Positions 1 to 64,000 of a stretch of 64,000 nucleotides of DNA are shown one piece after another. Under the pieces are notes generated by a model, which did not search any database, was not told the origin of the DNA, and worked only from the letters and a program-made list of their open reading frames with translations. The first letter of the stretch is position 1; every line of letters starts with the position of its first letter. The DNA comes from Calditrichia bacterium. GTDB taxonomy: Bacteria > Calditrichota > Calditrichia > RBG-13-44-9 > J075. The position numbers and the translations under genes are program-made. The stretch is from positions 62,001 through 126,000 of the forward strand of contig JANQRS010000032.1 in assembly GCA_028284445.1 (NCBI GenBank), given 5' to 3'.

Positions 1-166
1 CACGTAGTTTGGCCTCGTTGAGGTTCGACGCGTGGAGATCAGCACCACGCAGATCAGCACCGCGCAGATCAACACCACGCAGGTCGGGGTGAGTAATGCC
101 GCGTCGGCGCTTATTCCAGACTTTAACGCCTTGGTTGAGAATTGCTAAATGTTCTGCATTTGCCAT
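1..166 (-). CDS. Pentapeptide-repeat protein, N-terminal part
   Basis: The reverse strand reads from an ATG at 166 off the left edge of the window. The visible 55 residues begin MANAEHLAILNQGVKVWNK and continue into the pentapeptide pattern A(D/N)LR, with units such as GVDLR, GADLR and GADLH. Such repeats fold into a right-handed quadrilateral beta-helix; the function of individual family members is usually unknown. The N-terminal segment before the repeats is typical of short stand-alone pentapeptide proteins. The C-terminus is missing, so length and domain content cannot be judged. It is divergent from the resolvase-like gene at 390, with about 220 bp between them. Whether it belongs to the phage or to flanking DNA cannot be decided from this window. 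Confidence 0.75.
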   Translation of the reverse strand, partial: MANAEHLAILNQGVKVWNKRRRGITHPDLRGVDLRGADLRGADLHASNLNEAKLR

Positions 167-389
167 CTTCGGCACCAAATTTTTAGGTAAAATATAACTG
201 AAGCGCCGGTACTTGCAAAGGAAAAGTCTTAAAGAACAAGAGCGCGTCTCTTCGGCACGATTATGTTGCACATTGATGCGGAAACCAAGACAAAGAATTA
301 ACATGTTAAATCACAGACAAAGGAGTCTTGCGCCAACGAATCCACATTCTACGACGCCAAGGCTAATTGCACAATTACAGGAAATCAGT

Positions 390-875
390 ATGGAAGGATT
401 CACGATAAGGGCTATTGATATTGGCCTGAACAAACAGACAGCCGCGGCGGACATAAACCACCGCGAGAAAATTATGAATGTGCAGTCATATGATAGCCTG
501 GCCGAGGCGATCAAAGACTTGCCAGAAGGTTGTAAATTGGTAGTATTTGAAAAGCCGTTTATCGGCAAAAATCGGTCACTATCTGCGCGATATGCTGAAG
601 CAGCTGGGAAAGCTTCTGCTTATTGTGAAATGATACCTATCCCCTATCTTGTCTTGCTCGGTGCTACCTGGCAGAACAAGCTCCGATTTCGCCGCAAATT
701 ACCTACCGAAACGCCTTACAATCACCGCAAAGAAAAATACAAGCACTATCGGCGCTTTGTCTCTCCATCACTTGCGCCTGGTGTCACTATGAAAACCGAA
801 GATGAAGTCGCTGCATGCTGCACTGCCTGGCATGAAGTGCGCAATTACAAACGATCACTTATCGAAAGGAAATAG
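390..875 (+). CDS. RuvC-like Holliday junction resolvase (phage type)
   Basis: A 161-residue protein. The start at 390 is chosen because AGGAAA lies 5 nt upstream and the RNase-H-like fold begins straight after it (TIRAIDIGLNKQT). Acidic residues sit where a RuvC-type nuclease needs them: Asp in the first strand (AIDIG), Glu in the fourth (VVFEKPF), and a C-terminal DEVAA helix. A Gly/Ala-rich helix (AEAAGKASAYCE) lies between. Phage enzymes of this kind cut branched DNA before packaging, which fits its place upstream of terminase. It is followed after one nucleotide by the next gene. Assignment rests on fold-level motifs only; another RNase-H-superfamily nuclease is possible. Confidence 0.55.
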   Translation: MEGFTIRAIDIGLNKQTAAADINHREKIMNVQSYDSLAEAIKDLPEGCKLVVFEKPFIGKNRSLSARYAEAAGKASAYCEMIPIPYLVLLGATWQNKLRFRRKLPTETPYNHRKEKYKHYRRFVSPSLAPGVTMKTEDEVAACCTAWHEVRNYKRSLIERK

Positions 876-876
876 C

Positions 877-1197
877 ATGAAAAATCGTTCAAGAAATCGC
901 AAAGTAAATGATGAAAGCGCTGATCAGCAGTCGCAGAATGAACAGCAGCAGCCCAAAGTTGACATGGCTGGTGTTCGCGCAAAGATCCATCATACTGCAC
1001 GGGGCTTGGTTGAGAAACACATTGAGGCAGAGGGATTTGACAAGCCCGAACAAGATCCGGAAATAGCAGCACGGGCTGATCTGCTCATTGTTCAGCGGGC
1101 ATTCAATATGTCGCTTGCACTTCACAACATGTGTGAGGGTATCAGCGTCACGAAGCCAGCACCGGCGCCGGAGGCAAACCCGGAAACGCTTAATTGA
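877..1197 (+). CDS. Small hydrophilic phage protein, unknown
   Basis: A 106-residue protein starting at an ATG one nucleotide after the resolvase stop, with AAAGGA 6 nt upstream; an in-frame extension to 802 overlaps the resolvase and is not needed. The N-terminal third is charged and Gln/Ser-rich (SADQQSQNEQQQPKVD) and probably disordered. The rest is predicted helical (AKIHHTARGLVEKHIEAEGF, then ARADLLIVQRAFNMSLALHNM). No known motif is recognised. Tight spacing implies co-expression with the resolvase-like gene. Confidence 0.6.
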   Translation: MKNRSRNRKVNDESADQQSQNEQQQPKVDMAGVRAKIHHTARGLVEKHIEAEGFDKPEQDPEIAARADLLIVQRAFNMSLALHNMCEGISVTKPAPAPEANPETLN

Positions 1198-1269
1198 TAG
1201 CTACCTGTCTGTGTGTCCGGTCTATCCGGCCGGACGTGCTGACGAAACAACAAACAGGATGTTGAGCAG

Positions 1270-1620
1270 ATGTCAAAGCATAGAATAAAACGCCGCACGA
1301 TCAATGATGTGTTGATATTGGCAATTCTCGAAAAGCGAAGCTTGCGACCTATCGACGTTCACACGACAATCACGGAGTTTGGTCACGGCATGCACAAAAG
1401 CTCTACCTACAACCGCATTTATAACCTGGTAGCGCTCGGTTTCCTCTGTGTAGGTCATCGGGCTCAAGGCAATGGCGTCGGCCGTGGAAACAGCGGGCTT
1501 TTGGATCACTACACGATTACTGACAGCGGATCAAAGGAGCTTCATAAATATCGAAGGATTATAGGCACAATAGGAGCAAGTGAACATGCAGAAATTTCTC
1601 AAGTCAAAACGGCTGTCTGA
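1270..1620 (+). CDS. Winged-helix DNA-binding protein (PadR-like fold)
   Basis: A 116-residue basic protein with a winged-helix look: a helix (INDVLILAILEKRSLRPID), a recognition-helix segment (HKSSTYNRIYNLVALGFL) and a beta wing ending in DHYTITDSGSKELHKYRRI. The phrase YTITDSGSKEL is the strand-turn-helix common in PadR/MarR-like regulators, where the last helix follows the wing. It may regulate the late genes that start at 2666, or the opposing gene at 1630. The family match is at fold level, so a packaging-related DNA-binding role is also possible. It converges on the minus-strand membrane gene, with 9 bp between the stops. Confidence 0.5.
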   Translation: MSKHRIKRRTINDVLILAILEKRSLRPIDVHTTITEFGHGMHKSSTYNRIYNLVALGFLCVGHRAQGNGVGRGNSGLLDHYTITDSGSKELHKYRRIIGTIGASEHAEISQVKTAV

Positions 1621-1629
1621 AGTAAACTT

Positions 1630-2520
1630 TTATCCTAATGGGTTTGGTGTGGGAGGTATGAAAGTCCACCAACGATAAATAGCTAAGATAAGGAAACCAA
1701 GAGTGACCAGTATACTGAGGATGAAACCCATTGATCCAACTGGCTTGTTTTCTATGTCGAAGGGTTTGAGTAGGAATTTGAATCCTGAACCGAGGCGGTT
1801 GATTGTTTTGATCAACAAGCCAGTTAATCCGTGCATCCAAAGCCAAACCGAAGTTACAAATGTTGTGAGCAGTTGAGATTGTAGAAAGATCCTGGCGGTC
1901 GCTCCGCGGTCAACTGAGAAATCATCATACCACATATCTTCGAATCTTAAGCGATAGTTTTCAAGAAGGGGCTGACCCTGCCGGGTATCAATGACGAGCG
2001 TATACGCCGCAAAGAGCAGGCCTCCAAATACAAAGAAAATAAATGAAGTAAATTGAAAATCTGTAAAAAACACGGCTATTTTGTGGCGAAGACGCGAAGA
2101 TTTGTCAATTATTGACAGCATATATCGCGTTTGAATCAAAGAAAGGTAATCTGGAAGCATGTTGAAGCAGGCAAATACAATAATTGGCTCGAGAATAGTA
2201 ATTGATCCTAGGCCACGCGGATCGTCAAAGGCTCCAAGGGTGAGTAATATCAAACAAAATGAAAATGCTGACACCAATGAGGATCGAAGAAAAAAGCCTA
2301 TACTAAGCGGTTTGCTTCCAAATACCTTGTCAAACAGAATTCTGAATGAATGTATCCAGCTCTCATCACTAACAATCGACTTATCATTCTTCAACCACCT
2401 TGTTATCGACTTACGAGTTTTTTCATTGATCTTAGACTCTGCCTCATTGAAAAGCCAACTGATACCTTTGAGCAGACCAAGCCATGCAAGAAGCAGCGAT
2501 GCAGCAGCAGGTAATGACAT
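1630..2520 (-). CDS. Multi-pass membrane protein, probable prophage moron
   Basis: A 296-residue protein on the strand opposite to the phage late genes. An N-terminal hydrophobic segment (LPAAASLLLAWLGLLKGISW) precedes a charged stretch. Further membrane segments lie around residues 75-100, 110-125, 155-180, 215-240 and 265-285. A soluble loop with many acidic and aromatic residues (residues 185-210) separates two of them. No family is recognised. Its reversed orientation between the regulator-like gene and TerS, and its A/T-richer coding, are typical of cargo genes expressed from the lysogen, for example in surface modification or superinfection exclusion. That role is inference. Confidence 0.6.
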   Translation of the reverse strand: MSLPAAASLLLAWLGLLKGISWLFNEAESKINEKTRKSITRWLKNDKSIVSDESWIHSFRILFDKVFGSKPLSIGFFLRSSLVSAFSFCLILLTLGAFDDPRGLGSITILEPIIVFACFNMLPDYLSLIQTRYMLSIIDKSSRLRHKIAVFFTDFQFTSFIFFVFGGLLFAAYTLVIDTRQGQPLLENYRLRFEDMWYDDFSVDRGATARIFLQSQLLTTFVTSVWLWMHGLTGLLIKTINRLGSGFKFLLKPFDIENKPVGSMGFILSILVTLGFLILAIYRWWTFIPPTPNPLG

Positions 2521-2665
2521 TATAAGGCACCAAATTCAAATTAAACACAATTCTGTTAGGGAATTACCTAATTAACTAATTAGAGAGACTTTTTGAAAAC
2601 AATTTTCGATTCAGCAGAACAATGACAAAGGTAACACATATTCACTTGTATAAAGGACTTGTAAC
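2521..2665. promoter_or_regulatory. Divergent intergenic region ahead of the late operon
   Basis: An A/T-rich 145-bp stretch between the divergent membrane gene and TerS. It contains a near-tandem CTAATTAA/CTAATTAG around 2571-2586 and a TATAAA hexamer just upstream of the TerS ribosome site. It is the obvious place for a late promoter and for the moron promoter. No clear -35/-10 pair is visible, so the late promoter may need a phage activator. Confidence 0.35.
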
Positions 2666-3268
2666 ATGACCACCAAAGCAAAGGGCGGCGCAAAGCGCAC
2701 GCCAGCGCAAAGAGAAAGGGATCTTGCTATCATCACGCAGCTGCATTTTCAGCGCTTCTCACAAGCGGAGATTGCGAAGCAGGTAAAGAAGATTACCCGG
2801 GCGAAATACTCGATCACTCAGCAGACCGTCTCAAACGACATCAAAGAGATTGAAAAGCGCTTATCTGAGGCCACTATCGAGGAAGCAAATACAGCACGCA
2901 TGGAGAAGCTTGTGGAACTCAAAGTACTGAAGGCTGAGAACTGGCGTGCCTGGCGCAGATCCCAGGAAGACGCCGAGACGCTTACAGAGGAATCGGTGAA
3001 GCCAAAGAAAGATGCCAGGAGAAAACCAGTTCCGGTCAAGAGCACGAAGCAGGCAAAGGGACAATCCGGAAACCCAGCTTTTCTTCGCCTGATACTTGAT
3101 TGCATCAGGGAAGAGAAAGAACTATTAGGCCTGAATGCACCCATCGAAATCAAGGGAGATTTCAACATTGACAGTCAAGACCTTTCCGACGACGAAGCCT
3201 ACGAGAGAATGGTGGCGCTCTTTAACGCCGGAGCAACGGCAAAACATACTGCCAATTCTAAAAACTAA
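2666..3268 (+). CDS. terS: Terminase small subunit (TerS)
   Basis: A 200-residue protein. The N-terminal helix-turn-helix (residues about 25-60: FSQAEIAKQVKKI then YSITQQTVSNDIKEIEKRL) should recognise the packaging start site. A coiled-coil-prone helix follows, then a Lys-rich linker (residues 108-135) and an acidic C-terminal segment (LSDDEAYERMVALF) of the type that contacts TerL. Position directly before TerL supports the call. The 3' end overlaps the TerL frame by at least a few and possibly 134 nt, so the two are translationally coupled. Confidence 0.75.
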   Translation: MTTKAKGGAKRTPAQRERDLAIITQLHFQRFSQAEIAKQVKKITRAKYSITQQTVSNDIKEIEKRLSEATIEEANTARMEKLVELKVLKAENWRAWRRSQEDAETLTEESVKPKKDARRKPVPVKSTKQAKGQSGNPAFLRLILDCIREEKELLGLNAPIEIKGDFNIDSQDLSDDEAYERMVALFNAGATAKHTANSKN

Positions 3269-4670
3269 CAAAGCGTTTCAACTTCGTTATCGGAATGACA
3301 GAGTTGCATGGATGCACGATATTATTGATTGGCCGGAGGGACAAGGGCCAACTCAGTATCAGTGCCGCATTGCAGGTGAATACGATTCCGGACAATCGCG
3401 TGTTGCTATTCGTGGGCCTCACGGACTCGGAAAGACTTGCTATGCAGCACAGATGACGCACCACTTTGCGCAGACCCATGAGGGTGATGATTGGAAAGTC
3501 GCTACTACTGCTTCAGTAGGTAACCAGCTTAAACAGTATCTATGGCCGGAGATCCACAAATGGGCATACAGGATCAATTGGGCCAAGACAGGCCGCGCAC
3601 CCTACATCGATGACAAAGAATTGTTGATGATGGAATTGAAGCTGAGGGGCGGCAGGGCATATGCGATCAATCCTGCAAAGCCGGTCCTGATTGAAGGCGC
3701 TCACGCTGACAATGTCTTCTATTGCTTCGATGAATCTAAGGCAATCAATGACAAAATCTTCGAAGGCGCGGAGGGAGCATTCTCCGGCGCTGGTAGTGAT
3801 ACGACTATGATTGCAATAGCGCTGATGATGTCAACACCCGGCGCCCCGATCGGTCACTTCTATGATGTCTGCACCGGCAAGATCAAAGGATGGAAAGCTA
3901 TTCACATCACGAAAGAGGAAGTGATTGCGGCCGGCCGGATGTCTCAGGAATGGGCAGAGTATATGGCTGAGACATACGGCATCAACTCCCCTATCTATCA
4001 AAAGCGTGTGTTAGGCAACTTCGCTGCATCTGAGGAAGGCGCAGTGATTCCGCTGTCATGGATCGAGGAAGCGCACAGACGTTGGTATGAATGGGAAGCT
4101 CAAGGCAAACCAGGCAGGGTCAAACAGATCGGAGCCGATATAGCCGAGGAAGGCGAAGACGATACGATATTTGCCAAAAGATATGACAACAACGCAATGG
4201 ATGAGCTTGTCACGCTTCCAAAGCAAAAGATCATGCGCACTGCTGCGATGCTTGGAGCACTCCTGAAGCGTCATGGATGTGAAGGTATCATTGATGCTAA
4301 TGGCTTAGGTTCCGGCGTGTATGGGCGTCTCGCAGAGCAAGACTACCAGGTGCATGCCTTCATCGCTCAGGAAGGGACAGACCTCACTGATTTAAGCGGT
4401 GAATGGGGCTTTGTAGATACGAGAAGCGCCGCTTGGTGGAACATGCGTGAAATGCTTAATCCTGAAAACAATTTCAACGTAAAGCTACCGCCTAATGAGA
4501 GACTAACCGGGGAACTCTCCGCCCCTACCTGGGAGCCGAAAAGCGGCGGACGCATCAAAGTAGAATCAAAGAAAGACATCAAGAAAAGAATCGGCCGCTC
4601 TACTGATGCAGCCGACGCCGTGACAATGGCATTTTTCAAAAAGGGGACTTTTGAAATGTTCATACTGTGA
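3135..4670 (+). CDS. terL: Terminase large subunit (TerL)
   Basis: The packaging motor and nuclease. With the start at 3135 it has 511 residues, but the true start is uncertain because the first 40 codons overlap TerS; homology-like sequence (RYRNDRVAWMHDIIDWPEGQ) begins near 3280. The ATPase domain has Walker A GPHGLGKT (about residues 94-101) and Walker B VFYCFDES. The RNase-H-like nuclease domain shows GADIAEEGEDDT, a central IIDANGLGSGV and a C-terminal STDAADAVTMAF. The motor cuts concatemers and pumps DNA through the portal. Between TerL and the portal lies about 3 kb of non-packaging DNA. Confidence 0.92.
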   Translation: MHPSKSREISTLTVKTFPTTKPTREWWRSLTPEQRQNILPILKTNKAFQLRYRNDRVAWMHDIIDWPEGQGPTQYQCRIAGEYDSGQSRVAIRGPHGLGKTCYAAQMTHHFAQTHEGDDWKVATTASVGNQLKQYLWPEIHKWAYRINWAKTGRAPYIDDKELLMMELKLRGGRAYAINPAKPVLIEGAHADNVFYCFDESKAINDKIFEGAEGAFSGAGSDTTMIAIALMMSTPGAPIGHFYDVCTGKIKGWKAIHITKEEVIAAGRMSQEWAEYMAETYGINSPIYQKRVLGNFAASEEGAVIPLSWIEEAHRRWYEWEAQGKPGRVKQIGADIAEEGEDDTIFAKRYDNNAMDELVTLPKQKIMRTAAMLGALLKRHGCEGIIDANGLGSGVYGRLAEQDYQVHAFIAQEGTDLTDLSGEWGFVDTRSAAWWNMREMLNPENNFNVKLPPNERLTGELSAPTWEPKSGGRIKVESKKDIKKRIGRSTDAADAVTMAFFKKGTFEMFIL

Positions 4671-4689
4671 CTTGTCACAAGGAGTTGTA

Positions 4690-4929
4690 ATGAAGTTAAA
4701 GGCGCGGATCAAAGGAACCATATATGTCAACGATCGCCAAATAGAATTAGATGCCAATAGTGGCGACGAATTTTTGCAGCAGTTAGTTCAACAGTATTAT
4801 GACCAAGAGCGGCGCAGGTGCGGAGCAAGCACTGACGCCGCTGACATCACGGGTCGTGATTTGGGTTATGGTATGCGATGGGTGTATCAAATACTACGCA
4901 GAGGCAACAAGCGTAATCGCAAAAACTAA
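4690..4929 (+). CDS. Small phage protein downstream of TerL, unknown
   Basis: A 79-residue protein. The ATG at 4690 is preferred over one at 4651 because AAGGAG lies 6-7 nt upstream of it. The start MKLKARIKGTIYVNDRQIEL looks like two beta strands. The rest is helical and very basic at the end (RRGNKRNRKN). Residues 42-63 (DQERRRCGASTDAADITGRD) resemble the TerL C-terminal STDAADA motif, but this is probably chance. It is the last phage-like gene before the accessory insertion. No function is recognised. Confidence 0.5.
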   Translation: MKLKARIKGTIYVNDRQIELDANSGDEFLQQLVQQYYDQERRRCGASTDAADITGRDLGYGMRWVYQILRRGNKRNRKN

Positions 4930-5205
4930 GCACAGCACATCATTTCTGCCAAACTCGACAAAACCGGAAAACTCCAAACGTACAGCCTTTTTATCTTGAT
5001 TTATGCGTGGCATTAACTGATATTCGATATGCATTTGATCGTAGTCCTGCTTTGCTACCAATCCAATTTCGAGGCTCGACAGCACGGACCTCGAGTGTTA
5101 TCATTCAAGAACAACATCATTGATTGTAGAATCGGTTGATGTTGAGGCAATTGCGTATCCTTGTAGTATTATCAGGGTTAGAATATTTGCAAATTTTGAG
5201 GTCAA
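4930..5205. other. Non-coding left flank of the accessory insertion
   Basis: A 276-bp stretch without a convincing gene on either strand. It contains an 8-bp inverted repeat CAACATCA/TGATGTTG (about 5117-5147) and, near its right end, GTTAGAA at 5177-5183. That resembles the GTTRRRY core where integron integrases cut. It lies 22 nt before the HEPN gene, the spacing expected for the left edge of a gene cassette. The left phage-cassette junction is probably here. Confidence 0.35.
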
Positions 5206-6369
5206 ATGAATTCTATATCATATTTGTTCATTGCGCCGGTTTACAATCTGGATATTGACGGGGATTGTCGAATCGAATTGTCTGACGATGAATTTGTTCA
5301 ACAACAAAATATCTATCTCCTCGACGAGCCGAAAGCTTTGATTCAATCCGGGAAAAGATATTCCATTCCCAAGCTCACGGAAGCTCCATCACAAAGACTG
5401 CCATTCCCTAAGCCCAAAACAAAGATTAGGTTGATTGCAAACAAGCCAGAAGAAATTGACTCCCTTATTGACAACGGCGAGTTAATAGACAGGAAAGAAT
5501 TGCCACCTAAGTTTGATTCTTTGGAAAATTTGGGGCAAATTGCTTTCCGCTCCGGTTCCGGCAGTGGTGGCGGTTTTCGAACAATTACTAATTACTCTAA
5601 TTCCAGGAAAGCGGAAACACTTTTGGTTGTAAGCCTAGTCCAAGCGATTCCCCCGATGCTAGCAAACAGTATTGGAGGATTAACGAACAATCCTTACGAA
5701 TATACACTCACAGAATCGTTCCTCTATTCATTGCAGTTGTTTAGTCGTAACATTCCACAGTTTTGGAAGGGATTTCATTTCGCTAACGGTAGATTTACAA
5801 ACATGATATCGAAGTGGCCATTCGCAGAGGTTACCGGTGATCAGCTTAAGCTCGAAAAGCAAGATATGGATCGCTTAAAACACCTCTTTAGGAAGATCTG
5901 GTTCATACATGTTTCTGCAAATAAGAAAATTGGTTTGTCTAGAATAAATTTAGCAGTTGAGTATTTTTATCTGTCTTCTACGATTGCTAATCGACAAACA
6001 GCATTTCTTTATCTCATGATTGCCTTTGAAGCCCTATTCAAGAAGTCGAGCGAGAAGAATCTATCCCAAGCTAGCAATAGAATTGCTAAGTTCCTCGCGC
6101 ACTCGAGAGAAGAGTGTCGAAAGCTAAACCGTTGGGCATGGTCAACAAAAGACAATCCTGGATTTAGTCAATTGCGGAATTCTATTGTCCATGGAGGAGG
6201 TGTAGGCATAAAGCCAGAAACTTTCAAGAGATTGAGGGAGATGCTTAGAATTTGCATACTTGAATTGTCAGAACTCGCGGTAATTGGGCAAATCGATTGC
6301 ACTGCTTATGATGAGTCAATCCATTCTTATTGTGAAAAGAGATTTCAAGAAGTTGTGATCTTGCAATAA
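5206..6369 (+). CDS. HEPN-domain protein (ApeA-like HEPN), accessory
   Basis: A 387-residue protein with a GAGGT ribosome site just before the ATG. The N-terminal half is beta-rich and not recognised. The C-terminal part (about residues 235-365) is an all-helical HEPN domain: a helix with NLAVEYFYLSSTIANRQT, then FLYLMIAFEALFKK, then the signature RNSIVHGGG, which fits the R-x4-H active site of HEPN ribonucleases. HEPN proteins of this ApeA-like type occur in phage-defence and abortive-infection systems. The gene is visibly A/T-richer than the flanking phage genes and sits between terminase and portal, where phages carry cargo. Role inferred: superinfection immunity or a toxin. Substrate unknown. 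Confidence 0.6.
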   Translation: MNSISYLFIAPVYNLDIDGDCRIELSDDEFVQQQNIYLLDEPKALIQSGKRYSIPKLTEAPSQRLPFPKPKTKIRLIANKPEEIDSLIDNGELIDRKELPPKFDSLENLGQIAFRSGSGSGGGFRTITNYSNSRKAETLLVVSLVQAIPPMLANSIGGLTNNPYEYTLTESFLYSLQLFSRNIPQFWKGFHFANGRFTNMISKWPFAEVTGDQLKLEKQDMDRLKHLFRKIWFIHVSANKKIGLSRINLAVEYFYLSSTIANRQTAFLYLMIAFEALFKKSSEKNLSQASNRIAKFLAHSREECRKLNRWAWSTKDNPGFSQLRNSIVHGGGVGIKPETFKRLREMLRICILELSELAVIGQIDCTAYDESIHSYCEKRFQEVVILQ

Positions 6370-6430
6370 AAAACAAGCTGGACGATAGCCACTCATCTAA
6401 TCAGTTGAGATTACATTCATGAATTTCACA

Positions 6431-6547
6431 GCTAACCACGCGCTGCTACTGTCGTGCCAGCACGCATTTACGCAGTCAGAGCTGGGCAGCATCGCTAATT
6501 GATAATGTAATGTAGAAGCCGGCGCACACTGGAGCACTATTGTTAGC
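6431..6547. repeat. attC-like imperfect palindrome between accessory genes
   Basis: A 117-bp element bounded by GCTAAC (6431-6436) and its inverse GTTAGC (6542-6547). Inside the left box come a 5-nt spacer and GCTGC (6442-6446); inside the right box a 6-nt spacer and GGAGC (6531-6535). The two arms stay complementary with gaps for about 30 nt (6431-6462 against 6516-6547). This R''-spacer-L''...L'-spacer-R' layout is that of integron attC sites. The left box is 61 nt after the HEPN stop, and the right box is 12 nt before the next start codon, as in a cassette array. No integron integrase is in the window. Confidence 0.5.
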
Positions 6548-6559
6548 AATTGATTATCT

Positions 6560-7420
6560 ATGAAGAGAGAGCAACGAAAGCTAAATATGCTTACCGACAA
6601 ATGTTTGTGCGGGAGTGGTAAGTTGATACGTGACTGCTGCTTGTTCGTTCGGCGCAAAACTACGCCGCCTGGCAAGAAAACTGGTTATTCCCACCCACGA
6701 TGCTTCGCTCGTGAACTTCAAGATTGTAGCCACAAGATCACCGGCGAACACTTTATTAGCCGTGGCGTACTTCAATTGTTTGGAAGTACGGCGGTCACAG
6801 TTTCTGGATTTCCGTGGATGTTGAAAAATCAACGAAAAGAGATTTCGGTTGCGTCACTTACAGGAAAAATGCTCTGTAACCGACATAATGAATCCTTGTC
6901 CCCTTTAGATTCACTAGCTGCTGACTTTTTTAGTTTTTTTGTGTCAGATTGGACTAGTAAGGACGACGTTCCTTTTTTAACTCGTGGATATGACATAGAA
7001 CGCTGGATGTTAAAGGTCTTATGTGGGCTTGTAGCCTCAGGTAATGCGACGATGGAAGGAGAGAGATTTTCCAATTGGACCCCGCCCTTGGAGTGGCTAG
7101 AAATCTTATTGGGAAAATCAGATGTCAAAGAACCGGCAGGCTTGCATGTCATAGTTGGCAAATACCGTGCAGGGCATGCACATTTGCATTTTGCCCCGGC
7201 TTTCAAGTCTGAGTCTAGAAGCCCTGTTGCACTAGCACTAGTTGTTTCAGGCTTAGGATTCCTCTTTTCACTAGAAGCATTGCCACCAAAGAAAAACAGC
7301 AAAACAGGTGCGGATACGCGGTATAGACCAATGGCAATACAGCTCAGAAAGTCGGAGCGTTCACGCGAGAGTCATTTTGGATGGCCCAGCGGGCCTTTCG
7401 TTGAAATTGAGGCCAAATAA
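6560..7420 (+). CDS. SEC-C/HNH-like zinc-binding protein, accessory
   Basis: A 286-residue protein. Residues 15-28 (CLCGSGKLIRDCC) form a SEC-C-type zinc motif. Residues about 48-120 look like a degenerate HNH/treble-clef nuclease: paired cysteines, GEHFISRGVLQLFG, then KMLCNRHNESLSPLD. The remainder is mixed alpha/beta and not recognised. Similar SEC-C plus HNH-like architectures occur in uncharacterised mobile-element proteins. No good ribosome site precedes the ATG at 6560, and an alternative start at 6587 is possible; weak leaders are common in integron cassettes. With the HEPN gene it forms an inserted pair, and a defence role is plausible but unproven. Confidence 0.5.
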   Translation: MKREQRKLNMLTDKCLCGSGKLIRDCCLFVRRKTTPPGKKTGYSHPRCFARELQDCSHKITGEHFISRGVLQLFGSTAVTVSGFPWMLKNQRKEISVASLTGKMLCNRHNESLSPLDSLAADFFSFFVSDWTSKDDVPFLTRGYDIERWMLKVLCGLVASGNATMEGERFSNWTPPLEWLEILLGKSDVKEPAGLHVIVGKYRAGHAHLHFAPAFKSESRSPVALALVVSGLGFLFSLEALPPKKNSKTGADTRYRPMAIQLRKSERSRESHFGWPSGPFVEIEAK

Positions 7421-7439
7421 GAGTGGCAGCCTCGAATGC

Positions 7440-7470
7440 GCTAACCACGCGCCGCTGCTGATGCGCCGAC
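7440..7470. repeat. Second partial attC-like half site
   Basis: Twenty nt after the stop of the SEC-C/HNH gene, GCTAACCACGCGC repeats exactly the first 13 nt of the palindrome at 6431 and continues similarly (GCTGCTGATGCGCC). It has the left-arm features (R''-like box, spacer, L''-like box), but no convincing right arm with a GTT core is seen in the next 150 bp. Either the site was truncated when the cassette entered the phage or the right arm is too degenerate to see. Confidence 0.45.
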
Positions 7471-7596
7471 AGTGATCTACCTGAACCAACCATGATCTCC
7501 GCATGGTAACCATCACAGTAGTTCGAATTTGCGCTTTTGTGCAAACGGATCGCCGAATCCCCCCCTATATTCGCCCCGTATACACACGGGGATATC

Positions 7597-7848
7597 ATGC
7601 AAAACTTCGCACTGGCATTTGTGCTTCTCTCTTTCTATGGTGCCTGGCTCGGCCTAGGCATCTTCTCTGCTCTCTACGCTATAAAAACCCCTGTCAACAA
7701 ACTTTCCGAACCACAATTCAAACTTCAACGCCTTTTCTGGTACTATGGTACTTTCTTCTTAGGACTCGTCGGCATCGGCGCTATCCTGGGAATCGCGATT
7801 TTCGTTGCTTACCTGATCATGAGAATGGCGGGGCTTGTCATTGTTTAA
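7597..7848 (+). CDS. Small two-helix membrane protein
   Basis: An 83-residue protein beginning MQNFALAFVLLSFYG, with two hydrophobic segments (about residues 3-26 and 48-74) separated by a basic loop. The start at 7597 is preferred to an in-frame ATG at 7537, because the upstream part is not protein-like and the membrane helix begins here. The 3' end overlaps the portal start by 14 nt, so translation of the portal may be coupled to it. No function recognised; small membrane proteins next to head genes are unusual. Confidence 0.5.
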   Translation: MQNFALAFVLLSFYGAWLGLGIFSALYAIKTPVNKLSEPQFKLQRLFWYYGTFFLGLVGIGAILGIAIFVAYLIMRMAGLVIV

Positions 7849-9928
7849 GATAATTGACGACATAAACGCCGGGCTTGGCATCACTAAAGCTGCGCCAGTT
7901 GAAAAAGACTTCGCAAGCGTGCTGCGCTCATACTACGATCAATTCGAAGGCATTGATTTTATCGATGAGGAAACCAGCTACGCAAAGAGTGTGTGGGTTT
8001 ATCTCTGTGTGAACTTCATCGCAAGCAATATTGCACGTCTGCCTATCGATGTAGCCCGCAAGCGTTTTGACGGCGAAGATGTTGACGTTTCCGATCATCC
8101 CGATTTCCGGATCTTCAAAAGCCCGAATGCCTGGCAGACTAAATACGATTTCATCATGGAGAGCGTTGCACGCCTCCTGATTCAAGGTGAGATGTATTGG
8201 GAATTACAGTGGAATGGTCGCCGCCTTGACTCTGTCTTCGCTGATTGGCGTCGCGAAGAGGTCAAGATACTGCGCGGAAAAGACCGGCCTATACTCGGAT
8301 TCGAACGCACCTATGCAGGCAAAAAGCAGACATTCACGCCAGAGCAGGTATTCTTCATCAAGTGCTTCAATCCTTTCAACAATCCGCACGGACTCGGCCC
8401 GATAAGCCCAGCAGCAAAAAGCATTTCAATTGAAAATGCTGTGTTTGATTATATCCGGCAGTTGCAGAAGCAGGGCATGAAGTTGTCAGGTGTGCTCACC
8501 ACTGAGAATACGATCAATCGCGCTGACATCATCAGGTTAGAGAACACGTTCAACAAAATGTATAGCAGCGCCAGGAATGCAGGGAAAGCAGCTGTACTTC
8601 CAAAGGGCATGGACTTCAAGACGATTGATTGTATGTCGATGCGTGATTCCGAATTCCCCTTCCTGAAAAAAGTTGATCGTGAAGAGATATGTGCCGCATA
8701 TGGCCTGTCGATTGAGGTGTTCGGATTAGGGAACACTACTTTTGCCAACAAAGAAGCAGCACGCAGGCAAGCATGGGATGATACAATCATTCCGCTCATG
8801 ACAAAGATTGAGGCGTTGGTGAATAAATCACTGATGCCGGCACTTTCCGATCAGGACGCTTTTATCAAATTCAATACGTCTGGTGTTGAAATTCTCAAGG
8901 AAGATAGAAGCAAGAAGGTAAAGGATTATGTAGCGGGTTTCAACACAGGCGCACTCACACCCAATGAAATCCGTCAAGAGGTATACGGCCTTGACCCGAT
9001 TGACGACGACGCGATGAATAGCACTTATTTGCCTTTCAGCGTGACTCCCGCCAACGGTGACGACGCGGATGAAGACAGGGGTGAGACTGATGCAGCACCC
9101 CTTCCATCCCCGGCCGTAGCACGTGCGCTTCCGGCAGCAAAGAATGCTTTAGCTCTGGCGCCGGTTTTCAAAGACACTACTTACGATCAACGCACCCGAA
9201 TATGGCGTGCAAAGATCGCACGTATTGATCGGCATGAAGACCTGTTCAACCGGAAGATGAAATCATTTTTTCGCAAGCAGCGCCGCGCAGTGAATGACAA
9301 GCTGAATGAGATCGCCCGGAGCCGCAGCGCAGCAGCGAACACCAAAGACCCGCACGGGATTTCAGTTAATGACATCTTCGATATTGACTTCTGGATTGGG
9401 GAACTGGCGAAGATAGGCGAGCCGCTAATTGTGGACGCCTTCCTCGCCAGTATGGAAGAATGGGTAACAGGAGATATTGAAATCTCTGATTCTATCGTCA
9501 TCGATGCAATCGGTGAGCGTGTCGCCAATATGAGCCGTTTCATCAACGATCATACGGGCACTCTGATTCAAGGTGTTCTGCGTGATGCTACTATAGAAAA
9601 TCTAGGCATTCCGGCAATCGCCAGACGCATCAAAGACAGCGTTTTTGATAGCTCAATCACTGACGTGAGGGCAAGACGAATCGCCAGGACAGAAGCAGTC
9701 GGAGCATCAAACAACGGTACACAAGTTGGCCTGGTGCGCGGTGGATGGGAAAGAAAGATATGGATCACTTCACGTGATGACAACGTGCGTGATCATCATC
9801 TTATCGACGGCCAGGTCGTGCCGGTCGATGGCATGTTCAGGCTAGTTGACGGCAGCAGACGCGAATATCCGAATGACATCAACGAAAGATGTATTCACCA
9901 CGGCACACGCCAGCCGGTGACAATCTAA
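7835..9928 (+). CDS. Portal protein fused to MuF-like minor head domain
   Basis: A 697-residue protein. Residues 1 to about 400 are an HK97-type portal: SYAKSVWVYLCVNFIASNIA, a MYWELQWNG strand, NPFNNPHGLGPISPAAKSI, and the EVFGLGNTTFANKEAARRQAW segment near the clip/stem. A low-complexity acidic linker (about 405-450) follows. Residues about 460-697 form a MuF/SPP1-gp7-type domain ending RDDNVRDHHLIDGQVVPVDG and NERCIHHGTRQPV. Usually these are two genes. The dodecameric portal is the DNA channel; MuF proteins are minor capsid components and can carry effector domains. The start is TTG at 7835 (another TTG at 7841), inside the preceding gene. Confidence 0.88.
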   Translation: MSLFKIIDDINAGLGITKAAPVEKDFASVLRSYYDQFEGIDFIDEETSYAKSVWVYLCVNFIASNIARLPIDVARKRFDGEDVDVSDHPDFRIFKSPNAWQTKYDFIMESVARLLIQGEMYWELQWNGRRLDSVFADWRREEVKILRGKDRPILGFERTYAGKKQTFTPEQVFFIKCFNPFNNPHGLGPISPAAKSISIENAVFDYIRQLQKQGMKLSGVLTTENTINRADIIRLENTFNKMYSSARNAGKAAVLPKGMDFKTIDCMSMRDSEFPFLKKVDREEICAAYGLSIEVFGLGNTTFANKEAARRQAWDDTIIPLMTKIEALVNKSLMPALSDQDAFIKFNTSGVEILKEDRSKKVKDYVAGFNTGALTPNEIRQEVYGLDPIDDDAMNSTYLPFSVTPANGDDADEDRGETDAAPLPSPAVARALPAAKNALALAPVFKDTTYDQRTRIWRAKIARIDRHEDLFNRKMKSFFRKQRRAVNDKLNEIARSRSAAANTKDPHGISVNDIFDIDFWIGELAKIGEPLIVDAFLASMEEWVTGDIEISDSIVIDAIGERVANMSRFINDHTGTLIQGVLRDATIENLGIPAIARRIKDSVFDSSITDVRARRIARTEAVGASNNGTQVGLVRGGWERKIWITSRDDNVRDHHLIDGQVVPVDGMFRLVDGSRREYPNDINERCIHHGTRQPVTI

Positions 9929-9937
9929 GGAGATGAT

Positions 9938-10195
9938 ATGAGCGATAGTCAAAAGATTGCTCCTGCAGCAAAAGACATCATCGATTCACATTTCACGGTA
10001 GACATCGAGGGGCGCGAATTTGTGTTGACGCTGCGTGAAGCGAGTCTGCTGCAAAAGTATCTGAATAGTGTTTTTCGGATTGAATTGACAGACAGACTCA
10101 GCGTTAGTGTGCCCAGCTATTGGGACAATGTCAGCGTGCTTTCAAGACCCTATGAAACAGACATGAAAATAAAAGGCATAAACGACACAGAATAG
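9938..10195 (+). CDS. Small head-region protein, unknown
   Basis: An 85-residue protein with AGGAG 7 nt before its ATG, 9 nt after the portal-MuF stop. It is acidic at the N-terminus, then alternates predicted strand and helix (FTVDIEGREFVLTLREASL; LLQKYLNSVFRIEL). No family is recognised. Position suggests a virion accessory or head-assembly role. Confidence 0.5.
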   Translation: MSDSQKIAPAAKDIIDSHFTVDIEGREFVLTLREASLLQKYLNSVFRIELTDRLSVSVPSYWDNVSVLSRPYETDMKIKGINDTE

Positions 10196-10216
10196 ACTTT
10201 ATTCCACAAACATAAG

Positions 10217-10312
10217 CGAGAACAACCTCGGCCGGGGTGTTGACTCGACAAAGCGACCTTTTTATGTATCCCCTTTTTGATCGCTTTTTCGTTGTTGGCA
10301 CCCCTGTTCTCG
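10217..10312. ncRNA. Nested stem-loop element upstream of the prohead protease
   Basis: Three complementary pairs are nested in order: CGAGAACA (10217-10224) with TGTTCTCG (10305-10312), GGGGTG (10234-10239) with CACCCC (10299-10304), and AAAGCGA (10250-10256) with TCGCTTT (10281-10287). CGAC/GTTG extends the inner helix. The first two right-hand strands are directly adjacent, leaving a bulge on the left side only. The element lies in the transcript between the 85-aa gene and the protease, ending 15 nt before AGGAGG. It may be an mRNA processing or translational control structure. No known RNA family is recognised. Confidence 0.5.
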
Positions 10313-10337
10313 TTTTAGGGCTTTAGGAGGCCTAAAA

Positions 10338-11807
10338 ATGACACTCAAGAAAAAACACTATGAAGCAGGATTCATAAAGAGCATCGATGAGCAAAGAGGC
10401 ACTGTCGATTTCGACTTCTATCCGAAGACCGTTGACCGCGACGGCGAAGTAGTTGAGCCTATGGGCATCGAGACAGATGAGTTTGAGCGGAATCCTGTAT
10501 TCCTTTGGGCGCATGATCAAAGGTCAATGCCGCTCGGCAGAGTGATCCCAACTACGATGCGCAAGACTGCTGAAAACTTCTCGGGTAGAGTTGAATTCGA
10601 TATGGATGATCCGGACGCGGTAAAGGCATTCCGCAAGTATCAAAAGGGCATTCTGAATGCTGTCTCTATTGGATTCATTCCGCTGGCCGCTGGCTCTCCT
10701 GTCATCGATGGGCAAAGAGGCGACACCTTCACCCGCTCCAAGCTGCTTGAGATTTCCGCTGTGCCGGTTCCCTCCAATCCTCTTGCCCTGCAACGGGGAT
10801 TCGCTGACGATGACCCGGAACTGAAGGCCCGTATCAAATCATTCCTGATGGATGATAACGTAGAAAAGACTGCTTTGGGCTGGATCGACTTCCTAAACAA
10901 GGAAGCGAATGCAGATGTGCAGCCGGCAAACATGAAAGGGTTGCCGCCAATCATCCAAGCAATCAGCGGTTCTTACGAGTGGATTAGAGCACAACTGACG
11001 CGCCAGGCAAAGGAGTATCTGCAATCATCTTCTGTAGCGTCTGCTGTCAACATGCACGATAGTGTGCGCGTGATCGCCACGTTTGAAACCGAGGCAATTG
11101 TCTGCGTGATCGGTATGGATCGGCCATACAGTGAAGATGAATGTTACCGCGTGGGATGGTCAACCAATCTTGACGGCCCTGAATTCTCCGGTGATCCTAC
11201 TCTTGTAGCACTGGAAGCGCATGCAGCAGATGTGCAACGCTCTGTTTCCGAATCCGTGAAAAAGGAAATGCAGGCAAGGGCTGATGAGATCACGCATGTT
11301 GATTTCAAAGCCTCCCCTACCCTGAACAGCAACAACGGCCCGCTAGATCACGCCCGTGATCGCCTCAAAGCGTGGGCGTCAATCGACAATGACACTTTCG
11401 ACTTCGGTAATGCAGAGCACCGCAAGCGCTACGCAGAAGCCTTCGCAATCGTCAAAGGCAGCGGATTATCTGAAGAAGATTATCTGTTTCGCCATCACGA
11501 TATAGTCAATGGCATGCTTGTCACCGATTGGACAGGCACAGCACTATCAATGATCGATTTCATTAAATCGTCCGATTTCTCGGAAGAGGATCGGCAAACC
11601 ATACACAGCCATTTAAAAGCACATTATGAACAGTTCGGCAAGCAAGCGCCGGAACTCGTTCAAGTCACGGCCGACGATAGCCCCGCAGAGGGAACGGTAA
11701 CGGGTGATAGCTCCTCAGAGAGAACACCAGAGCCAGAAGCAGAACTCGATCTCACAGACGATGAGATCGCCACTGTTGCTGATTTGGTGGCTGAAAATCT
11801 CTTATAG
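10338..11807 (+). CDS. Prohead protease (HK97 S78 family) with long C-terminal extension
   Basis: A 489-residue protein with AGGAGG upstream. Residues 1 to about 160 are the S78 serine protease: FLWAHDQRSMPLGR holds the probable catalytic His59, LNAVSIGFIPL holds Ser110, and LLEISAVPVPSNPLA (Glu138) follows the usual pattern. It matures the capsid by cleaving scaffold and the capsid delta domain. The remaining 330 residues are unusual. One region (about 205-300: DSVRVIATFETEAIVCVIG) looks like a separate folded domain. A second (about 340-430) contains FGNAEHRKRYAEAFAIVKGS, and the end is acidic and low-complexity. The extension may include a scaffold-like segment removed during maturation. 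Confidence 0.85.
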   Translation: MTLKKKHYEAGFIKSIDEQRGTVDFDFYPKTVDRDGEVVEPMGIETDEFERNPVFLWAHDQRSMPLGRVIPTTMRKTAENFSGRVEFDMDDPDAVKAFRKYQKGILNAVSIGFIPLAAGSPVIDGQRGDTFTRSKLLEISAVPVPSNPLALQRGFADDDPELKARIKSFLMDDNVEKTALGWIDFLNKEANADVQPANMKGLPPIIQAISGSYEWIRAQLTRQAKEYLQSSSVASAVNMHDSVRVIATFETEAIVCVIGMDRPYSEDECYRVGWSTNLDGPEFSGDPTLVALEAHAADVQRSVSESVKKEMQARADEITHVDFKASPTLNSNNGPLDHARDRLKAWASIDNDTFDFGNAEHRKRYAEAFAIVKGSGLSEEDYLFRHHDIVNGMLVTDWTGTALSMIDFIKSSDFSEEDRQTIHSHLKAHYEQFGKQAPELVQVTADDSPAEGTVTGDSSSERTPEPEAELDLTDDEIATVADLVAENLL

Positions 11808-11818
11808 GAGTTATAGCA

Positions 11819-13351
11819 ATGACCGACAAGGCAAAGGAAAGACAGGAATTACTGAACAAAATCGCCGTGGCCGTCACCGACAGGATTGCGCAAGCAAAAT
11901 CCGACGGAAACAACCCGTACACCGAAGACACCGTGCGCAATCTCATCAGTGAGGAAATGCAGCGCCGGGAAGACCTGAACAAAGCCAAGAATGAAGAAAC
12001 GCTCGACCAACGCGCCAAGCGTCTCACTGAAGGCTTTGACGGTCTCGAAGATGGTGCCGACAAAGGCTTTGAAGCCAACAACAAAGTGGGCTTTGATCAC
12101 CTCAAGACAAATCAGAGCATTTCCCCGTTTTCCTATCGCGGTAAAATGCGCATGACTGAGCGGGAACTTAAGCAGTTCTGCTCACCTGCTGAAATCGGCC
12201 GCATCAAGGAAGCACAGCAAATGAATAATGCTCTCTACATCATGGGTATGTATTTCGCCAAGCGCTACGACATGCCATATGCTGAAGCGGTGCAGCGCAC
12301 GAAGACCTTCAACCAATATCGCGAACGCGTCCGCCAGGATAAGGATTTCGCCAAAGCGATCAACACCACCACAACCGCACAGGGCCTTGAACTCGTCCCG
12401 GTTGAACTCGCTGGCAACATCCGTGAGCGTCAGGAACTTGATCTCATCGTCTCGAACCGCTTCGAAGAAATCCCGATGCCCACTAATCCCTACAAAATGC
12501 CTGTGGATACCGGCGATGCTGATGCGTTTATCGTGAATCAGACAACCGTCGATAACCCGACTGATGCTGACAAAGTTGATGCTTCCACCCCTCCGACTGG
12601 CGATTTCACCTTCAACGCCAAAGGCATTGGTACTCGCGTCATGATCTCCTATGAAGCGACCGAAGACACCATCCTTGACAACCTGGGATATATGACAAAG
12701 AAGATGTCCAAAGGCCTCGGCATTGGTCAGGAGCAAGCTGTCATCAATGGTGATTTGACTGCTACGCATCAGGACAGTGACACCCACGCCGGTTCCGCGA
12801 AGCTTCCTGCAAAGGCATGGTACGGTCTGCGCTACTATGGTCGCAACAACGCAGGCGGCACTGTCGATTTCGCAAATGGCGATCCGACAAAGCAGCTGCT
12901 CGGGCAGATCATGCTGAAAGTCGGCAAGTATGCCTCAATGGTCAATGACCTTTTCTGGCTTGTCGGCTCCAATAGCTACACAAAAATGCGTATCGCTGAA
13001 ATCGGCGTTTTCACAGTTGATCAGTTTGGCCCGGGCGCTGTCGTGCATACCGGTCAATTGCCTCATTGGGCAGGTATCGACATCATCACAGGCCGCACAG
13101 TGCGCGAAAATCTGAACGTCAACGGCGTTTATGATGGCACGACAACCGACCGCTCGAACATCCTGCTTGTCAATCAGGAAGGTTTCCTTATGGGTAACCG
13201 CCGTCAGATCCTTTTGGAAACCGATCGGGACATCCAGGCACAACAAGTAATTCTTGTCGCCTCCATGCGCAAGCACTTCAAATCGCCATGGGATCCGACC
13301 AACGCTCTATATCCGTTTGTCGGCATGGGTCGCAACGTACGCACGATCTAA
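11819..13351 (+). CDS. Major capsid protein (HK97 fold)
   Basis: A 510-residue protein with TAGGAG upstream. The first about 130 residues are charged and helical (KAKERQELLNKIAVAV; MQRREDLNKAKNEETL), matching the scaffolding delta domain cleaved by the neighbouring protease. From about residue 180 the HK97 pattern appears: TTTAQGLELVPVELAGNIRE, a glycine-rich E-loop region, FWLVGSNSYTKMRIAEIG (spine helix zone) and the terminal LVASMRKHFKSPWDP. It follows the protease by 11 nt, as in HK97-type phages. Codons here favour C/G third positions more than in neighbours, which fits the most abundant virion protein. Confidence 0.9.
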   Translation: MTDKAKERQELLNKIAVAVTDRIAQAKSDGNNPYTEDTVRNLISEEMQRREDLNKAKNEETLDQRAKRLTEGFDGLEDGADKGFEANNKVGFDHLKTNQSISPFSYRGKMRMTERELKQFCSPAEIGRIKEAQQMNNALYIMGMYFAKRYDMPYAEAVQRTKTFNQYRERVRQDKDFAKAINTTTTAQGLELVPVELAGNIRERQELDLIVSNRFEEIPMPTNPYKMPVDTGDADAFIVNQTTVDNPTDADKVDASTPPTGDFTFNAKGIGTRVMISYEATEDTILDNLGYMTKKMSKGLGIGQEQAVINGDLTATHQDSDTHAGSAKLPAKAWYGLRYYGRNNAGGTVDFANGDPTKQLLGQIMLKVGKYASMVNDLFWLVGSNSYTKMRIAEIGVFTVDQFGPGAVVHTGQLPHWAGIDIITGRTVRENLNVNGVYDGTTTDRSNILLVNQEGFLMGNRRQILLETDRDIQAQQVILVASMRKHFKSPWDPTNALYPFVGMGRNVRTI

Positions 13352-13360
13352 GCAAAATGA

Positions 13361-13427
13361 GGGTGCCGTCACCCCTATACCACGACGGAATGAAACTCCT
13401 GCATACCGCCCCTGTTCTCAGGGGCGG
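13361..13427. terminator. Two hairpins after the capsid gene
   Basis: Just after the capsid stop are GGGTG-CCGT-CACCC (13361-13374) and a perfect 9-bp GC-rich hairpin CCGCCCCTG-TTCT-CAGGGGCGG (13406-13427). No T-run follows, so a complete intrinsic terminator is unlikely. A partial terminator or 3'-end stabiliser that raises capsid mRNA over downstream genes is the likelier role. Confidence 0.5.
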
Positions 13428-13460
13428 GTAATTTGAAACCATAACGAAAGGCCGAAAGAA

Positions 13461-13973
13461 ATGGACAACCAAGCAAAACAATCGAACGGGCAACCAATTT
13501 ACAAAGACTCGTCAGAGCTTGTGCCGGTGAAATTCAAAGCCACACAAGATTTACGGATGTATACCGGACTTGATCACGACAACAGTAACCTATCTGTGCG
13601 GTTTCTTAGCTCCGGTGAAATCGTGGAAGTATCCCCGGCGAAAGCAGAGCAACTCATCGCTGACCACCCCAAAAACTTCGAAACAGTTGACGCGGAAGTC
13701 TGGAAGCAGATCAAGGCAGCAGTCGCTCAGCATGCAGAAGCCACTGAAGGCTCCGAAGGTGATGAAGGCAATACCGAAACCGACCCCGAAGGCGAAACTT
13801 CTGGAAATCCGAACGGTGATAATGATTCATTGCCTGGCGATGGCGATCCGCAAACTGAGCAAGCGCCTGAAGAAACTGAAACACCTGGTGAAACGCCTGC
13901 TGAAGCAACAGAAGAAACACCGAAGAAGTCCGGCGCCCGGAAGCACAGCAGCAGACGGAAGGCGAATAAATAA
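13461..13973 (+). CDS. Head-region protein with acidic low-complexity tail
   Basis: A 170-residue protein. Residues 1-95 look folded (VPVKFKATQDLRMYTGLDHD; VRFLSSGEIVEVSPAKAEQL; the latter resembles small beta-barrel head-completion proteins). Residues 95-155 are Glu/Gly/Thr/Pro-rich repeats such as EETETPGETPAEATEETP. The last 15 are strongly basic (KKSGARKHSSRRKANK), perhaps contacting DNA. Its stop overlaps the next start as TAATG. Candidate roles are head decoration or head-tail joining; no family can be named. Confidence 0.55.
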   Translation: MDNQAKQSNGQPIYKDSSELVPVKFKATQDLRMYTGLDHDNSNLSVRFLSSGEIVEVSPAKAEQLIADHPKNFETVDAEVWKQIKAAVAQHAEATEGSEGDEGNTETDPEGETSGNPNGDNDSLPGDGDPQTEQAPEETETPGETPAEATEETPKKSGARKHSSRRKANK

Positions 13974-14893
13974 TGTTCGATATCGTCACGCTGAAACAAA
14001 TCCGGGATTGGCTCCACGTCGATGGGAATTCACAAGATCACATTTTCGAAATCATCCAAAAATCAGTAACCAAAGCGATTGAAGAATACATCCAGAAATT
14101 TGTGATTACTCGTCAACTGACGGAGTATTACGACGGCAAAGGTGAGATTCACGTCGATCTCAATCAATACCCCGTGTACAAAGTCGAATCGGTGCATGAT
14201 GACACCCAACGTGCATTCGGTGCTGATACGCTCATCCCATCTACTGACTACATCACATACACCGAGTACGGGCGGGTGACAAACTTCAAAAGCCTTCACC
14301 GTTTTGCCCGTGGTCATCAAAATGTGAAAGTCGTCTATTGGACGGGCTATTCCCGGTTTCGTGCAATCGAGGGCGAGAACAATTATATCGACATCAAAGA
14401 AGGCGGGGCAGACACTTTCATTAAGATCCCCGATGGAGAGTATTCTGCAGAAGACCTGGCCATAACTATTCAGACCGAACTTAATGCCAATAGCACACTT
14501 ACCGGTGACTACTCAGTCAGCTATAGCCATATCTCCCAGAAGTTTACGATTGAGAGCACTGTCAACTTCACGCTGCTCTGGCAGACAGGCGCCAATGCGA
14601 CGAGGAAAGCAGATGACCTGACTGGGTTCACTTCCTCTGCTGATACAGCCGGCAGCCTGAAAGAGCTGGGCACAGTGGCCGTCACTGGCGTTCCGGATGA
14701 CCTAGTCCTCGCCGCCTTAAAACTCGCTCACCGGATCTATGAGCAATCAAAATACGGCGGTAATACCCAGGAAAAGAAAATCGAGCCAATCGGCGCTTCA
14801 GGTGGACGCTCTTCTTCAGCTGAATATGTGAAGAATGCTATGCCTGATGAAGTAAAGCTGATATTGGATGGATACCGGAGGGCATTCATTTAG
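13973..14893 (+). CDS. Head-tail connector (gp6-like) with inserted beta domain
   Basis: A 306-residue protein. The N-terminal part (about 1-125: LKQIRDWLHVDG, IIQKSVTKAIEEYIQKF, YYDGKGEIHVDLNQYPV, TNFKSLHRFARGHQNVKVVY) and the C-terminal helices (DDLVLAALKLAHRIYEQSK) match the gp6/gp15-type connectors that sit under the portal. About 100 residues (128-228) are inserted between them: NNYIDIKEGG, DGEYSAEDLAITIQTELNA, YSVSYSHISQKFTIES and LLWQTGANATRKADDLTGF. The same module is found in the tail protein at 17307. Connectors normally lack it. Start and stop both overlap or abut neighbours. Confidence 0.75.
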   Translation: MFDIVTLKQIRDWLHVDGNSQDHIFEIIQKSVTKAIEEYIQKFVITRQLTEYYDGKGEIHVDLNQYPVYKVESVHDDTQRAFGADTLIPSTDYITYTEYGRVTNFKSLHRFARGHQNVKVVYWTGYSRFRAIEGENNYIDIKEGGADTFIKIPDGEYSAEDLAITIQTELNANSTLTGDYSVSYSHISQKFTIESTVNFTLLWQTGANATRKADDLTGFTSSADTAGSLKELGTVAVTGVPDDLVLAALKLAHRIYEQSKYGGNTQEKKIEPIGASGGRSSSAEYVKNAMPDEVKLILDGYRRAFI

Positions 14894-15469
14894 ATGACAG
14901 CAGAACTCAAATACAATGTCGATATCTCAGGGGCTAGCAAGAAATATGATCGCCTCGGCAGGCTGTCAACAAAGTATCTGAAGCTTGCGATGAATGACGC
15001 CTTTTTCGAGATCGGTCAAACTGCTGCATCTGATCATATCGACCTAGGCCCTGACGGGTTGACGCAGACTGACAAGCTGACAAGCCGCTCAGGTCGTCTT
15101 GTACGCTCACTCGTTAACGGTTTCAACTTCTCAGGCGGGGCAGGTGGTGAGAAAGAAGGTGTGCGCCGGATCCGGATTACTAAAGATGAGGTGCGCGGTG
15201 AATACGGTTCAAAAGCGCCTCACGCTGCGATACACGAATACGGTGGAGAAATCCCGGTGACTGCTAAAAGCCGGGCATTCTTCATGTATCAGTATCTCGA
15301 TACAGGCATCGAGGCATGGCTAAATATGTCGCTGACAAAGAAAGGGCATTTCGACATGCCGGCACGTCCATACCTGGAGCCTGCCTTGAAGTCGGCAGAA
15401 GAAGCTATATATGCCCACTTTCAAGCCCGTGCAGACGAACTAGCGGCGGAGATCAACAATGCCCGCTAA
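14894..15469 (+). CDS. HK97-gp10/virion-morphogenesis-like neck protein
   Basis: A 191-residue protein starting immediately after the preceding stop. It carries the gp10-type pattern: EYGSKAPHAAIHEYGGEIPV in the middle and DMPARPYLEPALKSAEEAI near the end, like Mu gpG-family morphogenesis and HK97 gp10 proteins that act at the head-tail interface. It overlaps the next gene by 11 nt. Order (connector, gp10, tail terminator, tube) is canonical for siphophages. Confidence 0.75.
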   Translation: MTAELKYNVDISGASKKYDRLGRLSTKYLKLAMNDAFFEIGQTAASDHIDLGPDGLTQTDKLTSRSGRLVRSLVNGFNFSGGAGGEKEGVRRIRITKDEVRGEYGSKAPHAAIHEYGGEIPVTAKSRAFFMYQYLDTGIEAWLNMSLTKKGHFDMPARPYLEPALKSAEEAIYAHFQARADELAAEINNAR

Positions 15470-15962
15470 AGATTCGAAAAGATTGCAGATCATCAATGCT
15501 ATTGAGACGCGACTGCTCGAAATCACTGTCGCAAATGGCTTTGATCATGATCTCACGGCAAAGCAGGTGTCGAAAAAGTATTTCCTGCCCAACACACAGA
15601 ACACAGCGGACTTCCCTGTCTGCCTCATCGTGCCGGGTCAAGCCCCTTATGCACCGCAGGCCAACGGTAAATACAGCAACACTACTGACCCGTTTGGCGT
15701 GGGTGGGTGGTCAATTGGCGTGCTCGTCTATGTGCATGCGAAGACTGACCTGGATAACGAAGGCCTGATCACTGAAGCACTTGAATTGCTCATCTACGAT
15801 GTGACAAAGAAGATGCTCGAAGACAGGCAAATAAATGGCTTGAGTTTTGTCCACAATATTTACCTCAGATCGATACACCCGGGGGTGAATGTGGAAGAAA
15901 ATATCGGATATGCAGAAATCGTATTTCAGGTAAAATATGCGTTTGACAAAGCAAATCCCTGA
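15459..15962 (+). CDS. Tail terminator / tail completion protein
   Basis: A 167-residue protein with GGAG 7 nt before its ATG. The long N-terminal helix (LQIINAIETRLLEITVANGF), the central beta segments (SIGVLVYVHAKTDLDNEGL) and the helix (EALELLIYDVTKKMLEDR) fit the small alpha/beta tail terminator fold that caps the tube. The assignment rests mainly on position just before the tube gene. The 3' end overlaps the next gene by 26 nt. Confidence 0.6.
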   Translation: MPAKDSKRLQIINAIETRLLEITVANGFDHDLTAKQVSKKYFLPNTQNTADFPVCLIVPGQAPYAPQANGKYSNTTDPFGVGGWSIGVLVYVHAKTDLDNEGLITEALELLIYDVTKKMLEDRQINGLSFVHNIYLRSIHPGVNVEENIGYAEIVFQVKYAFDKANP

Positions 15963-16173
15963 TACTCAAACAGAGATCAGGTGCATAGCAGTAATCGAGA
16001 GAATAGGACACCCCAAATTCGGGGAAACATGCAATAGATTTCTAATTCAAAGAAACAGCGAAGGTGACCTGGCCGGGATCATCAAATGCAAATGCGGTGC
16101 GCTCTATGAGCTGACAAAAAACCGCATGAAACAAATGGAGAACCCGGAAAATGTCACAAGGATTTCTAGCTAA
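15937..16173 (+). CDS. Small zinc-ribbon protein, Com-like
   Basis: A 78-residue protein overlapping both neighbours. Cysteines at EIRC, GETCNRFL and IIKCKCGALYEL are arranged like the Mu Com protein, whose core is IRC..CN.LL....IKCPRCG. Com is an mRNA-binding translational activator of mom DNA modification. Here the first knuckle is expanded by an insertion (IAVIERIGHPKFGE). No mom-like gene lies beside it. It may bind a phage mRNA or simply be a structural zinc ribbon. Confidence 0.4.
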   Translation: MRLTKQIPDTQTEIRCIAVIERIGHPKFGETCNRFLIQRNSEGDLAGIIKCKCGALYELTKNRMKQMENPENVTRISS

Positions 16174-17206
16174 GTGCGCTATCGGCAAAGAGGGTGCGTG
16201 GGCAGCGGCCGGCCCTACTGCCGTAGCGGTAACTGAAGTTTTGCCAATCACTGAAGAATCACTCAACAAAGCGATTGCAAAACTAAACTCTGAATATCTC
16301 GACGGCTCTGCTGAATATCAGAACGTACGAAACAGCTCTATCACTGCTGACGGCGATCTGACTATCGAAATGCAATACGATCAGATTGCAGGCGCGATTC
16401 AAGGCATTGACTTGCTGCTGCTTGCCTGTATGGGTGGGTCTGCAACCTACAATGCTGACCACACTCGCCTTGCCCCTACACTTCAAGTCACTCAGTCTCT
16501 CACCATTGCGATCAACAAAGGTGTGTCTGTGTGGGAACTCTCTGGCGCGAAAGTAAAGAGTTGGGAAATTAGTGCTGAGCCTGGTCAATCTGCAAAGCTG
16601 AAAGTCAGCTTCATCGGCTATGACCTCAAGCGCACAGGTGATGCGGGTATCGTTAACGCAGCAGCGGCGATCACAGCACTTGTGCCGACGAATGAGCCAA
16701 GCGCGATACAATTTGATGATCTGATTGCCCGCCTCAATGTGCATGGGGCAGCACTCGTTGCAGCAGATCAAATCTGCTTAAATGCCTTCACACTGTCGGT
16801 TGACAACAACCTCACAGATGCACGCTTCTGCACTCCGGTGAACGGCGGCAGCGCTGTGCATACCAAAGAGCCGAAGCGTAACGGAAAGCGCAAGGTTGAA
16901 CTGTCAATCACTATCGATGAATATGAAGTTGACACGTACTTCGACCGGCTCAATGGCAACACGCCTTTGCAGATCGATTTGAAATTCTCCCTTGGAGCTA
17001 CACAGGAATTTAATGTCTACCTGCCGCGTGTCTACGTGCTTGAAGGCACTGCACCCGTTTCCGGATCTGAACTGATTCAGCAGACCGTGAAATTTCAGGC
17101 ATATCGAAACGGCACAACCAATACAAACATGGCATACACGGACGCGACCGCGATCACGAGTGAATTTGCTATCGAAACTGAAAACGCCCGCACTGCGGCG
17201 CCGTAA
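16151..17206 (+). CDS. Major tail tube protein
   Basis: A 351-residue protein at the tube position. The fold cues are duplicated beta-sandwich blocks: QYDQIAGAIQGIDLLLLACM, VWELSGAKVKSWEISAEPGQ, LKVSFIGYDLKR, ELSITIDEYEVDTYFDRLNG and FNVYLPRVYVLEGTAPVSG. These match large tail-tube families of siphophages. It polymerises around the tape measure to form the DNA conduit. A paralogue follows at 17307; the last 60 residues of this protein align with residues about 400-450 of that one (YLPRVYVLEGTAPVSG against YFPQVKIMRGAAQVSG). Confidence 0.75.
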   Translation: MSQGFLAKCAIGKEGAWAAAGPTAVAVTEVLPITEESLNKAIAKLNSEYLDGSAEYQNVRNSSITADGDLTIEMQYDQIAGAIQGIDLLLLACMGGSATYNADHTRLAPTLQVTQSLTIAINKGVSVWELSGAKVKSWEISAEPGQSAKLKVSFIGYDLKRTGDAGIVNAAAAITALVPTNEPSAIQFDDLIARLNVHGAALVAADQICLNAFTLSVDNNLTDARFCTPVNGGSAVHTKEPKRNGKRKVELSITIDEYEVDTYFDRLNGNTPLQIDLKFSLGATQEFNVYLPRVYVLEGTAPVSGSELIQQTVKFQAYRNGTTNTNMAYTDATAITSEFAIETENARTAAP

Positions 17207-17225
17207 TCAGGCGAGGCAATCAAGG

Positions 17226-17294
17226 ATGATCAAGGTATTAGAGGAACTGTATTTCATAATCATTTCACTGATAATTACTGCATGCCTGCTTTAG
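17226..17294 (+). CDS. Possible leader peptide ending in a hairpin
   Basis: A 22-codon reading frame with CAAGG directly before the ATG. The predicted peptide starts MIKVLEELYFIII and is hydrophobic to the end. Its TAG stop lies at the edge of the loop of the perfect hairpin at 17281-17302, which sits directly before the ribosome site of the next gene. The geometry resembles translational coupling or attenuation. Coding status is unproven. Confidence 0.3.
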   Translation: MIKVLEELYFIIISLIITACLL

Positions 17295-17302
17295 CAGGCA
17301 TG
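17281..17302. promoter_or_regulatory. Perfect 9-bp hairpin before the second tube gene
   Basis: CATGCCTGC-TTTA-GCAGGCATG, immediately followed by GGGG and the ATG at 17307. It is stable, has no T-run, and abuts the only visible ribosome site. It could limit translation of the downstream gene relative to the major tube, or protect the 3' end of tube mRNA. Confidence 0.55.
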
Positions 17303-17306
17303 GGGG

Positions 17307-19595
17307 ATGAATAACTTGTCAGCAGGATTCGAAAGTAAATCAGCTTTAAAGCTGGAAACAGCCAAATTCGGGATACCAGGCAGCGCAGGCGTCGGGAATC
17401 AGATACACCTCATTAGTGAATCGATATCGATGCAGGCAAAGTCGCGTGTGGCTCAATATTCCGTGGGTGGTGGCTACGAAGTCGCAGCAGATCAGTCAGA
17501 GCGGGCATTCTCAGGCACGATTACGCTTGAGCCCTTTTACGGTGATGTGCTGCCGATCTTCATGCTGCTTGGCTATTCGCACAAAGACAAGTCACCGGTG
17601 AATAAAGGCTCAGGTGCATACCTCCACTATGTAGAGCCCGATTTCGACATCGCTGATAGATCGATAGACGTATTTGATTCTTCATCCCCCGCGAGTGTTC
17701 CCGCCGCAGGCTTCAGGCGGCGCGGGACACTCATAATTGATAAGACTACTACAATATGGCAGTTCACTTCAATGATGTTCAATTCCTGGCAAATGGACAT
17801 CAGGTCCGGAAAGCTAAAGCACAGATTTGCATTGCTTGCCCATCGCCTCGATTTGGGGCACGCGGCAAATGCAGTGCCGTCAGCGTGGACACTTCCGAAT
17901 TCCAATGAAATTGATTTTGCGGATGTAGTTATCAAGCTAAAACCGCAGGATCATTTCGTGATCACAGCGGCCAATGACACCTTGCAGATTAACACGACTG
18001 TCTCACACAGTTTGAACGTCGAAGCAGGGATCTATTCAGGTGAAGTGCTTGCACAGAAAATTCAACATCTCGCTAATGATCTTCCCTTCCCTGTTGGTGC
18101 GGGTAAATTTACTTGCGAATACATAGCGAACAGGAATCGTTTCAAGCTCGCCAACGCTGCTGTGGTGTTCGATGTCGCCACAACTGAGCTTGGCACTGTC
18201 ATAGGCTTTAACGCTGCTCAGACGCAGGCAAATACACAGATCAGCCCTGCTGACGCCCAGGTCACGGCAAGAGCGGCATTTACTGTTGCGGATCAGATCG
18301 AAGTCTCAAGCGCTGACGTGCGCTTCAAACGCTCTCTACAGTCGGCTGTTGAATCAATCTATAAGAATTTGCGCGGACAACCATTTGGAGGACAACGCGC
18401 AGTCGGTGGGACATTTCGCTTGCATGAATATGCTAGTGATGCTTTGATCATGGGATTCGAAAACGGCGTTGCCTATTCCATGGTACTTGAGTTCACCGGC
18501 GCTGAAATCGGCAGCGGTTTGAATGAGGAAATGAAAATCTATTTCCCGCAGGTAAAGATCATGCGCGGCGCTGCTCAGGTATCAGGACCGAAACAGGTCA
18601 GGCCGTCTTTCAGGTGGGTTGCCGAATCTCCAACACGCCCAAATTTACGCGATCACTTCCATGCAGAATATCGAATCAGGGAATTGCCGGGCGCCCCGTT
18701 CACGTCGCCCGGGATTGGGCAGTATAAAGGCACAATCTACATCGTCACGAACAGCACAGAAGCCACGAACCCCGCTTCGCTTCGCAGTCTTAATCATTCG
18801 ACAGGGGTATGGACGCAAGCAGGTGCAGACGTTGCTTTCCGCTCCTATTGGTGCATGCAGGAATATAAAGGCAATCTCTACGTCGGAAGCTCTACAGGAG
18901 ATATCCGCGTTTGGGATGGGACAAACCTCACGCTATCCGTTGACACTGCCGGCAGCGGTAATCATATCGCTATGCGTGTCTACAATGACAATCTTTATTC
19001 AATGGATTTCGACGACGGTGAAGTGTGGCAATTTGACGGCACGACATGGACACAATCAATCGATGTGCCCGACCGCGCCTATGCTATCGAGGTATTCAAC
19101 AACAAACTGTGGCTAGTCTCGAAAACTGCCGCACAACTATTTGAGCTTCGCAGCTTTGACGGCACGACATGGACAACCGACGCCACCAATCTAGGCACTC
19201 AAACTTCTTTCACCTATGGCGCTCTTGCAGTGCATAACGGGCATCTTTACGCCGCTGCAGACACTACGATAAAACGCTTCGATGGCACTACCTGGGAAGA
19301 CTTACCGGCAGCAGGAATCAACATCAAGTGGATAAAAAGCTTTCAGGGCAATCTATATCTGTGGGAGAGAGCCACACCCGGCACACTTCACATCTATGAC
19401 ACTATCGGCAAGACATCATATCAAATCGCTGACGGTTCATTTGTCGGTGACGTGCAAGGCTTTCAGGGCCTCCCCTTTGTCTTCAATAATCACCTTTTTT
19501 GGAGCAACAACACATCAACAATAAAGATGCTGTCACCCATCAAAGAAATGTTGGTGACTATCCAAAATCGAAACACTTCAAACCCCTTACTCTAA
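17307..19595 (+). CDS. Tail tube paralogue with inserted domain and beta-propeller
   Basis: A 762-residue protein. Residues 1-200 and 335-450 form a second tail-tube-like protein (YEVAADQSERAFSGTITLEP; LRGQPFGGQRAVGGTFRLHE; IYFPQVKIMRGAAQVSG), clearly related to the 16151 product. Residues about 210-315 are the inserted module also present in the connector. From about 470 a Kelch/propeller-like repeat array starts: blades such as YKGTIYIVTN, GNLYVGSSTG, NNLTL-type turns and a recurring FDGTTWT motif, about five or six blades of roughly 45 residues. The propeller could project from the tail and bind carbohydrate or receptor. The gene is preceded by a strong hairpin. A tube subunit with a 300-residue propeller is unusual. 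Confidence 0.65.
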   Translation: MNNLSAGFESKSALKLETAKFGIPGSAGVGNQIHLISESISMQAKSRVAQYSVGGGYEVAADQSERAFSGTITLEPFYGDVLPIFMLLGYSHKDKSPVNKGSGAYLHYVEPDFDIADRSIDVFDSSSPASVPAAGFRRRGTLIIDKTTTIWQFTSMMFNSWQMDIRSGKLKHRFALLAHRLDLGHAANAVPSAWTLPNSNEIDFADVVIKLKPQDHFVITAANDTLQINTTVSHSLNVEAGIYSGEVLAQKIQHLANDLPFPVGAGKFTCEYIANRNRFKLANAAVVFDVATTELGTVIGFNAAQTQANTQISPADAQVTARAAFTVADQIEVSSADVRFKRSLQSAVESIYKNLRGQPFGGQRAVGGTFRLHEYASDALIMGFENGVAYSMVLEFTGAEIGSGLNEEMKIYFPQVKIMRGAAQVSGPKQVRPSFRWVAESPTRPNLRDHFHAEYRIRELPGAPFTSPGIGQYKGTIYIVTNSTEATNPASLRSLNHSTGVWTQAGADVAFRSYWCMQEYKGNLYVGSSTGDIRVWDGTNLTLSVDTAGSGNHIAMRVYNDNLYSMDFDDGEVWQFDGTTWTQSIDVPDRAYAIEVFNNKLWLVSKTAAQLFELRSFDGTTWTTDATNLGTQTSFTYGALAVHNGHLYAAADTTIKRFDGTTWEDLPAAGINIKWIKSFQGNLYLWERATPGTLHIYDTIGKTSYQIADGSFVGDVQGFQGLPFVFNNHLFWSNNTSTIKMLSPIKEMLVTIQNRNTSNPLL

Positions 19596-19607
19596 GGAGA
19601 AATAACG

Positions 19608-19931
19608 ATGAAAAATCAACTGATCAAGGCAGATTACGTGCGTGATGATGTCGCAAATGTAGAGTTTGATTTGAACGGTAAACGCCACGTGATGGCAGTC
19701 AGCCTGTCCGGATGTGAGCAGTGGCTAGAAACTTACCCTAACAAGAAAGCGGATATGTACAAGGTGCATCAAGAAGCGCTCAAACATGCAAGGAAATGTG
19801 TAACTGATGCAAAGAAGCAAGCAGCAGAAGCCGCAGCAAAGGCAGCGCAAGCCGCTGAATCGACAACCGATGCAAGCGGCAATATCTCTGCTGAGTTGAA
19901 CGTCGCCTCGGCAGATTCCAAAGCCAACTAA
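19608..19931 (+). CDS. Small tail-region protein with Ala-rich tail
   Basis: A 107-residue protein with AAGGAG 7 nt upstream. Residues 1-60 seem folded (VEFDLNGKRHVMAVSLSGCE, then a helix with KADMYKVHQEALKHARKC). Residues 65-107 are Ala/Ser/Lys low complexity (AAEAAAKAAQAAESTTDASG). Its place before the tail chaperone suggests a role in tail assembly, but no family is recognised. Confidence 0.55.
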   Translation: MKNQLIKADYVRDDVANVEFDLNGKRHVMAVSLSGCEQWLETYPNKKADMYKVHQEALKHARKCVTDAKKQAAEAAAKAAQAAESTTDASGNISAELNVASADSKAN

Positions 19932-19966
19932 TCACATCTATCAACAATCATCAAGGGGATGAAAAC

Positions 19967-20311
19967 ATGAAAGTCCAATTAGTACGGAATACTGAAAAGC
20001 TCAAAATCGAAATCGGTGATAGCACGTTTTTCTATCGCCGGATTTTGGACAAAGAAAAGAATGAAATTGCAGCCAAGCACACCAAACTAGGCTTGACCAA
20101 TTGGGAAGCAGCGGGCATGGAAATGGTCAAGCTGTGTTTGATTGGCTGGAAAAACGTGCATGATGAAGGAACGGTCATCGAGTTTGACAAGTCACTGATT
20201 GATTTTCTGCCCGGCACTGTCTTGAAAATGATCTTGCCCCTGCTGGATAGTATCGACGGAGAACGCGAGGCGAAGACTACAAAAAACTCGCCGGCCGCGC
20301 CAAAGTCCTAG
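19967..20311 (+). CDS. Tail assembly chaperone, short form (gpG-like)
   Basis: A 114-residue protein with AAGGGGA upstream. It begins with beta strands (KVQLVRNTEKLKIEIGDSTF) and continues with helices (LGLTNWEAAGMEMVKLCLIG; SLIDFLPGTVLKMILPLLDS). Its position between tube genes and tape measure is that of lambda G. The last codons contain a canonical -1 slippery heptamer, and the -1 frame stays open for 135 more codons. The short form chaperones the tape measure during tail assembly. Confidence 0.75.
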   Translation: MKVQLVRNTEKLKIEIGDSTFFYRRILDKEKNEIAAKHTKLGLTNWEAAGMEMVKLCLIGWKNVHDEGTVIEFDKSLIDFLPGTVLKMILPLLDSIDGEREAKTTKNSPAAPKS

Positions 20312-20316
20312 CGGCC
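20281..20316 (+). promoter_or_regulatory. Programmed -1 ribosomal frameshift signal
   Basis: The heptamer A AAA AAC (20281-20287) is in the correct phase: codons of the short chaperone read ACA AAA AAC. After a 5-nt spacer a 6-bp all-GC stem follows: GGCCGC (20293-20298) pairs with GCGGCC (20311-20316) across a 12-nt loop. Slippery site, spacer and stem match the standard -1 frameshift design used by tail chaperones. The zero-frame stop is at 20309-20311, inside the structure. Confidence 0.8.
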
Positions 20317-20694
20317 TTAAAGACCGTTTCCAACAATCACTGCGTGAAATGTCGTGCGCGATGTGCGAAGGCAGATAAGGACGTGCCCTGTATCGCGCAG
20401 GGCTTCTGCCACTTGACACATCAGCACCCGGAATTTCCGGATTATCCTATGGCAATGACAGTCGAATCGAAATACGTCATTGATTCCTGGGAAGAAATAA
20501 CAGCGATCAGCCGGACCGAAAGATATGATTTCGTGAGGGGCGATGAGCACTACTATTCCTACTTGCCCACTCTCGAAAAACTTGAAGTCTGGATGAGCAC
20601 AAATGATTGGGACTACTCGCCAGTAACGGAGAATGAGTTCCTGAAGTGGATAACAATTTTCCACAGTCACTATACAAGCAATTTGAGGAAGTAG
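20287..20694 (+). CDS. Frameshift extension of the tail chaperone (gpGT-like)
   Basis: The -1 frame from the slippery site continues as LAGRAKVLAALKTVSNN and then a Cys/His-rich segment (CVKCRARC, CIAQGFCHLTHQH) to a stop at 20692, giving a fusion of about 242 residues (107 + 135). A GTG at 20344 could start this part alone, but it has no ribosome site. The cluster of six cysteines suggests zinc binding in the T half; lambda T has no comparable cluster as far as I recall. The T half should contact the tube protein while the G half coats the tape measure. Confidence 0.7.
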   Translation, partial: LAGRAKVLAALKTVSNNHCVKCRARCAKADKDVPCIAQGFCHLTHQHPEFPDYPMAMTVESKYVIDSWEEITAISRTERYDFVRGDEHYYSYLPTLEKLEVWMSTNDWDYSPVTENEFLKWITIFHSHYTSNLRK

Positions 20695-20697
20695 AGC

Positions 20698-23600
20698 ATG
20701 GCCAGCGAAGCCGTCGTCACACTAACCAGCAGAGATGAAACCGCCAAGGGTGTCAAATCTGCGAAGGCCAATTTCAGAAGCCTTTCGAAAGATGTTGAAA
20801 AGCTGTCTGTCGGTCAAGTCGCTGCGCTCGGCGGTATCGGTATCGCCGTTCAGCAATCCGTGCAACGCTTTGCTGAATTCGACAACCAGGTGCGCGAAAT
20901 CGGCACCTTGCTTGATGATGTCACAGACAATTCACTCAATGTGATGGGTGAAGAAATCAAGGATCTTTCCATCGAGTTTGGGCAGAACATCGATAGGATG
21001 GCGAAAGCGAGATATGATGCTATATCAGCAGGCTTTTCCGGCGCTGCCGATTCCGCTCTCCTGCTCGAAAACGCATCTAAGCTTGCCGTGGGTGGTGTTA
21101 GTGAAGTATCGCGCACCACAGACGTGCTCACGTCGATTTTGAACAGCTATAATAAGACGGCGCAGGAATCTGGCAAAGTGTCCGACATCCTCTTCACGAC
21201 TGTGCGCCTCGGCAAGACGACGATCAATGAACTTGCCAGCGGTATGGGTACTGCAGCAGCGATTGCTCCAACGCTTGGTATCGAGTTCGAGGAATTGTCA
21301 GCAGCAGTCGCCACACTCACCGCAGGCGGTCAATCCACAGGCGAAAGCATCACGGCAATGACAGGCACAATGACGGCCTTCTTATCCCCTTCTAAGGCAA
21401 TGCAAGCCCGCTTGAATGAATTGGGATTCGAAACGGGTGCCGCTGCTGTCAAATCACTTGGCTTCAATGAAGCTCTGAAAGCTGTGACTGAAGGTGCAAA
21501 CGAAGCTGAGAAAGCAGCACTCTTCCCGAACATCCGCGCAATGCGGGCTGTATTTCCGCTTGTCGGCTCTGCAGCCAAAACATATGAAGAAAACCTGCTT
21601 GAGATGAACAAGGCAGCAGGTGCTACAGATGTAGCATTTGAGAAGATCGCGTCCGGCCCTGCCTTCCGTCTCAACCAAACAATGGCCCGCGTCGAGAAGC
21701 TTACTATCGAAGTGGGGGAAGCCTTACTGCCGCTTGTCGAAAAAGTGCTTGATGGCGTCGAGGCTTTCACGGATCTCTCAGAAGGTACACAACAATTCGT
21801 TGTTGTAGGCAGCGCTGCAATCCCGGTTGTCAAATCCTTGTTCAATGTTGTCGGTTCACTAATAGGTGTCGTGCGGACATTGGGTGCATTAACGGGCCCG
21901 ATCGGTGCTGCTTTAGCGGGCATCGGAACCGTTGCAGCTCTGTTTGTTGAATATGAATTGGAGGTGGCCGCAGCCAGGCGCGAAACAGATGAATTCATCG
22001 CATCGATTCGAGGCTTCTCACTTGAGCAGATCGATTCAGAAGTAGAGAAAGTCAATGCGCAATTAGTATCTGCCGAATCGCAGATTGAAAAGTATGACTC
22101 AACGCTGAACGCTATCGCAGCGAACCAAAGTGAAACCGGCAAGCTGCTAATCAAGCCTTTTGAGTTGGTAGCTGATCAGATCGGCGAACTGATCAAATCT
22201 TCGTCAAATGCAGAATTTGTAGTTTCAAGTCTGTTTGGCCTTGTCGGTATCGAATATGAGAAGCTAAAGAAACAGGGACTTGAATTAGGCGTGCTCCTGG
22301 TAGCGCCGTTCCGGTTTGCGAGCCAGGCACTTGAAGAATTTATCGATAGCGGTTTTGATCTTCAGAGGCTTGGTGAAATTTGGGATTCTGTTTTTGAATC
22401 CCCTATCGCACAGGTGCAACTCGAAGAAGTTCAAAAGAGAATTGACGCTCTGAACTTCGAACGCTTTCGGGCAGGCCTACGTGAGTTGTCACTTGCTGAA
22501 CTTGAAAGCGAATTGATTGCGACAAATGATGTCATCAATCAGCTAGAAGAATCCGTCAAGAAATACACCAAAGAACAAGAAGAAATCGGGAATCTGCAAA
22601 ACGCTTCGCAGATCGAAGAACTTTCAGCCAAGCTTGAAACACTGCTTGCCAAAGAGCAGGCAATCACAGCAGAGATCAAGCGTCAGAAGGCAGAACGCAA
22701 CACAGACAATGAGGGCGGGGGTGATTCTCCGTCAAGTGGTGCTGTCAGGCTGGCTGTCGTGCCGGATTTCACCGCGTTCGCTAACGGGTTTTCGGATCTA
22801 AAAGAATCTCTGCAAAACGAAATAGCAGAATTGCAAGCAAACATCGCGCTAGATGATGGCGTCGGCATCGACACGGCAAAAGACCGTGAGCAGCTTGAGC
22901 AACTACAGGCCAAACTCGGCAACCTTGACCAGACTTTCCTGAACGTCGCTCGCCAAGAACTCAATATCGAGATACCTGAAGACATCGCAGATAATATCGG
23001 CGCAATCGATCAGTTAATAGCTGAAGTTGACAGCCGGATAACCGACCCACGAAAATTTGGCATTGATACTGATGAAGGTCAAGAGGCGTTGCTTGCATTC
23101 CGTGACTTCATCACCCAAAACAACAGTGAATTGTTGGATCTCTACGAAGACGACGTGGAGAACTATGCAGCATCAAGGGCGCGTCAGCGTGAGGAATCAA
23201 TACTGCATCAGGATATGCTGAAGGAGTTTAAAGACCAGTATATGCTCGATGAGTTTGACAGAGAGATGCAGCATTTGGAAGAGTTGCGCAACCTGCTTAT
23301 TGAGCATGGAATAGCGACAGAAGAGATTGAAAGAACTATCGGTCAACGGCAACTGCAGATAGACATTGCGAAATGGGCAAAGCGTGTTCAGATAGCAGCC
23401 AATGCTGCAAATCAAATTTTCTCTGTGGCAGTCAGGATAGGGCAAGACACTAAAGAGCGTCTTCGCAAAGACCTTGATGAAAAACTATCCCTGGAAGAAA
23501 GGAGCTATCAGCGGAGAGAAGCGGCACTTAGAAAAAAGTTAACTGTCGACGGCAAACTCACGGCCAAAGGGCAACAAGAGATTGAGAAGCTAAAGCAGTC

Positions 23601-24546
23601 TCATGAGGCAAAGAAAGATGCAATAAGAAAAAGTGCTTTAGAACGAGAGAAAGCGGAGTTAAGCAAGTTCAAAGCGGTGAAAGTCGCCCAAGCCATTTCA
23701 AACACCGCGCTTGCAGTCACGCGGGCATTGTCATTGCCTTGGCCGTTGAATCTCGCGATCGCTGCAACGGTCGGCGCATTAGGGGCCGTCGAGGTATCAA
23801 GGATCGCTGCACAGCCATTTCAAGAAGGTGGTATTGTTCAGCTTCCGGACGGCGGGAAAGTTCCTAACAGGCCAATCAATAGGCAGTTAACCACATTCGT
23901 GCCTCAAGGAACAGATAGCGTGCCCGCTATACTGACGCCAGGCGAAGCAGTGATAAACAAATCACAGTTTGCAAAAAACAGGGATATCGTACAACGCATT
24001 CTCGCAGGTGAAATCATTCAGCCTCAGCCCGCTAATCCATTTGAAGATGGAGGCTTTCTAAAAGCACAATTCCTTTTTCACCACCCTTTAACCTCTCGTT
24101 TCGGCTTCTACAAGTTTGACCCGCAGGGCACAGATACTGTGCCAGCATTATTGCCGTCCGGCGTCGCAGTTGTGAGCAAGCCGAAATTTGATAAAAACCG
24201 CGATATCATCGAACAGATTCTTGCAGGTGAGCAGGTAAGACCGGCGACCCCGTTTGTTGATGGCGGCATTGTCGGCGATGATGATGCACTGCCGGCATCA
24301 GGTTCCCTATCTGAAAGGGGCGATGATTTCTTGCTGCCTCCTGAAGTCGTCACTGAAGGCCCCGCGCAAGGTGAAGCGCCGCCGCAAATCATCAATAATA
24401 TGACCGTCATCTTCAATGGCTTCACTGATGATACAGCACCGCGAATCATGGACACTCCGCAATTTATCCGCACGTTCGGTGACATGGTCAACAACGGGCA
24501 GATCCGGATTGTAATCAATAACGAGCAAGCGGAGGTATTGACATGA
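20698..24546 (+). CDS. Tail tape measure protein
   Basis: A 1282-residue protein with AGGAAG upstream. The N-terminal third has the TP901-type tape-measure core (RDETAKGVKSAKANFRSL; SGMGTAAAIAPTLGIEFEEL; LTAGGQSTGESITAMTGTM). Hydrophobic Gly/Ala stretches occur near residues 375-425 and 1000-1040, and long coiled coils lie between 620-690 and 820-1000. The C-terminal part has two copies, about 90 residues apart, of a motif starting PQGTD(S/T)VPA and ending KNRDI(V/I).(Q/R)ILAGE. Length sets tail length; at about 0.15 nm per residue the tail would be near 190 nm. It overlaps the next gene as ATGA. Confidence 0.9.
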   Translation: MASEAVVTLTSRDETAKGVKSAKANFRSLSKDVEKLSVGQVAALGGIGIAVQQSVQRFAEFDNQVREIGTLLDDVTDNSLNVMGEEIKDLSIEFGQNIDRMAKARYDAISAGFSGAADSALLLENASKLAVGGVSEVSRTTDVLTSILNSYNKTAQESGKVSDILFTTVRLGKTTINELASGMGTAAAIAPTLGIEFEELSAAVATLTAGGQSTGESITAMTGTMTAFLSPSKAMQARLNELGFETGAAAVKSLGFNEALKAVTEGANEAEKAALFPNIRAMRAVFPLVGSAAKTYEENLLEMNKAAGATDVAFEKIASGPAFRLNQTMARVEKLTIEVGEALLPLVEKVLDGVEAFTDLSEGTQQFVVVGSAAIPVVKSLFNVVGSLIGVVRTLGALTGPIGAALAGIGTVAALFVEYELEVAAARRETDEFIASIRGFSLEQIDSEVEKVNAQLVSAESQIEKYDSTLNAIAANQSETGKLLIKPFELVADQIGELIKSSSNAEFVVSSLFGLVGIEYEKLKKQGLELGVLLVAPFRFASQALEEFIDSGFDLQRLGEIWDSVFESPIAQVQLEEVQKRIDALNFERFRAGLRELSLAELESELIATNDVINQLEESVKKYTKEQEEIGNLQNASQIEELSAKLETLLAKEQAITAEIKRQKAERNTDNEGGGDSPSSGAVRLAVVPDFTAFANGFSDLKESLQNEIAELQANIALDDGVGIDTAKDREQLEQLQAKLGNLDQTFLNVARQELNIEIPEDIADNIGAIDQLIAEVDSRITDPRKFGIDTDEGQEALLAFRDFITQNNSELLDLYEDDVENYAASRARQREESILHQDMLKEFKDQYMLDEFDREMQHLEELRNLLIEHGIATEEIERTIGQRQLQIDIAKWAKRVQIAANAANQIFSVAVRIGQDTKERLRKDLDEKLSLEERSYQRREAALRKKLTVDGKLTAKGQQEIEKLKQSHEAKKDAIRKSALEREKAELSKFKAVKVAQAISNTALAVTRALSLPWPLNLAIAATVGALGAVEVSRIAAQPFQEGGIVQLPDGGKVPNRPINRQLTTFVPQGTDSVPAILTPGEAVINKSQFAKNRDIVQRILAGEIIQPQPANPFEDGGFLKAQFLFHHPLTSRFGFYKFDPQGTDTVPALLPSGVAVVSKPKFDKNRDIIEQILAGEQVRPATPFVDGGIVGDDDALPASGSLSERGDDFLLPPEVVTEGPAQGEAPPQIINNMTVIFNGFTDDTAPRIMDTPQFIRTFGDMVNNGQIRIVINNEQAEVLT

Positions 24547-24923
24547 TCATTTTCAGGAAAGCAGGACTTTCGGATCTGACGCTTGAACGCGGCGCATTGT
24601 TTCCGATGCGCAACCCTATCGAAAAGAATCAATATAGATACCTCACTGAATCGGGCAACGCCAAAGTGTATACCCAAAGCGGTGAACATGAAACGCTCGT
24701 GCTAAAGTTTCAAGGGCTTTCCCGTGACAACTATGACGGCACTGTGAACGGTTTGAAAACCTGGCTCAAAGCATCACAAATCAATTGGGCTGAGAACGCA
24801 TTCACGTTGATCGATTCAGACCAAAGAGAACTCACCGTGCGGTACTGGGCAGATAACTTCGATATGCCGCCCGCTTCCTTTAATCGATACGATGTCACAC
24901 TAACATTGAAGGTCGAGGGCTAA
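24543..24923 (+). CDS. Distal tail / tail-tip-associated protein
   Basis: A 126-residue, beta-rich protein (KVYTQSGEHETLVLKFQGLS; FTLIDSDQRELTVRYWADNF; NRYDVTLTLKVEG). Its start overlaps the tape measure stop as ATGA. Gene order places it at the lambda M/distal-tail position, where a small hub adaptor is expected. The family cannot be named from sequence alone. Confidence 0.55.
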   Translation: MIIFRKAGLSDLTLERGALFPMRNPIEKNQYRYLTESGNAKVYTQSGEHETLVLKFQGLSRDNYDGTVNGLKTWLKASQINWAENAFTLIDSDQRELTVRYWADNFDMPPASFNRYDVTLTLKVEG

Positions 24924-24925
24924 GG

Positions 24926-27900
24926 ATGGCAATCACCTTACCGGCTGAAATAGTCACTATCAAAAACAAGGTATCGGCACAGCCGATTATCCTTGTCGAG
25001 TTTGTTGACAAGGACTATCACGTTTCGACCCGCGACTATAGTCTCACGGTACAGACTGGTGCAGATGGATCAGTGACCGGCACTACTTTCACTAGTGCGA
25101 CGGCCACATTTCAGACCAACAACGCCAAAGACGGTGACAAGATCTTCGTGCAGGCAGCAGAGCACGTTATCAGCTCCGTGACCAATGAGACAACCGTCAT
25201 TCTCACTACGGCGCCCGGCGATGGTGTCACGCTTGCCTGGGAACATCGACAGGTATATGCAGACCTCATCAAAAAAGATTCATCGAACGCGATCAGTCAA
25301 ACGATAAGTCAGAATCTTGACAGGCTCTCATCTTTCGCAAACATCACGCTAAATCTGCTCTCATTTCGTAGTGTCTTGCGCAGTAAGCTTCTCGCTACTC
25401 CGGACCTCAACAACACGACAGTGCGAATTTACTTGAAATTCGCTTCTGCAAGCGTCAGTTCATCCGATGCAGTCAAGGTGTATGAGGGCACAATAAAGAA
25501 GTGGAAGCAATCAAAAGATGTGCTAACACTGAATATCATCGCCCGTAAAGCGGACTTTGGCAATATACCTACTCAGACCATCAAAGAGACTGATCCAACG
25601 GCCACAATCGATACTGACATCTGTCACCCGCTTCAGTATGGTGACTTCTTTTGGGATGTGAAACCGGGCTTCTATGTTGATCAGGGTTCCGGCGTTTATG
25701 CAGTTACACCATACAAGGGGATTATCACAGGTACCACGCCCGGAGCGATCTATTTCAACTTCAGGTGCTCAAGCCATGAAATGAACGAATTCCCCACCCC
25801 TACCCAGATCAGAGAAGCTGCGACGGGCAACGGCTACGCATTCATCAGACGCAATGACAATCTGCTGATGGTTGACAATCTCACCGTGCAGACGACGAAC
25901 GCTGTAGGCGGTTCCGATATCTTGCTAGAACAAACGCACAGTATCTATAAGTGGCTCTGGCCGATGCAGGCATATACCGGTCCAGGACCGGGCACGCAGC
26001 CCGCAGATGTCGCTAACACCCTCGATGGGGATTCGACAACGACCTGTCTTGTCAATGGTTCAAATGAAAGCTTGTACGTTCACAGCTGGGATGAAAACTG
26101 GCTTTCAGGCGATCATAATCAAATCAGAATATACCTGTATATCACGGCGATCACTTCTGCTGTGCCCGCAACAGCGAATGTGCATTTGAGAAAAAAGTCG
26201 GATGATAGCAGTGTCGCAACTTACGTCATTGATACCGGCGTAACTCCAATAGATCAGTGGGTGGAAGTTATCGCATATGGCATCAATGAAAAGCAAGACA
26301 CTGCAAATGACTACTATCTCGAAGTAACGCCAATCACAACAACGCGCACCGTGACAATAGCGGGAATCGCGCTCAGGGCTGATCAGGCAAAATGGAACCC
26401 TGAAACAGATGAGAAGTGCCTGTATGTGCGCTGCAAGGGGCGCGAATTCTCCGGCACATGGGACGGGCGCAAGACTGCCGGCAATCTCATTGAAAACCCG
26501 CTCGACATGCTAGAATCTATCTTCCGCGATGAGTTGAACTACACGGCGATTCTGACAAGCGTATTTGATGCGCTGAATGCTGCTTATGCAAGTATCAATG
26601 TCAATGCCTCAATCGTCAGGCAGATTGTCGGCAGAGCATTTCTTGATCAGTTCGCTCGGGGGTTCGGTATAGGCATCTCGATATCAGCGACAAATGATAT
26701 CGTGTTGGTCCCCCGCGAGACTACAATCAATTTCACTGCCAGCAATTCGGGCACTGCAACTGATGAAGACATATTCAGTGATGTTGATGTGCTTGCCAAC
26801 GAAACCTATTCTCGCCACCCCATGCTGCTAGGATCATTCGAAGTAGAGTCAATTGAGGGTGATATTCTCGTCAAGCAGTTAGTGCTCAATCACAATCGGG
26901 ATTTCTCTGGCATATATCGAGATAGTGTCAAGGAAGGTGCCGGCAGCAGCACCACCAACAACAACCCGTTTATAAGCAAGTCTGCCACCGCTACCCTACT
27001 AGCACAGAAGCTGCACGAATTCTCTTCCACGAATCGATTAGTATGCAGGTTCTCAAGCTTCCTAAATGCGATTCGCTACCAGGTCGGCGACGTGATAAAT
27101 GTCAGGCATTCTGCTTTAGTTGATTCGATGCTGAAATCACAATCAGTGGATTCGCAGCGCTGGGCAATCACTGGCATCCAAGCCCCGCTTGTCAAGGGGC
27201 TGATCAATATCACTGCAATGGAACTACCAGGAGAGAAAACAATCTATGTGCCACCTGCCGGTAATCTCATGGTGTTCTTTGACTTCCTCGAAATGTCAAA
27301 GACTACACAGCCGTTTGGCGGGCATTTCCCTGATGCTACCTACGCCCCTGCAAACTGGATCGATCCTGCCAATAACAACAATGCTTCACTGTCTGTCGAG
27401 TGGGCATATAGCACGATCGATGCCAATTTCAACATGACGACCAATGGCTTACAGGTAACGGGCATTTCCCCGGCTGCAGGAAGATCGCCTTGGCGCATGC
27501 GGTATAACAACACGGTAACGCAAGGGCTTTTAGATACTGTATACCCGGCAGCAGGCAAGGCGCTCATTATTGAGATTGGCGCATATAGGCCTGACCCGGT
27601 GAACGGCGGCAGCTTCTTCTCAGGACCGAATACGACTTCGACTGACAACCTCTATCTACAGATGGAATCGACCGGGCGCTTAGTCGCTCATGTGACTGAA
27701 AACAGCAATGCTTTCACCATCGCAGATCCAGCGGCCACAAACTACAAGAACCAAACCGGGCAATATGTCATGCTGATTAAGCCGCAGGTAGGAGCTACGC
27801 CCGGGGAAATAGTGATCTACTACAACGGCACTCGCATCGCATCGACACCATTCACAGAAACGTCTATCGTGGCACCATCATCAGACCCGCGAGTGCAGAT

Positions 27901-28060
27901 CGGAAAGAGGATTCAAACCGCTTCGAACAGGAATGTTCTTCTGACTGCTCGATACCTGCTGATGTATAACATCAACATCACAGACCTGCCAGCGAATTAC
28001 GATTTAGACATCATCATGAAGAACTACCAGTTTTTCAAAGATACTCATTTACTGGATTAA
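24926..28060 (+). CDS. Large tail tip / receptor-binding protein with LamG-like end
   Basis: A 1044-residue protein. The first about 240 residues (IVTIKNKVSAQPIILVEFVD; VKVYEGTIKKWKQSKDVLTL; HPLQYGDFFWD) resemble phage tail-tip hub proteins. Residues about 350-490 look like an inserted carbohydrate-binding-type beta sandwich (VANTLDGDSTTTCLVNG). Residues 500-780 return to hub-like sequence with FLNAIRYQVGDVINVRHSAL. The last about 230 residues have a concanavalin/LamG-like look (NLYLQMESTGRLVAHVTENS; IVIYYNGTRIASTPF). It likely forms the tail tip that contacts the host. No peptidoglycan hydrolase motif is seen in it. Confidence 0.7.
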   Translation: MAITLPAEIVTIKNKVSAQPIILVEFVDKDYHVSTRDYSLTVQTGADGSVTGTTFTSATATFQTNNAKDGDKIFVQAAEHVISSVTNETTVILTTAPGDGVTLAWEHRQVYADLIKKDSSNAISQTISQNLDRLSSFANITLNLLSFRSVLRSKLLATPDLNNTTVRIYLKFASASVSSSDAVKVYEGTIKKWKQSKDVLTLNIIARKADFGNIPTQTIKETDPTATIDTDICHPLQYGDFFWDVKPGFYVDQGSGVYAVTPYKGIITGTTPGAIYFNFRCSSHEMNEFPTPTQIREAATGNGYAFIRRNDNLLMVDNLTVQTTNAVGGSDILLEQTHSIYKWLWPMQAYTGPGPGTQPADVANTLDGDSTTTCLVNGSNESLYVHSWDENWLSGDHNQIRIYLYITAITSAVPATANVHLRKKSDDSSVATYVIDTGVTPIDQWVEVIAYGINEKQDTANDYYLEVTPITTTRTVTIAGIALRADQAKWNPETDEKCLYVRCKGREFSGTWDGRKTAGNLIENPLDMLESIFRDELNYTAILTSVFDALNAAYASINVNASIVRQIVGRAFLDQFARGFGIGISISATNDIVLVPRETTINFTASNSGTATDEDIFSDVDVLANETYSRHPMLLGSFEVESIEGDILVKQLVLNHNRDFSGIYRDSVKEGAGSSTTNNNPFISKSATATLLAQKLHEFSSTNRLVCRFSSFLNAIRYQVGDVINVRHSALVDSMLKSQSVDSQRWAITGIQAPLVKGLINITAMELPGEKTIYVPPAGNLMVFFDFLEMSKTTQPFGGHFPDATYAPANWIDPANNNNASLSVEWAYSTIDANFNMTTNGLQVTGISPAAGRSPWRMRYNNTVTQGLLDTVYPAAGKALIIEIGAYRPDPVNGGSFFSGPNTTSTDNLYLQMESTGRLVAHVTENSNAFTIADPAATNYKNQTGQYVMLIKPQVGATPGEIVIYYNGTRIASTPFTETSIVAPSSDPRVQIGKRIQTASNRNVLLTARYLLMYNINITDLPANYDLDIIMKNYQFFKDTHLLD

Positions 28061-28070
28061 CGGAGGCAAC

Positions 28071-28424
28071 ATGAGAGATTTTTTCAATGACGCAATCAAA
28101 CCGCTTTTTGTGCTGGTATTCACGCCGCTTGTCAGATTCTATCAACTGCTAAACAGCATGGCTCGGAATCTAACGAGGGATAATTGGGGCATTGCCTGGC
28201 ATCTCGGCGGGTGCTATTTCCTCACGATGAACGCCGCGGGATTGCTATTCAAATATACGCTGTGGGCTCCTGTGTGGCTCTTTGTCCTCCCGGGCGCCGC
28301 AGTTTTCATCACAGGCTATCTGCTCGAAACTGGTAACGGCCGTGCCAGTGATTCAGGGCAGGACATCGCAGCAAATTCACTGGGCATTGGCCTTGCCTGG
28401 TTGACGCTGCTGCTTTTCATCTAA
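28071..28424 (+). CDS. Membrane protein, VanZ/YfiM-like pattern
   Basis: A 117-residue protein with GGAGG upstream. It has three hydrophobic segments and the polar signature of small VanZ/YfiM-type membrane proteins: a histidine in IAWHLGGCYF and RASDSGQDIAANSLGIG near the end. In phages such proteins often lie beside lysis or tail genes, but the biochemical role is unknown. Its place directly after the tail tip could mean a lysis-related function. Confidence 0.5.
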   Translation: MRDFFNDAIKPLFVLVFTPLVRFYQLLNSMARNLTRDNWGIAWHLGGCYFLTMNAAGLLFKYTLWAPVWLFVLPGAAVFITGYLLETGNGRASDSGQDIAANSLGIGLAWLTLLLFI

Positions 28425-28450
28425 CAAAAATCAAATAGGAGAAATATCAA

Positions 28451-28849
28451 ATGGTAGGAATTAATGAATTAAAGGATCTATTGTCATTTCTGGCTACGTT
28501 CGGCAACAACATCAGTGATGCACTATCTGACGGGGAAATCGATTGGACTGACTTCGTGACGTTCTTTCCGTCACTGACGAAGTTGGCAGCCGCATTGAAC
28601 GGCATTGAAAAAATTGGTGCAGAGTTGATCGATATGACCCCGGAAGAACGCATCGAGCTTGACAATTTTGTCGTCGGTGAATTGGATGTGTCCAACGATC
28701 AGATAGAAACATGGATCGAAGACGGTTTCAAGGTGTTCACTCACCTCTTCGAATTCGTGAGCAAGTTCTATCTCAAGGAAGATCCGGAAAGAGCCAGCGC
28801 AATCAGTGCAGCATTTTCTGCGCAAGTGAAAGCGGCATTCGCCAGGTAA
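28451..28849 (+). CDS. Acidic helical phage protein, unknown
   Basis: A 132-residue protein with AGGAGA 9 nt upstream. It is almost entirely helical and acidic (NELKDLLSFLATFGNNISDA; IDWTDFVTFFPSLTKLAAAL; MTPEERIELDNFVVGEL). Proteins of this size and composition are common after phage tail genes and remain uncharacterised. It is followed by a perfect 10-bp hairpin. Confidence 0.55.
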   Translation: MVGINELKDLLSFLATFGNNISDALSDGEIDWTDFVTFFPSLTKLAAALNGIEKIGAELIDMTPEERIELDNFVVGELDVSNDQIETWIEDGFKVFTHLFEFVSKFYLKEDPERASAISAAFSAQVKAAFAR

Positions 28850-28857
28850 CAAATCGG

Positions 28858-28880
28858 CGGCAGCGGGCTTCCCGCTGCCG
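28858..28880. terminator. Perfect 10-bp hairpin after tail cluster
   Basis: CGGCAGCGGG-CTT-CCCGCTGCCG begins 8 nt after the stop of the preceding gene. It is not followed by a T-run, so termination would be partial or Rho-assisted; mRNA 3'-end protection is an alternative. Confidence 0.55.
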
Positions 28881-28925
28881 TCACAAATTCGGACGTGAGA
28901 AGTTGACGACAACGGAGTGATAACA

Positions 28926-29288
28926 GTGGCAACACGACAGCAACAACTGCCGGCAGATTTCCTCGAAGATTGGAATGACCTAAAGAAAACCAACGCTGTT
29001 TTTCAGGTCGAAGTGAACAGCAAGCTTGAGACGATAAACGTTTCTCTTGAAAAGGTAGTGCATTTCATAGATGGTAACGGCTCACCCGGCGCGAAGGTCA
29101 GAATCAATCAACTTGAGAACCAGGTGAAAGAACTGTGTGGCGATCTGCAGAAAGAACAGGATGAGCGCAAAGCAGAAGAGAAGGATAGAAAATCGCATGA
29201 GCGAAAAATTCAATACATGTTTTATGCAGCGATGATCGGGCTCATTGTAAATTTAGTGCTTCCCTATCTTCAAAAGGGTGTTGGTTAG
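28926..29288 (+). CDS. Coiled-coil protein with C-terminal membrane anchor (holin-like)
   Basis: About 120 residues. The GTG at 28926 is preferred because GGAG lies 8-9 nt upstream; a GTG at 28917 in the same frame is possible. A long charged coiled coil (ETINVSLEKVVHFIDG; RINQLENQVKELCGDLQKEQ) is followed by one C-terminal membrane helix (YMFYAAMIGLIVNLVLPYLQ). This tail-anchored layout resembles XhlA-like lysis accessory proteins. No endolysin gene accompanies it here. Confidence 0.5.
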   Translation: MATRQQQLPADFLEDWNDLKKTNAVFQVEVNSKLETINVSLEKVVHFIDGNGSPGAKVRINQLENQVKELCGDLQKEQDERKAEEKDRKSHERKIQYMFYAAMIGLIVNLVLPYLQKGVG

Positions 29289-29302
29289 CAATGAATTAAA
29301 GT

Positions 29303-29373
29303 AACTCCATAAAATTAATTTTAATAACTCCACATTAATGACCCGGGTCAACCCTTCCGATTAAAGTGGAGTT
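29303..29373. promoter_or_regulatory. Operator cluster 1 (AACTCCAC/GTGGAGTT)
   Basis: Contains AACTCCAT (29303-29310), AACTCCAC (29326-29333) and the inverse GTGGAGTT (29366-29373). The last two are 40 bp apart and enclose GGGTCA and ATTAAA. The same layout recurs at 30173-30222. It lies upstream of the 91-aa gene at 29427. These are probable binding sites for the RHH protein encoded at 30313. Confidence 0.6.
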
Positions 29374-29426
29374 ATATTAATATCAGATTGATTGACTAGA
29401 AACTCACTTATAAGGAAGGAAAGAAA

Positions 29427-29702
29427 ATGGATTTCGTAACCAACGCAGCCGAACTGAGAGATAAATACTACGCTAAGGCCTATAGTGAAGTAGAAGAACA
29501 ACCGGAGGAAAGCATCACTGCCACTCCTGGCACTGACGCACACGCACTGATTCAAGATTTTCAAAAGAAAATCGAGAATGAACTTGATAACCTTCTATTT
29601 GAGTTGAACGCCCGGGGCGAGGATGAACTTTATGACGAGATCGCAGAAGCCACCGAAGGTGGTTATACACTCGTGACTCTTGCAAAACGGTTGCTGGGTT
29701 AA
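29427..29702 (+). CDS. Small acidic protein, unknown
   Basis: A 91-residue protein with AAGGAAGG upstream, alone between operator cluster 1 and a strong terminator. It is acidic and helical (DFVTNAAELRDKYYAKAYSE; FQKKIENELDNLLFELNARG; GYTLVTLAKRLLG). It seems to be a separately regulated early or lysogenic gene rather than part of the tail operon. No family recognised. Confidence 0.55.
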   Translation: MDFVTNAAELRDKYYAKAYSEVEEQPEESITATPGTDAHALIQDFQKKIENELDNLLFELNARGEDELYDEIAEATEGGYTLVTLAKRLLG

Positions 29703-29726
29703 CGGAAAACCAGCAATCTTGAGCCA

Positions 29727-29755
29727 AAGCCGGGCAGCAATGTCCGGCTTTTTTT
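29727..29755 (+). terminator. Rho-independent terminator
   Basis: AAGCCGG (29727-29733) pairs with CCGGCTT (29744-29750) across a 10-nt loop and is followed by a T-run. It ends the transcript of the 91-aa gene. Confidence 0.8.
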
Positions 29756-29990
29756 ATGCCTCATCTAATTTGTTACTGTTCTTCGTTTGCGCTTCCCTGC
29801 TACCGAACCAGTATCCGAGAATAATTCCCATAATACTAGGCACCCAAACAGTCGCATGATTCCAGACTGATTGTGCAGCAGGATTTTCAGGAGCGTTGAT
29901 ATATGCGAGGGCAGCGCCACCATACAAAAGTGCGCATACTGCAAATACAACTATTGAAATTATCATGAGGGGATTTATTGAATTGTTCAT
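29754..29990 (-). CDS. Small two-helix membrane protein
   Basis: A 78-residue protein on the minus strand. The ATG at 29990 is chosen because AGGAGG lies 7 nt upstream; an in-frame ATG at 30020 lacks one. Two membrane helices (MIISIVVFAVCALLYGGAAL; VWVPSIMGIILGYWFG) are followed by a charged tail. A topology like that of class II holins fits, but the reversed orientation makes a moron or superinfection-exclusion protein equally likely. Confidence 0.55.
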   Translation of the reverse strand: MNNSINPLMIISIVVFAVCALLYGGAALAYINAPENPAAQSVWNHATVWVPSIMGIILGYWFGSREAQTKNSNKLDEA

Positions 29991-30172
29991 CACGCAACCT
30001 CCTATCGGACGGATTTCCACTTAATTAGGATTGTTGCGTGGCTTTTTGCGCATATAATACAAAATGTTTGAAGATTTGGCAAGTTCTTTTGGATGCTAAA
30101 AATAAATTACTCAAACTTTTGACTAGAATAAAATTTGACTTATTAAACTAACCCCACTATACTACAAAAAGT

Positions 30173-30312
30173 AACTCCACAATATTGTCAGTGGGTCACA
30201 TCCCCCGCATTAAAGTGGAGTTGCAAATTCATAACCCAATAGCTGATAAATATTGCAAGTAGCGGAGCCGCTACCTGCATCACTTGACAATTATAATGTG
30301 GAGTTATATACT
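30173..30312 (+). promoter_or_regulatory. Operator cluster 2 and promoter of the RHH gene
   Basis: AACTCCAC (30173-30180) and GTGGAGTT (30215-30222) repeat the spacing of cluster 1, and a third GTGGAGTT lies at 30298-30305. That copy sits inside the spacer of an almost ideal sigma-70 promoter, TTGACA (30284-30289), 17 nt, TATACT (30307-30312). A separate perfect inverted repeat GTAGCGG-AG-CCGCTAC lies at 30259-30274. A repressor bound at 30298 would block RNA polymerase, the usual design for autoregulation. The -10 box touches the first ATG, so the mRNA has almost no leader. Confidence 0.65.
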
Positions 30313-30537
30313 ATGACTCATATCATGACTGAGGAAGAACTTTTGGCAAGACGTGGCGCACCGGAAAAACCGGAACATCAGAAGCGGGTGAAGAACAAAT
30401 CGAGCTTCTACCCTACTGAGGAAGAGAAAGAAATTTTGGCCAAGGCAGCGAAGCTGCAAAATACCAGCGTGAGCAAGTTTGTCCTGGCAGCTGCTTTGAA
30501 GGTCGCAAAGAGCGTCATTGCAAAATCAGAAGAATGA
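30313..30537 (+). CDS. Ribbon-helix-helix regulator (antitoxin/CopG-like)
   Basis: A 74-residue protein. The C-terminal part (SSFYPTEEEKEILAKAAKLQ then NTSVSKFVLAAALKVAKSV) has the strand-helix-helix pattern of DUF1778/CopG-type RHH proteins. The N-terminus is charged. The ATG at 30313 adjoins the -10 box, and a second in-frame ATG at 30325 may be the real start given where transcription should begin. It is probably an autorepressor acting on the AACTCCAC sites. The next gene follows after 22 nt; if that is a partner toxin this would be a toxin-antitoxin pair, but the partner does not resemble a known toxin. Confidence 0.65.
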   Translation: MTHIMTEEELLARRGAPEKPEHQKRVKNKSSFYPTEEEKEILAKAAKLQNTSVSKFVLAAALKVAKSVIAKSEE

Positions 30538-30559
30538 CATCAGCAACCAGGGAGATGCT

Positions 30560-30802
30560 ATGAAAGACGACAACAAGAAAAACATTCTCTATTTTGAAAG
30601 TGATACAATGCGCGGATTGTTTGAAGAAATGGAGCAGTGGCAGAATGAGAACAAGAAACGCTTTCTTTCAACTACCATCGAGCGAGATGGTGATAAGTAT
30701 TGCTGTATTTCTCTGACGAATCCGAGTGAGGTAACAATTGTCGGTGCAAATGGAAATAAAGCTAATGTTAGTAAGAATGGTCGCTTGTGGGTTATCCACT
30801 AG
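30560..30802 (+). CDS. Small protein in the RHH operon, unknown
   Basis: An 80-residue protein. The ATG at 30560 has GGGAG upstream, whereas the longer frame from 30518 overlaps the RHH gene. It contains a helix (TMRGLFEEMEQWQNENKKRF) followed by three or four strands (FLSTTIERDGDKYCCISLTN; VTIVGANGNKANVSKNGRLW). Operon position suggests shared control with the RHH regulator. No function recognised. Confidence 0.5.
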   Translation: MKDDNKKNILYFESDTMRGLFEEMEQWQNENKKRFLSTTIERDGDKYCCISLTNPSEVTIVGANGNKANVSKNGRLWVIH

Positions 30803-30862
30803 CGATTACTGCAAAAGAAAAAAAACCAAAAGAAGAATAAAGCCAATTGCAGCAGTTTGAAA

Positions 30863-30940
30863 CAGGCCTTTTAGAATGTGGCCTGCCACGATAGCTATCA
30901 AAAGGGGCATCGGTAGATCATCACTACCTCTGCCCCTTTT
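30863..30940. terminator. Two hairpins, bidirectional terminator between convergent genes
   Basis: CAGGCC/GGCCTG (30863-30885) is followed by a long nested hairpin: AAAAGGGGCA (30900-30909) pairs with TGCCCCTTTT (30931-30940), with an inner GGTAG/CTACC stem. The flanking A- and T-runs let the second hairpin work on both strands. It separates the RHH operon from the opposing gene. Confidence 0.75.
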
Positions 30941-30973
30941 GCGCTCTCGGTTGGTGGCCGTCATATCTCTCCC

Positions 30974-32440
30974 TTATTTCTTGAAAAAGTTGACCGTTTT
31001 CGCAGGCGTCCTGTCTAACGCACCTAATTCATTCAGCAGTTCGCGGACTCGTTCACGGGAAGTCACACCGATAGCGTCACCCATCTCAGCCAGCGAAGCA
31101 TCGGGGTAATCTTCAAGGAACTTTTTTAGTTCTTCAAGTCTTTGGCGTCTTACTGGAATTGCCTGATTGACTTTAGCAGCATAGTCTTGATGCTTCTCTC
31201 CTATGCGCTGCGGGTCATCGTTCATCAAGCTAGCAGCAATGTCAGAATTGCTCACCTTGTTGGGTGGGTCGAATTGGAATCCACGTCTGACAAAAAGCTC
31301 CCAAACCCTGCTTATATATTGCCGGTTTTTGTGAACCACTTTTGCGACCAGTTTCTTATTTGGCTGACCTGCCCAACGACTGCCAGCAGCATGCACAAAC
31401 TGCTGACATGCGGCGATTATTTCCTTGTCGGAATCAGTGAAAATGTAGTCGTCCGGCAAGGGGTCTGGAACACTTCCGACAGGTGTGATCTGGGTGTGGT
31501 CTGGAACACTGGATTTTGAGTGTTCTGGATCACTGTTTTCAGTGTGATCTGGAGACACCGTAAAGTGTGCTACGGGGGTAGACTTAGAGTGTTCTGAGAT
31601 CACTGGATTTTGAGTGTTCTGGATCACTGGATTTCCAGTGTTCTGGATCAGTAACTTTTGAGTGATCTGTGCCAGTGATCCGGGCAGTGATCTGAGCCAC
31701 CCAACAAGAGCTGCTGCGCCACTGGATTTGCCAGCGGCATAATTAGGGTTTTCCGGCTTTTTCCCTTGCCACATTTCAGTGGGGGAGATACCAAACACGA
31801 CGACGAGAACCAGCGTCAAAAACATATAGATCGTCTCGGAGCCAACAGCAAAAACCTGGTTCGCTTTTTCGATTGCTACGTCAACCGATTTGATGCCGAA
31901 AAAATTTTGAATCGGTTTGAAGCCAGCAACCGCAGCAGTGCCGCCGCCTTTCACAGAAATGCTATCAAGTTCAGCTTTGTATTTCTCGATCCTTGCCAAA
32001 CTTGCTTTATGATCGCGGGCTGCTACTCGGCTAATTTTGTCATTGTCGATTTGCCTGGCATGGCCTTGAAGTGCTTTTTGCTCTGCGGCGAGTAGGGCAG
32101 AAGTAGTTTGATATCTATCTGACTGCTGCACGTTTTCAATCATGGCACCTTGAAAGGCACCGAAGCTTCCAAAGATTGACACACACGCTGCGCTAATTGC
32201 AACAGCCGCAAAGCAAGCGCTGAAGAAAATAAATATGCCCTGGCCGGTCGATTTAAATTTGCGCCACATGTCAACAGTCATCGCAAGAGAGAAGCTTTGA
32301 AGCGCGTTAACCAGGAGCGCCAAACCGATAGCGATCGCAGCGCTGGCAAAAACTATCATCAGGAAATCGTATGACCACTTGACGCTAAATACGGACCACC
32401 CGATCACCAGAAATATGAGAAATGCTTTTTTATTGCCCAT
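30974..32440 (-). CDS. Membrane-anchored protein with C-terminal DNA-binding-like domains
   Basis: A 488-residue protein. Three membrane segments fill residues 5-95 (FLIFLVIGWSVFSVKWSYDF; IVFASAAIAIGLALLVNAL; IFIFFSACFAAVAISAACV). A coiled coil follows (105-165), then a fourth membrane helix (about 205-222). Residues about 265-335 are an 8-residue periodic linker (IQNTGNPV, IQNTQNPV, ISEHSKST and so on), encoded by 24-nt DNA repeats. The C-terminal 150 residues look like two helix-turn-helix units: KKLVAKVVHKNRQYISRVWE and ASLAEMGDAIGVTSRERVRE. It is the phage gene nearest tRNA-Gly. Possible roles are replication initiation, partition or sensing. The family is not recognised. Confidence 0.55.
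   Translation of the reverse strand: MGNKKAFLIFLVIGWSVFSVKWSYDFLMIVFASAAIAIGLALLVNALQSFSLAMTVDMWRKFKSTGQGIFIFFSACFAAVAISAACVSIFGSFGAFQGAMIENVQQSDRYQTTSALLAAEQKALQGHARQIDNDKISRVAARDHKASLARIEKYKAELDSISVKGGGTAAVAGFKPIQNFFGIKSVDVAIEKANQVFAVGSETIYMFLTLVLVVVFGISPTEMWQGKKPENPNYAAGKSSGAAALVGWLRSLPGSLAQITQKLLIQNTGNPVIQNTQNPVISEHSKSTPVAHFTVSPDHTENSDPEHSKSSVPDHTQITPVGSVPDPLPDDYIFTDSDKEIIAACQQFVHAAGSRWAGQPNKKLVAKVVHKNRQYISRVWELFVRRGFQFDPPNKVSNSDIAASLMNDDPQRIGEKHQDYAAKVNQAIPVRRQRLEELKKFLEDYPDASLAEMGDAIGVTSRERVRELLNELGALDRTPAKTVNFFKK
31517..31693. repeat. About 24-nt tandem repeats inside a coding region
   Basis: Copies of AGTGTTCT or AGTGATCT recur at 31519, 31588, 31613, 31637 and 31661, with closer copies at 31674 and 31686. 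Most are followed by GATCACTGG-like sequence, which makes each unit partly self-complementary. The spacing of 24-25 nt matches the 8-residue protein repeat. They could be simple linker repeats or iteron-like protein-binding sites. Confidence 0.6.
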
Positions 32441-32465
32441 GATTCATCCCCTTAGATGAAATAAA

Positions 32466-32536
32466 AAACCCCTGTCAACGAATAGCAAAGTGCGACCTTT
32501 AACCAGCCCATAAGGTGGGGACGTTGACAGGGGATT
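32466..32536. repeat. Long inverted repeat near the phage right end
   Basis: CCCCTGTCAACG (32470-32481) and CGTTGACAGGGG (32522-32533) are perfect 12-bp inverses. Between them ACCTT/AAGGT forms an inner stem. It lies just upstream of the start of the membrane/DNA-binding gene. AAAAACCCCTGTCAAC also occurs at 7683-7698. It could be an operator, a recombination-related site or an RNA structure in the leader of that gene. Confidence 0.5.
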
Positions 32537-32670
32537 AGATTATTTAGAACTGGAAGAACAAAAGAAACTGGTTAGTAGTCGCATATCAAGGTACGAATAC
32601 TATCAGTTTCAGCAAACCAGAAAGTGACACACATACATCACACATTGGCTTAAGGGGATGGATACAAAAG
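32537..32670. other. Gene-free stretch at the prophage-chromosome junction
   Basis: About 130 bp with no gene on either strand and no clear promoter. If the phage integrated at the tRNA-Gly 3' end, the attachment core should lie between here and 32740. The left copy of that core would be outside the window. Confidence 0.4.
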
Positions 32671-32674
32671 AAAA

Positions 32675-32699
32675 AGGGGCTTTTGTAAGCCCCTGTTTT
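32675..32699 (-). terminator. Terminator downstream of tRNA-Gly
   Basis: AGGGGCTT (32675-32682) and AAGCCCCT (32687-32694) enclose a 4-nt loop. A-runs and T-runs flank both sides, so it can end transcription from either strand. It lies 22 nt past the tRNA 3' end. Confidence 0.75.
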
Positions 32700-32715
32700 T
32701 TCTAGCTTTATGTCG

Positions 32716-32788
32716 AGCGAGAGACGGGACTCGAACCCGCGACCCTAACCTTGGCAAGGTTATGCTCTACCAGCTGAGCTACTCTCGC
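32716..32788 (-). tRNA. tRNA-Gly (anticodon GCC)
   Basis: A 73-nt cloverleaf on the minus strand. Acceptor GCGAGAG pairs with CTCTCGC, the discriminator is U as expected for Gly, and the anticodon stem TAACC/GGTTA encloses TTGCCAA (anticodon GCC). The T arm has TTCGAAT, with one A-C mismatch in its stem. CCA is not encoded. Its 3' end faces the prophage, the usual orientation when a tRNA gene is the attachment site. Confidence 0.95.
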
Positions 32789-33203
32789 TTCAGAGTAGGG
32801 CCCAATATATATTCTCCGGGGTCTGAAGTCAAGCTAAAACAAGAGTTTTTTGAAGAAATGCAGAGAAAGATTTGGGGCGCAAGTGTGGGGGCTTGATGCT
32901 GAAGAATTCAAGCAATACTTGATTCTGGATACTGGGCCGGAGGGCGGAGCAATGGAATGATGGAATGATGAAATGATGGAATGATGGAATGATGGAAGCT
33001 GAAACCCACAACAATTCAGAGCAAGTCTTTTCCAATACTCCAATATTCCAATTGAACGAAGCTCCAAACTATGTGGTCTTAATAAAGGTTCGAACACCTC
33101 CAATTCCTGTCCGCACACACCAGTATTCCATTGCTCCAACATTCCATTCGCCTGGGGCTCCTTAAATTATAGGGCTCATTCCTGCGAAGAAGCTAAAAGT
33201 GAA
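32789..33203. repeat. Intergenic region with simple repeats
   Basis: A 415-bp stretch with no credible gene. It contains a short tandem array of about TGGAATGATG (about 32951-32997). Further right are dispersed variants such as ATTCCAATATTCCA and CATTCCATT. Reading frames here encode only low-complexity His/Ser/Ile repeats and are rejected as genes. Confidence 0.7.
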
Positions 33204-33581
33204 TCAGTCCACCCCAATTCCCCGACTGGCATCTTCAACCAGAACTGCGGCCAATTCATCCGGCGATAGCTGCGTGCGTTTGGTGAGAAAAGACACCAAC
33301 ATCGGGATGTTCACACCGGTAATGACTTTGATATGCGGGTAGTCTCTGCTGAGCATGCGCGCCGTTGTCCAGCAACTGCCACCACGTAGATCTACCAGAA
33401 AGAAGACCGGATCATCGCCCGCCTCGCTCATCACGCCGCTGAGCAACTCATACAGCTGCTGTGGTGAACAATCCTCATTCGACAATGTATATAAGGCTTC
33501 AACCGGCCCGAGGATGCGGGCGACGGTATTTGATAACTCCTGGGCCAAATTCCCATGACAAACCACAACGCCGGTAACCAT
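33204..33581 (-). CDS. PTS system mannose-type EIIA domain protein
   Basis: A 125-residue single EIIA(Man)-type domain. The phosphorylatable His is His9 in VVCHGNLAQEL. FFLVDLRGGSCWTTARML and VITGVNIPMLVSFLTKR match the conserved core. Its start overlaps the hprK stop (TAATG). Stand-alone EIIA next to HPr kinase is common in bacteria with an incomplete, regulatory PTS. No EIIB or EIIC lies nearby, so a regulatory rather than transport role is inferred. Confidence 0.85.
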   Translation of the reverse strand: MVTGVVVCHGNLAQELSNTVARILGPVEALYTLSNEDCSPQQLYELLSGVMSEAGDDPVFFLVDLRGGSCWTTARMLSRDYPHIKVITGVNIPMLVSFLTKRTQLSPDELAAVLVEDASRGIGVD

Positions 33582-34576
33582 TATTCAAAGTCCTTATCGA
33601 GAAAGTCTCGCGTTTTCAACTTACGAAGATGCTCACGTTCTACCCGCCGCATCTTTTCCATCAGACGCCTGTTAAATTCACGAGGCGTGTGATGACCATG
33701 CACCTTTAACTGCTGATTCAAGGCAATCGTTTCAGCAATTACCGTAATGTTCTTTCCGGGGTGAATCGGCAATGTCACCAATGGAATATCAACCCCCAAA
33801 ACGTTGGCTGTCTGTTCATCTAGCCCGGTGCGATCATAATCTGCATCTGTATCGAATTCCACCAACCGCACTTCGGTTTCAATGCGCTTGTGGATACGCA
33901 CGCCGCGAATCCCGAAGGTCTGGCGAATATCGATCAAGCCCAGGCCACGAATCTCGATGATGTGCTCGGAGATGTCTCTCCCTTCCCCCATCAAAATTTC
34001 TTCACCACGCCGGGTAATGATGACCAAATCATCAGCCACCAGACGATGTCCCCTCTCCACCAGATCAAGGGCAATCTCGCTTTTCCCAATGCCACTACGA
34101 CCGGTAAAAAGCAATCCGATGCCATATACGTCCACCAACGTGCCATGAACCGTTGTCCGTGCCGCAAACATGTGATTGAGGTAGTCACTTAGCAAGTGTG
34201 AAAAGACGGTCGTATTATAGCTGCTCTTGAAGACACTGATATATCGACGGGTGGCAATCTGCACCAATTCCGGAGGGATTTCGTTGTCGTTTGTAACGAA
34301 GATACAGGGAATTTCGAATTGTAAGAATCGTTCCAGCGATTTGATGCGCTGTTCCGCATCAAGACTACGCAAATACTGACATTCTGTATTTCCAAGAATC
34401 TGAACGCGCTCATACGTGAACAGCTCGATGAAGCCAGCCAGGGCCAATCCCGGCCGGTGCAACTCGCTATCAGTTATTTCACGATTGAAACCGGCGTCAG
34501 ATGTTAACTGCTCAAGCTTCAATTTTGTACGGCATTCATCAAACAGCTTGCCGACTGTCAATTTGGTATTTAGCAT
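33581..34576 (-). CDS. hprK: HPr kinase/phosphorylase
   Basis: A protein of about 331 residues, with the start at 34576 chosen because a GGAGGG-like site precedes it; an in-frame ATG at 34591 is possible. The N-terminal domain (LTVGKLFDECRTKLKLEQL) is followed by the kinase domain: Walker A LLFTGRSGIGKSEIALDLVE, LVADDLVII, the HPrK signature EIRGLGLIDIRQTFGI, and the C-terminal MEKMRRVEREHLRKLK. It phosphorylates and dephosphorylates Ser46 of HPr. It is downstream of hpf but separated from it by a terminator. Confidence 0.95.
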   Translation of the reverse strand: MLNTKLTVGKLFDECRTKLKLEQLTSDAGFNREITDSELHRPGLALAGFIELFTYERVQILGNTECQYLRSLDAEQRIKSLERFLQFEIPCIFVTNDNEIPPELVQIATRRYISVFKSSYNTTVFSHLLSDYLNHMFAARTTVHGTLVDVYGIGLLFTGRSGIGKSEIALDLVERGHRLVADDLVIITRRGEEILMGEGRDISEHIIEIRGLGLIDIRQTFGIRGVRIHKRIETEVRLVEFDTDADYDRTGLDEQTANVLGVDIPLVTLPIHPGKNITVIAETIALNQQLKVHGHHTPREFNRRLMEKMRRVEREHLRKLKTRDFLDKDFE

Positions 34577-34651
34577 CTGCCCTCCGCCCATTGGCGCAAT
34601 GCTTGGGAAAAATTAAGCCTTCAATTATACTATCTTTTCTCATTAAAACAA

Positions 34652-34682
34652 AAAAGGGATGCACATAAGGCGCATCCCTTTT
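34652..34682 (-). terminator. Terminator between hpf and hprK
   Basis: AAAAGGGATGC (34652-34662) and GCATCCCTTTT (34672-34682) form a perfect 11-bp stem with A/T-runs on both sides. On the minus strand it follows hpf and precedes hprK. Confidence 0.8.
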
Positions 34683-34703
34683 CCGAAAAGTAAAGCCAAT
34701 GAA

Positions 34704-35015
34704 TTATGCTGAGTTGATAACGTCTTTTTCAACAGCTCGATTCTTTGCTTTATGTCGTTTGAGTTGCCGCTCAGCCTTATCAAGCGCCAAGTCAAAAGAC
34801 TTCCGCAAATCTTCACTGCTTTCCTTCAACACAATTCTCTTATTGTGCACATTGATGACCATGTCAACTACCCGGTCTTGTTTCTCCCAGCCGAGCAACA
34901 CCTCCATGTCCAAGATTCCATCGTGGTAGCGACTGAGTTTACGACTCTTTTCCTCAACATAGTCGCGTAAATCCTCTTTGAGTTTGAAGTGCCTAGCCGT
35001 GATAGTCAATTCCAT
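34704..35015 (-). CDS. hpf: Ribosome hibernation promoting factor (short form)
   Basis: A 103-residue protein of the HPF/RaiA family: MELTITARHFKLKEDLRDYV, then VDMVINVHNKRIVLKESSED and a basic helix KAERQLKRHKAKNRA. The long C-terminal dimerisation domain is absent, so this is a short HPF. It binds the 30S decoding region and silences ribosomes in stationary phase. The ATG has a GGAGG-type site just upstream. Confidence 0.9.
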   Translation of the reverse strand: MELTITARHFKLKEDLRDYVEEKSRKLSRYHDGILDMEVLLGWEKQDRVVDMVINVHNKRIVLKESSEDLRKSFDLALDKAERQLKRHKAKNRAVEKDVINSA

Positions 35016-35122
35016 TCAAACCTCCTTTGCTTTGATGGATTGTGATTTCAGGCCTCTCCCCAAATCATTTAGCCATACACGTAGCCGACTGTGCCACCAG
35101 CTACAATTGTACTAACGCGGTA

Positions 35123-36061
35123 TTACTCTTCAGGATTCCCCTCTCCCTCGTTTTTTTTGACATTTCCAGCACGAGGATGTGCCTGCCGGTAAACATCCTT
35201 TAAACGCTCCATGCTTACATGCGTATAAATCTGCGTCGTCGAAAGGCTTTCATGCCCTAAAAGCTCCTTAACGGCAAATAAGTCCGCACCGTTATCCAAT
35301 AAATGCGTCGCAAATGAATGCCGCAAAACATGAGGACTTAAACCTCGCTGTTCAGATAGCTCCTGCATGTAGGCTTTCGCCATCTTCTGAACGGCCAGCG
35401 GATATAGAGCCTCGCCCCGACTATTAACAAACACTACTGAATTAGCCTTGGGGCGACCAATTTCACTCTCTCGAGCTGTTAGGTACGTCTCCAAAGCTCG
35501 ACGGGCATATGTTCCGAGTGGCAGCAGACGCTCCTTCTGCCGCTTCCCCATTACCCGAATTAATTCAGACGCAAAATCAACTTTTTCCAATGTCAATGCC
35601 AACAACTCACCGAGACGAAGTCCACTTCCATATAGCAGCTCTAGAATTGCGCGATCACGCAACCCTTCAAATGAGTCATCCGGCGGCAAAGTCATCACCT
35701 GACGCGCCTGTTCCATACTCAAGACAACCGGTAAACGCCGATCCAATCGCGGACCACTAACAATGGTTGCCGGATTCACCTGGATCAGTTCGTTCCGAAA
35801 AAGATATTTGAAGAAAGACTTAATAGCTGAGAGCTTGCGAGTGATACTCCGCTTTTGCAGACCAAGCTTGAGTAGGTGTCCAAGAAACGTCCGAATCAGC
35901 AACGTCTTGACCTCCTCAGGTTCGACGGTCTGATCGTTATTCTTACGTTCTGCGAACTCAATAAACTGAGCAAGATCGTTCCGGTATGCTTCTAACGTGT
36001 AATCGGAGTAAAGCCGCTCATTTTTAAGATAGTGTAAGAATTGATCTAATTCAAGCCACAT
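35123..36061 (-). CDS. xerC: Site-specific tyrosine recombinase XerC/XerD
   Basis: A 312-residue protein. The N-terminal SAM-like core-binding domain (residues 1-95) and the catalytic domain are complete, with Arg149 (GSGLRLGELL), Lys173, His244-x2-Arg247 (HVLRHSF), His270 (LLGHES) and nucleophile Tyr279 (TQIYTHV). It resolves chromosome dimers at dif. It lies 3 nt after topA, a common pairing, so it is chromosomal and not a phage integrase. Confidence 0.92.
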   Translation of the reverse strand: MWLELDQFLHYLKNERLYSDYTLEAYRNDLAQFIEFAERKNNDQTVEPEEVKTLLIRTFLGHLLKLGLQKRSITRKLSAIKSFFKYLFRNELIQVNPATIVSGPRLDRRLPVVLSMEQARQVMTLPPDDSFEGLRDRAILELLYGSGLRLGELLALTLEKVDFASELIRVMGKRQKERLLPLGTYARRALETYLTARESEIGRPKANSVVFVNSRGEALYPLAVQKMAKAYMQELSEQRGLSPHVLRHSFATHLLDNGADLFAVKELLGHESLSTTQIYTHVSMERLKDVYRQAHPRAGNVKKNEGEGNPEE

Positions 36062-36064
36062 TAT

Positions 36065-38347
36065 TTATGCGACATTTTCTTTGACTTCTTTGTATTTACA
36101 CTGAGAGCAATAGAGGAAAAAGCCGTCATTGCGATTGGTTTTTTCTTCCAGGATCGGGTAGCTGCATTGTGGACAGGCACGTGCCACCGGGCGATTCCAG
36201 ATAGCAAACTTGCATTTGGGATATTCACTGCAGCTGTAGAAGATCTTTCCCTTGCGGGATTGACGCTGTACGATCTGTCCGCCGCAACCATCTTCCGGAC
36301 AAGCAACTCCGGTCGGAATAGGCTTAGTGTTCTTGCATTCCGGATAGCGCGAGCAGGCCATAAATTCGCCATAGCGTCCGCGCTTGATAACCATTTTGCT
36401 GCCGCACTTCTCACAAACTTCATCCGTTTCCTGGGTCGGTGCCTGCTCTTCCAAGGGCTTGGTGGTTTTACAATCCGGAAATCCGCTGCAAGCCAGGAAT
36501 TGTCCGTTACGTCCCCAGCGTATCACCATCGGCTTACCGCAGGTGTCGCAGTCAACGCCGCTGGCTTTTTGCAAGGACTGCTTGATATCCTGAATTTTAT
36601 CATTCACTTCATCCAGCGTGCCTTTAAACTGATCGTAAAACCCACTGACAGTATCTAAATAAGAAGACTTATGCGATTCAATTTCATCGAGCTCATCTTC
36701 CATATTGGCGGTAAACTCAACGTTGAAGATGTTCGGGAAATTGTTCACCAACAAGAGATTTACCGTCATTCCCAATTCGGTTGGTGCCAGCGCCCGTTTT
36801 TCCTTCTCGATATATTTGCGATGCAAGAGAGTAGAGATAATCTGGGCATAAGTACTTGGCCGTCCAATCCCGAGATTATCCAAGGTCTTAACCAGGGCAC
36901 TTTCTGAAAAGCGTGGGGGCGGCTTGGTAAAATGCTGTTTCATGATCAACTCCAGCAAGGTCAAAATATCGCCTTTGTCGATCTTCTTCGGCAGGTTTTC
37001 CGGATTGGTTTCACCCGGTTCGTCTTCCTTGTTCTTCTTCTCTTCCTGCGGCGGTTGATAGACAAGGAGGAATCCTTGAAAAGTAATCACTTCGCCGCTG
37101 GCGCGGAAAAGATAATCACCGGCGGTAATCTCAATTCGCATCCGGTCCGCAACCGCAGGCTTCAACTGACAGGCCACGAAACGCTTCCAGATCAAATCAT
37201 AGATCTTGAACTGATCCGGAGTAAGAAACTTCTTCAGCTTGGCAGGTTCATAGTCCGGGGTAATATATGTGGGGCGAATAGCCTCGTGCGCATCCTGTGC
37301 ACTTTTCTTGCTTTTATAAACTGCAGCCTCTTTCGGCAAGTAATCAACACCATACGTGTTGGTAATATATTCGCGAACGCTTTTGATCGCTTCGTCGCTA
37401 ATGCGAGTAGAGTCAGTCCTCATATAGGTGATCAGACCAATTTCACCTTTGTCGCCAAGGTCGATGCCTTCATATAACTTCTGGGCGTTCGACATAACGC
37501 GCGAAGTCGTCATTGAAAAACGCCGGGCGGCATCCTGTTGCAAAGTACTTGTGATAAACGGTGCTGAGGGTTTTTTACGAACCTTATCCCGCTTCACCTG
37601 AGATACTTCGAACTTCTCTTTCTGCAGCTGATTATAGTGTGCCTGCGCTTCGCCCTCATTCCCGATACGAAACTTATTCGGATCGAGCGTTTCTTTGCCG
37701 ATTTTCACCAGCTTCGCAGTAAATTTCTCTTCGGAAGGTGTCTCCAGGTCGGCAACAATGCTCCAATACTCAACGGGCTTGAATGCACGTATCTCTTCTT
37801 CGCGCTCGCAGATCAATCGCAGCGCCACAGATTGTACACGTCCGGCGCTCAAACCGCGGAAAATCGTGCTCCATAATACCGGACTTACCATATAACCTAC
37901 GATACGATCCAGCACTCTTCGCGCCTGCTGCGCCTGAACTCGATCCATATCAATTTCCCGAGGCATGTCAAGTGCCTTCAGGACGGCAGGCTTGGTAATT
38001 TCATTAAATTCAATACGTTGGATCTTATTATTGACGTCTTTAATAGTGTCCGCAACGTGGAAGGCGATTGCTTCTCCCTCGCGATCAGGGTCCATCGCCA
38101 ACAAGACTTCTCCAGCACGATCCGCATCGGTTTTCAGCTGCTTAATTACATCACCTTTGCCACTAATTGCCGTGTAATGCGGACGAAACTCTTTCTCTAT
38201 ATCAATGCCCAGCTTATTCTTGGGCAAATCGATGATATGCCCAACTGAAGCTGTCACTTTATAATCTGTGCCCAGAATCTTATTTATGGTCTTCGCCTTC
38301 GCTGGAGACTCGACGATAACCAGTTTTTTTCCGTTCTTCTTGCTCAT
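36065..38347 (-). CDS. topA: DNA topoisomerase I
   Basis: A 760-residue type IA topoisomerase. The N-terminal Toprim domain shows KLVIVESPAKAKTI and DPDREGEAIAFHV. The active-site tyrosine is in GLITYMRTDSTR. Four zinc-ribbon repeats end the protein (CDTCGKPM...CSGFPDC; CEKCGSKM...CSRYPEC; CPEDGCGG...CSEYPKC; CPQCSYPI...CSQC). It relaxes negative supercoils. It is upstream of xerC and downstream of a Smg-family gene. Confidence 0.97.
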   Translation of the reverse strand: MSKKNGKKLVIVESPAKAKTINKILGTDYKVTASVGHIIDLPKNKLGIDIEKEFRPHYTAISGKGDVIKQLKTDADRAGEVLLAMDPDREGEAIAFHVADTIKDVNNKIQRIEFNEITKPAVLKALDMPREIDMDRVQAQQARRVLDRIVGYMVSPVLWSTIFRGLSAGRVQSVALRLICEREEEIRAFKPVEYWSIVADLETPSEEKFTAKLVKIGKETLDPNKFRIGNEGEAQAHYNQLQKEKFEVSQVKRDKVRKKPSAPFITSTLQQDAARRFSMTTSRVMSNAQKLYEGIDLGDKGEIGLITYMRTDSTRISDEAIKSVREYITNTYGVDYLPKEAAVYKSKKSAQDAHEAIRPTYITPDYEPAKLKKFLTPDQFKIYDLIWKRFVACQLKPAVADRMRIEITAGDYLFRASGEVITFQGFLLVYQPPQEEKKNKEDEPGETNPENLPKKIDKGDILTLLELIMKQHFTKPPPRFSESALVKTLDNLGIGRPSTYAQIISTLLHRKYIEKEKRALAPTELGMTVNLLLVNNFPNIFNVEFTANMEDELDEIESHKSSYLDTVSGFYDQFKGTLDEVNDKIQDIKQSLQKASGVDCDTCGKPMVIRWGRNGQFLACSGFPDCKTTKPLEEQAPTQETDEVCEKCGSKMVIKRGRYGEFMACSRYPECKNTKPIPTGVACPEDGCGGQIVQRQSRKGKIFYSCSEYPKCKFAIWNRPVARACPQCSYPILEEKTNRNDGFFLYCSQCKYKEVKENVA

Positions 38348-38355
38348 CTTTGCTA

Positions 38356-38829
38356 CTAGTTTATTTTGTCGTTACCGGGGTGATATACTGAATCCGTTCC
38401 CAATGTTCCGATCTTCTTCCCTAGAAGGATCTCCGACACAACCGTCTTCATATCGTTGAGCTCGACATAAGTATGACCGAGCATAAAGCATGTTTCGATA
38501 ATTTGTTCAACCTGTAGGACATTCACCATCTTCAGCGACTGAAGTTGGATCAGGTACCCATATGCTTCAGGGCTGAAAAAGTTCCGTTCTTCTTCGATTA
38601 GCATACGAAATGGCAGTACCCGTTGTTCAGTTGGCCGAATGCTCACAGACACCTCTTTTCGATTAATATTGGTCAGGACCCATTCGACCGCTTTATGAAT
38701 CTCGGGCTCAGAGTAGCCTTTCTTTAACAATTTTCTGGAAACGTGATCGTAATTGAAATGGACGGGCTCCGAAAGTTGCGCGATCTCTTTAATGAGCAGA
38801 TCTATGATTTCGCTAATCTTCTCTTGCAT
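38356..38829 (-). CDS. smg: Smg/DUF494 family protein
   Basis: A 157-residue protein matching DUF494 by IIDLLIKEIAQ, YDHVSRKLLKKGYSEPEIHK, VLPFRMLIEEERNFFSPEAY and the end KTVVSEILLGKK. In many bacteria it is found between dprA and topA. Function is unknown. It is 8 nt upstream of topA and probably starts the operon. Confidence 0.85.
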   Translation of the reverse strand: MQEKISEIIDLLIKEIAQLSEPVHFNYDHVSRKLLKKGYSEPEIHKAVEWVLTNINRKEVSVSIRPTEQRVLPFRMLIEEERNFFSPEAYGYLIQLQSLKMVNVLQVEQIIETCFMLGHTYVELNDMKTVVSEILLGKKIGTLGTDSVYHPGNDKIN

Positions 38830-38996
38830 GCTCTCCTCGACATGAATCTATATCAATTGCCTGATAAAATCAACGTCATTTTTCGCGATGCAATGTAGCA
38901 TTGCAAAAATGGCGACCATTCAACAAATATCACATTATTCCTTTTACCCACTGCTAAATCCACTCTCAGAAGAGCTGCTATTCGAGTTTAAAGACC

Positions 38997-39095
38997 TACC
39001 ACGAATAGACACGAATGAACGCGAAAAGATGAACTGATTCATTGTTAATTAACGGTCTTTTGGCATTCGCGGTCATTTATGAAGATTCGTGGTAA
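38997..39095. repeat. Intergenic inverted repeat with ACCACGAAT ends
   Basis: The left arm TACCACGAAT...GCGAAAAGA and the reverse complement of the right arm TACCACGAAT...GCGAATGCCAAAAGA share about 30 nt with small differences. Similar ACCACGAAT/ATTCGTGGT intergenic elements are common in environmental bacterial genomes. A miniature palindromic element is likely. Confidence 0.6.
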
Positions 39096-39309
39096 ACTTA
39101 TCCCGTTTTGAACATTCAATTCATATACATTTCCCATCACTGCCTAAAGTATTCAGACAAGCGAGCGATAATATTGATTGCATTGGGTTGGATCACCGTG
39201 CCCGGCAAAAGTTACAATCCTTTCCACAAAACACCGGTAACATTTGCCTGACTCGCACAGAAAATCTACTGGTTCTCACACAAAAGAAGTCGAATAGTAA
39301 AGTGAAAGT

Positions 39310-39396
39310 GACCGGCGTCCTGTTTCCGGGCGGGTCGATTTGCTTACTATGCGTTGGTTTTACCGGAGCGTTCTCAACAGAGACGCCGCACCGGTC
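39310..39396 (+). ncRNA. Possible structured mRNA leader
   Basis: GACCGGCGTC (39310-39319) pairs with GACGCCG...CGGTC (39382-39396), closing an 60-nt domain about 50 nt upstream of the start at 39448. The G-rich segment TTTCCGGGCGGGTCG is inside. It could be a cis-regulatory RNA, but no known riboswitch consensus was recognised. Confidence 0.3.
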
Positions 39397-39447
39397 ATAT
39401 TAGCAATTGGGGCAGCAAAACATACTCTCATACAGGGAAGAGGTTTA

Positions 39448-40377
39448 ATGAAGTACGTTCTTTACTCCGTGGTGGGTACGGTGCTTCTGACGGGGATTTC
39501 ACTGGCAGAAAGCAGCCATCCTCTGATCACGAAAGCAGCAACTTCGATGGTTCAGTATTCGCTGAATGAATCATTTGATACGTCCTTGGGCGCCGCTGGC
39601 TGGCAATCCTGGTCTGAAACGTCTGTCGAATGGACGCGCTCCGCTATGCCAATGAAAACAGCCTCTGCCAGCGCTATTGTGGTCACCGGACCGGATCAAT
39701 CGAGCGCGGCCTGGCTGGTTAGCCCCGGCATTCAGATTCCGGACGCAGAATCATGGCAGGTATCCTGGCAGGAAAAATTTAGCGGCAACCCCGGATTTCA
39801 CATCCTGGACGTGATGATTTCCATCGATTATCGCGGCTATGGGGATCCGCATGCGGCCAATTGGTTGCATCTGTCTTCCCTAACACCTGAATCTATTGGA
39901 TTTGACTGGCGCAGTAGCACTTTTCCCCTGCAGCAATTCCAGGGCAAAACCATTCATGTCGCATTCCACGCAAGTCTCGATGAAAACGCCACCTGGCTTG
40001 TCGATGATGTAGAAGTTCGCCCGGAACAAAAGCCGCTCAATCTTGACAATTTGATGATTCATCGACAGAATCATGCACTTGTATTTGACTGGACCGGCAC
40101 CTCCGAAGCCTACCATCGTGGCTTCGATATTTATCGCTCCGCAGATGCCTACGGTGCTTACTATCAAATCGCCAGTTATAGCGATTTAGAAAATGATGCC
40201 GACATGCTGGACACCCAGGAACGTCTTTATCATTTCCGCGATGGTGGACTGGTTAATGATGCGACCTATTGGTATCGCATCTGCAGCGTCGACTTGGGCG
40301 GTAACAGGGTCTTTTCGGAGCCCTTGTCAGCCGTGCCATCAAAGAACGCATCGGCAATCCACCTGGCCGCAAACTAG
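39448..40377 (+). CDS. Secreted protein with adhesion-type beta domain and Fn3-like domain
   Basis: About 309 residues from the ATG at 39448, chosen because a signal peptide begins there (MKYVLYSVVGTVLLTGISLA); a longer frame from 39340 adds no plausible sequence. Residues 40-200 look like a jelly-roll/choice-of-anchor domain (LNESFDTSLGAAGWQSWSET; SAAWLVSPGIQIPDAESW; TWLVDDVEVRPEQ). The last 100 resemble a fibronectin type III domain (DWTGTSEAYHRGFDIYRSAD; YWYRICSVDLGGNRVFSEPL). It is probably exported to the periplasm or surface. No sorting domain is present. Confidence 0.6.
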   Translation: MKYVLYSVVGTVLLTGISLAESSHPLITKAATSMVQYSLNESFDTSLGAAGWQSWSETSVEWTRSAMPMKTASASAIVVTGPDQSSAAWLVSPGIQIPDAESWQVSWQEKFSGNPGFHILDVMISIDYRGYGDPHAANWLHLSSLTPESIGFDWRSSTFPLQQFQGKTIHVAFHASLDENATWLVDDVEVRPEQKPLNLDNLMIHRQNHALVFDWTGTSEAYHRGFDIYRSADAYGAYYQIASYSDLENDADMLDTQERLYHFRDGGLVNDATYWYRICSVDLGGNRVFSEPLSAVPSKNASAIHLAAN

Positions 40378-40426
40378 TCCTATTTCTAAACACCCCACGT
40401 TCGCCGGAAGCGAACATGAGGATGGA

Positions 40427-40479
40427 ATATGCAACGGCTCCGCCGTTGTTGCAGATTTGCCACGTTGCAGATTTGCCAA
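40427..40479. repeat. Small hairpin and 16-nt tandem repeat
   Basis: CAACGGC-TCC-GCCGTTG is followed by two copies of GTTGCAGATTTGCCA with a 16-nt period (40448-40462, 40464-40478). It lies just downstream of two convergent genes. The GCAGATTTGCC core also appears inverted around 50045-50120. Confidence 0.6.
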
Positions 40480-40485
40480 TTCCCC

Positions 40486-40881
40486 CTATTCAGTCTGAAA
40501 TTTAAATGGCAGCATCATAGTTACCTTGACGGCCTTGCCATCTACTTCACCCGGAGAGAATTCGAAATCGCTGGCAGCCTTGACGGCCGCTTTGTCGAGC
40601 AAGTCATTACCGCTACTGACCTCGACAGCTGCATCACTGACTGCGCCATTTTCATCGATAACCAACTTAACGATTGTTTTTCCTTCTACCCCTTTGGCCT
40701 CTTTCGGATATTCCGGAGATGCATATTTTGTAATCTCCGGTCTTTTGGTTAAATCCTGCACGGAAACAGGTGCTTTGGCTTCAACGCTTGCCATCGGTCC
40801 TGATTCTCCACCTTGCTCAGCTGCACATCCGCACAACACACTTAAAAAAGCCACCAATAACACGTAGGAAAATGCTTTCAT
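40486..40881 (-). CDS. TonB-domain lipoprotein
   Basis: A 131-residue protein. The signal peptide ends in a lipobox (LCGC, Cys19). After a short linker, residues about 50-131 are a TonB C-terminal domain: SPEYPKEAKGVEGKTIVKLV, DENGAVSDAAVEVSSGNDLL, and FEFSPGEVDGKAVKVTMMLP. Small periplasmic TonB-like domains without a membrane helix are common in the FCB group, often with unknown partners. It ends a minus-strand cluster with a related lipoprotein and a sigma/anti-sigma pair. Confidence 0.8.
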   Translation of the reverse strand: MKAFSYVLLVAFLSVLCGCAAEQGGESGPMASVEAKAPVSVQDLTKRPEITKYASPEYPKEAKGVEGKTIVKLVIDENGAVSDAAVEVSSGNDLLDKAAVKAASDFEFSPGEVDGKAVKVTMMLPFKFQTE

Positions 40882-40916
40882 TACTTCTTCTCCTTGTCAT
40901 CATCTTGTTTTTGCAT

Positions 40917-41981
40917 TTAGTCTAGCTTGAAGACAAAGGGTATGACCACGCGCGTTCGAACCGGTTTTCCATCCTTTTGTCCGGGGTTAAACTGATAGCG
41001 TCGCACTGCGTCCAGCGCCGCACTATCTAATAATGCAGAGTCACTGCTTCGCAGTACCTCTGCATCAATTACATTGCCCTGGGTATCAATCAATACCCGG
41101 CAAATTGTCTTGCCTTCGAGCTTCTGTTTTGCTGCTTCTTTCGGGTAAATAACCTCCCCCGCTTTTTTCACACTGGGCTTGGCATCCAGTTCCCCAAACT
41201 CATACGATTCACTGCTACCGCGATGCTGTTCGCCTATACCGACCAGCTCTTGCACGGAGTCAAGCGGCACATCAAAATGGCTGGCAATTTGCTCAACAAA
41301 ATCAGTGGCGGTAAATGCCAGTGCGCCTGGCGCCGCATTACGCACCTTGTCGAGTATCCTTCCCATTGCTGCCAGAGATGTCAGCCGCTGCTGCTGTGGC
41401 TTCAGCACCAGGAACAGCGCTTTGTCTGCGGAGTCATCGATAGCTCGCCCCAGCATAACCGCCTGGCCGGGTTTTAGATCTGTGCGCGTAGACAGCATCG
41501 TGCGCTTGTCTTCGCGCATCGCCCGGGCGATTTGTTCAGCAGATGCCACGGTTATCCCGGCTTTCTGCAGCAAACTAATATTGACGGACAAGTGCTCAGT
41601 GGCTCCCGGAAGAATCGTCAGTTGCAGATATTTATCATTTTGCAGCGGCACATGATGGGTCTGCATGGTGCCATCGGGGCTGAATAGCAAATAGGTCATA
41701 TCGCGCATATTCACATCCTGATAGCCAAAAGTCTGTCGCAACTGCTCTTGCAGCCGCTCGACATCTGCCAGGGTGGAATCCAGGAATTGAATGGCGATCT
41801 CTCCGGGAAACAAAGGCGGTTTCGCCTCACTGCCGGAACGCGCACCTTCCAGCAAGTAGGTCTGCACTTCATACAACTGCAGATCTGTGGACTCCGGCTG
41901 CGAGGCACACATGGACAGCATCACCAGCAAAGTCGAGGTCAGGATGGTCCGCATTAATTTGCTTCTTCCCAGTTGTTGCAT
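40917..41981 (-). CDS. Lipoprotein with C-terminal TonB domain
   Basis: About 354 residues; the ATG at 41981 or 41954 precedes the signal sequence (MRTILTSTLLVMLSMCASQP). The longer frame to 42236 runs antisense across the anti-sigma gene and is rejected. Residues about 30-245 have a repeated secretin/short-domain look (QLYEVQTYLLEGA; SVNISLLQKAGITVASAEQI; KALFLVLKPQQQRLTSLAAM). The C-terminal 90 residues are a TonB domain (VIYPKEAAKQKLEGKTICRV; RRYQFNPGQKDGKPVRTRVV). It may respond to, or be controlled by, the neighbouring sigma factor. Confidence 0.7.
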   Translation of the reverse strand: MQQLGRSKLMRTILTSTLLVMLSMCASQPESTDLQLYEVQTYLLEGARSGSEAKPPLFPGEIAIQFLDSTLADVERLQEQLRQTFGYQDVNMRDMTYLLFSPDGTMQTHHVPLQNDKYLQLTILPGATEHLSVNISLLQKAGITVASAEQIARAMREDKRTMLSTRTDLKPGQAVMLGRAIDDSADKALFLVLKPQQQRLTSLAAMGRILDKVRNAAPGALAFTATDFVEQIASHFDVPLDSVQELVGIGEQHRGSSESYEFGELDAKPSVKKAGEVIYPKEAAKQKLEGKTICRVLIDTQGNVIDAEVLRSSDSALLDSAALDAVRRYQFNPGQKDGKPVRTRVVIPFVFKLD

Positions 41982-42028
41982 ATCGTCGTCTCTTGTTTTC
42001 TGTTTTCTCTCCTGAAGCCCATACCTAA

Positions 42029-42457
42029 TCAGCGATATACCCAGACAATAGTGGTGTTTTGATCTTCCGGCAGCTGATATATAATAGTCTGCGCCGGTTC
42101 GCCGTCCAGGTGAGTATCCGTCAGCACCAAATTGCTCTCTGCAGCCAGATTGAGCGGAGAACTGCCTGGACGCCACACAAATGCGGTCACCAGCAACAAG
42201 CCCAATGCCAAGGCAGCACCAAAACGAAGGCCCCAATGACCACGGGGACTATGCCGCGCTTTACGGCGACGTGATCTTGAAGGCACCGGAATCGATCGAT
42301 GTGCAACAATCTGCCTGCTTAACAGCGCAAGGCGCTGTGCATATGCCTCGCAAGCCTCGCAGCCTTCAACATGCCCGGCCATTTCCGGGGTGATGGTTAG
42401 CGCCAGACTGTCATCAAATTGCTTTGCCAGCGCTTGTTTGATTTCCGAACACGTCAT
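42029..42457 (-). CDS. Anti-sigma factor, zinc-finger type
   Basis: A 142-residue protein. The N-terminal anti-sigma domain carries the H-x3-C-x2-C zinc motif (GHVEGCEACEAY). A basic stretch (SRSRRRKARHSPRGH) precedes one membrane helix (FGAALALGLLLVTAFVW), and a 40-residue periplasmic tail follows. It should hold the sigma factor encoded immediately upstream (10-nt gap) at the membrane until a signal releases it. Confidence 0.82.
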   Translation of the reverse strand: MTCSEIKQALAKQFDDSLALTITPEMAGHVEGCEACEAYAQRLALLSRQIVAHRSIPVPSRSRRRKARHSPRGHWGLRFGAALALGLLLVTAFVWRPGSSPLNLAAESNLVLTDTHLDGEPAQTIIYQLPEDQNTTIVWVYR

Positions 42458-42467
42458 TCTTCTTTCC

Positions 42468-42992
42468 TCAAATATCTTCCGTTGCCGCTTCTCGGATTTT
42501 TCGCCGGGCCTGCATGCTTAATACGCGTACTGTATCCTCGCTGATTGCCAAAATCTCGGCAATCTCTCGAACTGATTGCCCCTCCATATCGCGCAGGATA
42601 AACACCATTCGCATTCTCCGCGGCAGTTTAGCGATGTGCCCTTGAATATCCGTTACGCTGCCCCCCTCCGGGGCTGATAGCTGCCGCCACTGGACATCCG
42701 ACAACATACTGCGCAGGCGGCGCCAGGCTTCCTTACGCCAGTCATAACAGGTATTGACCAGTATCCGCCGAAACCATGCTGCAAAATTTCGATTATCATC
42801 AAATTGCGCCAGATGATCCAATGCCTTCAATATCGAGATCTGAAATACGTCTTCCGCATCATCCCAACTGGAAGTGTAATAATAAGCAAGACGTAAAGAA
42901 GGCTCGCGCAATTCCTGCCAGAGCCGCGAAACAGCATCGGGATCGCCCTCTTTGAGAGCAGCGAGCTCCGGTTTGGTGATGATATCGCTCAT
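42468..42992 (-). CDS. ECF-type RNA polymerase sigma factor
   Basis: A 174-residue protein with region 2 (LAYYYTSSWDDAEDVFQISI; NFAAWFRRILVNTCYDW) and region 4 (LPRRMRMVFILRDMEGQSVR; IAEILAISEDTVRVLSMQAR). It is the first gene of a minus-strand operon with its anti-sigma factor and two TonB-domain lipoproteins, so it may direct its own operon in envelope stress. Confidence 0.93.
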   Translation of the reverse strand: MSDIITKPELAALKEGDPDAVSRLWQELREPSLRLAYYYTSSWDDAEDVFQISILKALDHLAQFDDNRNFAAWFRRILVNTCYDWRKEAWRRLRSMLSDVQWRQLSAPEGGSVTDIQGHIAKLPRRMRMVFILRDMEGQSVREIAEILAISEDTVRVLSMQARRKIREAATEDI

Positions 42993-43135
42993 TTCACATA
43001 AGATACGAAAGCGGCTGAGAGTTCATTTATTGAAAATGATAAAAAAATCAAAATCGATGTTCTATCGCTAATTTGATTATCTGAAGCGAGCTGCTATATT
43101 GCCGTAAATAGAATCAAAAGAGAACAAGCTAGCTG

Positions 43136-44149
43136 ATGAATCTGGTCGGACGTATATATCAATTAAAGATAGCACTGATTGCGCTTCTGCTCGTCGCTTG
43201 CAGCGAAAAAACGGACAAAACGCAGCTGCTCCCGCTGGGGCTTCATTGCGACTGCCAGGTCGACGATTCAACCGTGCCGGATAGCAGCTTGTTTTCTGCG
43301 ATGAACCAGGGATTGCTGGCCAGCCGCTTTAATTCGATGGATGACCTGAAGTCCGTCATCGATATCGAATACATTGATACCGGCACAGCTTTCGACAGCA
43401 TACGCCACCACCATAGCAAAGTGCGCCTCATCCACTGCAGCAAGGGCCGGCATATTGTCAGCGAGCTGGAGCCGGATATCCATCAGGGTGATATTAGTGA
43501 AGCGCGCAATGGGGATAGCTGGACACGCCTGGGATTGTTGCTTCGTTCCCCCTACGCGATTCGTAGCAGAGTTGATCTGCAACGAATTTACCTCCTGGCG
43601 CGCAGGCGTCCGGATCTATTCGGGGAAAGTGATCCGGCCTTCTACGATCTCGCTCTCACCGCTGCCAGAAACATTAACACCAAAGACCTGGCCTACAAGG
43701 TACCGCGTGATAGCAGCGAAAAAGGCTATATCAATTCATTTAACCACATCGCTGCGCAGGCCTTTATCACCACCTGTTTTTCTGAGGAGTTGGCTGATTT
43801 TGTGGCAGATATGCATGAGCGTTTTGCCATGCCGGCACTATTGAGCGGTGAATTTACTACCCGGCAGCTCCAAGACCTGGTAAACGGACCGATTGATAAC
43901 TACGTCGATATCATTAATAATGAATGGGGACAGGAACTGGGCAAACAATTGGCAGCCAAATACAAAATCGACCGCGCCACAAAATGGACGCCGCAACTCC
44001 TCGCTGATTATATCAACGATCTACATCATCATTATATGTGGGCGTTTCAAATCGGCATTGCACCGGTCACGCCGGAAGATGCCGTGGTGATCCGCTTTGC
44101 AGCGAAGATGAATACCGTTTTGAAGACAATGCAAATGGAGATGCCCTAG
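43136..44149 (+). CDS. Putative lipoprotein, unknown
   Basis: A 337-residue protein with a signal peptide ending LLLVACSE (lipobox Cys22). The mature part is mostly helical and polar (RVDLQRIYLLARRRPDLFGE; FNHIAAQAFITTCFSEELAD; YINDLHHHYMWAFQIGIAP). Several conserved-looking His residues (LHHHY; HIAAQAF) could bind metal. No family is recognised. It is divergent from the sigma operon, so it may share regulation with it. Confidence 0.6.
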   Translation: MNLVGRIYQLKIALIALLLVACSEKTDKTQLLPLGLHCDCQVDDSTVPDSSLFSAMNQGLLASRFNSMDDLKSVIDIEYIDTGTAFDSIRHHHSKVRLIHCSKGRHIVSELEPDIHQGDISEARNGDSWTRLGLLLRSPYAIRSRVDLQRIYLLARRRPDLFGESDPAFYDLALTAARNINTKDLAYKVPRDSSEKGYINSFNHIAAQAFITTCFSEELADFVADMHERFAMPALLSGEFTTRQLQDLVNGPIDNYVDIINNEWGQELGKQLAAKYKIDRATKWTPQLLADYINDLHHHYMWAFQIGIAPVTPEDAVVIRFAAKMNTVLKTMQMEMP

Positions 44150-44221
44150 CGATGGAAAATCCAAATTCCAACGACAAAAATCCCAGCAGAAAAACCTGCC
44201 CAAACCCTCGAGAATAGCTTC

Positions 44222-45466
44222 TTATTCCTCACGCTTCTCAAGCCGAAAAGGCGCATTCGTATAGAAGGGTGTATCGGTTTTTACGGCCTGGTAGCGATGC
44301 TGAATGTCTTCTGCGCCGGTGACGTGTAAGTCATCAAGCTGTGCAAGCCATCCGGCATCATGTTCTGAGCGAAACAATATGGCTCCCAGCAAAGTCGCCT
44401 GACTAAAATTCGTGTTGCGTAGATTCGTCTGCGTTAAGTTTGCCCCGCTTAGATTCGCACGTTTAAATGCAGTGCCGAAGAAATTCATCCGGGTCATATT
44501 TGACTCTGTAAAGATCGCCCCTTCGAGATCCGCCCATTTCAGGCTGCCGTAACTGAAGTCGACCTTCCTCAACTGCGCATTGGCCAGTTTCCCGCCATTG
44601 AGATCAGCACGCCGCATATCTGCACCGTTAAAATTCGCCCACTGCACACGGGCGTTTTTCATGTTCGCACCAGCCAGAATGCTGTTCTGCAGCTTCGCAC
44701 CCCACATCATTGTCTCACGCAGAATGGCATTGCGCAGATTCGCGCCACGCAAATCCGCATTGCTCAGATCTGCCCCATGCAGATCAATCCCACTTAAGTC
44801 AGCCTCCCTCAAATTCACGCCTCGTAAATCGGCCTTGCTAAAATCAGCTTCGCGCTTGATGCGTGCAAAAACCGTTGAGTCGAGCTCCAGTATCGCCAGC
44901 GCTGTTAAGAGCTCTCCTCTTTGGGGACTCAATGTCTGTTCAGAAAGGGTATCCGCCCGTAGAATACGATGTGGCTTCAGGGAAGCACTGACGGCAGAAA
45001 TCCGCAAAATCGTGGCATCGCTGAGGGTACCCGCAGTATCTCCGCTCAATTCATCATCAATTTTATTCAACAAATTGCCCAGCAAGGCAGTCGCGCTGCT
45101 CTGCTGCAACGACTCTATCAATGCCATCTGCTCAATTATCTGCTCATTTTGATCCTGAAGCTGGCCTTGCAGAGATCGCTGTTCAACAATCATAAATCCA
45201 GCGATACATGTGCCAACCACCAGCAGTGCGATAGACAACGATCTCTGCCCCCTAATAACGCCAGCTGATTGCGGAGACTGTGAGAGCGAGGAGTGATTTC
45301 GAAAGCGACTCACGAAAAAAGCAATCGCAATTATGGCCAGACAAACAAAGGCGCCGAGCCAATAGGGATGCGCCAATTCAATATAGGGCACTCGCAGATA
45401 CCCCAGCACCCAACCCAGCAAGAGAGCGACGGTCACAACAATCAATTGGTATGCTTTGCTTTTCAT
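44222..45466 (-). CDS. Pentapeptide-repeat membrane protein
   Basis: A 414-residue protein. Three hydrophobic helices fill residues 5-55 and 75-95. A coiled coil follows (LQGQLQDQNEQIIEQMALIE). Residues about 205-375 contain roughly 30 pentapeptides of the A(D/N)LxG kind (ADLRGVNLREADLSGIDLHG; LSGANLTQTNLRNTNFSQAT), forming a beta-helix rod. Membrane-anchored pentapeptide proteins are uncharacterised in general. The DNA shows the matching 15-nt periodicity. Confidence 0.8.
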   Translation of the reverse strand: MKSKAYQLIVVTVALLLGWVLGYLRVPYIELAHPYWLGAFVCLAIIAIAFFVSRFRNHSSLSQSPQSAGVIRGQRSLSIALLVVGTCIAGFMIVEQRSLQGQLQDQNEQIIEQMALIESLQQSSATALLGNLLNKIDDELSGDTAGTLSDATILRISAVSASLKPHRILRADTLSEQTLSPQRGELLTALAILELDSTVFARIKREADFSKADLRGVNLREADLSGIDLHGADLSNADLRGANLRNAILRETMMWGAKLQNSILAGANMKNARVQWANFNGADMRRADLNGGKLANAQLRKVDFSYGSLKWADLEGAIFTESNMTRMNFFGTAFKRANLSGANLTQTNLRNTNFSQATLLGAILFRSEHDAGWLAQLDDLHVTGAEDIQHRYQAVKTDTPFYTNAPFRLEKREE

Positions 45467-45523
45467 AAAAAGTAGAAATGGATTCGTTTTTGGGATGGAT
45501 CAGAAGCTTGACCCAATATATTG

Positions 45524-45988
45524 TTAGACGTCTAAATTCACAATCTGCGGACGCAGCTCGCCATCCACAATATCAATCCTTGCGACAGTGACCGGGAGTT
45601 TGAATCGCCGCCGGCCGGCACTACCAGGGTTGATATAAAACACCCCGCGCTTATCAAATATTGATGGCTGATGAGAGTGGCCGTATATCACCGCAGAAAA
45701 TCCCGCTTTCACTGGATCCAGGTCAAGTTCCTCAATGATATGCAACATGTAGATAAGATGATTACCCACTTCCGCGACTTCAGTCATCGGCAAGGCTTGC
45801 GCCCAGTCACCGTAGTCGACATTACCGCGCACGACCAAAAGCGGGGCAATGTCCCGCAGCGGCTCCAGTACCTCCGGTTTGCCGACATCACCGGCATGCA
45901 GAATCAGGTCGCTCCCCTCCAGGGCCTTTAAGGCTTCCGGGCGCATCAGGCCGTGGGTATCTGCAATAAGGCCGATGGATTGAATCAA
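45524..45988 (-). CDS. YfcE/MJ0936-family metallophosphoesterase
   Basis: A 154-residue calcineurin-like phosphodiesterase. All metal motifs are present: IADTHG, LILHAGDVG, VVRGNVDYGD, and VIYGHSHQPS with NPGSAG near the end. Family members hydrolyse phosphodiesters with Mn2+; the physiological substrate here is unknown. Confidence 0.9.
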   Translation of the reverse strand: MIQSIGLIADTHGLMRPEALKALEGSDLILHAGDVGKPEVLEPLRDIAPLLVVRGNVDYGDWAQALPMTEVAEVGNHLIYMLHIIEELDLDPVKAGFSAVIYGHSHQPSIFDKRGVFYINPGSAGRRRFKLPVTVARIDIVDGELRPQIVNLDV

Positions 45989-46017
45989 TTAGGTTTCCTC
46001 GTTCAATAAATGCCTTG

Positions 46018-46063
46018 CCACATCCCCCTGAATCCCCTTCGAAGGGGGACATAGCGGGATGTG
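46018..46063. repeat. Palindromic intergenic element (CCCCTTCGAAGGGG type)
   Basis: The core CATCCCCCTGAATCCCCTTC and its imperfect inverse GAAGGGGGAC...GGGATG flank a TTCGAA centre. It is the same family as 54604-54656, with more mismatches. It lies between the phosphodiesterase and sbcC, downstream of sbcC, and may act as a transcription end structure. Confidence 0.65.
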
Positions 46064-46064
46064 T

Positions 46065-48800
46065 TTAGTGAACCTCACTCCCCTTTTCCTCATCATTGGT
46101 AATGCGCAGGGAAACATCAATCTCATCCTGCAGCGCTTCCACATGCGAAATCAGTCCTACGATGCGATTTTCCTTCCGCAGCTTTTTCAAGGTATCAATC
46201 ACCGTTCGTAGGGCTTCACCGTCCAATGTACCGAAACCTTCATCAAGGAAAAAAAAGTTCTGTTTTGCGCCGGCCAGACGTTGGACATTATCGGAAAGCG
46301 CCAAGGCCAAAGATAGCGAGGCCTGAAAGGTTTGTCCGCCAGACAGTGTCTTGGCGCTGCGCACCTGCCCGTCATTCAGGAAGTCTCGCACCTGAAATGT
46401 GTTGTTTTCAGTCACTTCCAGCCGCAACTGACGTCGCGTGAGTTTTTGAAAGCGTTCGTTGGCTGCGTGACAGAGTTCCTGGAGATACACACTGGACACA
46501 TAGTTGACAAATCCATTGGCTTTGAAAAGGCGCTCGAGGGTCTTCAGATTCTCTGCACGATCCTGTTTTTCCTGCAACTTAACTTCCAGCTCCTTGCGGG
46601 CTGCGAGATCAGTTTCCAGCTTGGCAACCTCAGTGCTCAGCCCACCAAGACGCCGATTCATTTCAGCAACCGCATTCTTGTCTTCAACGATCGCGGTGCG
46701 GAGCTGCTGATGCTCATCAGCATCATACTGCTTGTCTTTGGTTGCTGCTTGCAAGGCGCTCAAGCGTTCATTGCGCGCGTGGAGCTGCTTATCAAATTCG
46801 GCGATCTCAGCGCTTTCCTGCTCAATATCAATATCCCGATCCAGAATATCTGCCACGGCGCCTATGCTTGGATAGCGCGAATCAGCAATTTTTTGCTTCA
46901 AGTCCCCGTTTAATTTCGCTTGCAGCTCCTGATCAATTGTTTGCTGCTTTGATCGTACATCGAGTTCGCCCTTCAACCTTTCCAGTTGTTGACGGGTCTC
47001 GTTAATCAGGCGCTCCTTGTCCTCGAAGTTGGCGCCAATCGCTTCGTGTTCATTTTGCAAGCTTTTTATTTCTTCACTGAGAGCCGTTTCATCGAGATCA
47101 ACAATATCACCCATTTCAACTTCTCCGGCCTGCTTGCGCGCAGTTCCAATCGCTGCATCTACTTTAATCCTGTTCTCTTCCAGCGATTTCAAGCGCTCAT
47201 CGTGCTGCTGAATCCGCACTTGCAGCTCCTGACATGCTTTGCCAAGATCGTCCCGGCTTACTTCTGCTTCTTCGATGTGGGTATCGATATCATCCAGCGA
47301 CTGACTGTCGCTGTTTTCCAGGATACTGAGATCATCTGTGGCCGGTTGTGTCGCTATCTGACCATGACGGCGCTCCACTTGGGTTTCAGCGCGCTCCAAG
47401 ATCGTGCTTAATTCCTGAATGGCGGCTTTCTGAACATCTTTAGCCGTTCCCTGCGTATTTTGCTCCTTCATCCGTGCAATTGCCGCTTGCAGCAATTCGA
47501 TCTCTTCTTCTTCCCGCTTCAAGTCGTCTCTCAGGCGCTGCGTTTCCTCGGCTCGAAAACGAAGCTGAATCAGGTCAGCGAGAGTGCTTCTTGCCTGCCG
47601 AAGACTGTCCAGACGCTCCACGGTCGTTTTCTGTTGCGACTGCAAGTCATTAAACTGCGCCTCGACAGTAGCGCGCTCGGCCTGCACGGCCTCGACATCC
47701 GCCGTGAGATCGCGCAGCTGTCGCGCACTATCCCCCATCTCGATCATGGTCTTCAGCTGAGCGACTTTTTCCAGGAGTTGATCCCGTTGCTTGTATTCGC
47801 TAGCAACATCGTCAAAGGCTGCCAATTCCGCTTTCAAGTTCTTTTCGGATTCGGCAAGGCTATCCTTTCCCTCCGCGATTCGTTCTTCCGCATCATGCAG
47901 TGTCGACTGAAGTTCGGCAAGGCGGCCCATTATCGGTTTAAACTCAAGCACGCATTGGCGATAGTCGGCAAGCAAGGCATCGCGTTCGCGCATGGTTTTG
48001 TCACGGCCTGCCCATTCCGGCGCTTCCCGCTCAAGCTCAGTTAACTCCGCAAAAGCTGCCTGCAAAGTATGATAGTCCTTTTCGCGCACTTCACGCTCTT
48101 CGAGCCGTTTTTCCTGCGCCTTGACCTCTTTCTTGAGCCCTTTTTCTTCCTTTTTCTTCTCTCGCAAGAGGGCATCACTTGCCCACTGCAACTCTTGTAG
48201 CTGCCCCTGCATGCGACTCAGAACAGTACTGTTTTCTCCCTGCAATTGCCGCGTCTTCCAGTGCAAATCAAAACGCTGAAGCTCGAAAAGCTCCTTCATC
48301 ATTTCCGTGCGGTCTTTTCCTTTCAGCTGCAGAAATTCCTGAAATTTCCCCTGCGGAATGATGATTGCCCGGCGGAAGTTGTCATAGCTAAGGCCAATAA
48401 TCTCCTCGGCAGTCTCGTCTATCGGCACCCAGTCTTCGTCTTGCCACTTCAAATGACGGCGCTTGAAGGCGGCTACTTTCGCAAATTGTTTGCTGTTTCG
48501 TCGACCGCTTACTTCAAATTGATAGATGCCGGCGTATGCGCCATAGCTCTCGAACTCGAAGCGAATCAGCAAATCATTCGACTTCAGATTCATCATGTTA
48601 TAGCTGCGACTATCCTGCGAATGTAATCGTTCGGTTTCGCCGTAAAGCGCAAATGAGATCGCTTCAAGGATGGATGATTTTCCACTGCCAACAGCGCCAA
48701 AAATGCCGAAGAGACGTGCTTCAACAAGGCGTTCGAAATCGATGGTCTGTTCGCTGCGATAAGAATAGAGGCCTTTTAGTGTAAGCCGGCGCGGGATCAT
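46065..48800 (-). CDS. sbcC: Exonuclease subunit SbcC (SMC-like ATPase)
   Basis: A 911-residue protein. The N-terminal Walker A is FGAVGSGKSSILEAISFALY. A long coiled coil fills residues about 190-780, and the C-terminal half carries the ABC signature KTLSGGQTFQASLSLALALS and Walker B FFFLDEGFGTLD. Together with SbcD it degrades hairpins and blocked DNA ends. No CxxC zinc-hook motif is visible in the coiled-coil apex, where SbcC/Rad50 proteins normally have one. The start overlaps the sbcD stop by 4 nt (ATGA). Confidence 0.9.
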   Translation of the reverse strand: MIPRRLTLKGLYSYRSEQTIDFERLVEARLFGIFGAVGSGKSSILEAISFALYGETERLHSQDSRSYNMMNLKSNDLLIRFEFESYGAYAGIYQFEVSGRRNSKQFAKVAAFKRRHLKWQDEDWVPIDETAEEIIGLSYDNFRRAIIIPQGKFQEFLQLKGKDRTEMMKELFELQRFDLHWKTRQLQGENSTVLSRMQGQLQELQWASDALLREKKKEEKGLKKEVKAQEKRLEEREVREKDYHTLQAAFAELTELEREAPEWAGRDKTMRERDALLADYRQCVLEFKPIMGRLAELQSTLHDAEERIAEGKDSLAESEKNLKAELAAFDDVASEYKQRDQLLEKVAQLKTMIEMGDSARQLRDLTADVEAVQAERATVEAQFNDLQSQQKTTVERLDSLRQARSTLADLIQLRFRAEETQRLRDDLKREEEEIELLQAAIARMKEQNTQGTAKDVQKAAIQELSTILERAETQVERRHGQIATQPATDDLSILENSDSQSLDDIDTHIEEAEVSRDDLGKACQELQVRIQQHDERLKSLEENRIKVDAAIGTARKQAGEVEMGDIVDLDETALSEEIKSLQNEHEAIGANFEDKERLINETRQQLERLKGELDVRSKQQTIDQELQAKLNGDLKQKIADSRYPSIGAVADILDRDIDIEQESAEIAEFDKQLHARNERLSALQAATKDKQYDADEHQQLRTAIVEDKNAVAEMNRRLGGLSTEVAKLETDLAARKELEVKLQEKQDRAENLKTLERLFKANGFVNYVSSVYLQELCHAANERFQKLTRRQLRLEVTENNTFQVRDFLNDGQVRSAKTLSGGQTFQASLSLALALSDNVQRLAGAKQNFFFLDEGFGTLDGEALRTVIDTLKKLRKENRIVGLISHVEALQDEIDVSLRITNDEEKGSEVH

Positions 48801-50026
48801 GACTCATCACCTCCCAGCACTTCCCGAAAAAGTGCCAGCATAGCATCATCCGGAGGCAAACTATCTTTATTGCGACTGGTGAAATAATCGATGAAAAGCG
48901 CTTCCATGCTCTGATTGAGATCGATCGTCGGCCCCCCGGGATCGTCTGCTTCAGCTCCGGCTTTTAACATTGGAATAATCGCCACGATACCATCATGCGC
49001 TTCCGTTAATTGCCGGCGTTGTTCCGCGGAAAGGTAGGATTCAGTTTCCATAATGATTTCGACCCAGGCATTCTGATTTGCGCCCAACCAATTGACTGCG
49101 CTTTCCACATCTTCGAAGCGTTCGCGCAGCAGGCGCTTTCCGCATTTCAAAGCTTTGCCACGAACTTTCACCGCTTTGCCGGGCTCCGCTTCAATGATCA
49201 GCACAAACTTGTCCTGGTTCGCTTCGCTCATGCTATACGGGAGCGGACTGCTGCTATAGTAAACCGGGCAGGGTTTGCCGGCCGCCTTTCGTTTGCCATG
49301 AAGGTGACCGAGCGCTGTATATTGAATTTGCCTGGGTATATCATTGGTCAAAATCGCCTGCGCCCCACCGACATAGAGGATCGGCTTTTCGTCATCAGGC
49401 TCTTCCGGGACTTCCTGCCCCTTACTGATCATCATTAAATGCGCAACCAGCATGTTTACGCCCTTGTCGTCGCAATATTTGTCAGCGAGGGTCTGCCAAC
49501 GCTGCTGCAAGGCTTCACGCAGAGCCAGTTCGCTGTTTTCAAAACCCAGGAACGTTTTTAATCGCGCTTCATTTGCGTAAGGGGTAAGGATCAAGCGCAG
49601 TGGCGCTTCAGTGTTCGCCAGCTTCAGTTCTACAAAACCGGCATCGGAGCGGGTAATCGCCAGTCCGCTTTCCAGAAGGAAGGGATCAATTTTCGTATCG
49701 GGATAGCCGGCCATGATGATGCCGTTCTCCTGGGCGAGGGGATCCGGCGCCTGGATGCGCTCCGGCGAATCATGATTCCCGGCAATAACAATCACGGCAC
49801 GCCGGCCGTTGGCCGAGAGTCGCTTAACGGTTTTGAAAAAGAGTTTCTCTGCATCTGTAGGGGGATTAAAAGCGTCATAGATGTCACCGGCAACGAGGAC
49901 AGCATCCACTTTTTCAGCATCAGCGATGCGGCATATTTCATCCAGCACCTCATGCTGTTCCGCAATCCTCGAAAATCGCTCCAGACGTTTTCCAAGATGC
50001 CAATCTGCAGTATGAAGAATCTTCAT
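48797..50026 (-). CDS. sbcD: Exonuclease subunit SbcD
   Basis: A 409-residue Mre11-type nuclease. The ATG at 50026 is chosen because the family start MKILHTADWHLGKRLERFSR follows directly; the 13 upstream residues come from intergenic repeats. Phosphoesterase motifs are DWHLG, VAGDIYD, IAGNHDSPER, LMVAHLM and ALGHLHG. It is translationally coupled to sbcC. Confidence 0.93.
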   Translation of the reverse strand: MKILHTADWHLGKRLERFSRIAEQHEVLDEICRIADAEKVDAVLVAGDIYDAFNPPTDAEKLFFKTVKRLSANGRRAVIVIAGNHDSPERIQAPDPLAQENGIIMAGYPDTKIDPFLLESGLAITRSDAGFVELKLANTEAPLRLILTPYANEARLKTFLGFENSELALREALQQRWQTLADKYCDDKGVNMLVAHLMMISKGQEVPEEPDDEKPILYVGGAQAILTNDIPRQIQYTALGHLHGKRKAAGKPCPVYYSSSPLPYSMSEANQDKFVLIIEAEPGKAVKVRGKALKCGKRLLRERFEDVESAVNWLGANQNAWVEIIMETESYLSAEQRRQLTEAHDGIVAIIPMLKAGAEADDPGGPTIDLNQSMEALFIDYFTSRNKDSLPPDDAMLALFREVLGGDES

Positions 50027-50306
50027 GATGGCATGTAGAATAATGGGAAATCTGCAAATCTGCAAATGAATAAATCAACCAATCTGTAAATGGGCAAATG
50101 GGCAAATCTGCAAATCAGGAAACAGAGATAGGGAACTTGTTCAGGAAAAGCACTAGCGTCATTATTTACCAGGCTTGGAATATTCCTTCTCGCAGTTAAA
50201 AGCAATGTCGCGGATGCAGAACAGGACTGAGGAAAGATAGAAGGGAATCGCTTGCATTTCAATCGACGCAGGCGATTCCCTTGCACTCAAAACCTCAGCG
50301 ACATCC
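50027..50306. repeat. Intergenic simple repeats and hairpin
   Basis: Contains several units of AAATCTGCAAAT and AAATGGGCAAAT (about 50049-50118). A perfect 11-bp hairpin follows: AAGGGAATCGC (50242-50252) with GCGATTCCCTT (50273-50283). The hairpin lies 24 nt beyond the stop of the minus-strand gene at 50307 and may be its terminator. No gene was found. Confidence 0.6.
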
Positions 50307-50906
50307 TTATTTAATAAGCATCATCGACTTCGATAAGCTAACAGTACCTGCCGTGAAGCGATAAAAATATATGCCGCTACTCACCCGAGCTCCTGATTCA
50401 TCAGTCCCATCCCAGGTAATAGTATAACGACCGGAACCTTGATTCTGAGAAACCAGTGTCCGAACTCTCTGACCGGTAAGATTATAAATCGTTATGCTAA
50501 CTTTTGCCGCTTTCGGCAATGCGTAATCGATTTGCGTCTCAGGGTTAAATGGATTCGGATAATTCTGACTAACTTCGAATTCCTCCGGAATTAGCGGATT
50601 ATCCATTTCGTCTGTTTCGTCGATACTAACCGGCGGCGTACCTGTAATGATGTTTAGTTCGCCACCGGAAATAACATACAGTTGTGGCTTGACTGCAACC
50701 GTCTCGGCGTAGAGAGCTGCCTCCCCGGTAACCGCCACTGTAAAATCAGGGCCAGCGGTAATGCTTGCTGCAGCAAAAATCGCCTCATCTGTAATGGTCG
50801 TATCCTGAATCCACAAGTCCTGGGCTGATACCGTTGCTGACAGAGTAAACACTATTACCAGGATTGGCCTGAGCAAATTCAATGGACAAATCATGAAATT
50901 TTTCAT
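50307..50906 (-). CDS. Secreted protein with C-terminal T9SS-type sorting domain
   Basis: A 199-residue protein with a signal peptide (PILVIVFTLSATVSAQ). A short, apparently repetitive segment follows (ITDEAIFAAASITAGPDFTV). The last 85 residues form the sorting domain: NYPNPFNPETQIDYALPKAA, VSITIYNLTGQRVRTLV, YTITWDGTDESGARVSSGIY and FYRFTAGTVSLSKSMMLIK. Such domains direct outer-membrane export and surface attachment in FCB bacteria. The small passenger is of unknown role. Confidence 0.8.
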   Translation of the reverse strand: MKNFMICPLNLLRPILVIVFTLSATVSAQDLWIQDTTITDEAIFAAASITAGPDFTVAVTGEAALYAETVAVKPQLYVISGGELNIITGTPPVSIDETDEMDNPLIPEEFEVSQNYPNPFNPETQIDYALPKAAKVSITIYNLTGQRVRTLVSQNQGSGRYTITWDGTDESGARVSSGIYFYRFTAGTVSLSKSMMLIK

Positions 50907-50945
50907 TGGGACTACTCCTACAATTGAAGTGTATTTTGCAGATTT

Positions 50946-51809
50946 CTAGTTTTTGAGCGCTTCAATATCCTGCTTCAATTGTTCGATAATTGCCTGCTGT
51001 TCCTGGATGGCCTTGATAGCCAATACGGCAAAGTTATCATAAGCGAGTCCCATATTGCCATCTTCATCGTGGCGAACAAGATCCGGGAAAACTTCTGCTA
51101 CTTCCTGAGCGAGAAAGCCACTGGTCTTAACAGCGCTCGCTGCATTACCCAAATAATGATATTTTAGCGGATTCAACTTGAGGACGCCATCCAATACCGA
51201 TGGCAGTCCCTCGATATTCTTTTTGAACCTCTTGTCGGAAACCACAGTCAATTCACCGGTTGCTGCGGTTATATAGGAACGACGCGTGCCATTTTCAGTG
51301 AAACTAAGGTGAAGTCCACTATGATGCACCTGCCAATTATCAGTGTCGTCAGCATCTTCCAACATTAAGCCACCCGTTCCGCCACTAGTAATTGCCTGCG
51401 ATTGTTTGATGTGTAAATCAGCTACCGGGGAGATCCTGAGTCCAAGGAAACCATCATCTTTAACCGTAAACAGATCGTTGTAGATACCGGTTTGTGTATC
51501 TTCAGCCGAAAAAGCTATTCTAAATGTTCGGGAATCCTGGCCGATCCTGAATGCCGCCTGTGGGCTTCCATCGTTGTCACTTTCCGAGAACTTCAAAAAA
51601 ACGCGGGCATTCGCTGAAAGAGTCTCAGTGTCCTGAATATAGATGACCGGATCTGCACCGCTTACATCAAATGTCCCTTCTGGGCTTGTAGTACCAATTC
51701 CGACTTTTCCGTTTGCCGTCACAGTCAGTGTCGTATCCTGTGCCAACGTAAAACTGTTTGCTAAAAGCATAATAAGTGAAAAAGCAATTACTCGTTTAAT
51801 GTGTCCCAT
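50946..51809 (-). CDS. Secreted protein with S74 intramolecular chaperone domain
   Basis: A 287-residue protein with a signal peptide (VIAFSLIMLLANSFTLAQ). The body has phage-tail-spike-like modules (TANGKVGIGTTSPEGTFDVS; LFTVKDDGFLGLRISPVADL). Residues about 190-287 form a Peptidase_S74 chaperone: VSDKRFKKNIEGL (the Ser and Lys needed for self-cleavage are present), LKLNPLKYHY, SGFLAQEVAEVFPDLV and a C-terminal coiled coil. S74 domains trimerise beta-helical fibres and then cut themselves off. Here the context is chromosomal, next to a T9SS-type protein. Confidence 0.8.
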   Translation of the reverse strand: MGHIKRVIAFSLIMLLANSFTLAQDTTLTVTANGKVGIGTTSPEGTFDVSGADPVIYIQDTETLSANARVFLKFSESDNDGSPQAAFRIGQDSRTFRIAFSAEDTQTGIYNDLFTVKDDGFLGLRISPVADLHIKQSQAITSGGTGGLMLEDADDTDNWQVHHSGLHLSFTENGTRRSYITAATGELTVVSDKRFKKNIEGLPSVLDGVLKLNPLKYHYLGNAASAVKTSGFLAQEVAEVFPDLVRHDEDGNMGLAYDNFAVLAIKAIQEQQAIIEQLKQDIEALKN

Positions 51810-52228
51810 TTCCTAGCCTCTTTCCTATGTTCGTGTAATCGAAAGCTTGACTTGCAATCGAGCATCCAAGCGAGTTTTTGTAACGTTACACCGAGAATAC
51901 AATTCGAACTGAGAAAGGTTGGTAAAACCTAAATGTTTTTAGAAGAAATATGTAAACATCCCCTCCAACAACGTCCGGGATTTATGCGGTTCAAAAACTG
52001 GTAAGCGGTAGACTCATAAAGACATCGCCACTGCAGACCACTGGCAGATGTTCGCTTTTGGCGAGCTTGTGCGGAAGGCGGGAATTTGATAACAAATGAC
52101 GAATGTCTAATGACAAATCAAAAGAAAATGTTCGTCGTTTGTCATTAGACATTTGTTGTCATTCCCTCTTGCGCGGCAAGGCCGCGCAAGAGCACTAACA
52201 ACTATCAACCAACAACAATCACCTGCCT
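51810..52228. other. 419-bp intergenic region with two palindromes
   Basis: Holds a long inverted repeat (52081-52165) and a 10-bp perfect hairpin CTTGCGCGGC-AAG-GCCGCGCAAG (52168-52190). It is the promoter region of the S74 protein on its left side and the 3' flank of the transglycosylase on its right. No gene is supported. Confidence 0.6.
52081..52165. repeat. Intergenic inverted repeat
   Basis: ATGTCTAATGACAAA (52103-52117) and TTTGTCATTAGACAT (52138-52152) are perfect inverses. Outside them GGAATTTGATAACAAATG and CATTTGTTGTCATTCC continue the pairing with a few changes. It is probably a miniature palindromic element. Confidence 0.65.
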
Positions 52229-52906
52229 TCACCCGGCCAAGAAACGTTGCGCTTTGTATTTATGATAGAGCTCCAATACGCGCTTCACGTAGGTTTGGGT
52301 TTCCGGAAAATTCGGGACGCCGTCGGCTTTGCGAATATTGCCCCAGCCGGCATTCCAGGCTGCCGCCAGCAGCACAATGCGGTCATCCCCTGTCACATTC
52401 GGGTAATGGCGATTAACCTGCCTGAGCAGAAAAACCATGTGCTTTCCGGCGATGTCCAGATTGAGCTGCGGATCATAGAGATCACTAGGCGAGACCATTG
52501 GTGCGTAATCACGTGCCGTGCTGAGTTTCAACTGCATCAATCCGTGGCAATCTTTGCCACTGACCGCAGTGGGAATACCGGATGACTCAGCCTGACCAAT
52601 CGCAAGAAGCAAATGATAGTCGATATTATATTGCTTCGCAACGCGGTTGATGATTTCGTCATAATGGAAAATCCGATCATTCCCGCGATGCGTCTCAGAC
52701 GGAGTACGGGCAGCAACCTTTGCCGGCGCCGACTCGGAAGCGGGTATCACCCGGGATCCCGGACCTCGCAGGGGTCGTTCATCGTCATATGCGCGACGAT
52801 AGTCATAGTCTTCGTAATTTGCATCGGGAATATAGAAGCAGGCTTGAAAGGTAAGAACTGCTGCCAGAATGCAGCTAATGCGGTAAAACAGATAGTTCGA
52901 CTTCAT
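52229..52906 (-). CDS. Lytic transglycosylase lipoprotein (SLT family)
   Basis: About 225 residues. The ATG at 52906 is preferred over 52912 because AGGGAGG then has 6-nt spacing. A lipobox (TFQAC) ends the signal peptide. After a disordered linker, the SLT domain shows DYHLLLAIGQAESSG with the catalytic Glu, then GLMQLKLSTARDY, LDIAGKHMVFLLRQVNRHYP and AAAWNAGWGNIRK. It cleaves peptidoglycan in cell-wall remodelling. Confidence 0.88.
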   Translation of the reverse strand: MKSNYLFYRISCILAAVLTFQACFYIPDANYEDYDYRRAYDDERPLRGPGSRVIPASESAPAKVAARTPSETHRGNDRIFHYDEIINRVAKQYNIDYHLLLAIGQAESSGIPTAVSGKDCHGLMQLKLSTARDYAPMVSPSDLYDPQLNLDIAGKHMVFLLRQVNRHYPNVTGDDRIVLLAAAWNAGWGNIRKADGVPNFPETQTYVKRVLELYHKYKAQRFLAG

Positions 52907-53356
52907 AATCATCCTCCCTGACTAGTTAGTGAAGTCCTATGCAATAAATGACGCCTTGTTAAACGATCACGGGCTGTTACGTCCTTGTAAACTGCTGTGA
53001 ATCCAATACATCAAATGCTGGTTATGTCAATACACTCTGTCCTTTCTATGCGACATAGCTATCGCATGTTCTTAGCGTCGAACCGTTTTCCGGATACTTT
53101 AGTGGATAGGGATTGGTTGATTGGTCGAATGGTCGAATGGTTGACTGGTCGTTAGTTAATTGGTTGATGTGTGAAGCGGGAAGCGGGAAGTCAAGCGAAT
53201 ACGTCTCAACATTTCAACGCCTCAACGATTTAATACTTCCGTTCTTCACAGATTAACGCCACAACAAGCCACCAATCAATCATTCAACAGACCTTCGATT
53301 GAATCATTTTTTACTTTTCATCGGCAGCAAACTCTATTAACTTTGCAATTCCTTTC
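52907..53356. repeat. 450-bp intergenic region with simple repeats
   Basis: No gene is supported. A run of GGTTGATTGGTCGAATGGTC units (about 53111-53168) is the main feature, with shorter CAACGCCTCAACG and CAATCAATCATTCAA stretches. Promoters for the transglycosylase and for the tRNA-Ser pair should be here. Confidence 0.5.
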
Positions 53357-53445
<89 letters not shown>

Positions 53446-53498
53446 AACCACAAGTATCGGCCAGAACTATTGCTGATACTTTTTTATACCCCAATGCC

Positions 53499-53587
<89 letters not shown>

Positions 53588-53594
53588 AACATCT

Positions 53595-54575
53595 TTATCT
53601 ACGCTTTTTCCTGCGCCCGGTGCGAATCCAGCGCCGTTTATCAGTGTTATTTCTCTGCTCACTTTCCTGCCGTCGCCGGGTCGCCAAATCCTCCAATTCC
53701 TGTTTCACCAGCGCGAAATTTTCGAATGCCTGCTCTGCTTGACGAAACGCCGGGGTATGAGAATACCGTCTTCCCCCCTTGTGCTCTGCCCCCAACTGCT
53801 TGTGCAGCAGTTCATGGTACATGACGAAATCAATCAATTCCTGCGATACATCTTCGGCGTCCAGCGAAAGAGAAAACATGATCTCGTCTTGATCCGGACG
53901 ATAATGCCCAAATTTCACAAATGTCTTGCGGCGATTCCAGTGCAGGCGCGGCTTCTCCATTTGACCGGAGAAATAGCGGGTATTTACCCGTTCGAAACTG
54001 GCATCCAGATCGTGGACCTGTCCGTTTGCCCGCGGCGAATCAGTGCTCACTGCATCCACACGCATGGCCTTCTGCACCGCCTGGCATGCCTCACTGCGAA
54101 AATAGTCGTTGAGCAGCGCGCTACGCGCATCGCTTTTGCCAAGAAACAAACTGTCAAACAGCGCTTCCCAAACAGCGCGATCCGCATAAACCAGGGCCTC
54201 GCTTACCTTCAACACCCCGCGTCCGCCGCGCTGGCGAAAGCGATAGATGGCACGCAAATTGGTCATTTCCAGGATAAATTGGGATATCGGTGGCTCCGGA
54301 GCGCGCTCTTGAAATACCGCACGCGCCAGGCGCAAGGCGCTGACATGCGCTTCAAAATGAGCAGGATTTGAAAGGAATTTAAGCCAGGCATAGGCCTGTT
54401 GGCTCGGGCCAGGCAGATTTGCAGCACCACCAAGGTCAGCAACTTGATCGACAACTGAATGAATTCGCGCAAGCACGTCTGAGCGCTTCGCCGACATGCC
54501 ATTCATATCATCCAGATGACGCCAAATGGTTTGCGCAGTATCCGTGCTGATCTTGACGAGATTGCGGATTTTCAT
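53595..54575 (-). CDS. SprT-like zinc metallopeptidase-domain protein
   Basis: A 326-residue protein. The first 190 residues are helical and unrecognised. Residues about 195-300 form a SprT-like domain: LDASFERVNTRYFSGQMEKP, FGHYRPDQDEIMFSLSL, the HExxH motif in FVMYHELLHKQLG, and a third His in GGRRYSHTPAF. The C-terminus is very basic (RRWIRTGRRKKRR), suggesting nucleic-acid contact. Eukaryotic SPRTN with this fold repairs DNA-protein crosslinks; the bacterial role is unknown. Confidence 0.75.
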   Translation of the reverse strand: MKIRNLVKISTDTAQTIWRHLDDMNGMSAKRSDVLARIHSVVDQVADLGGAANLPGPSQQAYAWLKFLSNPAHFEAHVSALRLARAVFQERAPEPPISQFILEMTNLRAIYRFRQRGGRGVLKVSEALVYADRAVWEALFDSLFLGKSDARSALLNDYFRSEACQAVQKAMRVDAVSTDSPRANGQVHDLDASFERVNTRYFSGQMEKPRLHWNRRKTFVKFGHYRPDQDEIMFSLSLDAEDVSQELIDFVMYHELLHKQLGAEHKGGRRYSHTPAFRQAEQAFENFALVKQELEDLATRRRQESEQRNNTDKRRWIRTGRRKKRR

Positions 54576-54603
54576 GAGGTAGAGATTCCAATCTAAAATA
54601 CAA

Positions 54604-54656
54604 ATCCCACATCCCCCTGTTTCCCCTTCGAAGGGGGAAACAGGGGGATGTGGGAT
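54604..54656. repeat. Palindromic intergenic element, near-perfect 25-bp stem
   Basis: ATCCCACATCCCCCTGTTTC and its inverse surround CCCCTTCGAAGGGG, with a single bulged G. It is the same family as the element at 46018. It sits between two minus-strand genes, 32 bp before the stop of the LEA-like gene, so it may also terminate that transcript. Confidence 0.75.
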
Positions 54657-54687
54657 ATTTCAAAAATTCAATTGAAGTCAAACGTGC

Positions 54688-55566
54688 TTAACGACTCAAG
54701 TTCACGCTGCCGTTTTTGTCAAAATCAAGGTCCAGGGCCTTCAACAGCTCCATGCCGGAGCTGATATTGGCATTGCCCTTAAGGCTGTAATTGAGGTTGT
54801 TGTCGCCGCTGATCAGGTTATAGACGGAGCGCCCCATTTCAAGGAAATTCAAAGAAAGCGGAATCCGCAATGTCGAGGAGCCATTGCTGTTAAGCTGCAT
54901 GCCCTGGGTAACCGATCCGAGGCCCCATTTGCGGCCATTCACGTCAAATTCATAGTTGAGCTTGTCCAGGTTGAGGGGAAAACCATTGCTATTTTCCAGG
55001 TTAATCGCTAACTCGACGTCGGCGCCGGTGAGATTTAGTTTCTGCAGCTTCAGTGAGCTCAAGTTGATCTTCGGCAGTTTCAGCAACGGAATGCTACCGG
55101 ACTTGTTTACCGGAATACGCACTGCACCGAGAACCGGTAAATCAAAGGTAAAACCGGTTTTGAGTTCGTAGCCGGTACTGTCCAGGTTTTTGATGCTTTG
55201 GAAGGTTCTGTAGAGATCTGCAAAACCGACTTTTAACGGAATCTGGACTGTGGAGCTACCATTGCCTTCTATTTGCAAACCATCCTGATTATTGCCCTGT
55301 AGGAAGGAATTGCTGTTAATTGTAAAATCGTAATCGAATCCCTGCAAATTAATGCCAACAGAGTTGGGATTATTTACGTTGATATCAAATAGCAGATCAA
55401 CGGCATCAAACGACAGGCCGGAGATCCGTACGTTGTTCACATTTGCAGTGGGCTTCTGAATACTATTGCTGAGCAATTCATTTACAGCGCTACAGGCGGC
55501 TAAGAACACAAAACTCAGGATGCACAGGATTGACATCAAAGTGCGAGCGGACATTTTCATCTTCAT
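54688..55566 (-). CDS. LEA14/WHy-domain lipoprotein
   Basis: About 292 residues from the ATG at 55566, chosen because the signal peptide (TLMSILCILSFVFLAACSA, lipobox LAAC) starts there. Two water-stress/WHy domains follow, about residues 40-170 and 175-290, each with an LxGxDVxxxxxxxNPN-like strand (FDINVNNPNSVGINLQGFDY; VELAINLENSNGFPLNLDKL) and a PLSLNF-type repeat (VQIPLKVGFADLYRTFQSI; LRIPLSLNFLEMGRSVYNLI). Such proteins are linked to desiccation tolerance and envelope stability. The role here is inferred. Confidence 0.75.
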   Translation of the reverse strand: MKMKMSARTLMSILCILSFVFLAACSAVNELLSNSIQKPTANVNNVRISGLSFDAVDLLFDINVNNPNSVGINLQGFDYDFTINSNSFLQGNNQDGLQIEGNGSSTVQIPLKVGFADLYRTFQSIKNLDSTGYELKTGFTFDLPVLGAVRIPVNKSGSIPLLKLPKINLSSLKLQKLNLTGADVELAINLENSNGFPLNLDKLNYEFDVNGRKWGLGSVTQGMQLNSNGSSTLRIPLSLNFLEMGRSVYNLISGDNNLNYSLKGNANISSGMELLKALDLDFDKNGSVNLSR

Positions 55567-55637
55567 AGTTGACTCCAAAATATACCAAGGTTGCTTTAAT
55601 TGCGTCCCCTTCTGCCGACAGCCAATGGCTGACAGCA

Positions 55638-55661
55638 AAAGACGGCCCGTGGGCCGTCTTT
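55638..55661 (-). terminator. Terminator downstream of ferritin
   Basis: AAAGACGGCCC-GT-GGGCCGTCTTT is a perfect 11-bp stem, about 100 nt past the ferritin stop and just upstream of the LEA-like gene. A second hairpin AGTGGCACT/AGTGCCACT (55722-55749) lies directly after the ferritin stop. Confidence 0.7.
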
Positions 55662-55759
55662 AAATACAACCAATACTTCAGAAATATAGTAGTGTTCCTG
55701 CCAGATGCAAACTGAAAAGAAAGTGGCACTGCTACTGGCGAGTGCCACTGCTACTATCT

Positions 55760-56272
55760 TTATTCTTCCTCTTCTTCTTTCGTGGCAGCGCGCTCAGCCA
55801 TTTCGCCATCAAGCATATAGAGGCCAACACCGTTGTCGCCGATTAGCTTCAGCTTGTCGATAATGAGCTGCATCTGGGTTTCTTCCTCAAGCTGTTCATC
55901 GACAAACCACTGCATCAGATTCATGGTGCGAAAGTCATTTTCCTCACGCGCCAGCTTCATAATGTTATTGATTGATGCAGTCACTTTCTTCTCGTGTCCA
56001 AGAGCAATCTCGAAACACTGACCTACATTTTCAAAATCCGCAGGCGGTTCGTTAACGCCCGGAGAAATAGCCTGGCCTTCATTTTCATTGACAAACATGA
56101 AGATCTTCATCATATGCTCGCGCTCTTCTTCCGCCTGTGCATAGAAAAATGCCGCCGTTCCCGGAAAACCCTTTTGGTCACACCAGGATGCCAATGAGAG
56201 GTAGTAGCTGGACGCATACGCTTCCATCACAATTTGATCGTTTAAGGCCTTGTTCAGAGTGGATGATAACAT
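55760..56272 (-). CDS. ftnA: Bacterial ferritin (FtnA-type)
   Basis: A 170-residue four-helix ferritin. Ferroxidase ligands Glu17, Glu50, His53 and Glu94 are present, with Gln127 and Glu130 (FVDEQLEEE) as in FtnA. No haem-binding Met of bacterioferritin is apparent. It stores iron as ferrihydrite in a 24-mer. The C-terminus is a run of Glu. A Fur-like palindrome lies about 50 bp upstream. Confidence 0.93.
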   Translation of the reverse strand: MLSSTLNKALNDQIVMEAYASSYYLSLASWCDQKGFPGTAAFFYAQAEEEREHMMKIFMFVNENEGQAISPGVNEPPADFENVGQCFEIALGHEKKVTASINNIMKLAREENDFRTMNLMQWFVDEQLEEETQMQLIIDKLKLIGDNGVGLYMLDGEMAERAATKEEEEE

Positions 56273-56322
56273 GTGAATCTCCCTTTATTTATATTACCTC
56301 AATTGAATCAGTAGCTATTATT

Positions 56323-56343
56323 AATCGATAATGATTATCGATT
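56323..56343. promoter_or_regulatory. Fur-box-like perfect palindrome
   Basis: A 21-bp palindrome AATCGATAAT-G-ATTATCGATT, 51 bp upstream of the ferritin ATG. It contains the GATAAT-N1-ATTATC core of Fur boxes. It lies between divergent ferritin and the ATPase gene at 56428 and might influence both. Confidence 0.6.
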
Positions 56344-56427
56344 CCGAATATAACAACTTCTGCATGTAAATGAATCAAAATTGTTTTTTTCTTCGACTTC
56401 CGGAGCGGCTTTCTTTATGTTTTAAGT

Positions 56428-57276
56428 ATGAGATTTTTCAGCATTCGTCCGCCATCATTCAATGGGTTGGTCCGCCTTGGAAATGGGTTACAGCAACCAT
56501 CCTCCGGCACGGCAGTTTTCCATAGCGAATTCCTGCGCCCGTACTGCGTGGCGTATCTCGATCAGCTTTTAAGGAATGACGACACTCTGCAATATATACG
56601 GTCAGAATATCCGACGGTCAATCGCTATTTGAAGCAGGTGGGATTTGATCACCTGGCCCCGGATTCGGAAATAAGCAATCCCTTTCCGACGGAGAATATG
56701 ATTGCCCTGACAGCATTTAACGGAGATTTAAATGACCTGGCGGAAGAAGTCCCCTTTTGGTTGGAGCAACAGTTATTTTCCCGCTCCTTTGCGCCGAACT
56801 TTACGCCGCCTCTCCGGCGCAAAATTGTCAAGAATTTATGGGAAATTGTATGCAATGCTATCCAGCACAGCGATTCGGTTCATGGGGCCAGCTGCTGCGG
56901 GCAATTTTATCCGGAAAAAGGATATTTCGAAATTGCCTTTTACGATCACGGCCTTGGCATTCCCCAACAGCTGCGTCGCCACTTCGACAAGGCCAAAAGC
57001 TGGTCTGATGTTGAATGCATTGCCTGGGCATTGCGCAAAGGCACCAGCACCCATCCACTACGGGAGACCCGAGGCATGGGCTTGTTTTACCTTCGCAACT
57101 TCCTTACATTAAACGGCGGCTGGCTTCAGGTTGCCTCCGGCAGAGGCATCTATCAGTCCGAAGGTGAGCGCGTCCAGGCGCCGGTGCAGATTGCAGAACG
57201 CTTTCAGGGCACCTTATTTAATTTGAGAATCGTCTATGACGATGAGATGTACAGTACAGTTTCAGAAAGACCATGA
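56428..57276 (+). CDS. GHKL-type ATPase-domain protein
   Basis: A 282-residue protein. Residues 1-120 are an unrecognised alpha/beta region (VFHSEFLRPYCVAYLDQLLR; TENMIALTAFNGDLNDLAEE). Residues about 125-260 form a GHKL/HATPase domain: N-box KIVKNLWEIVCNAIQHSDS, G1 box FYDHGLGIP and a G2-like RGMGLFYLRNFLTLNGG. It lacks a dimerisation/phosphoacceptor helix, so it is not a classical histidine kinase. It is more like SpoIIAB/RsbW or GHKL conflict proteins. It overlaps the next gene as ATGA. Confidence 0.8.
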   Translation: MRFFSIRPPSFNGLVRLGNGLQQPSSGTAVFHSEFLRPYCVAYLDQLLRNDDTLQYIRSEYPTVNRYLKQVGFDHLAPDSEISNPFPTENMIALTAFNGDLNDLAEEVPFWLEQQLFSRSFAPNFTPPLRRKIVKNLWEIVCNAIQHSDSVHGASCCGQFYPEKGYFEIAFYDHGLGIPQQLRRHFDKAKSWSDVECIAWALRKGTSTHPLRETRGMGLFYLRNFLTLNGGWLQVASGRGIYQSEGERVQAPVQIAERFQGTLFNLRIVYDDEMYSTVSERP

Positions 57277-57635
57277 GCAACACTATTCACGTTTGTCAAT
57301 TGCTGGGAAGCCGTTCCCTGCTATCTCCTGAAAAGGGCCGTCAGCTTTTCGAAAAAATTAGCGAGCTGTTGAAAGAAGATAGCAGCATTGTCCTCGACTT
57401 TGCAGATTGCCAATATCTATCCAGTTCCTTCTTTAATGAATCGATCGGCAAGCAACTCATCGAGCGGCGTTGGACGGCTGCAGAACTCCAAGATCAAATC
57501 CGTTGGGAAAACCTCGCGGAAGATGATGAAGTTGATCTGCTCCTGGCCATCGAAAATGCTGTTACCAAGCTGCATTTGATCGAAAAAGATATTGATCCGG
57601 ATGATTTTTATGAAAACAATTTGCCGGATAGCTAA
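57273..57635 (+). CDS. STAS-like protein (DUF4325 type)
   Basis: A 120-residue protein matching the DUF4325 STAS-like pattern: RSLLSPEKGRQLFEKISELL, IVLDFADCQYLSSSFFNESI and LIENLAEDD-type segments toward the end. The SSSFFNESIG segment occupies the place where STAS anti-anti-sigma proteins have their phosphorylatable Ser. With the preceding GHKL ATPase it forms a probable switch pair. It overlaps both neighbours (ATGA and TAATG). Confidence 0.7.
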   Translation: MSNTIHVCQLLGSRSLLSPEKGRQLFEKISELLKEDSSIVLDFADCQYLSSSFFNESIGKQLIERRWTAAELQDQIRWENLAEDDEVDLLLAIENAVTKLHLIEKDIDPDDFYENNLPDS

Positions 57636-58201
57636 TGGCAAAGCGGCTAAACATCGAAGAGCTACTCCGCTCTACAAATACACATCCCATCGAGCGAATA
57701 TTGGTCGATACCAATGTGGTGATCAACCATAAGAATCCCTTCGGCTACGTGTCTCCGGCCTTCAACAGCAAGGTAACGCGCGTCGTGAATCGCCTACAGC
57801 AGAAATTCCCTCTGAATGCCACATTAATGACAGCAAGCGAGTATTTCCGCTATCTGCAGGTTGGCTACTACAACATTTTTGTGAAAACCCAAAAGGTCAA
57901 ATATAAGAAATATTCAGCAGGTCAATTTAAACGTTTACGAAAGAATGACGAGGAGTTTGCGCGGGGATGGGATTTGCGCTTGCGCTCATTTCGTCTGACA
58001 TTCACGCAGCTATTTCCACCCTTTCATCCGTCGGCATCCATATTTAATGAAAATATTATTGCGCAATTCGACGGGGCACAGGTCGATTTTGGAGACGAAG
58101 TGTTTTACCAGATTGCCCTGCAAACCGGCTTTCCGGTGATCCTCACAACTGACCGGGATTTTGCGGCGTTCCGCGATGATTTGAATATTATTTTGATTTA
58201 G
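57635..58201 (+). CDS. PIN-like ribonuclease domain protein
   Basis: A 188-residue protein with a PIN-type acidic set: Asp in ILVDTNVVIN, Glu in MTASEYFRYL, Asp/Glu in VDFGDEVFYQIALQTG and Asp in ILTTDRDFAAF. The middle (SAGQFKRLRKNDEEFARGWD) is longer than in VapC toxins. It is the third member of a strictly overlapping operon with a GHKL ATPase and a STAS-like protein, so RNA cleavage may be gated by the ATPase/STAS pair. No antitoxin-like gene is beside it. Confidence 0.7.
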   Translation: MAKRLNIEELLRSTNTHPIERILVDTNVVINHKNPFGYVSPAFNSKVTRVVNRLQQKFPLNATLMTASEYFRYLQVGYYNIFVKTQKVKYKKYSAGQFKRLRKNDEEFARGWDLRLRSFRLTFTQLFPPFHPSASIFNENIIAQFDGAQVDFGDEVFYQIALQTGFPVILTTDRDFAAFRDDLNIILI

Positions 58202-58209
58202 TGCGGTTG

Positions 58210-58917
58210 TTAGAATTGAACACCGAAAGTAAATCCCACGCGAAGGCCCGACCACTGCGGCTCAACTTCATTTTCCGGGAGTTCGCCATAAAACAGGCTA
58301 AGCTGCGATTGACCATCGGTAAAATCGATCAGATCTGACAGCTGATAACCGATCGTTAATTCTCCCAGTAAATATTTATAGGGAAATCGAATCGCGAATC
58401 CCGGCTCAAAACCAGCTTTCTTATAACTAAAATTTGTCAAAGCGTCGTCATTCTCTTCCGAGACCCGGAGTTCTTCACTCAATTCCAGGTCGGTGAAAAT
58501 GATGGCCACAGACGTATATAAGTGAATACTCACAATGTTCTCATATAAGCTGAAGTATGAAATAGTGCCAAAACTATTGCGATTGACAATATGATCCGAA
58601 GTCAACTCCCCGGAACGATCCTGATAATGAACGCGTCCGCCAGTAGAAGCTCTTTCAAAAAACAGACCAAGGGTTGAGCGATCATTTATGGCATAACTGA
58701 CCTCTACAAGTCCGCCAGAGCGACTCGGAAAGTCGGCAAGAATTTGCAGGCTCGTGCCCGCGCTTTGAAATTCTCTTACCAGGCTTTCTTGCGAATTGCG
58801 AAGATTGACCATATCAAATTGATTTATCCGGGCAGAGTATTTTAACAGAAAATCCTGAGCCTGCAGCCCACCAGCTGTCAAGATCAAAAAACTAAGTACA
58901 ATTTTAAGTAAGGTCAT
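58210..58917 (-). CDS. Outer-membrane beta-barrel-like protein
   Basis: About 235 residues from the ATG at 58917, where a signal peptide starts (LLKIVLSFLILTAGGLQAQ); the longer frame to 59016 adds no plausible sequence. Alternating polar/hydrophobic strands (LVEVSYAINDRSTLGLFFER; TISYFSLYENIVSIHLYTSV; FEPGFAIRFPYKYLLGELTI) end with a Phe (LRVGFTFGVQF), typical of outer-membrane barrels recognised by BamA. Function unknown. Confidence 0.7.
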   Translation of the reverse strand: MTLLKIVLSFLILTAGGLQAQDFLLKYSARINQFDMVNLRNSQESLVREFQSAGTSLQILADFPSRSGGLVEVSYAINDRSTLGLFFERASTGGRVHYQDRSGELTSDHIVNRNSFGTISYFSLYENIVSIHLYTSVAIIFTDLELSEELRVSEENDDALTNFSYKKAGFEPGFAIRFPYKYLLGELTIGYQLSDLIDFTDGQSQLSLFYGELPENEVEPQWSGLRVGFTFGVQF

Positions 58918-59081
58918 TCCAGTCTCTCTAGAAGTTATCTCAAAAATACCATTTAGCGGTGCCAGCGCACGCTTCTTCGTAATCATCTGAGTCATAATGT
59001 TCATTTCCCGGGACAAGCAACATTTGAGGAGATTGAATTTTTGCTCAGATTCGATTTCACTCTATAAATTCTCGAAGAGAT

Positions 59082-59885
59082 TTAGTCAAATACGTTCATT
59101 TGCTTTAGAATCGCTCTCGTAATTTGCTTTCTGCATTTGCCGAAATTCTTGTTAGAAACCTCTCTATCCTTGATTAACCTTGTTGCAAAGAAAAACACAT
59201 TGTCTTTCTTCTCAACATATCCAATCCACCAGCCTGTATCTTTACCGCCATCCCTTGTCCATCCTGTTTTTGCTCTCATAGTAAAGCTGGCAGTTTTTTC
59301 AACGATCATCATTTCTTTCAGGATGCCGAATGATTCTTTCTTAAACGGTAAGGTTTCCTCGAAAACCCCGATAAGTATTTTTATTTGATTTGCGGGCGAT
59401 ATTGCAAAGTTTCCAAAGTTCCAAAAATCGGGGTCATCAATGGAAAGATCTACATTGCCATAGTCACATGCGGTCAAATATGCCTTGTATTTTTCTTTCC
59501 CAATCTTCTTCGCCAGTTCAACATAAGCCCAACCAGCCGAGACCCTAAATGCCTCCTTCAAACTGATGTCATGATAAATCTTGGGTCTGTAACCATACTT
59601 AAGTGTATCTGTAGCTCCGGGCCAATTGATAATCTCATTTTCATTCTGGATGACACCCGATTCCAGCGCAATGAGCGTGTTGATTATTTTAAATGTCGAT
59701 GCCGGCAATGTAGGGATATTACTATCGTCAATATCACTTGATATCCACTTTTGAGCTTTATAGTCATAGATGGTAATACTCCCATTTATTTTGCAATCCT
59801 TAAAGGGACCTTTGAGGTTCACTTGGCCGTGAAGGCTATGCAAGCTCAAGCAGAGCACTATTGGTATTGCTAAGATTCTCTTCAT
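59082..59885 (-). CDS. Class D beta-lactamase (OXA-type)
   Basis: A 267-residue protein with a signal peptide (ILAIPIVLCLSLHSLHG). The class D motifs are present: Ser63-Thr-Phe-Lys66 (PASTFKI) with the lysine expected to be carbamylated, Tyr142-Gly-Asn (DYGNVD), Trp155 (DFWNFG) and Lys206-Thr-Gly (AKTGW). The S-x-V motif reads Ser116-Ala-Gly, so the usual Val is replaced. It should hydrolyse beta-lactams in the periplasm; the spectrum cannot be predicted. It is visibly A/T-richer than its neighbours and reads like a Bacteroidota gene, suggesting recent transfer. No cassette site or transposase flanks it. Confidence 0.88.
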   Translation of the reverse strand: MKRILAIPIVLCLSLHSLHGQVNLKGPFKDCKINGSITIYDYKAQKWISSDIDDSNIPTLPASTFKIINTLIALESGVIQNENEIINWPGATDTLKYGYRPKIYHDISLKEAFRVSAGWAYVELAKKIGKEKYKAYLTACDYGNVDLSIDDPDFWNFGNFAISPANQIKILIGVFEETLPFKKESFGILKEMMIVEKTASFTMRAKTGWTRDGGKDTGWWIGYVEKKDNVFFFATRLIKDREVSNKNFGKCRKQITRAILKQMNVFD

Positions 59886-59966
59886 GATTTCAATTCAAAA
59901 TTGCCTCGCTATGGTAAAACTTGGATGCATCAAGATTTTGCTTAAACGATATTTTTGAGATGACCT

Positions 59967-61778
59967 CTAGTCAAAATTGAGTTGCAAACAGAAGCCTAAA
60001 GTGCTGAAGATTGTTGAATTTGCCAGGAAATATGTGCCGCCATCATTTGTGGTTACTTTCAGCTCATATACCAGTTCACCACTATCGAGATTGTAAATGC
60101 GATAATCACCATTGGCTGTAACACCGCCAATGCTATTGGTGGCGACATCAATCGACGGGTCAAACAACTCTTCTGTCAGGGGAATTACATCCAGGCGCGT
60201 AAAGTCTGGTAAGGAGTGACGATCAATTATAGTACCGTCGGTCCGAACCCCCTCATTCTGACCAGGATAAAATATGAACTGATTGTCACTGGGCATTGAA
60301 CGCAAGCGAACAAAATTGCCCCCATCCCACTGCAGGATATCATAATTGCTACGATCTCTTACAAAGAGAAATTCACCATCGTGTGAAACGCTTAACTGTC
60401 GAACCGCCATATTATCACTATCCCGGCCCGTGTATTGCCCAAGAAAAGTGTCCGTGGTCAGATCTACCAGGTGAATACCCTCATTCATGTTAGTGGCTCC
60501 GGCCCGGACAGCCTGATAATAGGTTCTTTCCGGCCGCGGCACAAATATGACATCGTCACGAACCCAGACATCATATCCGGCAATCGCGTCAAGGTCGCTC
60601 GTAGAGACCTGGCTGAAGGTCAGCAAATTAGCTGTATGTATGTTGTTTTGATTTCCACTGACGATAAAAGAATTGTCACTGCCGATACCAACATCTCCTC
60701 CACCACCGCTGGTATTCAGGGTTTCCAAAGTAGAAGCATCCAGACGATATATCTTGCCGATTGATCGATCATCATCGGTAATAAGGTAGATTGAGCTCTG
60801 GTCCGGACGATACTGCAGCCGATCGAATGCGGGGCAAGGATCCCCGCTGGTAACCTTTACAATATCGCTAAGCACGCTTTGATCGAATCTACCGGGTGAG
60901 GTTCGAATTTGATAATCTTGCCCACTTCCAAAAATAGCGGGCTGGCCACTAAGTGTTGTATCATTTACATCATTGGTTGTATAAACCACTTCACCTTCGA
61001 CCAGAACTTCATAGCTGACAAAATTGTGAAAAGGTTGACAGCGAGACCAGGCAACTTCCAGCGTCCCGTCCTCTGAAAGTCCGGAAGAAACGATAGATGG
61101 GATAGCGAGATTAATTGCTCCGGAAGCATTCGGCGGCCCGCCAACTTGCGACGCTTCTCTGATGACTATGACACGATAGGTTGTTTCGCCACCAATGTAA
61201 TTTTCGTCGACCCAACTGGCCTGCTGACAATCGTTGATTTGAGCAACTGCTTGCCCGTTCTTGCGAACTTCGTAAGCAACAAAGTCAGGGCGACAAGTTG
61301 GACGCCAGGTCACCAGGATTCGGCCATTATTCAGCCCAACAGAGCGTACTGCGGCCGTTACCGCCGTCCGGTTATCGAAACGGATGACAAAGCTCGATGA
61401 ACGGGCCATCACCAATTCCCGATCTAGCGCATCGGCCAAACTGCCGGTTCTGGTATATGCCCATGCCTCGAGAGTTATGCGATGGGGTAAGTCCGGATAA
61501 GGTCGGGTATCAAAGGAAATAAAAGAATCGTTATATGAGGTATCAACAACTTGCGAATCGACAAAAACCTTGAGAAAGGCAAATTCACCGTCACTAATGT
61601 CCACCTGATATTGAAGATCTATAACTCCGGCAGCATATAAAGTGTCTGCAAAACCAAGAGCGCCTACCGAAATCTCGGTGGTGATATCATCTACTTCGAC
61701 AATGTTGTCTCCAGAAGGCTGAAACTCCGAGCAGGCAAAGCATATAAGCAAGAATGTGAAAATGTAAAATCGTCTCAA
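59967..61778 (-). CDS. Lipoprotein with Fn3-like and propeller-like domains
   Basis: A 603-residue protein with lipobox signal (LLICFACSE). A Bacteroidota-like Ig/Fn3 region follows (residues 140-215 and 225-310: VTWRPTCRPDFVAYEVRKNG; VAWSRCQPFHNFVSYEVLVE). Residues about 325-590 look like a seven-bladed propeller (IYLITDDDRSIGKIYRLDAS; LSVSHDGEFLFVRDRSNYDI). Cysteines in the Fn3 repeats recur in the same places. It is probably surface-exposed; no ligand can be named. Confidence 0.65.
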   Translation of the reverse strand: MRRFYIFTFLLICFACSEFQPSGDNIVEVDDITTEISVGALGFADTLYAAGVIDLQYQVDISDGEFAFLKVFVDSQVVDTSYNDSFISFDTRPYPDLPHRITLEAWAYTRTGSLADALDRELVMARSSSFVIRFDNRTAVTAAVRSVGLNNGRILVTWRPTCRPDFVAYEVRKNGQAVAQINDCQQASWVDENYIGGETTYRVIVIREASQVGGPPNASGAINLAIPSIVSSGLSEDGTLEVAWSRCQPFHNFVSYEVLVEGEVVYTTNDVNDTTLSGQPAIFGSGQDYQIRTSPGRFDQSVLSDIVKVTSGDPCPAFDRLQYRPDQSSIYLITDDDRSIGKIYRLDASTLETLNTSGGGGDVGIGSDNSFIVSGNQNNIHTANLLTFSQVSTSDLDAIAGYDVWVRDDVIFVPRPERTYYQAVRAGATNMNEGIHLVDLTTDTFLGQYTGRDSDNMAVRQLSVSHDGEFLFVRDRSNYDILQWDGGNFVRLRSMPSDNQFIFYPGQNEGVRTDGTIIDRHSLPDFTRLDVIPLTEELFDPSIDVATNSIGGVTANGDYRIYNLDSGELVYELKVTTNDGGTYFLANSTIFSTLGFCLQLNFD

Positions 61779-61852
61779 AAAAGCCTCTTACATATTAATA
61801 TTGTTCTGAAGCCTGCTATTCGGCTCCTTCTCATACAATATATTGTCAATTC

Positions 61853-63358
61853 TCAGGCTTTTTCTGGCAAACGACCAAAAATCTCTGACATTCTTTTCAA
61901 TTTCCGGCTGTGATTCTCAGTCAACTGGCCGGGAACAACGCGCCAGGCCCAGTGACCGGATGCGTGTCCAGGCAGATTCATGCGCGCCTCTGACCCCAAT
62001 CCCAGCACGTCTTGCAACGGAAAAATCGCCAGACTGGCCACGGAAGAACTGGCTAAACGAATCAATTCCCAGGCCACTTCACCGGGAACATGACCGACAT
62101 AATCCAGCAGAAACTGCTTCTCATGCGAGGCAGCGGAATTAAACCAACCGACGCTGGTATCATTATCATGGCTACCGGTATAGACCACACATTGATCGGT
62201 ATAATTGTGCGGCAGGAAAGCATCGTTGACGTCTCCGCCAAAGGCAAATTGTAAGATCTTCATGCCGGGAAACTCGTAGCGATCTCGCAATTCTTCAACT
62301 TCAGGCGTGATCAATCCAAGGTCTTCAGCAATGATGGGCAGTTCACCCAATTCATCAAAAATCGCATCAAAGAGGTGATTGTTCGGTCCCTTCAGCCATT
62401 CGCCATGCACGGCAGTCTCAGATCCAAAAGGCACCGCCCAATAGGCTTCGAATCCACGGAAGTGATCAAAACGCACCATGTCAACCGTTTCCATGGTAAT
62501 ACGAACGCGGTCGATCCACCAGCGGAAGCCATCCTCTTTCATGCGCTCCCAGTTATAAATGGGGTTGCCCCAAAGCTGTCCGGTTTCGCTGAAGTAGTCA
62601 GGCGGCACACCGGCCACCACGGTTGGATTGCCCTCATCATCCAAATGGAATAGATGCTGATTTGCCCAAACGTCGGCACTGTCGTAGGTCACGTAAATGG
62701 GAATGTCACCAAGGATCTTAATACCATGCTGATTGGCATAACTCTTCAGTTCGGCCCATTGCTTAAAGAAGAGATATTGCAGGAATTTATAGGAATCAAT
62801 TTCGTTACGAAGCCGTCTCGCAGCGCTGCCAAGCGCCTTTTGCTGACGCAGTTTTAATTCGCGCGGCCAATCTGACCATGAGCCGCCGCCGTTGTCATTC
62901 TTGATCGCCATGAACATGGCAAACTCGTCCAGCCACAGGGCATCATGCTGATTACAGAATTGCCGGAAGGCTTCTTTTTCTTCGCTGCTGCCAACCACCT
63001 TGAAGTGACGCCAGCAATCCATTAGCAGGGGTAGTTTCCATTCTATCACCGGTCCGAAATCCACCTGATGCTGGGGAAAATCCGGTATGTCACTTAATAC
63101 GGACTCCGGAAGCAGGCCTTGAAAGACAAGCTGCTTGAGATCTATTAACAAGGGATTGCCGGCAAACACCGAAGCTGTTTGATAGGGTGAGTTGCCGTAG
63201 CCGGTTGGCCCCAGTGGCAGAATTTGCCAGACAGTCTGTCCGGCTTCGGCGAGAAACTGCACCCAGCGATGGGCTGTTTCGCCAATTTCACCAATGCCAT
63301 ATGGACCATTCAGCGATGTCGGATGTAAGAGAATACCAGAGGCGCGCTCAAGCTTCAT
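61853..63358 (-). CDS. malQ: 4-alpha-glucanotransferase (amylomaltase)
   Basis: A 501-residue GH77 enzyme. The catalytic segments are complete: VDMVRFDHFRGFEAYW (nucleophile Asp), LPIIAEDLGLITPEVEEL (acid/base Glu) and YTGSHDNDTSVGWF (transition-state Asp). The N-terminal SGILLHPTSLNGPYGIGEIG is diagnostic. It disproportionates maltodextrins in glycogen/maltose metabolism. No other glycogen genes are in view. Confidence 0.96.
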   Translation of the reverse strand: MKLERASGILLHPTSLNGPYGIGEIGETAHRWVQFLAEAGQTVWQILPLGPTGYGNSPYQTASVFAGNPLLIDLKQLVFQGLLPESVLSDIPDFPQHQVDFGPVIEWKLPLLMDCWRHFKVVGSSEEKEAFRQFCNQHDALWLDEFAMFMAIKNDNGGGSWSDWPRELKLRQQKALGSAARRLRNEIDSYKFLQYLFFKQWAELKSYANQHGIKILGDIPIYVTYDSADVWANQHLFHLDDEGNPTVVAGVPPDYFSETGQLWGNPIYNWERMKEDGFRWWIDRVRITMETVDMVRFDHFRGFEAYWAVPFGSETAVHGEWLKGPNNHLFDAIFDELGELPIIAEDLGLITPEVEELRDRYEFPGMKILQFAFGGDVNDAFLPHNYTDQCVVYTGSHDNDTSVGWFNSAASHEKQFLLDYVGHVPGEVAWELIRLASSSVASLAIFPLQDVLGLGSEARMNLPGHASGHWAWRVVPGQLTENHSRKLKRMSEIFGRLPEKA

Positions 63359-63621
63359 TGCGGATTTCCTATGCTACAGTTTGTTCATTGATTCGACAGT
63401 GATAGCCTCTAAATGCGGTTATCGACACAAGCTAATAATATAATATGAAAAAGAAAAAAAACAGCGGGTTGAAATGGAAATTACAACAGGAAAAATCACA
63501 ACAGGAAAAATTGCAATGGCTATTGAGTAAATGCCAAATTCCAACAAGAAAAATTCCAAGGCGGATTTGAATCTGGAGTCCTTTTGGTAGTTTTTTGTTG
63601 GAATTTGGGATTTGCCCTTTA
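63359..63621. repeat. Intergenic region with short A-rich tandem repeats
   Basis: No gene supported. ACAACAGGAAAAAT is repeated twice in tandem (about 63483-63512), and TTCCAACAAGAAAAATTCCA follows (63539-63558). A promoter for malQ should be at the left end. Confidence 0.5.
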
Positions 63622-64000
63622 TCAGCGTTGTCTGATAAGCATCCAAAGAAAAAACGGGCCACCAATGACAGTTGTAACAATGCCGACAGGGAGGTCAACC
63701 GGAGCAAGAATGGTCCTGGCAACTGTATCTGCCAGAGCCAAAAAGCCGCCGCCAAAGAAAATCGATGCCGGGATCAGGAAACGGTGGTCCGGTCCCATCA
63801 TCAAACGCAATAAATGCGGAATAATGAGACCAATGAAGCCAATTGGCCCGCTCAAGGATACCACAATGCCGGTGGCCAGAGAGGCTAAGACAAAGGCGGT
63901 TTTCTGCAAGCGTTCAACATTCACTCCCTTGCTGCGTGCACTGTCTTCTGTGGTGCTGATGAGATTGAGAGAGCGTCCCATGCCGACAAATACGACGAAT
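63622..64000 (-). CDS. FecCD/BtuC-type ABC transporter permease, C-terminal part
   Basis: The frame is open to the window edge and ends at 63622. Visible residues match the C-terminal third of iron-siderophore/cobalamin permeases: LISTTEDSARSKGVNVERLQ, SLATGIVVSLSGPIGFIGLI, IPHLLRLMMGPDHRFLIP and LPVGIVTTVIGGPFFLWMLI. It would form the membrane channel with an ATPase and a binding protein encoded outside the window. Confidence 0.9.
   Translation of the reverse strand, partial: FVVFVGMGRSLNLISTTEDSARSKGVNVERLQKTAFVLASLATGIVVSLSGPIGFIGLIIPHLLRLMMGPDHRFLIPASIFFGGGFLALADTVARTILAPVDLPVGIVTTVIGGPFFLWMLIRQR

What the first reader, a model, noticed from the sequence alone, without database searches (positions are those of the whole stretch)
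56428..58201. GHKL ATPase, STAS-like and PIN nuclease in one overlapping operon
Three genes overlap by ATGA and TAATG. A GHKL ATPase without histidine-kinase features and a DUF4325 STAS-like protein form a likely switch, and the third is a PIN ribonuclease with an intact acidic set. This resembles a partner-switch module wired to an RNase effector, perhaps in stress response or phage defence. I know of no described system with exactly this trio.
Basis: partly seen in the sequence, partly recalled or inferred. Interest (0 to 1): 0.62.

Follow-up and report, generated by a model that had tools for sequence, protein, structure and literature searches.

The report
A VapKSC phage-defence toxin–antitoxin operon
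These three overlapping genes are a member of VapKSC, a bacterial self-poisoning switch described in June 2026, in which a DNA-damage-sensing kinase phosphorylates an antitoxin so that it lets go of an RNA-cutting toxin; the system is now known, but this copy is an unusually divergent one.

Summary
In detail: three intact, overlapping genes (56428-57276 STAS-GHKL kinase, 57273-57635 DUF4325/STAS-like, 57635-58201 PIN) form one operon. The trio is conserved as a unit: another genus of the same family, Deinococcus, Desulfobacterota, Proteobacteria, Bacteroidota, other MAGs and an E. coli prophage region carry it. The PIN acidic set is invariant. The trio is not new. A profile search hit PDB 9z7o, 'Escherichia VapS-VapC', which led to Chambers et al. 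(EMBO J, June 2026, PMC13373217). They named the operon vapKSC: ssDNA is inferred to activate VapK, phosphorylation of VapS is thought to release VapC, and the operon protects E. coli from a phage. The residues tested there are present at the aligned window positions: VapK F54 = F35, VapS S48 = S51, VapC D28 = D25. Apparent additions here: vapKSC nested inside type-3-like BREX operons; VapS-like proteins with no VapC neighbour lack the inhibitory tail; the window copy sits at a ferritin-malQ junction that is empty in four relatives; the same contig carries a CapK-CapS-like locus.

The parts
56428..57276 (+). vapK: degenerate N-terminal STAS domain + GHKL kinase domain; E139/N143/H147 N-box, D173-G-G177 and G216-x-G218-L; F35 = Escherichia VapK F54 (putative ssDNA-stacking residue)
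57273..57635 (+). vapS: DUF4325 STAS-like antitoxin; S51 = Escherichia VapS S48 (phospho-acceptor), C-terminal tail ~97-120
57635..58201 (+). vapC: PIN-domain toxin; D25 = Escherichia VapC D28; D25, E69, D151, D154, D173, D175 invariant
56530..56532 (+). codon of VapK F35 (equivalent of F54/CapK W68; F or W in all 15 aligned homologues)
57423..57425 (+). codon of VapS S51 (Ser or Thr in all 17 aligned homologues)
57707..57709 (+). codon of VapC D25 (catalytic Asp)
55760..56272 (-). ferritin gene, divergent neighbour; not part of the system but marks the insertion site (ferritin next to malQ without the trio in four relatives)

Best explanation
The operon is a vapKSC toxin-antitoxin/abortive-infection system. 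At rest VapS (DUF4325) binds the PIN toxin VapC, its C-terminal tail reaching the active site, and keeps it off. When single-stranded DNA builds up after DNA damage or phage infection, it binds between the STAS and GHKL domains of VapK, which then phosphorylates VapS on the serine at the start of its second helix (window S51). Phospho-VapS lets go of VapC, and the freed nuclease stops growth, probably by cutting tRNA or rRNA. Shown here: gene order, conservation, co-divergence and presence of each critical residue. Inferred from the Escherichia system: ssDNA as signal, phosphorylation, release and toxicity. RNA as target is inferred there too.
For: Profiles of the homologues hit PDB 9z7o: VapS E 6e-23, VapC E 7e-17. 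The full E. coli vapKSC was fetched (L098); window VapK and VapS match it pairwise at E 2e-23 and 9e-14. F54, S48 and D28 map to window F35, S51 and D25; VapK numbering agrees once the in-frame ATG at L098:4651, five codons upstream of the annotated start, is used. F35 column F/W in 15 of 15, S51 column S/T in 17 of 17, acidic set 13 of 13. All 14 VapC-profile loci lie next to DUF4325, 12 of 14 with the kinase too. K, S and C distances co-vary, r 0.97-0.99. Neighbours elsewhere are defence genes: BREX, type I and IIG restriction, PDC-S02. Mechanism, toxicity, antitoxin, S48E and phage protection: PMC13373217.
Against: Window VapC is not significantly similar to E. coli VapC pairwise (E 0.16); the link rests on profiles, context and the acidic set. 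The N-terminal STAS of window VapK is shortened around strand 2. No confident defence genes among ten window neighbours scanned (only weak matches, to the SbcD-like nuclease gene). Foldseek on the kinase model gave generic GHKL hits, not SpoIIAB/RsbW, and on the VapS model only weak STAS hits (RsbS prob 0.90, E 0.15). ssDNA activation was not shown directly even for Escherichia VapK.
Confidence: 0.9

Rival explanations
1. Same parts, different wiring: VapK is a binding partner that strips VapS from VapC without lasting phosphorylation, or answers to a signal other than ssDNA, as in classical sigma-factor partner switches.
For: SpoIIAB/RsbW-type kinases work by both binding and phosphorylation (general knowledge); window VapK has a truncated STAS domain, the half of the proposed ssDNA groove that differs most. 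The ferritin-vapK intergenic region holds a Fur-like palindrome, so an iron link is conceivable.
Against: F35, the N-box and S51 are all kept; S48A and F54A abolish protection in Escherichia; the Fur-like palindrome is not seen in the G032 intergenic region and more likely serves ferritin.
Confidence: 0.15
2. A vertically kept chromosomal stress module rather than a phage-defence system in this lineage.
For: Window and G032, different genera, share the ferritin-side flank and differ about as much in the trio (45-64% identity) as in ferritin (67%); none of the ten neighbours scanned is a confident defence gene.
Against: Elsewhere the same trio is in a plasmid, a prophage region and defence operons; absent from 38 of 40 genomes of the phylum by the VapC search.
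Confidence: 0.3
3. Chance neighbourhood of an orphan kinase, an orphan STAS protein and an ordinary VapC.
For: Kinase and PIN are below Pfam cut-offs individually.
Against: Conserved order across many phyla, overlapping genes, co-divergence, and a crystallised S-C complex.
Confidence: 0.01

Closest known systems
VapKSC (Chambers et al., EMBO J 2026, PMC13373217; PDB 9z7o)
   Same: Gene order K-S-C, STAS-GHKL kinase without HTH, STAS antitoxin with Ser/Thr acceptor and C-terminal tail, PIN toxin with the same acidic set; residues F54, S48, D28 conserved.
   Different: Window proteins are divergent (25/27/15% identity to E. coli in multiple alignments), VapK STAS is shortened, VapC is shorter at its C-terminus; host is a Calditrichota-family genome and the operon is not in a recognised defence island.
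CapK-CapS regulators (same paper)
   Same: GHKL kinase plus STAS substrate; a CapKS-like pair is present elsewhere in this genome (L086).
   Different: CapS is a DNA-binding repressor (STAS-wHTH) and CapK has an HTH; the window proteins have neither and carry their own effector.
VapBC type II toxin-antitoxin
   Same: PIN-domain toxin neutralised by a protein encoded next to it.
   Different: Antitoxin is a STAS-like protein released by a kinase, not a labile DNA-binding VapB.
SpoIIAB-SpoIIAA / RsbW-RsbV partner switches
   Same: Same kinase and STAS logic and same acceptor serine position.
   Different: Output is a nuclease toxin bound directly by the STAS protein, not a sigma factor; three-dimensional searches here were not specific for these families.

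Membership tests
VapKSC | Three-gene operon kinase-STAS-PIN in that order | tested here: met
   same order in L010, L008, L011-L019, L028, L098
VapKSC | VapK: STAS + GHKL, no N-terminal HTH | tested here: met
   STAS half recognised by Pfam in only 2 of 15 members and shortened in the window
VapKSC | VapK aromatic equivalent to F54 (putative ssDNA site) | tested here: met
   window F35; F/W in 15 of 15
VapKSC | VapS absolutely conserved Ser/Thr equivalent to S48 | tested here: met
   window S51; S/T in 17 of 17
VapKSC | VapS C-terminal tail that inhibits VapC | tested here: met
   tail present in window (97-120, helix 109-115 predicted) and in trio VapS; missing in four of the VapS-like proteins without VapC
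VapKSC | VapC PIN active site including D28 | tested here: met
   window D25 and five further acidic residues invariant
VapKSC | ssDNA/DNA-damage activation, phosphorylation, toxicity, phage protection | not testable with these tools
   needs the bench; shown or inferred for the Escherichia system only
CapKS | S protein has a wHTH DNA-binding domain | tested here: not met
   window S is a 120-aa DUF4325 protein whose predicted structure ends in helices, no wHTH
VapBC | VapB-type DNA-binding antitoxin | tested here: not met
   partner is DUF4325
Two-component histidine kinase | Dimerisation/phospho-histidine domain next to the ATPase | tested here: not met
   only HATPase_c found; N-terminal part is STAS-like

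The most novel reading that the evidence does not exclude
vapKSC is not only a stand-alone defence system but a recurrent built-in fail-safe of type-3-like BREX: in Desulfobotulus and Desulfamplus it lies inside a brxC-pglX-brxH-pglZ operon (partly seen in Nitrosomonas too), so that failed restriction, which leaves ssDNA, would trigger the VapC toxin. The window copy would be a stand-alone, divergent branch of the same module.
Probability: 0.3. Interest if true: 0.5.

Novelty: new member of a known kind. Interest (0 to 1): 0.33.

Why it matters
It extends a newly described defence system to a deep-branching, poorly studied phylum. It also ties Pfam DUF4325 'of unknown function' to an antitoxin/kinase-substrate role: one profile links the solved VapS to the trio proteins and to kinase-paired relatives without VapC. 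The nesting of vapKSC inside BREX suggests a concrete, testable link between restriction failure and programmed growth arrest.

Tried and rejected
Pfam and PADLOC scans alone did not name the system; the PADLOC DrmA hit to the kinase is a shared GHKL-like segment, not DISARM membership. Foldseek on the kinase model returned generic GHKL ATPases and on the VapS model only weak STAS hits. First paper searches with 'DUF4325', 'STAS-like' and 'GHKL' found nothing useful; the PDB profile hit gave the name that opened the literature. tblastn for E. coli-type VapC in plasmids and phages: none. An archaeal vapKSC (L011) rests on a 4.2-kb contig of one MAG and on 1 of 293 genomes of that phylum, so it is treated as probable mis-binning. 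A Foldseek search of the PIN protein and a scan of metagenomes were not run. Pattern scans sample homologues through one or two short motifs, so the counts here are not a census.

Full report
Observation. The three genes exist exactly as described: 56428-57276, 57273-57635 and 57635-58201 on the + strand, overlapping by ATGA and TAATG. Pfam recognises DUF4325 clearly (E 9e-9), and HATPase_c and PIN only below their curated cut-offs, so the proteins are divergent. Profiles built without the window or its nearest relative still pick the three window proteins, and nothing else in the window, at E 7.6e-41, 2.8e-15 and 7e-11. The finding is real.

Conservation. In the same family a second genus (G032; record L010, titled Calditrichia bacterium IP29b_bin.38) has the same trio in the same order at 55/64/45% identity. 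Outside the phylum the trio is on a Deinococcus gobiensis plasmid. A genome scan through a single kinase motif found it in Desulfobotulus, Desulfamplus, Desulfovibrio, Nitrosomonas, an alphaproteobacterial MAG, a Spirochaeta MAG, Candidatus Rifleibacterium, Polaribacter and Ferruginibacter, plus one short archaeal-binned contig. A search of 395 genomes of the Desulfobotulus phylum (the sample 'phylum of G040') with the PIN profile gave seven genomes with a hit. Pooled with ten genomes reached through the earlier loci, all 14 PIN loci lie beside a DUF4325 gene, and 12 of the 14 also beside the kinase. Distances between loci agree closely among the three proteins (r 0.97-0.99, Mantel p 0.0002). 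That measure does not remove shared species history, but it fits a co-inherited unit.

Identification. Profiles of the DUF4325 and PIN homologues hit one PDB entry, 9z7o, chains 'Escherichia VapS' (E 6e-23) and 'Escherichia VapC' (E 7e-17). The matching paper is Chambers et al., EMBO J, June 2026 (PMC13373217). It names the operon vapKSC, reports 289 instances, 36% within 10 kb of a known immune gene, a VapS2-VapC2 crystal structure, toxicity of VapC but not D28A, neutralisation by VapS that needs residues 94-116 and is lost in S48E, and about 100-fold protection from phage Bas42 that needs D28, S48 and VapK F54. Kinase activation by ssDNA was shown for the related CapK and is inferred for VapK.

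Membership. A complete E. coli vapKSC was fetched from strain JNE25-001, where it lies between mntR and prophage tail genes; it is in 2 of 5,426 E. coli genomes at the sensitivity used. Window VapK and VapS match its proteins directly (E 2e-23, 9e-14); VapC does so only through profiles (pairwise E 0.16). VapS S48 aligns with window S51, and VapC D28 with D25. The annotated E. coli VapK places the conserved phenylalanine at 49, but an in-frame ATG five codons upstream (L098:4651) makes it F54; it aligns with window F35. That column is F or W in 15 of 15 kinases, the S51 column S or T in 17 of 17 STAS proteins, and the PIN acidic set is invariant in 13 of 13. All features that sequence can test are met. 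The rest need the bench.

How it most likely works. VapS holds VapC inactive, its tail near the active site. ssDNA from damage or infection activates VapK. VapK phosphorylates VapS at S51, the complex falls apart, and VapC stops growth, probably by cutting tRNA or rRNA. For the window copy every step after 'the parts are there' is inferred from Escherichia.

Structural checks. The VapS model is confident (pLDDT 92), with S51 at the start of a helix as in STAS phospho-acceptors; Foldseek lists RsbS, RsbV and SpoIIAA among weak hits. The kinase model (pLDDT 82) hits GHKL ATPases in general, so fold comparison alone does not single out the anti-sigma kinases.

Context and apparent additions to the published picture. 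(1) In Desulfobotulus the trio lies inside an operon whose genes match BrxF, BrxC, PglX, BrxH, PglZ and BrxA; in Desulfamplus it lies between two PglX-type genes of an operon with BrxC, a BrxH-like gene and PglZ; in Nitrosomonas it is flanked by PglX and BrxH with PglZ and BrxA beyond, the front of the operon not identified (the Desulfamplus BrxH-like gene is named from its first residues only). The paper's main text mentions BREX only for other regulators; its supplementary tables were not seen, so this may be listed there. Type IIG and type I restriction genes and a PDC-S02 gene flank other copies. (2) Four VapS-like proteins paired with a kinase but without VapC nearby (Streptococcus L020-L022, Undibacterium L023) are 96-99 aa, against 107-123 aa for trio VapS, and lack the tail that inhibits VapC. 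(3) In four family relatives ferritin adjoins malQ with no trio, whereas in the window the trio and three further genes lie between them, which fits insertion at that junction; the shared ferritin side in G032 suggests an acquisition older than the split of the two genera. (4) On the same contig, about 85 kb away, is a CapK-CapS-like pair followed by metallo-beta-lactamase-fold, E1-E2/JAB and reverse-transcriptase genes, with an integrase upstream.

Verdict. Real, correctly described and functionally well guessed, but the system has been published. New member of a known kind, divergent and in a phylum not named in the paper's main text; moderate-to-low interest, raised a little by the BREX nesting.

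Noticed in passing
L086 1114-9623 (G000:C79 about 25.1-33.6 kb, same contig, outside the window): CapK-like STAS-GHKL + CapS-like STAS-wHTH pair followed by a metallo-beta-lactamase-fold gene, an E1-E2/JAB gene (ubiquitin-like pathway), a Csx27-like small membrane protein, a second MBL gene and a UG21-like reverse transcriptase; a tyrosine integrase lies upstream. Looks like a CapKS-controlled ubiquitin/RT defence island.
   Followed up: partly
L099 25-16313; L100 527-19696; L101 3098-13679: vapKSC lies between pglX and brxH (L099, L101) or between two pglX-type genes (L100) of type-3-like BREX operons in Desulfobotulus, Desulfamplus and Nitrosomonas; brxF only confirmed in L099, brxA in L099 and L101.
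   Followed up: partly
L009 4545-5734, L020 4602-5794, L021 3784-4973, L022, L023 2397-3613: Kinase-STAS pairs without a PIN gene (some in streptococcal prophages right after the lysin); their STAS proteins are shorter and lack the VapC-inhibiting tail, so their output is probably different.
   Followed up: partly
L024-L027: Patescibacteria/CPR genomes carry a divergent GHKL + STAS-like pair, no PIN gene next to it.
   Followed up: no
L052 980-2001, L053 504-1491: vapS-vapC pair with no kinase gene in the flank read; L053 is close to a contig end.
   Followed up: no
L060, L063, L069, L079, L081 (and similar-length frames in L067, L070, L075, L076, L084): DUF4325 is often the C-terminal part of single-chain proteins of about 345 aa (HTH-GHKL-DUF4325) in the Desulfobacterota sample: kinase and substrate fused, probably regulators.
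   Followed up: no
window 56323-56343: Fur-box-like palindrome AATCGATAATGATTATCGATT between the divergent ferritin and vapK genes; absent from the corresponding G032 region.
   Followed up: partly
L006 570-2357: A GHKL gene with a DUF4325 gene convergent to it, next to a PIN-like gene and an ImmA/IrrE-like gene, in a same-order genome: a differently arranged relative.
   Followed up: no
PADLOC model PDLC02567 (DrmA, 1750 positions): Its N-terminal 59-274 matches VapK/CapK-type kinases, suggesting that some DISARM DrmA proteins carry a fused kinase-like domain.
   Followed up: no
L054, L055/L056: Two genomes of the Desulfobacterota sample carry a vapKSC close in type to the E. coli one, next to housekeeping genes (tRNA adenosine deaminase; glyQS).
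   Followed up: no
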